DNA from: a virus
IMG/VR virus record: IMGVR_UViG_3300048033_001506
Location: 1 to 26,676 of that record
Strand: one strand, 5' to 3'
Length of the DNA: 26,676 bases
Shown here: piece by piece, positions 1-26,676 of the stretch
Layout of the letters: every line of letters starts with the position of its first letter
Numbering within the stretch: position 1 is the stretch's first letter
Position numbers and translations under genes: made by a program
Notes under the pieces: generated by a model
Databases searched by the model: none
What the model saw: only the letters and a program-made list of their open reading frames with translations
What the model was told of the DNA's origin: nothing

Positions 1-398
1 CTAAAACTATGATCTCTTTTGTTATAATACAACTCGATATCTCGTTTTTTGCAAATGTCCTTACCAGTAAAGTTACTGTCTTTATACTCTATACCTAGTA
101 TACGGATATTGATGGGCAATGTCAAGAGCAAATCCTCTAAATCTTTTTCTGTGTTGTACACAATGATTTCATCTACATACTTTACAGCACTTAGTTGTAT
201 TTGTCTTTCTATGATACTCTGTATCGGAGGATTCTTAGAATCGGGGCGATCTAGTGTTGGATCGTTCTGCAGACCTACTATTAAATATTCGCAATGATGT
301 TTGGCTTCTTCCAACATTGTGATATGTCCGGCGTGTAACAAATCGAACGTACTACAAGTAAAACCTATTTTGCCGCAGCTTTTATAATCCAGCTTCAT
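1..398 (-). CDS. Cytidylyl/adenylyltransferase-like protein, C-terminus cut by window edge
   Basis: I translated 132 codons from an ATG at 398 with no stop before the window edge. The N-terminus reads GKIGFTCSTFDLLHAGHITM, which carries the HxGH nucleotide-binding motif (HAGH) of the TagD/RfaE-type nucleotidyltransferase superfamily. A strand and loop resembling 'VGLQNDP' follow, and near the edge 'YNKRDHSF' leads towards the usual C-terminal (S/T)SS motif. Family members are about 130-150 residues, so only a few residues should be missing. These enzymes transfer CMP or AMP to a phosphorylated substrate such as a sugar or glycerol phosphate; the substrate here cannot be read. The ATG is one base after the stop of the ferritin-like gene, so the two are probably co-translated. 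This is one of three genes in the window with this fold. Confidence 0.85.
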   Translation of the reverse strand, partial: MKLDYKSCGKIGFTCSTFDLLHAGHITMLEEAKHHCEYLIVGLQNDPTLDRPDSKNPPIQSIIERQIQLSAVKYVDEIIVYNTEKDLEDLLLTLPINIRILGIEYKDSNFTGKDICKKRDIELYYNKRDHSF

Positions 399-399
399 A

Positions 400-840
400 T
401 CACTGGAAGTCTCTTAACATTTTGTTTATTTCGAATGCATGCTGTTCTTCAGCTTCAATCTGTCCTCGAGCATATTCTTCCAGCATCACACTTGCATCTG
501 TGACTTCTACCATTAACTTTTTGTATGCGGCTACTGCTCTATGTTCGTGCTCCAAACTTTCTCGCAAGATCTGTGTGACACTGTGATCGTGTGATTCCTC
601 AATAGGAGAAATACGCTGTGTGGGATGGCCTTCAAATCCTGTGATCAGCTCGCCTGCATGTAGTGCATGTGCTAAACTTTCGTTTGCTTGTTCTTGCAGG
701 AATGCAACAATAGGAATTCTGTTTGGACCACTTACCATTAGAGAACTGTGAGCATAACGTACAACTCCAGCCATTTCTAATTCTATAATTTGATTTAACA
801 AATAAATTACTTTATCAGTGTTTAATTCTTTCATTTCCAA
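400..840 (-). CDS. Ferritin-like (bacterioferritin-type) four-helix protein
   Basis: The 146-residue, all-helical protein has two repeated halves typical of the ferritin-like fold. Candidate di-iron ligands are E22 in helix 1, E54 and H58 in helix 2, E97 in helix 3, and the E131-x-x-H134 pair in helix 4. The length fits bacterioferritin/Dps-like proteins (about 150 residues). Known relatives oxidise and store Fe(II) or protect DNA from peroxide; either role here is inference. The start is uncertain: TTG at 840 lies 6 nt after GGAG and begins M-E-M, while the in-frame ATG at 834 would have a 12-nt spacing. The same 24-bp leader precedes the next gene upstream. It sits in the minus-strand operon between two nucleotidyltransferase genes and a membrane protein. 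Confidence 0.8.
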   Translation of the reverse strand: MEMKELNTDKVIYLLNQIIELEMAGVVRYAHSSLMVSGPNRIPIVAFLQEQANESLAHALHAGELITGFEGHPTQRISPIEESHDHSVTQILRESLEHEHRAVAAYKKLMVEVTDASVMLEEYARGQIEAEEQHAFEINKMLRDFQ

Positions 841-853
841 TTTACTCTCCGTT
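830..853 (-). repeat. Copy 1 of a 24-bp direct repeat (ribosome-binding leader of the ferritin-like gene)
   Basis: The 24 bases are identical to 1272-1295. On the minus strand the repeat contains ACGGAGAG, then TAAA, TTG, GAA and ATG, so it carries a Shine-Dalgarno sequence and two possible in-frame starts. The flanking sequences differ. Confidence 0.9.
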
Positions 854-856
854 CTC

Positions 857-1282
857 TCAATGGCAAGCGATGCCGTATTTTTTTAATCTGTAATAGTTAT
901 ATGGCCAAGGTACTAAGAACCCAACCGCTAACATAATAGGCACTACCCACCAAGTAAGTGTTCCACCAACTAACACAAGGTCTGTGATGTTCATACTTAA
1001 TTCCATTGCTACCATACTAACAAAACTCATCTTAAATGCTGTATCAAGTGCAGACTTAAAGTCCATTGCTTGTCGCATAAGTATTACTGTTTCTAATATA
1101 ATGCTGGTTAGTAGTCCGTTAAATATAGCAAGTGGCATAACAATCCACATGCTGACTTCAGGAGCAAACAGTTGAAAGGCAAAGATAGTACCAAAGTCAC
1201 CTATGCTACAACCGAGCAAACACCATTTGGTATTGTTTGCACTTTGTCTCCATGTATGTTTACATTTCCAGTTCATTTCCAA
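857..1282 (-). CDS. DUF4396-like four-helix membrane protein
   Basis: The protein has about 140 residues with four predicted membrane segments: WCLLGCSIGDFGTIFAFQLF, then a segment around SMWIVMPLAIFNGLL, one around MSFVSMVAMELSMNITDLVL, and WWVVPIMLAVGFLVPWPYNY. The order 'W-CLLGCSIGDF' followed by a small C-terminal PWPYNYYRLKKYG segment recalls DUF4396 proteins, bacterial inner-membrane proteins of unknown function often found near metal-handling genes. I rely on remembered family shape, so the family name is tentative. The reading frame stays open upstream into the neighbouring gene, but the ribosome-binding repeat places the start at TTG 1282 or ATG 1276. It neighbours a ferritin-like gene, so a metal-related role is possible but unproven. 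Confidence 0.7.
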   Translation of the reverse strand: MEMNWKCKHTWRQSANNTKWCLLGCSIGDFGTIFAFQLFAPEVSMWIVMPLAIFNGLLTSIILETVILMRQAMDFKSALDTAFKMSFVSMVAMELSMNITDLVLVGGTLTWWVVPIMLAVGFLVPWPYNYYRLKKYGIACH

Positions 1283-1295
1283 TTTACTCTCCGTT
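1272..1295 (-). repeat. Copy 2 of the 24-bp direct repeat (leader of the DUF4396-like gene)
   Basis: Identical to 830-853. This copy overlaps the last codons and TAA stop of the nucleotidyltransferase-cupin gene, so the end of that gene doubles as the ribosome-binding site of the next. Confidence 0.9.
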
Positions 1296-2057
1296 GTAGT
1301 ACTCGAGGCGTTCAATGTCGTCTTCTGATGTTTCACTGCCAAACTGTATTTCAATTATGTGGCAGGGTTTGTCAGATGTATTGTAGGCTTGATGCCAATC
1401 ACCTTGATACACAGTGAACACATCGTCTTTCTTTAGTGTGTGTATTCTATAAGCAGTGTGGTGTCTGAAGCTGTGTTTAACTTGCAGTGTGCCTTTGCTC
1501 ACAAACCATATTTCCGATCTTTTAAAATGTCTTTGATAACTGATACCTTGTCCTGGCTCGATGACTAATTCCTTGACTTTGACAGCATCGTCACAGAACA
1601 ATTCTGAAAATGCACCCCACACACGTTCTTCTGTTGGATATTTCCAATCTCTGAGTATCCAACTGCTGCTGTTTGCTTTGTGGTCTCCGCCTACTGAAAA
1701 CACAAACTCGTAACCGTCGACGGCCATCTCAGGTATGTTGTCCTTACCTCGGTCGCCGCCGTTGCAGAAAACATATTGCTCGGTCTCGCCGTACATATCT
1801 TTTACGGCTTGCAAACCTTGGGTTGCAGTTTCATCATCATCGTTAAAGGATATGACTGCATCCACTAGCTCCATATTTTCTAATATAGTGCGTCTTTCAA
1901 CAAAGGGCATAAATGGCTTACCTTTCTTTCTTGTGAGCCAGTTGTCGCTGTTTAGCAATACAACAAGCACATCGCCATATTCCTTAGCAGATTTTATCAG
2001 ATTGATATGCCCGCTATGCAGCGGATCAAATCCACCGGACACCACAGATATTTTCAA
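1284..2057 (-). CDS. Nucleotidyltransferase fused to a mannose-6-phosphate-isomerase-type cupin
   Basis: Two domains are visible in 257 residues. Residues 1-135 form an RfaE/TagD-like nucleotidyltransferase with the HSGH motif at 14-17 and an SSSW segment at 130-133 near the expected C-terminal (S/T)SS motif. Residues 145-255 match the type II phosphomannose isomerase cupin: 'RVWGAFSELF', Q175, H177, E182, the barrel strand 'GDVFTV'-like segment, G219-D-W-H222, and a C-terminal 'EDDIERLEYYNG' block. The second His of the usual HxH pair appears to be Lys179, so metal binding may be altered. The expected role is activation or isomerisation of a sugar phosphate, perhaps for a nucleotide sugar used in glycan work. 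The start is TTG, with GAGG 5-6 nt upstream. It lies 12 nt after bS21 in the operon. Confidence 0.85.
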   Translation of the reverse strand: MKISVVSGGFDPLHSGHINLIKSAKEYGDVLVVLLNSDNWLTRKKGKPFMPFVERRTILENMELVDAVISFNDDDETATQGLQAVKDMYGETEQYVFCNGGDRGKDNIPEMAVDGYEFVFSVGGDHKANSSSWILRDWKYPTEERVWGAFSELFCDDAVKVKELVIEPGQGISYQRHFKRSEIWFVSKGTLQVKHSFRHHTAYRIHTLKKDDVFTVYQGDWHQAYNTSDKPCHIIEIQFGSETSEDDIERLEYYNGE

Positions 2058-2069
2058 AATAACCTCAGC

Positions 2070-2486
2070 TTATTTGTGTTTTGAACGCTGTCGAAGACGA
2101 TCTTGCTGATCTCTTACCTTTTTCATCTTCTTCTTAGTTTTTAAATGCTTGAGACCTGTAGTCGAATACTGCACACTTTCGCCAGATAGTTCTCTGTCAG
2201 AAACAGATCGCTTCCATCGCTTGACTGCTTGTGCTCTTGCCCTACGCTTTGTCTCACTGGGCTTTTCGTGATACATTTTCTTAGATAAAGTTTTCTGGAA
2301 ATCATCACGCTCTAGTCTCTTTTTGAGAATACGCAATGCTTTGCCCACATCGTTGTTTCTAACTTCAATGCCAGGCTTGAAGAAGTCTAAGAAGTCTTCT
2401 TTTTTCTTAACATATCGATCTTTATTATTATTGTTGTTGTTTTTATCCCAACTTTTTGTGAAGTTGTTATTCCTTGGTTTATTCAA
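2070..2486 (-). CDS. rpsU: Phage-encoded ribosomal protein bS21 homolog with extended ends
   Basis: Residues 40-93 match the bS21 core: IEVRNNDVGKALRILKK, then a 'MYHEKPSETKRRARAQAVKR' block, the most diagnostic part of S21. The KPSE form is closer to alphaproteobacterial S21 than to the KPTT form of enterobacteria. Cellular bS21 is about 70 residues; this one is 138, with an Asn-rich N-terminus (six consecutive Asn at 16-21) and a long Lys/Arg-rich C-terminal tail. bS21 binds the 30S platform near the anti-Shine-Dalgarno end of 16S rRNA. Viral bS21 genes are known from marine phages including a pelagiphage, and are thought to enter host ribosomes. The start is TTG, with AGAGGA just upstream, and it overlaps the clpX stop by 8 bp, so the two are coupled. 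Confidence 0.88.
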   Translation of the reverse strand: MNKPRNNNFTKSWDKNNNNNNKDRYVKKKEDFLDFFKPGIEVRNNDVGKALRILKKRLERDDFQKTLSKKMYHEKPSETKRRARAQAVKRWKRSVSDRELSGESVQYSTTGLKHLKTKKKMKKVRDQQDRLRQRSKHK

Positions 2487-3747
2487 TTTGTCCTCTCAGT
2501 AAAACACTGTAGTGTTCGTCTGTCTGTTTAACTCCGTTACTATAAACAAGAGTGGGTAATACCTGTGTTTCTTTATCCTGTGGATAACTATCAAAAATAA
2601 TACCTATAACACCGTCTTTGTTTAATTCTGGTGCTCTGAACATGATACTGTGCAGACTTGCTTCAACAATACTGCGTATTCCTCTAGCGCCTGTCCCGTT
2701 GCTGTGTGCTATCTTGGATACATTTTTAAAGTACTCTTGAGAAAAGTTTAATTCTATATTGTCCAATTCTAGCAACTGTTTAGATTCTTTGATAACACTT
2801 ACATCGGACGATGTCATAATGGAAATCATATCATCTTCTGTTAATTCGTCCAAAGATACTATAGTAGATAATCGACCAACAAACTCTGGTATCAGACCAT
2901 AGGAAATTAAATCCTTGTGAGTTATTTGCTGTCTCCATGTATCAGTTTGTGTATTACTTATATCTGCACCGAACCCGATAGTGCGTTTATTGATCCTACT
3001 TGTCACTGTTTTTTCTAAACCCACAAATGCACCACTACACACAAACAGCACGTTTGACGTATCGAACTCAACAAAACTATCGGATTTTCTAGAGTTGGGT
3101 AGCGGCACTTTTACTGTTGTGCCTTCGATCAACCGTAACAATGCCTGTTGTACACCCTCTCCACTGATATCCTTTGTTGAAGAATTAGATTCGCTGCTTC
3201 TGGATTTTTTATCTATCTCATCTATGAAAACAATTCCCGACTGTGCAAGATTTACATCCCAGTCGCAAGAATTCAGTAGTCGCTCTATGACACTTTCAAC
3301 GTCCTCACCAACATAGCCTGCCTCGGTTAATGTGGTAGCGTCTGCTATTGCAAACGGAACCCTCAGCGTCTTGGCTAAGGTCTGTGCCAGTAGTGTTTTA
3401 CCTGATCCAGTTGGACCTACCATCAGTATGTTTGTCTTGCCTATAACATGATCTTCTTTGACCAAATTCATACGTTTGTAATGATTGTACGACGCAATAC
3501 TGAGTATCTTTTTAGCTGTACTCTGTCCTATCACTGTTCTGCCTAGCGTGTCAAAAATGCTAGCCGGAGTAGGTATATCTTCCATGTTGATATCGTCGTT
3601 ATGGATATCAGTATCGTCGAGTATATTTGCACTGACTCGAATACACTCATCGCATATAAATGCAGTAGGCCCTGCAATTAATTTGTTTACTTGCTCTCTG
3701 CCTTTACCGCAAAAACTGCAGGAATAATTCTGATCTGGTGAATTCAT
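2479..3747 (-). CDS. clpX: ClpX-type AAA+ unfoldase
   Basis: At 422 residues this is full-length ClpX. The zinc-binding domain has C10, C13, C32 and C35. The AAA+ domain has Walker A GPTGSGKT (111-118), pore loop GYVG (144-147), Walker B IVFIDE (172-177), the segment corresponding to pore loop 2 around RKSDSF (220-225), the ClpP-docking tripeptide IGF (257-259) and the sensor-2 region GARGIRS (353-359). It should therefore form a hexamer that unfolds tagged proteins and docks on host ClpP; no clpP is seen here. A phage copy could redirect host proteolysis or process phage proteins. It starts with ATGA overlapping the previous gene's stop and is followed directly by bS21. No key residue seems missing. 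Confidence 0.95.
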   Translation of the reverse strand: MNSPDQNYSCSFCGKGREQVNKLIAGPTAFICDECIRVSANILDDTDIHNDDINMEDIPTPASIFDTLGRTVIGQSTAKKILSIASYNHYKRMNLVKEDHVIGKTNILMVGPTGSGKTLLAQTLAKTLRVPFAIADATTLTEAGYVGEDVESVIERLLNSCDWDVNLAQSGIVFIDEIDKKSRSSESNSSTKDISGEGVQQALLRLIEGTTVKVPLPNSRKSDSFVEFDTSNVLFVCSGAFVGLEKTVTSRINKRTIGFGADISNTQTDTWRQQITHKDLISYGLIPEFVGRLSTIVSLDELTEDDMISIMTSSDVSVIKESKQLLELDNIELNFSQEYFKNVSKIAHSNGTGARGIRSIVEASLHSIMFRAPELNKDGVIGIIFDSYPQDKETQVLPTLVYSNGVKQTDEHYSVLLRGQIE

Positions 3748-4136
3748 TTATTACTTGTATACCTCGGCTTGTCATTGGAATCGCTGTCTTCTGAGGGAAG
3801 TGGTACAGCCCAAAACCCCAATGCACTATTTACTTCGTCCTCACTGAGTTTTGTCAATAATTCGACTATTTCTTGTTCACTTAAATCTTCCTTATTGAAA
3901 TCTGAATTGACTAACAACCTTGCAGCTTCTCGCAAGTTTATATCAGTGGTATTACTTGTTTGTAGCTGACTTTCTAAATGTTTTATTTTTTCTATGTACA
4001 TTCGCTCAGCTTTAGATGAAATAGGCATAACTACTTCTCTACTCGATTGAGCGTCGGCGTCGGCTAATTTGCGTAGTGCCTTTTCGTATTTTTCAAGCAA
4101 ACTGTTGTATGCTTGTTGAATATCGTTACTGTTCAT
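3744..4136 (-). CDS. Small coiled-coil protein, paralog of the next gene upstream
   Basis: I place the start at the ATG at 4136, giving 130 residues (MNSNDIQQ...), because it overlaps the previous stop in the style of this operon; the frame remains open for 16 more codons upstream. The N-terminus 'IQQAYNSLLEKYEKALRKLAD' is a heptad helix closely similar to the N-terminus of the adjacent gene (VQSALNELYEKYEKTLRLLAD). A second helix follows around KAERMYIEKIKHLESQL, then an acidic helical segment and a short disordered tail. I do not recognise the family. The position between a coiled-coil membrane protein and ClpX suggests they act together, perhaps as adaptors or assembly partners, but this is inference only. 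Confidence 0.75.
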   Translation of the reverse strand: MNSNDIQQAYNSLLEKYEKALRKLADADAQSSREVVMPISSKAERMYIEKIKHLESQLQTSNTTDINLREAARLLVNSDFNKEDLSEQEIVELLTKLSEDEVNSALGFWAVPLPSEDSDSNDKPRYTSNK

Positions 4137-4350
4137 CGCCCAGTACGGTTTTCTCAAGATCAAGAATAGATTGCGGTATGGCAAGATTCACATCCAACGA
4201 AGGCTCAATACTTGACTGCTCTTCTAATTGTTGTATTCTAGTTTCTTGTGTGTTATTTTTTTCCACAGAGTCTGCTAACAGTCTCAGAGTTTTTTCGTAT
4301 TTTTCATACAGTTCATTTAATGCAGATTGTACTTGTTCTTTATTTGCCAT
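4126..4350 (-). CDS. Small coiled-coil protein (74 residues), paralog of its neighbour
   Basis: The 74-residue protein starts at an ATG preceded by GGAAACACCG and overlaps the membrane-protein gene before it and the paralog after it by 11 bp each. Residues 7-27 form the same 'EKYEK-LR-LAD' helix as the neighbouring gene, followed by a second heptad stretch (TRIQQLEEQSS) and a short C-terminal segment. There are no membrane segments or cysteines. The shared N-terminal helix implies tandem duplication followed by divergence of the C-terminal part. No function can be assigned; two proteins with matching coiled-coil ends might form hetero-oligomers with each other or with the coiled-coil membrane protein encoded just upstream. 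Confidence 0.75.
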   Translation of the reverse strand: MANKEQVQSALNELYEKYEKTLRLLADSVEKNNTQETRIQQLEEQSSIEPSLDVNLAIPQSILDLEKTVLGDEQ

Positions 4351-5953
4351 CGGTGTTTCCTTTTATTTTTTCTTCCAATTCTTGTTCTAACTTTAAGATA
4401 GCATCAGGCGTTTTTAAATCAAAATCTATATCCTTTTCCACTATCACTGTTTTAGTCTTAGGTTTTTTATCTAATGCTTTTTTGAGTCGTTCAATTTCTG
4501 CAGCACTTTCCATCATTGCTGTAGCAGCATCATCTACAGCAGAATATCCAGACTGTAAGGTACTATTGCTGTAACTTCCAGGAGCCCCCTCTTGTTGTAA
4601 GTCTGTATTATTGTTTTTTGTGGTCTCGACGTGAGGTACGTTTTCTTCTTTGGTATGGAGCTGTTTGTGTACCGGGGATTCACTGTTACTGTCTGTATGG
4701 CCTCCACTGGAAATTTTATATTCATCATCGGGTCCTTTATTTTCTAAATTGACACCATAACGCATCAATGTCTGATTGGCAGCTATTAACAAAATCACAG
4801 CAAGAGGATCAAACACAAACACCAGCATTAAAATGAATAGTCGAACTGATTGGTCCAGATAATCTGCAGAGTCGTTTCCATATATAAGTTGTGCCACATA
4901 CTTAATCGGGCCCACTTCCTTTTCCAGACTCCTAACAATGCTTTCTGCTTCAAATTTCTCTTCTTTCAAAGTAGCAATAGCAGTATAGATGTTGTCTATT
5001 TGATTGTTATAATCATCGATCTGCTGTATTGTATCATCCTGACTTTGAGCACTTGCTCCCCTAAGTCGATTAATTTCCGCATTAGCATTATCTATAGTGG
5101 TCTGAGCTTGCGCTCTGTATCTATCAATAGCACCCTGGAATGTCTTAATATCTGCTGTGGCCCGTTGTCGCAACAACTGTCTCTGTTGATCAAACTGCTT
5201 TTTCTGTGCAGCAAGATCATCACGTTCCACTTGTTGCACGTTCCGCAACTCGTTCGCTTGCGCAACATAATCTATGGTTTCTGTTTCTGCACGTCTAAAT
5301 GCTCCGCCGGCGTCAGTTTCAATTACTTCGACTCCTTTATTGCGTAACTCATTTACAGCACGATCCAGATCACTAAGTCTGAGATCTATCTTTTCTTCCC
5401 TGCTGTCTACACCTTCTAAATCTACTGTTAGTTGTTCTCTCACACTAGTGATTTGATTTTGATTGTACTCTATATCCCCTTGTACTTGTTCCCATGCACC
5501 GCCACGAATATTTTCCTGTTGGGCAATACTGGAATCGGTATCAAAGCCTGACCCGCTTGTCAGTGAGGATATTCTGTCCTGTACTATGCTAATTTTGTTT
5601 TCTTCTCTGCTGATTTGGCTGTCTATACGTTCCACCGCTGCAAGAGCATCACTGCTAACTCCTGCTTGATCAAGATGCGCTTTAGATAAGTATCCAAAAA
5701 TGCCCATGCTAGTGATTAGCATTAATACTAACACAGCAATAGTCAAATAAGACTTTATCAGCAGACCAGCAGTATGCCAATATCTATACAACCAACTTGC
5801 TGTGAGTAACTTGCCCACTTCCAGTGTGCCCGCCATTATAGCTATCTGCAGTGCGCTTGCGCTAAATATTGCCATAAGCCCTTCGATGCTGAACCAAGCT
5901 GCAACACCCGCTATAGTAAGAGCTGTTAATAATGTAAGGAATCCAAAAATCAT
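4340..5953 (-). CDS. Large coiled-coil inner-membrane protein
   Basis: This 537-residue protein has hydrophobic segments at about 2-24, 30-55 and 66-89, then a long charged heptad-rich region (about 100-348) and another membrane segment at 371-393 (LFILMLVFVFDPLAVILLI). The tail of about 140 residues is hydrophilic and ends in another helix (KTPDAILKLEQELEEKIK). The coiled-coil domain probably projects into the periplasm or cytoplasm between membrane anchors. I recognise the general type from marine T4-like phages, where such proteins are left unnamed; the function is unknown. It is the first gene of the minus-strand operon. A late-promoter octamer lies only 5 nt before the ATG and no Shine-Dalgarno sequence is visible, so the mRNA may be leaderless. 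Confidence 0.85.
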   Translation of the reverse strand: MIFGFLTLLTALTIAGVAAWFSIEGLMAIFSASALQIAIMAGTLEVGKLLTASWLYRYWHTAGLLIKSYLTIAVLVLMLITSMGIFGYLSKAHLDQAGVSSDALAAVERIDSQISREENKISIVQDRISSLTSGSGFDTDSSIAQQENIRGGAWEQVQGDIEYNQNQITSVREQLTVDLEGVDSREEKIDLRLSDLDRAVNELRNKGVEVIETDAGGAFRRAETETIDYVAQANELRNVQQVERDDLAAQKKQFDQQRQLLRQRATADIKTFQGAIDRYRAQAQTTIDNANAEINRLRGASAQSQDDTIQQIDDYNNQIDNIYTAIATLKEEKFEAESIVRSLEKEVGPIKYVAQLIYGNDSADYLDQSVRLFILMLVFVFDPLAVILLIAANQTLMRYGVNLENKGPDDEYKISSGGHTDSNSESPVHKQLHTKEENVPHVETTKNNNTDLQQEGAPGSYSNSTLQSGYSAVDDAATAMMESAAEIERLKKALDKKPKTKTVIVEKDIDFDLKTPDAILKLEQELEEKIKGNTDGK

Positions 5954-5958
5954 AACTA

Positions 5959-5966
5959 TATTTATC
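5959..5966 (-). promoter_or_regulatory. Late-promoter octamer GATAAATA for the 5953-1 operon
   Basis: The minus strand reads GATAAATA, one base from the T4 late consensus TATAAATA. If transcription starts 6 nt after the octamer, as in T4, it begins at the A of the ATG at 5953. Confidence 0.65.
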
Positions 5967-6005
5967 GGTTTAGATTGGCAAACTCAAGGAATTTTCAATT
6001 AAAAC

Positions 6006-7244
6006 ATGTTTTTTTATCATCATAAAGGGATCAAAGTCAGTACACTGGTCATTGATCCCTCACAAGTTTGCATAGACAACATAGATATTACCAGAGCCAA
6101 AGACAAGTATTGGTCTAAGTGGAGATTCGAACAGTTATTTCAGGATGTCGATGACTGGAGAATAATGCAATTACTGTCTGAAAGTGCCGTAAACAATCTC
6201 CTGGCATATAACACTGAAGCCGTGGATATATCCTCATTTTATATACACCTAGAAGATTTCCTAGAAAACGAATTCGACGACACGCACTATTTTGAAATAC
6301 CTATGAGCCTCTGGTATATACTAAAGGACAGAAAAAAACTTTTTGCTGGAAAAAATATTATAATTTCACAGCCAGCTGAATGTTTTTTTGTAGGGTTAAA
6401 GTGTGATCAATTGTATTACCCTAGTCTGATCAGGCAGGACCCTTCGGTGCTAACAGATTTAGAATTCTGCAAAACTGCCACTGTGGTATGGGACAATATA
6501 GATTCGAGGAACAAGGAAAGATTCCCCCACATAAATTGGATTCCTGTAAATCTATGGTTGCCAGAATATGCGCACAATCAATCGCGACTTGAACCTAATC
6601 CAATTGTGTTTAGAAAAAATATCAGGGGCACAGTGCTCAAGCAAAAGAAACACGATTTTGTTGCACTGTTGGGAAAAATGAAGCTTCATCGAGAAGACTT
6701 TGCAAAGCAGGTTGTACAGAACAATTTACATCTAAACAACGAGATTGGCACAAATTTTGACGAAGCAATTAAAGATATTGCTGATCTTAAATTAATATAT
6801 GAGGAAGCAAATAACCCGCATCACACAACGGATAGGGATATGCGGCCTGAATGGTACAGGGAATGCAGAGTGTGGATATCCCTAGAAACTGCTTTCGATG
6901 ATCCCAGCATACTCGAGGATGAATTGCGGTTCTGTCAACTTACTGAAAAAACATTCAAGCCTATGGCATACGGTATGCCCTTCCTGCTTAATGGTGGTTA
7001 CGGTATTTTTGAATACATAGAGTCCTTGGGATTCAAAACGTTCACAGATGTGTTCGGAAATTACGTCGGGGAAACCTATCAGGAAACAAACAGTAACATT
7101 ATCGATATCATAAGGAACTTGGATACGTTCGATTGGAATTTAATAGCAGACCACTGCGAGCACAATCACGATGTATTGATGTCTTGGACAAAGACAAGAA
7201 CACTGAATTTGTTTATGGATAATCTAGAAAAAGCTGTTAAGTAA
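6006..7244 (+). CDS. Putative glycosyltransferase (exostosin/fucosyltransferase-like C-terminal motif)
   Basis: At 412 residues, the most telling part is the C-terminal third: 'CRVWISLETAF', then 'LTEKTFKPMAYGMPFLLNGG' and 'YIESLGFKTF'. This Glu-Lys-Thr-(F/W)-Lys-Pro block with a following glycine-rich turn is the nucleotide-sugar-binding signature seen in GT10 fucosyltransferases and exostosin-like phage glycosyltransferases. The N-terminal half is not recognisable. It likely transfers a sugar to a phage or host glycan in the cytoplasm; donor and acceptor are unknown. It stands alone on the plus strand, divergent from the 5953-1 operon across a 52-bp gap and convergent with queD. The only Shine-Dalgarno-like sequence (AAGGA) lies about 15 nt before the ATG, which is long. 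Confidence 0.65.
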   Translation: MFFYHHKGIKVSTLVIDPSQVCIDNIDITRAKDKYWSKWRFEQLFQDVDDWRIMQLLSESAVNNLLAYNTEAVDISSFYIHLEDFLENEFDDTHYFEIPMSLWYILKDRKKLFAGKNIIISQPAECFFVGLKCDQLYYPSLIRQDPSVLTDLEFCKTATVVWDNIDSRNKERFPHINWIPVNLWLPEYAHNQSRLEPNPIVFRKNIRGTVLKQKKHDFVALLGKMKLHREDFAKQVVQNNLHLNNEIGTNFDEAIKDIADLKLIYEEANNPHHTTDRDMRPEWYRECRVWISLETAFDDPSILEDELRFCQLTEKTFKPMAYGMPFLLNGGYGIFEYIESLGFKTFTDVFGNYVGETYQETNSNIIDIIRNLDTFDWNLIADHCEHNHDVLMSWTKTRTLNLFMDNLEKAVK

Positions 7245-7254
7245 GGAAGCAGGG

Positions 7255-7272
7255 GCCTGCTCGTCAGCAGGC
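7255..7272 (+). repeat. GCCTGC stem-loop after the glycosyltransferase gene, sharing 14 bp with 7319-7332
   Basis: GCCTGCT-CGTC-AGCAGGC forms a strong hairpin 10 nt after the stop at 7244. No T-run follows on either strand, so it is not a standard intrinsic terminator. Its right part, GCTCGTCAGCAGGC, recurs exactly at 7319-7332. Confidence 0.7.
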
Positions 7273-7318
7273 ATGCTACTATCTAAACTCACATATTATG
7301 TCATATACTGCTGTTATA

Positions 7319-7332
7319 GCTCGTCAGCAGGC
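7319..7332 (+). repeat. Second copy of GCTCGTCAGCAGGC
   Basis: The 14 bases equal 7259-7272, 60 bp away. The left arm of the hairpin is missing here. Both copies lie in the 104-bp gap between convergent genes. Confidence 0.75.
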
Positions 7333-7348
7333 AAACAGCAACGCCTTG

Positions 7349-7798
7349 TTATACTTCGTAAAATGCCGAGTTAGCACCATGCTCTGCACACTCTGCTCGA
7401 ACACAGTAGCAACGATTGTCAGTTGCTTCACGTACCAACTTGTCTGCAAAGTTAAATGCATGCTCTGCAAATTTCTCTGCACCTACACCATCTAGGACTG
7501 TGAGTTCAGCAATGCCTTCTGCTTCCATACTACGCAGAAAATCCAGTTTAGGATCGTTTGCATCCACAACAACCTTGTGATCAAAGCAGTTCTCTAACCA
7601 CTGCTTGAGTGGCTTTAGTCCGCCAAAGTCCACAGCCCAGTTTTTATCATCCAGACTGTCACACCCAAAAGTGAATGTGAATGCTAAACTGTAACCATGC
7701 AATAAACTGCAATGGCTGTGATCAGCGTTGGGTTGACGAAACACTGCACTGAGTCCAATGTTGTGTCCGTAATGTTTAGTTGAAAAGTATTTTGCCAT
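7349..7798 (-). CDS. queD: QueD-like 6-pyruvoyl/6-carboxy-tetrahydropterin synthase
   Basis: The 149 residues carry the family layout: an N-terminal 'GLSAVFRQ' strand, C30-S-L-L-H34-G-Y36 (the CxxxHGx site with catalytic Cys and a zinc His), 'WAVDFGGLK', 'FDHKVVV', and the C-terminal 'CAEHGANSAFYE' with the conserved Glu. Cellular QueD normally has HGH where this has HGY, and the first zinc His of the N-terminal strand is not obvious; I recall the HGY form from other marine phages. The enzyme acts on dihydroneopterin triphosphate in the pathway to preQ0/queuosine, which some phages use to modify DNA or tRNA. No other pathway gene is in the window. The ATG follows AGGAGA. Transcription comes from a sigma70-type promoter upstream. 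Confidence 0.85.
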   Translation of the reverse strand: MAKYFSTKHYGHNIGLSAVFRQPNADHSHCSLLHGYSLAFTFTFGCDSLDDKNWAVDFGGLKPLKQWLENCFDHKVVVDANDPKLDFLRSMEAEGIAELTVLDGVGAEKFAEHAFNFADKLVREATDNRCYCVRAECAEHGANSAFYEV

Positions 7799-7879
7799 TT
7801 TTAAGTCTCCTAAGTTAATAGAAGGCCACTAACAAGTGCGGAATGTTTAAAGTGGGTCGATGCCTTGTATCCATCCACT
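7799..7879 (-). promoter_or_regulatory. 80-nt leader of queD with alternative short hairpins
   Basis: From the predicted start near 7879 the leader holds AGTGG (7879-7875), CCACT (7855-7851) and a second AGTGG (7830-7826), so one CCACT can pair with either partner. CACT-TGTT-AGTG (7838-7827) is a further local hairpin just before the ribosome-binding site. The stems are only 4-5 bp; a riboswitch is possible but weakly supported. Confidence 0.3.
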
Positions 7880-7885
7880 GTGAGT

Positions 7886-7913
7886 ATTATACACAAACTG
7901 TATGCAAAGTCAA
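7886..7913 (-). promoter_or_regulatory. Sigma70-type promoter of queD
   Basis: On the minus strand TTGACT (7913-7908), a 16-bp spacer and a perfect TATAAT (7891-7886). The expected start is near 7879. Confidence 0.8.
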
Positions 7914-7916
7914 TCT

Positions 7917-8201
7917 TTATCTTAGAATACTACTAGTTTGCTCACTGTAAAGTTTCGCAATCTCATCCTGTGTCTTAGCATATGCCATAACATGAGTGAG
8001 GCTGAGTGTGTACTTTTCTGCGTTGGTTGTTACCATGAATGGAATAAGTCCCATGTTGCCATCGGGACTACGTGCAACTATCATTGGTTTGCTAACTTCC
8101 AAATTGCCGGCAGCTTCTTTTACTAATGTGCCCAGCATTTCTTCGCCAGTTGATAGCCTAATACTGATTACATCACCTTGTTTGGTAATATCTAATAACA
8201 T
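7917..8201 (-). CDS. Small LSm/Hfq-like beta-barrel protein (tentative)
   Basis: The 94-residue protein starts at an ATG preceded by AGGA with a 10-nt spacing. The central segment 'GDVISIRLSTGEEMLGTLVKE' followed by 'NLEVSKPMIVA' has the strand-turn-strand pattern of Sm/LSm RNA-binding proteins, where a Sm1-like region ends in a glycine-containing turn. A long amphipathic C-terminal helix (THVMAYAKTQDEIAKLYSEQ) follows. If correct it may oligomerise and bind RNA, but a generic small phage protein remains possible. It has its own strong sigma70-type promoter, which suggests early expression. Its stop lies just upstream of the queD promoter. Confidence 0.7.
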   Translation of the reverse strand: MLLDITKQGDVISIRLSTGEEMLGTLVKEAAGNLEVSKPMIVARSPDGNMGLIPFMVTTNAEKYTLSLTHVMAYAKTQDEIAKLYSEQTSSILR

Positions 8202-8226
8202 AATTTATTTTCCTATGTAAAAACAT

Positions 8227-8255
8227 ATTATATGTTATTAATTATAACAAGTCAA
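8227..8255 (-). promoter_or_regulatory. Sigma70-type promoter of the LSm-like gene
   Basis: On the minus strand TTGACT (8255-8250), a 17-bp spacer and TATAAT (8232-8227), both nearly perfect. The predicted start near 8220 gives a leader of about 20 nt. Confidence 0.82.
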
Positions 8256-8268
8256 CCTTTTCGGGATA

Positions 8269-8736
8269 TTATTCTAGCCCAGCTTCTTCTAACGTAACGT
8301 CAATTAAACCAGCTTCGATGAGTTTTTTTCGATTCTTCATGTGGTTGGATTCCACTAGGTCCTTGTTTTGACCATTATATTTCACAGCATGCCCTTCTTC
8401 CATGAGAATTTTTGTGACTGGTCTCCACCCATCTTTCAACGAATCGTACACCTGAAAGTCTCCCAAAATACGACCAAACTTTCCTTTCATGTCCTCGCCG
8501 TCTTTGTTTATTTGGGTCTTAAGAATACAGCCCTTGCCCAACAACTCCTTCAATCTAGCTTTTGCAGCCAAACCAAACTTCTTTTCCACCTTATCTCTGG
8601 TTCTACTTTCCGGTGTGTCTATGCCCATCAGACGAACTCGCTCGTCCGTGAGCGTAACTCCAAATCCCAAATCGATATCAACGTCAACTGTGTCGCCGTC
8701 GATGACCTTGAGAATTTTACATTTGTATTCATACAT
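8269..8736 (-). CDS. Staphylococcal-nuclease-like (thermonuclease) protein
   Basis: The 155 residues match the SNase fold: 'KVIDGDTVDVDIDLGF', then 'ERVRLMGIDTPESRT' with the active-site Arg in 'VRLMGID' and an acidic residue after TP, and the second active-site Arg in 'KFGRILGDF'. A final helical segment 'MKNRKKLIEAGL' resembles the family's C-terminus. There is no signal peptide, so it probably acts in the cytoplasm on DNA or RNA, for example in host-genome breakdown. An AAAGGAG ribosome-binding site lies 9 nt before the ATG, and a late-type octamer AATAAATA is found 28 nt before it, giving a leader of about 22 nt. The upstream gene, SleB, ends inside that promoter. Confidence 0.9.
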   Translation of the reverse strand: MYEYKCKILKVIDGDTVDVDIDLGFGVTLTDERVRLMGIDTPESRTRDKVEKKFGLAAKARLKELLGKGCILKTQINKDGEDMKGKFGRILGDFQVYDSLKDGWRPVTKILMEEGHAVKYNGQNKDLVESNHMKNRKKLIEAGLIDVTLEEAGLE

Positions 8737-8763
8737 TGCTATACTCCTTTATTATTAAAGTAG

Positions 8764-8771
8764 TATTTATT
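8764..8771 (-). promoter_or_regulatory. Late-promoter octamer AATAAATA for the thermonuclease gene
   Basis: The minus strand reads AATAAATA, 7 of 8 bases of the T4 late consensus, with a predicted start near 8758 and an AAAGGAG ribosome-binding site downstream. Confidence 0.6.
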
Positions 8772-9409
8772 TAATGTATATAGAAAGAGTGGTTTTGTAT
8801 TGTTGCTACATAAGTCATATGATCAGCCCAGTAAGGATTGACCAAATGATGGTTAAAATAGTGTGTGCTGCCATTTGTAACATCAGGTGTGTCGTTGTAT
8901 AACACTTCCAGTGAAATACGTTTTGCAACTTTCCAGCTGGAAGACGAAGTGTCAACCACATCACTTTTGCCATCACAGAACCAAGTAAACTGACATTTAT
9001 ATTTCACAGGAACAATACGACCATGTGTTTCATACCACCAAGTGGAATACACTGCTTGATAGACCACACCACAAACTGTGTTGGGAAAACGTGGACTTTT
9101 GACACGATTATTGGTTACATGGGCCACAGCGATTTGCCCTTGGATTGATTCACCTCTGGCTTCGTGATAAATGTTGGTTGCCATGCAGATCAACTCTTCG
9201 GTGTCGATCACAGGACTAGGTGATTTTATTTGTTCTGGCTCAGGGATAGATACCGGTTGTACGATAGGCTGAATTTGCTGTACCGATACTAGTTCAGGTT
9301 CTGGTATAATAAATTTGGAAAAAACATTATAAATATCAATTGCAACAACAAAGTATACCACAGCAATTGAAAAACACACGTTCCTCAGTATCTGGCTTGT
9401 TAATATCAA
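8771..9409 (-). CDS. Membrane-anchored SleB/CwlJ-type cell-wall hydrolase
   Basis: The 212-residue protein starts at TTG 9409 with GAGGAG upstream. Residues about 10-30 (VCFSIAVVYFVVAIDIYNVF) form a signal anchor. A Pro/Glu-rich linker of about 40 residues follows, then the Hydrolase_2 domain: 'NIYHEARGESIQGQIAVAHV', 'NRVKSPRFPNTVCGVVYQ', 'CQFTWFCDGK', and 'GSTHYFNHHLVNPYWA'. The Glu in HEARGE is the expected catalytic residue. Family enzymes cleave peptidoglycan; the topology places the catalytic domain in the periplasm, so it could act in lysis. The promoter upstream is sigma70-like rather than late-type, unlike the lysozyme at 14265. Confidence 0.92.
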   Translation of the reverse strand: MILTSQILRNVCFSIAVVYFVVAIDIYNVFSKFIIPEPELVSVQQIQPIVQPVSIPEPEQIKSPSPVIDTEELICMATNIYHEARGESIQGQIAVAHVTNNRVKSPRFPNTVCGVVYQAVYSTWWYETHGRIVPVKYKCQFTWFCDGKSDVVDTSSSSWKVAKRISLEVLYNDTPDVTNGSTHYFNHHLVNPYWADHMTYVATIQNHSFYIH

Positions 9410-9441
9410 AACACATACTCCTCAAAATACTAGCTTTCTAT

Positions 9442-9470
9442 ATAATAACGCCTGTACTGTGTGATGTCAA
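9442..9470 (-). promoter_or_regulatory. Sigma70-type promoter of the SleB-like gene
   Basis: On the minus strand a perfect TTGACA (9470-9465), a 17-bp spacer and TATTAT (9447-9442). Confidence 0.78.
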
Positions 9471-9479
9471 GAAATATAA

Positions 9480-9821
9480 TTAACCTTTGAAAGGATTTTT
9501 ACTAACGGCATCCCATGCTTGTTCTCTAGAGTACTCTACTTCTTCGTATCCAGGTAATGGCTCCTTGACTTTTCGAATCACTGGCCATTCCTTACTCATC
9601 TGTTTGTTAAATTCCAACCACTGGTGATCTTCTGGAGCAAGTTTTCGATCGCTCACGATAGCGTTTACTGGACATTCAGGCTCGCATATTGCACAATCAA
9701 TGCAGATGTCTGGATCAATAACTAACGTGTTTTCCCCTTCAAAAAAGCAGTCGACTGGACAAACTTTAACGCATGTTGTATGCTTACAGTCTACACACTC
9801 TCCTTTAACTACATATGTCAT
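9480..9821 (-). CDS. fdxA: Seven-iron ferredoxin (FdxA type)
   Basis: The 113 residues match FdxA (about 107-112 residues in Proteobacteria). All expected cysteines are present: C9, C12, C17, C21 and C25 in the first cluster and C40, C43, C46 and C50 in the second (CIDCAICEPECP). By analogy with Azotobacter ferredoxin I, C9, C17 and C50 bind a 3Fe-4S cluster and C21, C40, C43 and C46 a 4Fe-4S cluster. The segment 'CPVDCFFEGENTLVI' is nearly invariant in this family. It carries low-potential electrons in the cytoplasm; the partner is unknown. It is probably a host-derived auxiliary gene. The ATG is preceded by GGAT, and a late-type octamer variant lies 28 nt upstream. Confidence 0.95.
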   Translation of the reverse strand: MTYVVKGECVDCKHTTCVKVCPVDCFFEGENTLVIDPDICIDCAICEPECPVNAIVSDRKLAPEDHQWLEFNKQMSKEWPVIRKVKEPLPGYEEVEYSREQAWDAVSKNPFKG

Positions 9822-9849
9822 ATTCTATCATCCAATGTTTAAGTAACTG

Positions 9850-9857
9850 TATTTACT
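9850..9857 (-). promoter_or_regulatory. Possible late-type octamer AGTAAATA upstream of fdxA
   Basis: The minus strand reads AGTAAATA, two bases from TATAAATA, 28 nt before the ATG. It is weaker than the other octamers. Confidence 0.35.
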
Positions 9858-9945
9858 ATTTTTAGCTTATTTAGAACATTTTTTAAGGTTTGAACTAAAT
9901 AAAATTAAGCTGATTGGCAACACCGAGTTGACAATTAAATTAAGT

Positions 9946-9974
9946 TTGCACCACTCATTAAGATGTGCTATATA
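9946..9974 (+). promoter_or_regulatory. Predicted plus-strand promoter of a small RNA
   Basis: TTGCAC (9946-9951), a 17-bp spacer and TATATA (9969-9974). The expected start is at about 9981, at the GGG. Confidence 0.5.
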
Positions 9975-9980
9975 CATATA

Positions 9981-10036
9981 GGGACGTAGGTCTCGTCCAA
10001 TCAGTAGTACAATAGATCCGGATCTATTATTTTTTT
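9981..10036 (+). ncRNA. Candidate small RNA of about 56 nt
   Basis: No open reading frame of note lies here. The predicted transcript starts GGGACG, folds GGACG (9982-9986) with CGTCC (9994-9998) around a 7-nt loop, has a short single-stranded stretch AATCAGTAGTAC, and ends in a perfect intrinsic terminator. A promoter-like pair is placed 7 nt upstream. It lies in the 230-bp gap between fdxA and uvsE and is antisense to neither coding region, though opposite to any uvsE read-through. The target is unknown. An alternative is that the same inverted repeats act in the minus-strand fdxA leader. Confidence 0.45.
10011..10036 (+). terminator. Intrinsic terminator, 18-bp perfect palindrome plus T7
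   Basis: AATAGATCC-GGATCTATT (10011-10028) is followed by A and seven T on the plus strand. On the minus strand no T-run follows, so it serves plus-strand transcription, although the flanking genes are both minus. Confidence 0.7.
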
Positions 10037-10051
10037 ACAAAACTACTTCTT

Positions 10052-11110
10052 CTACAACTGTGACTCCATAGCTTGGAGGTATAGTTGTTCGCTGGCTAAA
10101 TTCTTTGCCTTTGCTTCGCACTGAATGTCAAAGTCATCCCAAAATGTCAAAGCCCATTCGTTAGCATCAAAGTTCGGATAGTAATCTGAGTGTGCCCTGA
10201 GTTTTTGTTTCTTAGCACCAGTTTCTAATAAGGAACTGATGGAATGAAGGGTGGTATGTCGTGTTGCTTCATCAATTCGTGTTGATTGATTAAGCCATTC
10301 ATCTCTGCTATAGCTGTAATGTAAAGTAGGGCGCACACCGCGCCAACTGTCAATGACCATTTTAACACGGTCGTCATCTGCTTGTATATATTCTTCATCT
10401 CTAATCCAGTGGTGATGTATATCTAATACCAATGCTACATGGTCTTTCAACATTAGACTTGCATCTAAGCCATGACACATTTCGTCATTTTCTATTGCAA
10501 GAGTATTTCTTGCTTCGGGAGATAATCTAGGCAATACATCAATAATACCTTGATAACCTTTTCTACCTGAGATATGGACATTAAGTTTCATGTCCATAAA
10601 TTCTTTACCGTAGCCCATCCATCGTGCCATGTTAGCATGATATTCAAACTCGTCAATGCTGCGCTCTACTACATCATCGTTGTCGCTTGCCAGTACGCAA
10701 AACTGGCCAGGATGGAAACTGATACGCACATCAAGATCACGAGCCAATTGACCCACCTTGGCGAATCCTTTCTCCAGCATCCGGATATTATCAGGATCGT
10801 CCCAAACGTAGCGCCAGTTTGGCTCAGTAGCCATAGGTATTTGATTGCTTCCAAGGCGTACCATCCTCCTGTTCTCTGGTAGTCCGCCTACGTATTTAAC
10901 CAAATTGTATGCACTTTGCATGTTATGCTCTACAAGATCAAGCATTCGCTGTTCTGCAACAGACTTGTCCTGTCTGTTACACCAGGCCACTGTAGTCACT
11001 TTTTCAGTGAAGTCTTGCTGTAACTCTTTCAATACTTTGGGTTTTTGTGATTGATCCGGATCCAAGTACTTGCAACAAAAACCAATACGCCGTATATTTT
11101 GGTCAAACAT
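10052..11110 (-). CDS. uvsE: UV damage endonuclease UvsE (UVDE)
   Basis: The start at ATG 11110 gives 352 residues beginning MFDQNIRRIGFCCKYL, the normal UvsE N-terminus; the frame is open further upstream but that part is unlike the family. Family landmarks are 'VRLGSNQIP', 'VRISFHPGQFCVLAS' (H133), 'LNVHISG', 'LAIENDE' (E207), 'LVLDIHHHW' (D230, H232), 'LHYSYSRD' and 'RAHSDYY'. These include the His/Glu/Asp metal ligands of the TIM-barrel nuclease. The enzyme nicks DNA 5' to UV photoproducts, suiting phage in sunlit water. AGGTG precedes the start. It is read from a sigma70-type promoter, so it is probably expressed early. Confidence 0.95.
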   Translation of the reverse strand: MFDQNIRRIGFCCKYLDPDQSQKPKVLKELQQDFTEKVTTVAWCNRQDKSVAEQRMLDLVEHNMQSAYNLVKYVGGLPENRRMVRLGSNQIPMATEPNWRYVWDDPDNIRMLEKGFAKVGQLARDLDVRISFHPGQFCVLASDNDDVVERSIDEFEYHANMARWMGYGKEFMDMKLNVHISGRKGYQGIIDVLPRLSPEARNTLAIENDEMCHGLDASLMLKDHVALVLDIHHHWIRDEEYIQADDDRVKMVIDSWRGVRPTLHYSYSRDEWLNQSTRIDEATRHTTLHSISSLLETGAKKQKLRAHSDYYPNFDANEWALTFWDDFDIQCEAKAKNLASEQLYLQAMESQL

Positions 11111-11140
11111 AACACACCTATATAGTAGTAAACAGTCCTT

Positions 11141-11169
11141 ATTATAGCAAAACCACATATCAAAGTCAA
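11141..11169 (-). promoter_or_regulatory. Sigma70-type promoter of uvsE
   Basis: On the minus strand TTGACT (11169-11164), a 17-bp spacer and TATAAT (11146-11141). The predicted start is near 11134. The TTGACT hexamer overlaps the plus-strand late octamer by two bases. Confidence 0.8.
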
Positions 11170-11175
11170 TAAATA
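11168..11175 (+). promoter_or_regulatory. Late-promoter octamer AATAAATA for the SGNH gene cluster
   Basis: AATAAATA ends 5 nt before the ATG at 11181, with no Shine-Dalgarno sequence between, so a T4-like start would fall on the A of the ATG. Confidence 0.65.
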
Positions 11176-11180
11176 CTTGC

Positions 11181-12005
11181 ATGGAATTTGACTTGATAAT
11201 AGCTTGCGGTGACAGTTTCACTGAAGGTTGTAAAAACGTACTGAATATACCTCCGGAGAAAACATGGCCTGGGCTTGTTGCAGAGAAGTTGAACATACCG
11301 TTTATGAACTTGGCAGTAGGTGGTTCTTGCAATTTGGATATTTCAATGCAACCTTTTAAGAACACAACACCAGATCACCTTGATATGATAGCAAACTCAA
11401 CAGCTCCGCTGATACTGTTTAACTTCACTGTGATGGAAAGGTTTTCATATCCAAGTCTGCGAACAGGTTACACAGAGTCCTGTTGGTCTGTGTTGCCTGA
11501 ACATTTAGAAATGCAGAATATTTCATGGGCTGAACCTGTTATCGATCAAATGTTCGGAGAGAATTTTCTCAATCATGGCCTATCAAATAGTCATCTAGAA
11601 TCCGCCAGATTACATCAATCAATAAACGATCCCAAATTACAAAACGTGGATTGGTTTATTTTTTCCACCATGCAGGCAATAAGGATGTGCATATCTTGGG
11701 AACGGTTAATTAAAAATTCCACAGTTAGATGGGGATTTATACATATCAACACAGGCAATTTCTTTAAAGATTTAACTGACTACAACTCCACAAGCGGAGG
11801 TAAAACTAAACTTAATTACCCTTATTTGGACAAATGCTACAATACGCATAACGATATGAAAGAACTACAGAGCCTGCTGTACTACAATGGGGAACACCTG
11901 TTAGACGACTATGTGATATCGCCAGACACGGATTTACATCCCAATCAAAAAGGGTTAGAACTAATAAGCGAGTGGTTTAAAAAATATGTCTCAGAAAAAA
12001 TTTGA
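11181..12005 (+). CDS. SGNH/GDSL-family hydrolase, first of three tandem paralogs
   Basis: The 274-residue protein has the SGNH block I as C-G-D11-S12-F-T-E-G with the nucleophile Ser12, block II 'NLAVGGSCNLD' with the oxyanion Gly, a block III-like strand 'LILFNFTVMER' and a C-terminal D-L-H-P-N motif holding the catalytic Asp and His. There is no signal peptide. Known relatives remove acetyl or acyl esters from lipids, polysaccharides or peptidoglycan; the substrate here is unknown. It is followed by two paralogs sharing the same blocks, each overlapping the previous by 11-20 bp. The ATG has no ribosome-binding site and sits 5 nt after a late octamer. Confidence 0.82.
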   Translation: MEFDLIIACGDSFTEGCKNVLNIPPEKTWPGLVAEKLNIPFMNLAVGGSCNLDISMQPFKNTTPDHLDMIANSTAPLILFNFTVMERFSYPSLRTGYTESCWSVLPEHLEMQNISWAEPVIDQMFGENFLNHGLSNSHLESARLHQSINDPKLQNVDWFIFSTMQAIRMCISWERLIKNSTVRWGFIHINTGNFFKDLTDYNSTSGGKTKLNYPYLDKCYNTHNDMKELQSLLYYNGEHLLDDYVISPDTDLHPNQKGLELISEWFKKYVSEKI

Positions 12006-12717
12006 CTCAATAATATCCTGCGGTGATAGTTTCACTGAGGGGCATCGAAACGTTTTGGGCATAGACATTTCTCAAACATGGACCGCACAAGTTGCAAATA
12101 ACTTGGGAGTTCCTTATGAAAATTTGGGTGATGCTGGAGCATCTAACTTGGATATTGCATTACAACCGGTGCGATACCAAACACTGAAAACAGAGAACCC
12201 ACTGTACCTGTTCAATTTCACTATTGACGAAAGAATTCCCATAATAAATCATCACTTGGGAAGTGATTTTACATCGTTATTTTCCATATTACCAGAAGAT
12301 ATTGCACACATACCGTTCAGCAGCAATTACAGAGATCTGATAAATCATTTTTTAATAACCCTGGATAAAAATGGTTTGGACGGTTTTCAGAGTATGACCT
12401 CTAGAGCAATAGACATTGTGCACAACATCACTAACATCAATCCAAATGCACATGTGCTATGGGGATTCATGCATGCTGACAATAAGGGAGAAGAGCACAC
12501 TATATTTGATAGGGGTGGCAATGATACTGACAACTCTATCAACATACAATTTACACATAGAGAAACGTGTTACAACAGACATGTTGATTATAAACCATTA
12601 GAATACTTTATAAACGATGATCAATACAAAATAGGTCCTCATGACGGTCATCCAAATAAACTTGGGATAAAAGTATTTGCAGACATAATGACAGGTATTA
12701 TCAAAAATGAATTTTGA
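11986..12717 (+). CDS. SGNH/GDSL-family hydrolase, second tandem paralog
   Basis: The 243-residue protein begins inside the previous gene (20-bp overlap). It keeps the full set: 'CGDSFTEG' with the nucleophile Ser, 'LGDAGASNLDIALQP', 'YLFNFTIDERIP' and a C-terminal 'HDGHPNKLG' (Asp and His). Shared stretches with the neighbours (SFTEG near the start, 'W(G)F(I/M)H', and a 'CYN-H' block near the end) show duplication. It is shorter than the other two, mainly in the middle. It is likely an active esterase-type enzyme, cytoplasmic or virion-associated; the sequence shows no export signal. Confidence 0.82.
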   Translation: MSQKKFDSIISCGDSFTEGHRNVLGIDISQTWTAQVANNLGVPYENLGDAGASNLDIALQPVRYQTLKTENPLYLFNFTIDERIPIINHHLGSDFTSLFSILPEDIAHIPFSSNYRDLINHFLITLDKNGLDGFQSMTSRAIDIVHNITNINPNAHVLWGFMHADNKGEEHTIFDRGGNDTDNSINIQFTHRETCYNRHVDYKPLEYFINDDQYKIGPHDGHPNKLGIKVFADIMTGIIKNEF

Positions 12718-13528
12718 TGCCATAATTGCATGTGGATGCGATTACACTGAAGGCTGGCGTGAAGTATCTGGGTTGTCCATAGATCAAACTTGGCCAGCAG
12801 AAGTAGCAAAACATTTCGACGTTCCTTTTGAAAACTTGGGTCACGGTTATGCATCAAACTATCAAATAGCCATGCAACCGTTTTATCATCAGCAAAACTA
12901 TTACCAAAATCCGTTATATATTTTTAATTTTACAGATGACCACCGATACCCTATAATTGATCCAGAACAGTTGACCATTGACAGTATATCATCTATACAC
13001 CCAGAATGGGCCCATGCACATGAGTGGGGTACTGCAAATAAAATTTCTATGAAGTACATGTTAGATAAAACTGTGGCAAACTACCCCGGTGAGACCGAAT
13101 GGCACAAATATCACGGACTTCATGCCAGTAAGCCTACCATAGAAGAAAAATTTAAAATGGATGGAATGCAACGTGCTGCTGTTGCACAAAATAATTTTAT
13201 AGACGGCTATCAACATCTCACAAAAGAAGCAATTCTGTTGGCACACAGAGTAAGGATATTTAATCCTGGAGCAGAGATCATGTGGGGTTTTATTCACGGT
13301 CAGTATGATATCGGTTCTAGCAGTAATGTCCACATCAGATCTGGGAAAAAAGTACTGTTTCCCAAAATCGAAAACTGCTATAACACGCTGTTTGAGGATA
13401 AATACTTGCATGAGTTCGTAGCTTCGAAAGGTTGTGTTCTCAACACACACGACTTACACCCGAATAAGGATGGCATCGATATACTGAAAAAATTATTCAT
13501 CAGTGCCATTAAAGACAAATTTAAATAA
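12707..13528 (+). CDS. SGNH-family paralog with the nucleophile replaced (probable pseudoenzyme)
   Basis: The 273-residue protein aligns with the two genes before it, but block I reads C9-G10-C11-D12-Y13-T14-E15-G16 where its paralogs have C-G-D-S-F-T-E-G. The nucleophile Ser is therefore Asp. The rest of the fold is kept: 'LGHGYASNYQIAMQP', 'YIFNFTDDHRYP', 'IMWGFIHG' and the C-terminal D-L-H-P-N. Codons are GGA TGC GAT TAC, so this is not a single-base change. It may bind the same ligand without cleaving it or serve a structural role. It overlaps the previous gene by 11 bp. An inserted region of about 30 residues in the middle is specific to this copy. Confidence 0.8.
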   Translation: MNFDAIIACGCDYTEGWREVSGLSIDQTWPAEVAKHFDVPFENLGHGYASNYQIAMQPFYHQQNYYQNPLYIFNFTDDHRYPIIDPEQLTIDSISSIHPEWAHAHEWGTANKISMKYMLDKTVANYPGETEWHKYHGLHASKPTIEEKFKMDGMQRAAVAQNNFIDGYQHLTKEAILLAHRVRIFNPGAEIMWGFIHGQYDIGSSSNVHIRSGKKVLFPKIENCYNTLFEDKYLHEFVASKGCVLNTHDLHPNKDGIDILKKLFISAIKDKFK

Positions 13529-13531
13529 ATA
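13524..13531 (+). promoter_or_regulatory. Late-promoter octamer AATAAATA for the virion protein gene
   Basis: AATAAATA lies 32 nt before the ATG at 13564 and overlaps the stop of the preceding gene. The leader contains CGGAG. Confidence 0.62.
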
Positions 13532-13563
13532 AGCATTATAATCGATTATACGGAGTAATTAAA

Positions 13564-14151
13564 ATGGCAGACATTTTTAACTTTGCACAAAAAGGTTTAG
13601 CTAACCTAGTGCAATTCGGAAAAAGAGGCCTCAAACTTGTCAGTAATACGGACGGTCAACACTTCTCGTTCACAGCAAACGATGGTACCACACTTGTAGA
13701 AGTACGTGGTGCTAACGCTACTGTTGCGGAAGCATTCATCACCAAAGGACAATTTGATGCATCCACAGCAGCTATTACACAGTACGTGAGCACAGAAGTA
13801 GCGTTTGATAACGGCACAACAACACTGTTTGAGATCCCAGCTAATTCAATGGTATACAGTGTTTCTGTTGACGTAGGTAGTCCGTGGGTGAGTGCAGACA
13901 GTGCAACAGCTATTAAAGTTGGTGATTCAACTGACGATGACAGACTGTTTACTGATGATGAAGCTGACATGACGCAGACTTTCCAATTCCACAGTAACTA
14001 TCAACATATATACGACGCTAACACAGACATTACATGCACTGTGTCTGGTGGTAGTGCAACATCTGGTGTTGCAACAGTAACATGCGTTGTTGTAACTGAG
14101 AACTTAACAGTTAAAGACTACGGCAGTGTTGCAGATAACGGCGGTGTCTAA
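13564..14151 (+). CDS. Probable virion structural protein
   Basis: The 195-residue protein begins MADIFNFAQKGLANLVQFGK and continues as Ser/Thr/Gly/Asp-rich beta-sheet sequence with an acidic loop (DSTDDDRLFTDDEADM). I recognise the N-terminal 'MADIF--A-KGLANLVQFGKRGLKL' form from marine T4-like phages, where it is usually called a structural or decoration protein; this is from memory. It has a single gene transcript: late octamer, CGGAG ribosome-binding site, ORF, then an intrinsic terminator, as expected for an abundant particle protein. It may be a capsid or tail surface protein. Confidence 0.7.
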   Translation: MADIFNFAQKGLANLVQFGKRGLKLVSNTDGQHFSFTANDGTTLVEVRGANATVAEAFITKGQFDASTAAITQYVSTEVAFDNGTTTLFEIPANSMVYSVSVDVGSPWVSADSATAIKVGDSTDDDRLFTDDEADMTQTFQFHSNYQHIYDANTDITCTVSGGSATSGVATVTCVVVTENLTVKDYGSVADNGGV

Positions 14152-14173
14152 ATAACTATTAACTAGCTATACT

Positions 14174-14203
14174 AAAAAAGCCTGCACCCGCAGGCTTTTT
14201 TTT
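14174..14203 (+). terminator. Intrinsic terminator after the virion protein gene
   Basis: A6-GCCTGC-ACCC-GCAGGC-T8: a 12-bp extended stem with loop ACCC (14186-14189) and a T-run at 14196-14203. Confidence 0.93.
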
Positions 14204-14220
14204 GTTTTTATTTCCTAGAT

Positions 14221-14228
14221 GATAAATA
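14221..14228 (+). promoter_or_regulatory. Late-promoter octamer GATAAATA for the lysozyme operon
   Basis: GATAAATA ends 36 nt before the ATG at 14265. The leader holds AAGGA and the CACACA spacer, also seen before 22040. An inverted copy (ATTTATC) follows at once. Confidence 0.62.
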
Positions 14229-14264
14229 CATTTATCAGAAATAAAACTTATTAAGGAACACACA

Positions 14265-14708
14265 ATGGATCGAAAAGCAGTATTTGAACAACTCAAAATA
14301 GATGAAGGAGTAGTATATGAAATCTACGAAGATCACCTTGGATATGCTACTTTCGGCGTGGGCCACTTGGTGCTTGACTCGGACCCAGAATTCGGACAAG
14401 CCATCGGAACTCCTATATCTGAAGAAAGAGTACGAGAATGCTTTGAACGTGACCTTGACACCGCAATTGATGAGTGTGTTGCTCTATACGGAGATACATG
14501 GAGTCGATTCCCGGGAGAAGTACAAGAAGTACTGGTCAACATGTTATTCAATTTGGGAAGACCCCGTCTAAGCAAATTTAAGAATTTTAATGCCAAATTG
14601 GAAGAGGGCGATTATTCAGGCGCTGCTCCCGAAGGTTTAGATTCTCTGTGGGCTCGACAAGTTGGGCCTCGAGCTACTAGATTAATGGATAGGCTGAAAG
14701 CTGTATAA
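14265..14708 (+). CDS. T4-type lysozyme (glycoside hydrolase family 24)
   Basis: The 147-residue protein aligns with T4 lysozyme, 'LKIDEGVVYEIYEDHLGYATFGVGHLV' against '[27 protein letters not shown]'. The catalytic triad positions are kept as E14, D23 and T29. Later landmarks are 'EVLVNMLFNLG', 'FKNFNAKLE' and 'LWARQVGPRATRLMDRL'. It is 17 residues shorter than T4 E (164), mainly by loss of the middle insertion. It hydrolyses the peptidoglycan glycan chain. There is no signal peptide, so it needs a holin or is a virion enzyme. AAGGA precedes the start, and the stop overlaps the next gene's ATG (TAATG). Confidence 0.95.
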   Translation: MDRKAVFEQLKIDEGVVYEIYEDHLGYATFGVGHLVLDSDPEFGQAIGTPISEERVRECFERDLDTAIDECVALYGDTWSRFPGEVQEVLVNMLFNLGRPRLSKFKNFNAKLEEGDYSGAAPEGLDSLWARQVGPRATRLMDRLKAV

Positions 14709-15430
14709 TGAAGGTATACACATTTGGTTGCAGTTATACATACGGCTATAAAGATTACGACTACAATGTGACAAGTTGGGTTGAGCAGTTAGCAAAACAG
14801 TTCCCAGAAGTTGAATTTGAAGATTATTCATTCCCAGGAACATGCATAGAATACAGTTTGTTCTTGCTTGACAATGTGATAAAACAAAAACGCCCAGAAG
14901 ATAAAATAGTATTTCAGTTTACGCCACCGTACAGATACACCACATGGACTAACAGTGATATTTTTTATGATGGGAACAACAGGTATAAGAAAATCAGTAA
15001 TTATTCAAAATATAAACCTGAAATAACTGATCATCTAGAAAGGTATGTGTGCAACGATTGGCTGCTACATGAAAATGACCCAACGTTCAGCAATTTGGAC
15101 AAACGGTTTTTTAAATTGTATTACACAAAAATTAACCAGAATAAAGAATTATCGACATATTATGCTATCACCGAATACGTTAAACAACATGCAGATTATG
15201 CATTTTTTCAGAAAGACTACTATTACCACAATAATTTTAAAACTGTCACAACAGTTAGGCACTACGATTTCAGTCCGTGTGTGCAAGTGGATTTAGATAG
15301 TAAGTTGTATAACAGCTATACATGGGATGTGGCACAACATTTTAACGAAGATGGCTGTAAGTATGTGGCCAACAACGTAGCAAAAAATTTAGAATTAATT
15401 AATACTGATAGAATGGAAGAATCACAATGA
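14708..15430 (+). CDS. Divergent SGNH-like protein (GCSYT motif)
   Basis: The 240-residue protein starts 'MKVYTFGCSYTYGYKDYD' with GCS-Y-T where typical members have GDSFT; Ser9 is in the nucleophile position. A second block 'DYSFPGTCIEYSLFLLDN' resembles the oxyanion region, 'IVFQFTPPYRYT' the third, and 'WDVAQHFNEDGCKYVANN' supplies a C-terminal Asp and His. It is distant from the three paralogs upstream but of the same fold. The likely role is ester hydrolysis; the target is unknown. It is coupled to the lysozyme gene by TAATG and to the next gene by an ATGA overlap. Confidence 0.65.
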   Translation: MKVYTFGCSYTYGYKDYDYNVTSWVEQLAKQFPEVEFEDYSFPGTCIEYSLFLLDNVIKQKRPEDKIVFQFTPPYRYTTWTNSDIFYDGNNRYKKISNYSKYKPEITDHLERYVCNDWLLHENDPTFSNLDKRFFKLYYTKINQNKELSTYYAITEYVKQHADYAFFQKDYYYHNNFKTVTTVRHYDFSPCVQVDLDSKLYNSYTWDVAQHFNEDGCKYVANNVAKNLELINTDRMEESQ

Positions 15431-16218
15431 AGTTAAACGATTTTTTAACAGAGTCCGAAGAACCCAAAAGCGGTACTAGCGCAAGAACAAAACTGGATCA
15501 CAGTTTGCGAGCTCAAGGGCACAAAGTTGTACAAGACAAAAAGAAAGAACTCAAAAAGGGTACAGTAAAACATAAAGGTAAAGCATTTGAAGAATTGCGT
15601 GATATCGAAATTGGTGGCACTAAACATAAGATTATAGTAAAAGTTGGTAGGGATAAAAGTTATACTCTCTTTATAGACGGTAAAAAGATAGGCGAGTACC
15701 ATTCAATGGGGCAAGCAAAGAAGGCCATCTCTAAAGAAATAAAAAATGAAAGTACGTTAGCAGAAGGCCCACTAGTTGTAAATAAAGATTCTGATTTAAA
15801 CAAGATGATTGATACTTTTATTGATAGTTGGAAAAGCCAAAGACACAGTGATGACGAATATGCAGAATTGTTAAAAGCTCTTGGGTATAAACTGGAAAAA
15901 GACGGCCAGCGATCAGTTATAACCAAAGAAGATTTAGACGAAGCAAAAGGCGACATTCGTAAGGCACTAGTTGCTGTAGCAATGATAGCAACACTTTGGG
16001 GTGTGAATAAAAACTTAGCACAAGACGCATACGATGCCAGTCCTCAATTACAAAAGCTCACAGCATATCTTGAAGTTGCCAAAGAACACAATGATGAACG
16101 TATGATTAAACAGTTAGAAAAAAGAATTGGTGATCATAAATTACGCTTAGACATAGGCAAGGGAGAGGTTATGGGTAAGGATGGCCGGCCCGTTGACGTG
16201 GTGTACGACAAGGACTAG
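15427..16218 (+). CDS. Unknown phage protein, possible head-internal type
   Basis: The 263-residue protein is Lys/Glu-rich and helical in parts. The N-terminus MKLNDFLTESEE resembles the short capsid-targeting sequence of T4 internal proteins (MKTYQEFIAE), including an L-x-E end that fits the T4 prohead protease preference (I/L)-x-E. Around residues 57-105 there is a small alpha/beta segment (ELRDIEIGGTKHKIIVKVG...YTLFIDGKKIGEYHSMGQAKKAI), and near 180-195 a hydrophobic stretch (ALVAVAMIATLWGV). The rest is not recognisable. Packaging into the head is an inference from the N-terminus only. It converges with the next gene after 14 bp. Confidence 0.6.
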   Translation: MKLNDFLTESEEPKSGTSARTKLDHSLRAQGHKVVQDKKKELKKGTVKHKGKAFEELRDIEIGGTKHKIIVKVGRDKSYTLFIDGKKIGEYHSMGQAKKAISKEIKNESTLAEGPLVVNKDSDLNKMIDTFIDSWKSQRHSDDEYAELLKALGYKLEKDGQRSVITKEDLDEAKGDIRKALVAVAMIATLWGVNKNLAQDAYDASPQLQKLTAYLEVAKEHNDERMIKQLEKRIGDHKLRLDIGKGEVMGKDGRPVDVVYDKD

Positions 16219-16232
16219 ATCCCAAGTCGTTA

Positions 16233-16772
16233 TTATTCACCCAACAGTGTTTGTGCTTCTTCTGTTGTAAGTTGGCGTCTACCAGGATTTGTTGGAAACA
16301 CACAACAAGGCTGAACATTGTAAAATTCACTTCGCTCTTCGCACCACAGTCGCTGCCAATAATTTCCTTCAAGGTCTTGCTCCACAAAGATTTTGCTGTC
16401 ATGATCAACTTTGATGTGTGTCATGTCTAGACCTTCCTGTACTCGGGCGGTGCGCTGAAGTTTATCCAAGTATTCACCATCAGGGGATAAACCAAACATA
16501 GGCAGTGCACCGTCATAATCTGGATTGTCTAGTGCCCAAGATTCTTCAGTAATGCCAAATTGTGGTTCGTATACACCAAACTGATCGCCGAAGTTTTCAC
16601 TTAACCAATGCTTTTCCTTCTCCCATCCATCGATACCATCAACTTCTGTTTGCTCGCCATCATGGTGCTTTGTTAGTGTGGCGCCGCCGTTTGATGTGGT
16701 ATAGTACAAATCACTGCTAATAGTGCATTTCAACATGCCTAAGTCTTGCAGGTGGATCCAAGTTAAAACCAT
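16233..16772 (-). CDS. Unknown 179-residue protein
   Basis: The frame is open from an ATG at 16772 preceded by TGGAGA with a 7-nt spacing. The sequence is acidic and aromatic-rich (DGWEKEKHWLSENFGDQFG), contains C-rich points (CEERSEF, PCCVFP) and has no membrane segment. I do not recognise the family. It is the only minus-strand gene in the 11-21 kb plus-strand block. It has its own late octamer at 16815-16808, back to back with that of the plus-strand gene at 16852, so it is probably expressed late with the particle genes around it. Confidence 0.65.
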   Translation of the reverse strand: MVLTWIHLQDLGMLKCTISSDLYYTTSNGGATLTKHHDGEQTEVDGIDGWEKEKHWLSENFGDQFGVYEPQFGITEESWALDNPDYDGALPMFGLSPDGEYLDKLQRTARVQEGLDMTHIKVDHDSKIFVEQDLEGNYWQRLWCEERSEFYNVQPCCVFPTNPGRRQLTTEEAQTLLGE

Positions 16773-16807
16773 TTCTAATCTCCAGTTGTGTTCTAGTAAT
16801 AAGTATT

Positions 16808-16815
16808 TATTTATG
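16808..16815 (-). promoter_or_regulatory. Late-promoter octamer CATAAATA for the 16772 gene
   Basis: The minus strand reads CATAAATA followed by a second overlapping AATAAATA (16811-16804). The predicted start near 16802 gives a 30-nt leader. Confidence 0.6.
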
Positions 16816-16817
16816 AT

Positions 16818-16825
16818 GATAAATA
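16818..16825 (+). promoter_or_regulatory. Late-promoter octamer GATAAATA for the 16852 gene
   Basis: GATAAATA is separated by two bases from the divergent octamer on the other strand. GAGGAG lies downstream in the leader. Confidence 0.62.
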
Positions 16826-16851
16826 ATTTATAATTATCGAGGAGAATTAAG

Positions 16852-17133
16852 TTGGATATAATAGATAGCCTTTTGTCAGATCGATTGTGGATTTACACTG
16901 CAATACTTGGTTCAGTGTTTGGTGCAGCATTTTTGGCTTGGTTCAGAAACACGCATGCTGCTTTATATCTAATGAGTAAATTTGATGCAATATTAGATTA
17001 CCTTGCAATTCGCTGGGGATGGACTTGGTTGCAAGACGATCCTGAAGCGTGGCGCAAACGTTATCCCAAAGTAACTAAAAAGATAGACGATTTAGAGCAA
17101 CGAATCATAAATCTAGAAAAGAACAAAAAATGA
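16852..17133 (+). CDS. Small single-pass membrane protein with coiled-coil tail
   Basis: The 93-residue protein starts at TTG with GAGGAG 8 nt upstream. A membrane segment covers about residues 12-30 (LWIYTAILGSVFGAAFLAWF), then a middle region with Trp and Tyr (DYLAIRWGWTWLQDDPEAW) and a charged helix 'VTKKIDDLEQRIINLEK' at the C-terminus. I recall similar small proteins in marine phages but not their function. A holin-like or tail-assembly role could be argued from size, but the long soluble tail is atypical of a holin. A late octamer lies before it and another after it. Confidence 0.65.
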   Translation: MDIIDSLLSDRLWIYTAILGSVFGAAFLAWFRNTHAALYLMSKFDAILDYLAIRWGWTWLQDDPEAWRKRYPKVTKKIDDLEQRIINLEKNKK

Positions 17134-17141
17134 ACTAAAGT

Positions 17142-17149
17142 GATAAATA
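17142..17149 (+). promoter_or_regulatory. Late-promoter octamer GATAAATA for the 17156 gene
   Basis: GATAAATA ends 6 nt before the ATG at 17156; no Shine-Dalgarno sequence is visible. T4-like spacing puts the start at or 1 nt before the ATG. Confidence 0.65.
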
Positions 17150-17155
17150 TTACAT

Positions 17156-17539
17156 ATGAAAATATTAGAAATAATCATAGAAGACTATACAATTGATCAA
17201 GCATTAGAAGAATCCTACGATGACGACGATGCATTTTTTGAAGCATATGGTTGGATTGACAGTGACTCTTTAGAAGAAGCAGAATACCAAGGACGCAAAG
17301 TCAAACTTAACAAACCTATGCAAGGCGATGTTAAAAAGTTTAAGGTTTATGTAAAAGATCCTAAGACTGGCAATGTGAAAAAAGTAAACTTTGGACATGG
17401 TGGATCAAGTGTTAAGGGTAAGGCTATGAAGATTAAGAAATCTAACCCTGCAAGACGTAAGTCTTTTAGAGCAAGACATAACTGTGACAATCCAGGTCCT
17501 AAGACAAAGGCACGTTATTGGTCTTGCAGAAAATGGTAA
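17156..17539 (+). CDS. Basic small phage protein with acidic N-terminus, possible packaged protein
   Basis: The 127-residue protein has an acidic first third (ESYDDDDAFFEAYGWIDSDS) and a strongly basic remainder with 'GRKVKLNKPMQGDVKKFKVY' and the C-terminal 'RRKSFRARHNC' and 'KTKARYWSCRKW' blocks, where two cysteines and several aromatic or basic residues could bind metal or nucleic acid. I recognise the C-terminal form as a widespread, unnamed protein of marine T4-like phages. The start MKILEIIIEDY fits the same targeting-sequence pattern as the 15427 gene. A DNA-bound head protein is an inference. A late octamer is 6 nt before the ATG and no ribosome-binding site is seen. Confidence 0.75.
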   Translation: MKILEIIIEDYTIDQALEESYDDDDAFFEAYGWIDSDSLEEAEYQGRKVKLNKPMQGDVKKFKVYVKDPKTGNVKKVNFGHGGSSVKGKAMKIKKSNPARRKSFRARHNCDNPGPKTKARYWSCRKW

Positions 17540-17548
17540 TGGTGTAGT

Positions 17549-17800
17549 ATGGATACACCACACACAAACAAACAGATACGTATATTTGATACAAAAATTA
17601 AGAGTGACGAACTAGTATGGCATCGAGACAAACGAAGTAGATTTCTCACAGTTCTCGAAGGACATGGCTGGAAAGTGCAGTTCGATAATCAACTCCCCAG
17701 AGATATTATTCCTGGAACAACAATTCACATAAACAAGAACTCCTATCATAGACTATTGAAGGGATCGTCAGATCTCGTTGTAAGAATAGTCGAATTATAA
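17549..17800 (+). CDS. Small cupin-fold protein
   Basis: The 83 residues match a single small cupin: 'VWHRDKRSRFLTVLEGHGW' (first motif with H25 and a Glu), 'LPRDIIPGTTIHINKNSYHRLLKG' (second motif with two His) and a last strand 'LVVRIVEL'. I recall closely similar small proteins in marine phages. It probably binds a small molecule or metal; no reaction can be assigned. The ATG is 9 nt after the stop of the previous gene and has only a weak ribosome-binding sequence (GGTG), so translation is probably coupled. Confidence 0.78.
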   Translation: MDTPHTNKQIRIFDTKIKSDELVWHRDKRSRFLTVLEGHGWKVQFDNQLPRDIIPGTTIHINKNSYHRLLKGSSDLVVRIVEL

Positions 17801-17817
17801 TTCACACGAGGACACAC

Positions 17818-18390
17818 ATGAAGAAAGTACTAATTACTGGTGGCACAAACGGCATCGGCGGATCACTGCGTAAGTTGTTGAATAACCATTACGAAGTTAT
17901 TCCGATGGATACGCATACCGGGCATAAGTTTAAGCCAGACAATTCAATGTTACAAGAAGTGTATGATACAGCACTAGAATGCGATATATTCGTTAACAAT
18001 TTATTCTATAAGGATAGTCAGCTGACACTGTTTAAACAACTGTATGCCGCATGGAAGGAGGACGCTACTAAACATATCATAAACATAAACAGTAAATTAA
18101 GACTGAAAGTGCACAACGGTCCTCAAGATATCATAGCAGGCAGTCCGTATACAGCCATAAAACAACGTTTACATGATGAATGGCTTAATGTATTACATGA
18201 GCCAGGCAGAAAGGTAAAAATAACAAATGTCAGTCCAGGGTTCGTTGATACAAAATTTGCTCAGCAAAATAACTTACCTGAGGGTATGAAGCTAGAGCCT
18301 GAGGAAGTTGCAGAATACATCAAATGGACTATCGAACAGCCAGCGTTCATTGAGTTAGGTGAGGTGTCCTTCTGGCGTGTGAAAAGATAA
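17818..18390 (+). CDS. Short-chain dehydrogenase/reductase, first of a tandem pair
   Basis: The 190-residue protein has the nucleotide-binding TGGTNGIG at 7-14, a 'CDIFVNN' strand equal to the NNAG position, 'IININSK' with the catalytic Ser region, Y111-T-A-I-K115 as the YxxxK pair, and 'ITNVSPGFVDT' after it. It is shorter than the usual 230-250 residues. It uses NAD(P)H to reduce a carbonyl of unknown nature, in the cytoplasm. It starts after GAGGACACAC. It is paralogous with the next gene (KKxxITGxTxGIG, DSQL-LF, ININSK, SPGFVDT shared), so the pair is a duplication. Confidence 0.88.
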   Translation: MKKVLITGGTNGIGGSLRKLLNNHYEVIPMDTHTGHKFKPDNSMLQEVYDTALECDIFVNNLFYKDSQLTLFKQLYAAWKEDATKHIININSKLRLKVHNGPQDIIAGSPYTAIKQRLHDEWLNVLHEPGRKVKITNVSPGFVDTKFAQQNNLPEGMKLEPEEVAEYIKWTIEQPAFIELGEVSFWRVKR

Positions 18391-18393
18391 ATA
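18386..18393 (+). promoter_or_regulatory. Late-promoter octamer GATAAATA for the second dehydrogenase
   Basis: GATAAATA overlaps the TAA stop of the first dehydrogenase and lies 16 nt before the ATG at 18410. The 11-nt leader has no Shine-Dalgarno sequence. Confidence 0.55.
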
Positions 18394-18409
18394 CATACAT
18401 TAAATAAAA

Positions 18410-18976
18410 ATGAAAAAGATCGCTATAACAGGGCACACACGAGGCATTGGCAAAGCAATTGTTGATTTATGCACAGATGAATACGAAATTTTAGGATTTA
18501 GCAGAAGCACGGGGCACAATTTATTACACCGCAGTACATTAGAGACAGTATTCGAAGAAGCTAAAGACTGTGATATTTTTATTAACAATGCTTTTTGCGG
18601 AGATTCACAACTGAAATTATTTGACATATTTTACGATAACTGGAAAGATGATACAACAAAGTTTATCATAAACATTAACAGTAAAAATAGATTTCGGGCA
18701 GGAGATGGTACATTTGGAGGTAGCGGTTTATATGCCTCCACAAAATTACAGTTGCATGAACAATGGATAAACGTGTTGCATGAAAAAAGTAGGCGGTGTA
18801 AAATATCAAACATATCCCCTGGATTTGTTGATACAGAGTTAATAAGTCACTACACTATGCCCGACTGGATGAGACAGCCGGCACAGGAATGTGCAGAAAC
18901 AATTGTTTGGCTTATCAACCAGCCAGATCATGTGGAAATAGGCGAAATAAGTTATTGGAGACATAAAGCACCATGA
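18410..18976 (+). CDS. Short-chain dehydrogenase/reductase, second of a tandem pair
   Basis: The 188 residues carry TGHTRGIG at 7-14, 'CDIFINNAF', 'IININSKNRF', Y108-A-S-T-K112 and 'ISNISPGFVDTEL'. All main SDR residues (Asn, Ser, Tyr, Lys) appear present, so it should be active. It is somewhat short at the C-terminus, which ends in a shared 'EIGEISYWR' against 'ELGEVSFWR' in the paralog. A late octamer lies 16 nt before the ATG and no ribosome-binding site is evident. It overlaps the next gene by 4 bp (ATGA). The substrate is unknown; the neighbours suggest nucleotide or sugar metabolism. Confidence 0.88.
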   Translation: MKKIAITGHTRGIGKAIVDLCTDEYEILGFSRSTGHNLLHRSTLETVFEEAKDCDIFINNAFCGDSQLKLFDIFYDNWKDDTTKFIININSKNRFRAGDGTFGGSGLYASTKLQLHEQWINVLHEKSRRCKISNISPGFVDTELISHYTMPDWMRQPAQECAETIVWLINQPDHVEIGEISYWRHKAP

Positions 18977-20619
18977 AAAAAGCTGTGATATATCCGGGAA
19001 GATTCCAACCAATGCTTCCTCACCATGCAGAAGTATATCGAAGATTACAAAGCAGTTTTCCTGATGCTGATGTTTATGTTGCCACGTCCAACAAAGTAGA
19101 AGAACCTAAGAGCCCATTCACATTTGATGAAAAAACACACATCATCGAGCAGATGCATGGTATTCCCAAGGACAAAATATTAATTGCCCCTCAACCGTAT
19201 TTAGTTGACAGTTTTAAAGATAAGTTTGACACAGAAAACACCATGGTGATATTTGCTGTGGGCGAAAAGGACAACGACCGATTTCCTATGAAAAATGTTG
19301 ATCCTGACACAGGCTTAGACATGACTGTTCGCGGGGAAGCCCGGCCGAAATACTATCAAATGATAAATACATTAAAGCAACATCCTCCGATGCCCATGAG
19401 CGAAAGAGGTTACATCTATAATGCCCCCAGTATTGAGGGCTTGGATGGAGAAGTTGCAAGTGCAAGTGCTTTTAGAAAAGCATTCACAAGTGTTGAAAAT
19501 GAACAACAGCAACGTGCAATATTTGAAAAATATATGGGCACATTTAACGAAAACATTTTTGCATTGTTCAAAAATAAAATTATAGGTGATAAAATGAAAG
19601 AATCATTGGAAAGATTAAAGTTTTTAGCTGGAATGACTGAGTCGGCGCCAGTTGACTTCGATGAACCAGAAGTGGATGACGAAGAAGGCTTAAAACCTGG
19701 TTTCGCACAAAAAAATATGATGACACAGTTGGGCAAAATCGCAGACAGTGATGCTGCGAGTCAAGACGCTGATGTAATGAAAGTTAAGAATTTTTCAAAA
19801 ATCACAACTGTTACAACAGATGATGGTGACGACGTAGAACTTTCTGGTGCTGAAGCAAAAGCAATGATAGAAATGTTTAATATGCTGTCCAGTCAACGTG
19901 CTGGGGATGAGCAATCACCGAGAGAACGATTTATTCGTGCTATTCAGACTACAAAAGGCTTAGAGAACATGATTGCTTTTGCTAAGTCAAAAGGTTTAGT
20001 AGAAGAAGCAGTTGAACAACCAGTTGTTGACTTTGGTGATATCCGTAGCGATTATGGAGTCAATGAAGAAGAGGAATTAGATGAAGGACGATTTAAAGAT
20101 TGGGATCCAGAACTTCTGGATGCCGTAAAAAAGGGTTATCCGCATCCAATAGAAGAGCTATATAACACTCTAATAAGCATAAAATCTAACGCTAAACTTG
20201 CAAAGAAGTATGTGGCAATGAAAGATCCAGAAGAGGCGGAATACTTGGAATCACAAGGAGTTTTTGATTTTGGTAAAGAAAGTCACCCTCTGTATGTGTG
20301 GGCGGATAAAAATGATCCCGAACCTGAATTAGACGGCGAGACAGACAAAGCTCAAGAAGCAGTTGAAGAAGCCGCATGTAGTTGCTGTGGAAATGATCCA
20401 TGTGATTGTGGCCCAGACTGCCCACATTGCGGTGGTAAACCAGACTTAGATGAAGTAGCAGGTCCTAAGGATTGTTGGGACGGTTATAAAAAAGATGGTA
20501 CCCAACCAGGAACGGGCAAGAACAAAGGTAAGCGTGTAAACAAATGCGTTAAAGAAGAAACTGTCGACAATGCAATGACATCTGCACTGGCAGAACTACG
20601 CAGATTAGCAGGTATGTAG
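18973..20619 (+). CDS. Nucleotidyltransferase joined to a Cys-rich structural-type C-terminal region
   Basis: The 548-residue protein has two parts. Residues 1-205 are a nucleotidyltransferase: 'VIYPGRFQPMLPHHAEVYRR' matches the NMNAT-type GRFQPxHxGH with the first His replaced (L15-P-H17-H18), and 'GEVASASAFRKAF' matches the (S/T)xSxxR end. Residues 208-548 are unrelated and acidic, starting 'MKESLERLKFLAGMTES'. They contain a helix-rich middle, a Cys cluster (C469, C471, C472, C477, C479, C483, C486) and 'GPKDCWDGYKKDGT' with 'GKRVNKCVKEE', then end 'LAELRRLAGM'. An internal ATG at 19594 has AGGTGA upstream, so the second part may also be made alone. Confidence 0.8.
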   Translation: MKKAVIYPGRFQPMLPHHAEVYRRLQSSFPDADVYVATSNKVEEPKSPFTFDEKTHIIEQMHGIPKDKILIAPQPYLVDSFKDKFDTENTMVIFAVGEKDNDRFPMKNVDPDTGLDMTVRGEARPKYYQMINTLKQHPPMPMSERGYIYNAPSIEGLDGEVASASAFRKAFTSVENEQQQRAIFEKYMGTFNENIFALFKNKIIGDKMKESLERLKFLAGMTESAPVDFDEPEVDDEEGLKPGFAQKNMMTQLGKIADSDAASQDADVMKVKNFSKITTVTTDDGDDVELSGAEAKAMIEMFNMLSSQRAGDEQSPRERFIRAIQTTKGLENMIAFAKSKGLVEEAVEQPVVDFGDIRSDYGVNEEEELDEGRFKDWDPELLDAVKKGYPHPIEELYNTLISIKSNAKLAKKYVAMKDPEEAEYLESQGVFDFGKESHPLYVWADKNDPEPELDGETDKAQEAVEEAACSCCGNDPCDCGPDCPHCGGKPDLDEVAGPKDCWDGYKKDGTQPGTGKNKGKRVNKCVKEETVDNAMTSALAELRRLAGM

Positions 20620-20620
20620 C

Positions 20621-20914
20621 ATGAACGATATGCGCAAACTAATGGAAACTGTTGCTCCTCTTTTTCAAGAAGAGCAACCAGTTGTAGAAGCAAACTCAAC
20701 GCAAGCCATCGAAGAACTACATGGCATTCTGGATCAACTAGAAGAACTAGGTGAACATGCTCGCAGTATTGTAGCAATGATAGATAGAGGCGAAGCAGAA
20801 AGACTAGATGCATACGGTGCATTTGACTTTGGTACTAGCACAAATAGATACGATACTACACTTGCAAGTTTCGTAGAAGAATTAGAAAGCGGTGGATATG
20901 ATGAACGAGATTGA
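20621..20914 (+). CDS. Small acidic phage protein with FDFG block
   Basis: The 97-residue protein starts MNDMRKLMETVAPLFQEEQP, two nt after the previous stop. AGGT lies upstream. A helical, Glu-rich stretch (QAIEELHGILDQLEELGEHARSIVAMIDRGEAERL) precedes the conserved 'YGAFDFGTSTNRYDTTLASF' block, which I recognise as common in unnamed marine phage proteins. The same FDFG sequence appears in the previous gene ('QGVFDFGKESH'). The N-terminal L-M-E fits the prohead-protease pattern. No enzyme motif is present. It is probably a minor head or core component, by inference. Confidence 0.72.
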   Translation: MNDMRKLMETVAPLFQEEQPVVEANSTQAIEELHGILDQLEELGEHARSIVAMIDRGEAERLDAYGAFDFGTSTNRYDTTLASFVEELESGGYDERD

Positions 20915-21233
20915 TAGAATCAAGTACCTTTCTGGTATCATAACAGAGGACGAAGTAACAAAAGTTGCTGTTGGTCATGTTGACGATGAATCCGACATGA
21001 TGCGTAAAGAACTATACAAGATCGGCAAGTATGCTGTAGAACTTTACAAAATGCTAGGCGAACTTCCCGACGGTGACTTCCCGCACTGGTGGCAAGGCAA
21101 GATAGTAAAAGCTGGAGAATACATAGGGTCAGCTAAACACTATCTGGAAGGCGAACTGTATGCACCCGAGCAGAATGAAACTGAGTTAGATAAACAAGAC
21201 GAAATAGATGACATAAATCCATCGGGCGTATGA
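20901..21233 (+). CDS. Small phage protein with HWWQGKIVKAGEYIGSAKHYL block
   Basis: Start choice: ATG 20901 has GGTGG 5 nt upstream; GTG 20892 and ATG 20898 are in frame too. From 20901 it is 110 residues. It begins MNEIDRIKYLSGIITEDEV, similar to 'LERLKFLAGMTES' in the gene at 18973. The 'PHWWQGKIVKAGEYIGSAKHYLEGEL' region is a conserved helix pair I know from many unnamed marine phage proteins. The tail is acidic. It overlaps the previous gene. It is likely the last gene of the plus-strand transcript, before a terminator. A structural or head-core role is inference. Confidence 0.72.
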   Translation: MNEIDRIKYLSGIITEDEVTKVAVGHVDDESDMMRKELYKIGKYAVELYKMLGELPDGDFPHWWQGKIVKAGEYIGSAKHYLEGELYAPEQNETELDKQDEIDDINPSGV

Positions 21234-21245
21234 TAATACATGTAT

Positions 21246-21271
21246 AAAAAAGGAGCTTATGCTCCTTTTTT
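21246..21271. terminator. Bidirectional intrinsic terminator
   Basis: A6-GGAGC-TTAT-GCTCC-T6: an 11-bp stem (21246-21256 with 21261-21271) flanked by A-run and T-run on both strands. It ends the plus-strand transcript and the convergent minus-strand methyltransferase transcript. Confidence 0.93.
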
Positions 21272-21284
21272 ATTGTCTACACAT

Positions 21285-22040
21285 TTAGAGCGTTTTCTCA
21301 ACGAGTATGGGATTATGTATACACCACATAGGCGGAAGTCGTCTAGAAACTACTCTAGCGTCATCAGGCAATGCTAACTGAACAAACTCATGTATGTGAT
21401 CGGCATTCCAAAACCAAGAGTAGTGTGTAGCATCTGTTACTGCTTCGTCACCGCTAGTGGGAACTCTGTCCACGTTTATTTGTAAATTATCATTATCAAT
21501 CAAACAGAAAACATTTGCTTGCTCAGTGTCTTCAACAAGAGTAGGCTGTAATACGCCATACTCATGTGTTCTGCGCACAATAAAATAATTCAATGCAACT
21601 TCTCGAAGAAAATGTCCGAATATGATTACTCCGCCTGTATTTAAATGTTGATAACATTCCTGTAACAAATTGGAAAGAATCTCAGGATCTAAATTACCAG
21701 TTTTCATGTAACAAAAAATTAAATCAAATGTCTCATCATCTGATTGCCAAGGCATAGGTTCATCAATGTTACCATCTGGATTATTCATCTGATTGTGATG
21801 GTTCCATTCACGAAAATCTGCATTTGGGAATGTTTCTCGTCCCTGTGCAATTGCTTCACTATCAAATTCAAATACTGTATAGTTTTCTTCGCTGAATTCG
21901 CACTCAGGATCATTCAGAAGTGTTCCAGCGTTTCCGTATAGTTCTAATACTTTGGCATTTTGAGTGTCAAGCGTTTTACTTGCACTGCCCAACGTGGTGT
22001 TGATGTAGCCGTACTTGGGAATATATGCTTCGATAGTCAT
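21285..22040 (-). CDS. Class I SAM-dependent methyltransferase-like protein
   Basis: The 251-residue protein has 'AKVLELYGNAGTLL' as motif I (a glycine-rich loop with Glu instead of Asp), 'YTVFEFDSEAIAQG' as motif II, then 'NQMNNPDGNIDEPMPWQSDD' and 'ETFDLIFCY', and 'NTGGVIIFGHF' as motif V/VI. The N-P-D-G-x-I-x-x-P-x-P segment is shared with the methyltransferase at 25474, so the two are paralogs. Acceptor unknown. It starts after AAGGACACACA and is read from a late octamer whose first base is the last base of the preceding gene's stop. Confidence 0.78.
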   Translation of the reverse strand: MTIEAYIPKYGYINTTLGSASKTLDTQNAKVLELYGNAGTLLNDPECEFSEENYTVFEFDSEAIAQGRETFPNADFREWNHHNQMNNPDGNIDEPMPWQSDDETFDLIFCYMKTGNLDPEILSNLLQECYQHLNTGGVIIFGHFLREVALNYFIVRRTHEYGVLQPTLVEDTEQANVFCLIDNDNLQINVDRVPTSGDEAVTDATHYSWFWNADHIHEFVQLALPDDARVVSRRLPPMWCIHNPILVEKTL

Positions 22041-22064
22041 TGTGTGTCCTTTGTCTGTGAAAAA

Positions 22065-22072
22065 TATTTATC
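22065..22072 (-). promoter_or_regulatory. Late-promoter octamer GATAAATA for the 22040 methyltransferase
   Basis: The minus strand reads GATAAATA; the predicted start near 22059 gives a 19-nt leader with AAAGGA. Confidence 0.62.
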
Positions 22073-22755
22073 TATCCTAAAAATTCATCTTTATCCAAAC
22101 TGGCAATCAAGTGTATGCGTTCCTCATTACTGTAATTGGTTGCGCAATGTATTTTAGAAGTATCTAGCAGGTAGGAGTTTGTTGTTTTGAAGTTCGCCAT
22201 TTGTAATGGTATTTCCTCTCCGGCATGTTTGACAGAAGTAAAGCCATCTGGCCATCCTACTATAAATGATCTGTTGTTGGTCTTGATAGGAAAATGCAAT
22301 CTCCATGTTAATATAGCTGAGCCACCTTGCCAACTGCCCATGTGATCCTGACCGTCCACATGAATGCTCAATGTGGTTCTAGGTGGCAAAACGCTTATTC
22401 TCCATCTGTATGCACCGGGTACAGATTGTACAAACTGTTCTAAGTAAGTGCCTTTAATTTGATTAATGGGGTATACATATGCTCGTTCATTAATAATTTC
22501 ATTCTGTTCTCTGGTCAGTTGGGTGGTTAATGATACGGAAGTATCGGCACGTGTGTTGTTTATAAAAGTTTTTCCAGCTATACCGTCAGTCCAATCAGAA
22601 GAATCTTTTGTTGAAACTGTGATGCTTTGATTTCGATTAGCAAGTGATTCATACTCTGAGCCCACTGCTTGTGTACATATTGTGTTGTACACCCTGATCA
22701 CATCTCTTCTCAGTGCCATATAATCGAAATCTATGTCAACTTTTTCAAATATCAT
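22072..22755 (-). CDS. 2-oxoglutarate/Fe(II) oxygenase-like protein (aspartyl/asparaginyl hydroxylase type)
   Basis: In 227 residues the facial triad is readable: H132-x-D134 in 'SIHVDGQDH', the distal H203 in 'KIHCATNY', and R213 in 'ERIHLI' for 2-oxoglutarate. 'WRLHFPIKTN' and 'LLDTSKIH' match the double-stranded helix strands of aspartyl beta-hydroxylase-like proteins, common in marine phages. It probably hydroxylates a protein side chain or small molecule; the target is unknown. It is the last of a coupled set: the start overlaps the next upstream gene's stop by 4 bp. A third of the N-terminus is unfamiliar. Confidence 0.83.
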   Translation of the reverse strand: MIFEKVDIDFDYMALRRDVIRVYNTICTQAVGSEYESLANRNQSITVSTKDSSDWTDGIAGKTFINNTRADTSVSLTTQLTREQNEIINERAYVYPINQIKGTYLEQFVQSVPGAYRWRISVLPPRTTLSIHVDGQDHMGSWQGGSAILTWRLHFPIKTNNRSFIVGWPDGFTSVKHAGEEIPLQMANFKTTNSYLLDTSKIHCATNYSNEERIHLIASLDKDEFLG

Positions 22756-23423
22756 AACTGTATGTCCGTTGCTTTTTGTAAATGCAGTGCATCAGGACCG
22801 ACCATGCCAGTAATTGTGAGGCAGTATCGAGGCCAATATCCCACATTGCCTGTTGCATGATATATTCCTTCCGGCCAACAATGAATATCGCCTAATCGAT
22901 ATTGGTGAAGTACGGTGTTTCCTATCAACACATAATGCCCCCAATTCCAATCATTCAACTGTACAAGATATCTGATCACTTCTGTGTCGTCACTGACTTT
23001 TGCAAAATTGCGTCTATAATTATTATAACTGTCCCTGTGCCACGGAATTGCTTTTCCGGGTGGTTGCTTTAAAAACATAATTTGAGGATCAATCAGACCT
23101 GACAATTCTGCCATTCGGTGAAACAATTCAGGTAGATTGTTTCGACGTTGCATGCCACCGGTGTTGTGTTCGTTGAAACCAGCAGAAGTGATATCATTGT
23201 GGTATCCCTCCATTATGCTCTGTGCTTGTGGATTATATGCTGTGCCCTTAAATTCAACTTCGCTGTAACTGTCGCTTTCTTCAAAGTTCTTATCCGCATG
23301 CTGAATTGTATTTTCCAAATCAGTGTGCACAAATCGGCCAACATGCTTGACATCATTGTGATCACACGACGGATCATAATGCCAAGGAAAATTTTGTTTG
23401 TTCCATTCCCAATAACTGTCCAT
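22752..23423 (-). CDS. 2-oxoglutarate/Fe(II) oxygenase-like protein
   Basis: The 223-residue protein has H129-R-D131 in 'IPWHRDSYNNYRR', the distal H189 in 'GIYHATGN' and R199 near 'WPRYCLTITG' as the likely 2-oxoglutarate-binding Arg. Strands 'YLVQLNDWNWGHYVLIGN' and 'RLGDIHCWPEG' fit the jelly-roll core. It is a different family member from its neighbours on both sides, with little similarity outside the metal residues. Target unknown. One base separates it from the stop of the upstream oxygenase gene, and it overlaps the downstream one by ATGA, so the three are one translational unit. Confidence 0.82.
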   Translation of the reverse strand: MDSYWEWNKQNFPWHYDPSCDHNDVKHVGRFVHTDLENTIQHADKNFEESDSYSEVEFKGTAYNPQAQSIMEGYHNDITSAGFNEHNTGGMQRRNNLPELFHRMAELSGLIDPQIMFLKQPPGKAIPWHRDSYNNYRRNFAKVSDDTEVIRYLVQLNDWNWGHYVLIGNTVLHQYRLGDIHCWPEGIYHATGNVGYWPRYCLTITGMVGPDALHLQKATDIQL

Positions 23424-23424
23424 T

Positions 23425-24105
23425 TTAGTAATACTCTCCCGTAAAAAAGATACGCCGATGATCCAAGTGACTGGAATAATCAGTGCCGTGCCATGTGTCT
23501 TTGCCAGGGGCCCACATGAAAATTAGCCCGTTTTTGAATTTAATTTCCTTAGAAAATTCAGGAAAATTAGTTTCCTGGGGATCCAGTGGATTATTCAAAG
23601 ATACATAAAGTTTTGTGCCATAGTCTGAGTAATCCAAACTGTCATCAGCACAATATATTACACATTTTATCAAGCCAATACTGAGGGCATCTCTCCCATA
23701 CTTGATGTTTTCTCTACGAAGTTCTTCAGGATCATCTGTGTGCGGCAAAAGTATACCCGTTTCTCTTATAAGATCAGCCCCGTGCATTTTAGAATTGACC
23801 ATATTGGCTTCAGTAAGGCCCACATGCCAGTGTCCATTACTTTTAACATAGTCACCAAAATGCTTTGTTGCTATTTGTTGCAGCACCATACATAAATGAT
23901 CTTTATGCTCCCAATACAATATACTGTCAGCATTTTCAACACCGTAATTTGCTTGATCATCTGGCGTATAATTAGATAATTTTAATGCGTCTGCATGTAC
24001 TTGCAAGCAGAGATCATTCACATAATCACACTGCGCCGTGACATGTCGCCATGGGTAATCATGTTCCTCTGATTGGATCTGGAAATTATGTTCGTTTGCG
24101 CTCAT
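23425..24105 (-). CDS. 2-oxoglutarate/Fe(II) oxygenase-like protein (prolyl-hydroxylase type)
   Basis: In 226 residues, H122-T-D124 in 'LLPHTDDPEELRR', H206 in 'DTWHGTDY' and R217/R218 in 'HRRIFFTGEYY' form the expected metal and co-substrate set. 'IKCVIYCADDSL' and 'LIFMWAPGKDTWHG' match the barrel strands. I read it as prolyl-4-hydroxylase/PiuC-like in fold, with unknown target. It overlaps the GH6 gene upstream by 20 bp. Residues 1-90 are His/Tyr-rich and not recognisable. It is the first of three oxygenase-like genes. Confidence 0.82.
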   Translation of the reverse strand: MSANEHNFQIQSEEHDYPWRHVTAQCDYVNDLCLQVHADALKLSNYTPDDQANYGVENADSILYWEHKDHLCMVLQQIATKHFGDYVKSNGHWHVGLTEANMVNSKMHGADLIRETGILLPHTDDPEELRRENIKYGRDALSIGLIKCVIYCADDSLDYSDYGTKLYVSLNNPLDPQETNFPEFSKEIKFKNGLIFMWAPGKDTWHGTDYSSHLDHRRIFFTGEYY

Positions 24106-24943
24106 AGTTCTTCACTAGCTCCTCGGCTTGCTCTCCCCAAAATTTTCCTGCTTTTGGGCCGCCATTACGTTTGCCGTCCGACTCTCCTGGTATCTTTACC
24201 CATAAAAATGCATCACATTTTTCTTCACCGGTATCACATGTAGGGGGTTGTCCTAACGATCTGCCTGGAGGATTACACCATTCATTGCCGTGAGGGCCGT
24301 TGCCGTTGCGACTTGTGTCCACAACAAAATAATCGTTAGGCCTATGTTCACATATTTTCATCGCCCACTCAATACTTTCCTTTGTGGTGCGATAGTTGCT
24401 AACATTCACACTGAAGCCCCTGACTTTATTGTTACACACACTATTTAACAGTTTTGCTGAGTCTTCGGCATTTAACCAATTACTATGGCCGATGTCAACA
24501 TAAACCAATGCATCACACCTGCTTGTGAAAAGCTCAATGCCTTCCCTCATTGTGTCTAGACGCCATTTGGCGTCAGTGGGATCCATTTCCACAGTGTGGG
24601 GTAAACTATCAGGTTCAAAAATAACAATGGGTTTATTATTTCCTATACCATCAGCGAAACTTTCTAGGAAGTAAAAATAACTGTCTCTAGAGTGTGCGCC
24701 GCCTTTGCTGTAATGTCCCATGTCTCTGTTGGGCATGTTATAAACTACCAGTACTGGCAATCGAGGGGATGTTCTCCGAAGTAATCGGCGTATGCTGTTA
24801 TCCAAGTCACTTACTTCTTTCCCGTTTCTTTCGCCGTACCAAAAACTCACAGGGTGTTCAAAAATTTTACTAGCAAGGGGATAATGTATTTTGTGGTCTT
24901 TTACTCTGTCAAAGTCATTGACCCAAAAAGGATATGATAGCAT
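24086..24943 (-). CDS. Glycoside hydrolase family 6 (cellulase/cellobiohydrolase-type) enzyme
   Basis: From ATG 24943 the protein is 285 residues, one GH6 catalytic domain. Landmarks in order: 'LPVLVVYNMPNRD' (general acid D74), 'FEPDSLPH' (E110-P-D-S-L), 'YVDIGHSNWL' (D150), 'GFSVNVSNY', 'VVDTSRNGNGP' (D209), 'EWCNPPGRSLG', 'CDAFLWVKIPGESDG' (D244) and 'GPKAGKFW'. All diagnostic GH6 blocks are present. Six cysteines suggest an exported protein, yet this frame has no signal peptide. Known GH6 enzymes cleave beta-1,4-glucan with inversion. I chose 24943 because TAATG couples it to the 44-residue gene before it; ATG 24973 in the same frame is possible. A phage GH6 is unusual. Confidence 0.9.
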   Translation of the reverse strand: MLSYPFWVNDFDRVKDHKIHYPLASKIFEHPVSFWYGERNGKEVSDLDNSIRRLLRRTSPRLPVLVVYNMPNRDMGHYSKGGAHSRDSYFYFLESFADGIGNNKPIVIFEPDSLPHTVEMDPTDAKWRLDTMREGIELFTSRCDALVYVDIGHSNWLNAEDSAKLLNSVCNNKVRGFSVNVSNYRTTKESIEWAMKICEHRPNDYFVVDTSRNGNGPHGNEWCNPPGRSLGQPPTCDTGEEKCDAFLWVKIPGESDGKRNGGPKAGKFWGEQAEELVKNYERKRT

Positions 24944-25077
24944 TAATACAATAGACCGTAAGCCAAGCACCATACTTCTAATGCAACAGCATAAGCAGCA
25001 TCTGCAAAAATTGGCACAAGTGCTATAAACAGTGCTGAACCTAATAGAAATTTTTGTGTTTTAGATAAACTCAGCAT
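24943..25077 (-). CDS. 44-residue signal-peptide-like or membrane peptide directly before GH6
   Basis: An ATG at 25077 preceded by GGAG (8-nt spacing) opens a 44-codon frame ending in TAA whose last A begins the GH6 ATG. The peptide has a basic start (K6, K9), a hydrophobic core 'FLLGSALFIALVPIFA' and A-D-A-A-Y-A, a good signal-peptidase-I site, then 'VALEVWCLAYGLLY'. It could be the export signal of GH6 separated by a frameshift, or an independent small membrane peptide. The ribosome-binding site supports real translation. The preceding feature is tRNA-Thr. Confidence 0.6.
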   Translation of the reverse strand: MLSLSKTQKFLLGSALFIALVPIFADAAYAVALEVWCLAYGLLY

Positions 25078-25100
25078 GTATAACTCCAACAAAATAAAAG

Positions 25101-25176
25101 TGGTGCCGCCACCAAGAATCGAACTCGGGACCTTCTCATTACAAGTGAGCTGCTCTACCTGCTGAGCTATAGCGGC
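25101..25176 (-). tRNA. tRNA-Thr, anticodon UGU
   Basis: The 76-nt gene folds as a full cloverleaf: acceptor GCCGCTA with TGGCGGC, D-arm GCTC/GAGC, anticodon loop CTTGTAA (anticodon TGT), T-arm CCGAG-TTCGATT-CTTGG, and an encoded 3' CCA. The anticodon stem has a G-A mismatch at its first pair (27-43) and one G-T in the T-stem. It reads ACA (and possibly other ACN) Thr codons, common in AT-rich phage genes. A late octamer lies 10 bases before the 5' end, so a late start falls about 4 nt upstream of the mature tRNA. Confidence 0.95.
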
Positions 25177-25185
25177 ATTGTGTTT

Positions 25186-25193
25186 TATTTATT
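25186..25193 (-). promoter_or_regulatory. Late-promoter octamer AATAAATA before tRNA-Thr
   Basis: The minus strand reads AATAAATA; it overlaps the stop of the 81-residue gene. The predicted start near 25180 precedes the tRNA 5' end by 4 nt, and the transcript would continue into the small peptide and GH6 genes. Confidence 0.58.
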
Positions 25194-25434
25194 CGAAATT
25201 CTCATATTGTTCATCAAAATACGATTCATCTTGAATTGAACTAAACTTGGCTTGTGTAGCATATTCAAATATATCGTCTATGCCTTCCAGTGTTACTAGC
25301 ATTTCTTTGGGAGATTGTTTTGTAAGTCTGCATAGTTCAGTCATTGCTAACACCAGCTGGTGCCTGCCAATTTCAAACTTTTCGCAAAGCAGCCTAACGT
25401 CTGGTTGATATCCTGTATTGTCGTCTGTCATCAT
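25189..25434 (-). CDS. Unknown 81-residue acidic protein
   Basis: The protein starts with two Met codons (25434, 25431), with AAGG about 10 nt upstream. It is mostly helical ('DVRLLCEKFEIGRHQLVLAMTELCRLTKQSPKEMLVTLEG') and ends in an acidic, aromatic tail (DESYFDEQYENFE). There are two Cys and no membrane segment. No family is recognised. Its stop is inside the late octamer used by tRNA-Thr. The start is 39 nt after the stop of the 25474 methyltransferase, so it may share that transcript. Confidence 0.62.
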   Translation of the reverse strand: MMTDDNTGYQPDVRLLCEKFEIGRHQLVLAMTELCRLTKQSPKEMLVTLEGIDDIFEYATQAKFSSIQDESYFDEQYENFE

Positions 25435-25473
25435 TGTGCGTGTGCCTTTTTTTGGGTTAATAGTATAGTTGGT

Positions 25474-26226
25474 TTACTTTATGATAATAACTTTCTGTAC
25501 ATGTCCTGTTGTGGGGAATCTAACTACATTTTCATATCCTAAGTTATGAAGTTGGTTGCTTAACCACCCTGGATGGAAAACGGACACTAAATGCTCTACA
25601 CGCTTGTTGCTATACATCTCGTCTAACAACAGATCGCTGTCCACAAGATATTTGTAATCTAGTAAGCATTCCTGAACATCATCAAGTGTAACACACTGTC
25701 TATGGGGGTAGTCCAATTTACGCTTGTCTAAAAACCATTCTATTCCAGTTGCATCCACAAATGTAAATGCTATTTGGCCGGTGTCTTTGCATACTCTACG
25801 CATTTCAGACACATCGTGAATTAACTGTTCGTACGTGGTGTGACTGTAAACACTGTATGCCAGCACAAAGTCAAACGTATTATCTTCATAAGGCAACGGC
25901 AAATTAATTTTGCCATCGGGATTATACATGTGATTGAATGCATCATAGTGTTGCCAATTAGCTTCAGGGCAAAGAGATTTGCCGTAATCTAATGCAGATT
26001 GATCAACATCCAAACAATAATAATTGTTAAGCTCGACTCCATCAGATTGCTCCATGCAATCCAAAATAAAGTTTCCGCAATTGCCGCCAATGTCCAAAAC
26101 TTTTTGTCCTTGCCAATCGGGCTTTCTAAGCACGACATCAAAGAATCTAAAACGTTCTGCACGAGGGAAAACTGAACTTCTTTTTTTCACAAACCGCTCG
26201 ACTCCTGTTACGTCAATATCAAGCAT
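25474..26226 (-). CDS. Class I SAM-dependent methyltransferase
   Basis: The 250-residue protein has a classic motif I 'KVLDIGGNCGNFILDC', motif II 'YYCLDVDQSALDYG', 'NPDGKINLPLPYEDNTFDFVLAYSVYSHT' covering motifs III-IV (with an added Pro-rich loop) and 'DTGQIAFTFVDATG' for motif V. A C-terminal region of about 80 residues is unassigned. The N-terminal 25 residues (VKKRSSVFPRAERFRFF) are basic. It shares the N-P-D-G-x-I-x-x-P-x-P loop with the gene at 21285. Acceptor unknown, possibly a sugar or peptide linked to the glycan genes nearby. The ATG overlaps the upstream stop (TAATG). Confidence 0.86.
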   Translation of the reverse strand: MLDIDVTGVERFVKKRSSVFPRAERFRFFDVVLRKPDWQGQKVLDIGGNCGNFILDCMEQSDGVELNNYYCLDVDQSALDYGKSLCPEANWQHYDAFNHMYNPDGKINLPLPYEDNTFDFVLAYSVYSHTTYEQLIHDVSEMRRVCKDTGQIAFTFVDATGIEWFLDKRKLDYPHRQCVTLDDVQECLLDYKYLVDSDLLLDEMYSNKRVEHLVSVFHPGWLSNQLHNLGYENVVRFPTTGHVQKVIIIK

Positions 26227-26676
26227 TACAGAGTGATTTTAGTATCATCAGGTAAACGTTTTTTTCCGCTATCATTGTTTATACTGTCAAACTGTCCGGC
26301 GCCTTTGGGATTATAAGAGTTCAGATCTTCGAATGGATTAACCTCACCTGATATAAACTTTTCAAAAGGACTTGGAGACTGATGAGCACCAATTTTTTTC
26401 AAAAACCAATCAATCTTACTAGCATGGTGCATTCGAGCTTGTGTCATATTAGGATGATTAAAATCTTCAGGATCTTCTGGATTTCCTTCTTTGTACACTC
26501 TGTCTGCAAAAGTTTTATCATCGTTGCCGCCAGTCAAGTCGGCACGATCATGTAGAATTTCTATATTAATTTTTTCATAGATACCGTTCATTCTGGCAAT
26601 GACACTTACCCAAGTGTCATTTTGAGCATTGATACTCCATGCATCGCATAGCACAAACCAGTCAGCAGGTATAATT
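26226..26676 (-). CDS. Unknown phage protein, N-terminus cut by window edge
   Basis: The frame is open to the window edge, where I read I-I-P-A-D-W-F-V-L-C-D-A-W, so the start lies outside; an internal GTG at 26654 is not a convincing start. The visible 149 residues include a beta-rich stretch (TWVSVIARMNGIYEKINIEIL), an acidic disordered region (GNPEDPEDFNHPN), a helix (MTQARMHHASKIDWFLKKIG) and a hydrophilic tail rich in Asn, Asp and Pro. I do not recognise a family. The stop overlaps the start of the methyltransferase by one base. Confidence 0.6.
   Translation of the reverse strand, partial: IIPADWFVLCDAWSINAQNDTWVSVIARMNGIYEKINIEILHDRADLTGGNDDKTFADRVYKEGNPEDPEDFNHPNMTQARMHHASKIDWFLKKIGAHQSPSPFEKFISGEVNPFEDLNSYNPKGAGQFDSINNDSGKKRLPDDTKITL

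Follow-up and report, generated by a model that had tools for sequence, protein, structure and literature searches.

Does the phage-encoded GH6 enzyme at this locus take its export signal from a separate, overlapping reading frame, and, if not, where would such an enzyme act? The stretch of viral DNA analyzed here (26,676 nucleotides of IMG/VR record IMGVR_UViG_3300048033_001506; hereafter designated the window) carries a cellulase-type gene that is directly preceded by a short hydrophobic frame (Table 1). A sequence-only reading had offered two explanations, that is, a frameshift that links a signal peptide to the enzyme, or a small membrane peptide co-translated with it.

Table 1 Features around the GH6 gene in the window.
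Feature	Coordinates	Strand	Basis or remarks
GH6 endoglucanase-type catalytic domain, 285 aa	24086..24943	(-)	PF01341 profile, homologue starts, AF2 model, Foldseek
44-aa small membrane protein gene (C-terminal LExWCxAYGxxY family)	24943..25077	(-)	57 viral loci
TAATG junction, small-ORF stop over conserved GH6 start	24941..24945	(-)	Without Shine-Dalgarno of its own
tRNA-Thr (TGT), upstream of small ORF	25101..25176	(-)	Conserved in L001
c25, overlaps GH6 end, downstream	23425..24105	(-)	No profile match; residue pattern may point to a 2OG-Fe(II) oxygenase-like protein
c10, downstream	22752..23423	(-)	Conserved in 23 loci; no profile match
c3, downstream	22072..22755	(-)	Weak Asp_Arg_Hydrox match (4.2e-4), below cut-off; family in 57 loci

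The frame that holds the GH6 domain extends from 24973 to 24086 (-), with a second in-frame ATG at its upstream end (24973), while the conserved GH6 start stays at the ATG at 24943. Profile searching with the 285-residue protein gave a significant match to Pfam PF01341 (E = 1.3e-49; 170 bits against a cut-off of 27), the best match in the PDB was M. tuberculosis Cel6 (E = 2.6e-52), and all the motifs listed in the sequence-only reading, together with the six Cys residues, are present, which bears out the GH6 assignment. Moreover, an AlphaFold2 model built from 27 relatives (pLDDT 84.6, pTM 0.87) found M. tuberculosis Cel6 (1up0) as the top Foldseek match (TM 0.87, 3.4e-26), and T. fusca Cel6A (TfCel6A; 1TML) has the same fold (TM 0.83). 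The Asp of the NRD block, formerly named as the hallmark acid, is an active-site residue (D74, corresponding to TfCel6A D79), but the catalytic acid lies instead in the EPD block, whose Asp (D112) corresponds in the alignment to 1TML to TfCel6A D117, which we take to be the GH6 catalytic acid. All four active-site Asp residues are present, and the equivalents of the catalytic acid and base (TfCel6A D117 and D265) and of the supporting Asp residues (D79 and D156) are invariant in an alignment of 68 distinct viral GH6 sequences, the window included. Values of pN were 0.11–0.27 vs pS values of 0.70–0.80; at the level of codon substitutions, the gene is under purifying selection, and its product is, as judged from the conserved residues, an intact β-1,4-glucanase-type catalytic domain with the corresponding predicted activity. 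PHROGs holds no family for this protein, and a structure search of BFVD yielded nothing resembling GH6 above TM 0.41.

Relatives of the enzyme were collected from IMG/VR, in which initial scans gave 45 relatives (57–84% identity) and a scan with an alignment query gave 159, the best 80 of them being kept; the fetched loci overlap (some contigs were fetched twice) and amount to the 68 distinct viral sequences mentioned above. In a maximum-likelihood tree, the viral set formed one side of a branch at 100/99. The other sequences in the tree were a few GH6 proteins from bacteria and from other phages; because bacteria were thinly sampled, this monophyly holds against that set only, and the long branches make the placement of the outside rows uncertain; within the sampled set, the viral sequences form a monophyletic clade in this tree. 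Nearly all the clade proteins are ~280–290 residues long and consist of the catalytic domain alone, with no attachment domain. Two loci (L011:6001-6942 and L014:6001-6954) encode GH6 with a C-terminal extension of ~30 residues holding a CxxC motif. Scanning 84,980 genomes of bacteria and archaea (GTDB) gave one confirmed relative, in a Myxococcales MAG (40% identity), and since two strict patterns were used in that scan, close relatives are to be regarded as rare, not absent; two of 96 genomes scanned from the phylum of this match carry GH6.

The GH6 proteins of all the fetched viral relatives (best 80 of 159) begin with M(x)YPFWVN or an equivalent sequence, and their frame is closed by a stop 0–22 codons 5' of the start. 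None of these relatives has a hydrophobic GH6 N-terminus, the maximum Kyte-Doolittle mean being 0.66; the value for the window is 2.06, its GH6 frame extending across the small ORF that overlaps it. The absence of an in-frame signal peptide noted earlier for the window is thus shared by its viral relatives, and the one-frame arrangement of signal and GH6 that the split-signal idea would predict occurs in none of those fetched, nor do they carry a signal-like region upstream in the frame of the enzyme. In mature TfCel6A (1TML), homology sets in at residue 3, and the viral start corresponds to the N-terminus that secreted bacterial Cel6A has after maturation. M. tuberculosis Cel6 and TfCel6A, both secreted, have in common with the viral proteins the catalytic Asp set and the WCNP/WCDP and PGE(S/A)DG blocks, but keep C80 and C125, which form a disulfide bond in TfCel6A, whereas the viral clade lacks these Cys residues and starts at the mature N-terminus. 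The two positions are Cys in none of the 68 distinct viral sequences and are both Cys in M. tuberculosis Cel6, TfCel6A, 6FAO, two myxobacterial copies, and a fecal-phage copy. The GH6 of the Myxococcales MAG (L049) shares CDAYLWIK and NGGPKAG with the viral clade, but keeps C80/C125 and lies on a long branch away from it. Because C223 and C243 are still invariant in the viral alignment (A1), the loss of C80–C125 alone is no proof of a reducing environment, and insertions shift the alignment near TfCel6A C267, blurring the second cysteine pair. Together, the signal-less start at the mature N-terminus and the lost C80/C125 suggest a cytoplasm-adapted protein, that is, a viral clade reshaped for the cytoplasm.

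Viral GH6 genes as a category have already been reported. GH6 is among the virus-borne genes of Mariana Trench sediments (PMC8725595), for which transfers from Gemmatimonadetes or Proteobacteria were inferred, and of Aral Sea soils (PMC9948696); beside these reports and gp72 of the isolate Streptomyces phage Gilgamesh, annotated as a glycoside hydrolase, the earlier statement that no phage GH6 is well described is roughly right. The two virome reports, likewise concerning viral contigs, treat GH6 at the family level, and their GH6 passages describe neither a signal-less clade nor an operon. No account of the signal-less clade, whose GH6 gene usually shares an operon with peptide deformylase, was found in the literature, within a partial coverage, and as such it is apparently undescribed. 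Viral GH6 is read in PMC8725595 as an auxiliary metabolic gene, with which the infected host would digest environmental (algal or plant) cellulose; we regard this as improbable for the present enzyme, because an external polymer is out of reach without export until the cell is dead. A cellulase retained in the cell is of no nutritional use to the host while infection lasts, which makes release at lysis, or else a target inside the cell, the more plausible reading. Gilgamesh gp72, likewise without C80/C125, has 33% identity and lies outside the viral clade; its extra N-terminal region comprises ~140 residues, and its gene follows a large, maybe structural ORF. These features of gp72 would fit a GH6 inside the virion or on its surface that removes exopolysaccharide as the phage enters, the usual mode of action of phage depolymerases; we nevertheless consider this rather unlikely here, as the clade proteins have only the catalytic domain to offer, with nothing for attachment, and are encoded in non-structural neighborhoods.

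The small frame has the features described for it, namely, GGAG 5' of its start, Lys among its early residues followed by a hydrophobic stretch, 'AYA', and the TAATG junction. Its relatives were searched for with a 49-residue frame as the query and then with an alignment of four small ORFs, the latter giving 57 viral loci, and GH6 lies within the fetched flanks at 5 of these, all on the L001–L004 and L008 contigs. The part that is conserved in the family is the C-terminus (LE[VIL]WC[ILA]AYG..Y), and the last residue of the presumed AYA cleavage site is M, R, K, or W in the relatives. Eight close homologues compared pairwise showed pS > pN, so that the small ORF is taken to be a real coding gene; its protein was absent from the 50,697 GenBank phages searched and has no family in PHROGs (best 0.07). 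A role of this frame as the export signal of the enzyme does not agree with these data, since GH6 is either not near the homologues or lies beyond an intervening glutaredoxin or deformylase gene, and the AYA is variable while the C-terminus is conserved. The other explanation, a separate small membrane peptide, is upheld by a family of its own, and the small ORF is, as read from these comparisons, an independent phage microprotein gene beside GH6 in this virus. The family members (L104–L160; window 24943-25077) are ~36–60 residues long with a near-invariant C-terminus, and several lie near phage tmRNA genes. On one phage contig with a gp25 baseplate gene (L047), a small ORF of this family is overlapped, in a different frame, by the start of a BtuB-like TonB-dependent receptor gene (4060-5751 (+); NCBIfam TIGR01779 4.5e-48, below cut-off; Pfam barrel 1.5e-26), and 5-aminolevulinate synthase, typically an alphaproteobacterial enzyme, is encoded on the same contig (7086-8063 (-); TIGR01821 5.6e-128, above cut-off).

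The closest relatives, L001–L004 (84% GH6 identity; L001 contig, 340 kb), have the order tRNA-Thr, small ORF, glutaredoxin, and GH6, and in L008 the small ORF and GH6 are parted by a deformylase gene. Gene order in the window equals that of L001 on both sides, minus the glutaredoxin gene, and it is because this gene is absent that the small ORF adjoins GH6. The TAATG junction is consistent with translational coupling. In the relatives, the 5' junctions of GH6 are likewise close or overlapping, with other upstream genes: the start lies near or inside the stop of a peptide deformylase gene at 56 loci, a Grx4-type glutaredoxin gene at 10, a gene of the uncharacterized c29 family at 10, and others, and the partner gene upstream of GH6 is, on this comparison, exchangeable. 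As close coupling is the rule in the viral clade, the tight junction of the window needs no special explanation. The fusion of the hydrophobic ORF to GH6 by a programmed -1 frameshift, or by a sequencing indel, to give a secreted enzyme would account for the -1 relation of the two frames, the resemblance of the small ORF to a signal peptide, its tight junction with GH6, and the GH6 frame being open for ~40 codons upstream. The overlap, however, contains no in-frame slippery X XXY YYZ heptamer, only half-matches, and the upstream gene differs between relatives; neither a one-frame signal nor this small-ORF/GH6 pair occurs in any fetched viral relative, a glutaredoxin gene intervenes in the closest ones, 52 of the 57 small-ORF loci are without GH6 in the fetched flanks, what the small protein conserves is not a cleavage site, and the disulfide expected of a secreted form is lost in the clade. 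With no heptamer and with this comparative evidence, both the programmed frameshift and the indel are very unlikely, and we give the fusion almost no credence.

A gp23 T4-like capsid gene lies on the 340-kb contig of L001 (the relative's contig, not the 26.7-kb window fragment), and the GH6 gene of another clade member, L085, adjoins gp32 and RecA/UvsX-type genes; the window is probably from a T4-like, jumbo tailed phage. A typical cyanophage origin is less likely because psbA was absent from 16 related contigs, which may be fragments, and the T4 late-promoter TATAAATA occurs in the window at chance frequency. The window also encodes a UV-damage endonuclease-like protein (10052-11365 (-)) and a ClpX/ATP-dependent protease-like protein (2479-3747 (-)), whose best phage homologues have ~42–49% identity, many of them in large phages. 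In neighboring proteins (window 20621-21233 and L001:9756-10371), a short hydrophobic pattern comes after a common N-terminal motif of the M(N)E(I/M) type; this may be a targeting leader.

As to the role of the enzyme, we propose, with confidence and doubt about evenly balanced, that the signal-less GH6 is made in the cytoplasm and freed at lysis to cut glucan of matrix or debris, the small ORF being independent of it. Translation would start at ATG 24943, coupled to whichever gene precedes; the enzyme, synthesized without a signal peptide in the host cytoplasm, would accumulate in the cell until lysis, and once released would cut β-1,4-linked glucan of the host matrix or debris, thereby promoting escape and diffusion of the progeny. 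Counting against release at lysis, the GH6 genes lie in metabolic-type operons and not beside lysozyme, which in the window is at 14265-14708, apart from GH6. Such neighbors (deformylase, glutaredoxin, oxygenase-like proteins, and nucleotidyltransferases), along with the absence of an export signal and the loss of a secretory-type disulfide, would suit an enzyme whose target within the infected cell is a glucan, either intracellular or made by the phage, or one drifted to another glycan, for example, of glycosylated phage components. This is unlikely in our estimation, given that the active site is kept as in β-1,4-endoglucanases and that intracellular β-1,4-glucans are not generally known from bacteria.

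Beyond the release of a cytoplasmic GH6 at lysis, we tentatively consider, with less than even confidence, that a phage clade may have taken over a secreted cellulase, which as a domesticated, disulfide-reduced enzyme of the cytoplasm would serve a new role, either matrix release in the lysis phase or action on intracellular β-1,4-glucan, and that the small ORF may represent a new, widespread microprotein family. Collectively, the story of a split signal is replaced by that of a phage GH6 clade, common in IMG/VR contigs, that is without a signal peptide and a structural disulfide; this changes the reading of viral cellulases and presents a candidate for the escape of phages from polysaccharide-embedded hosts.
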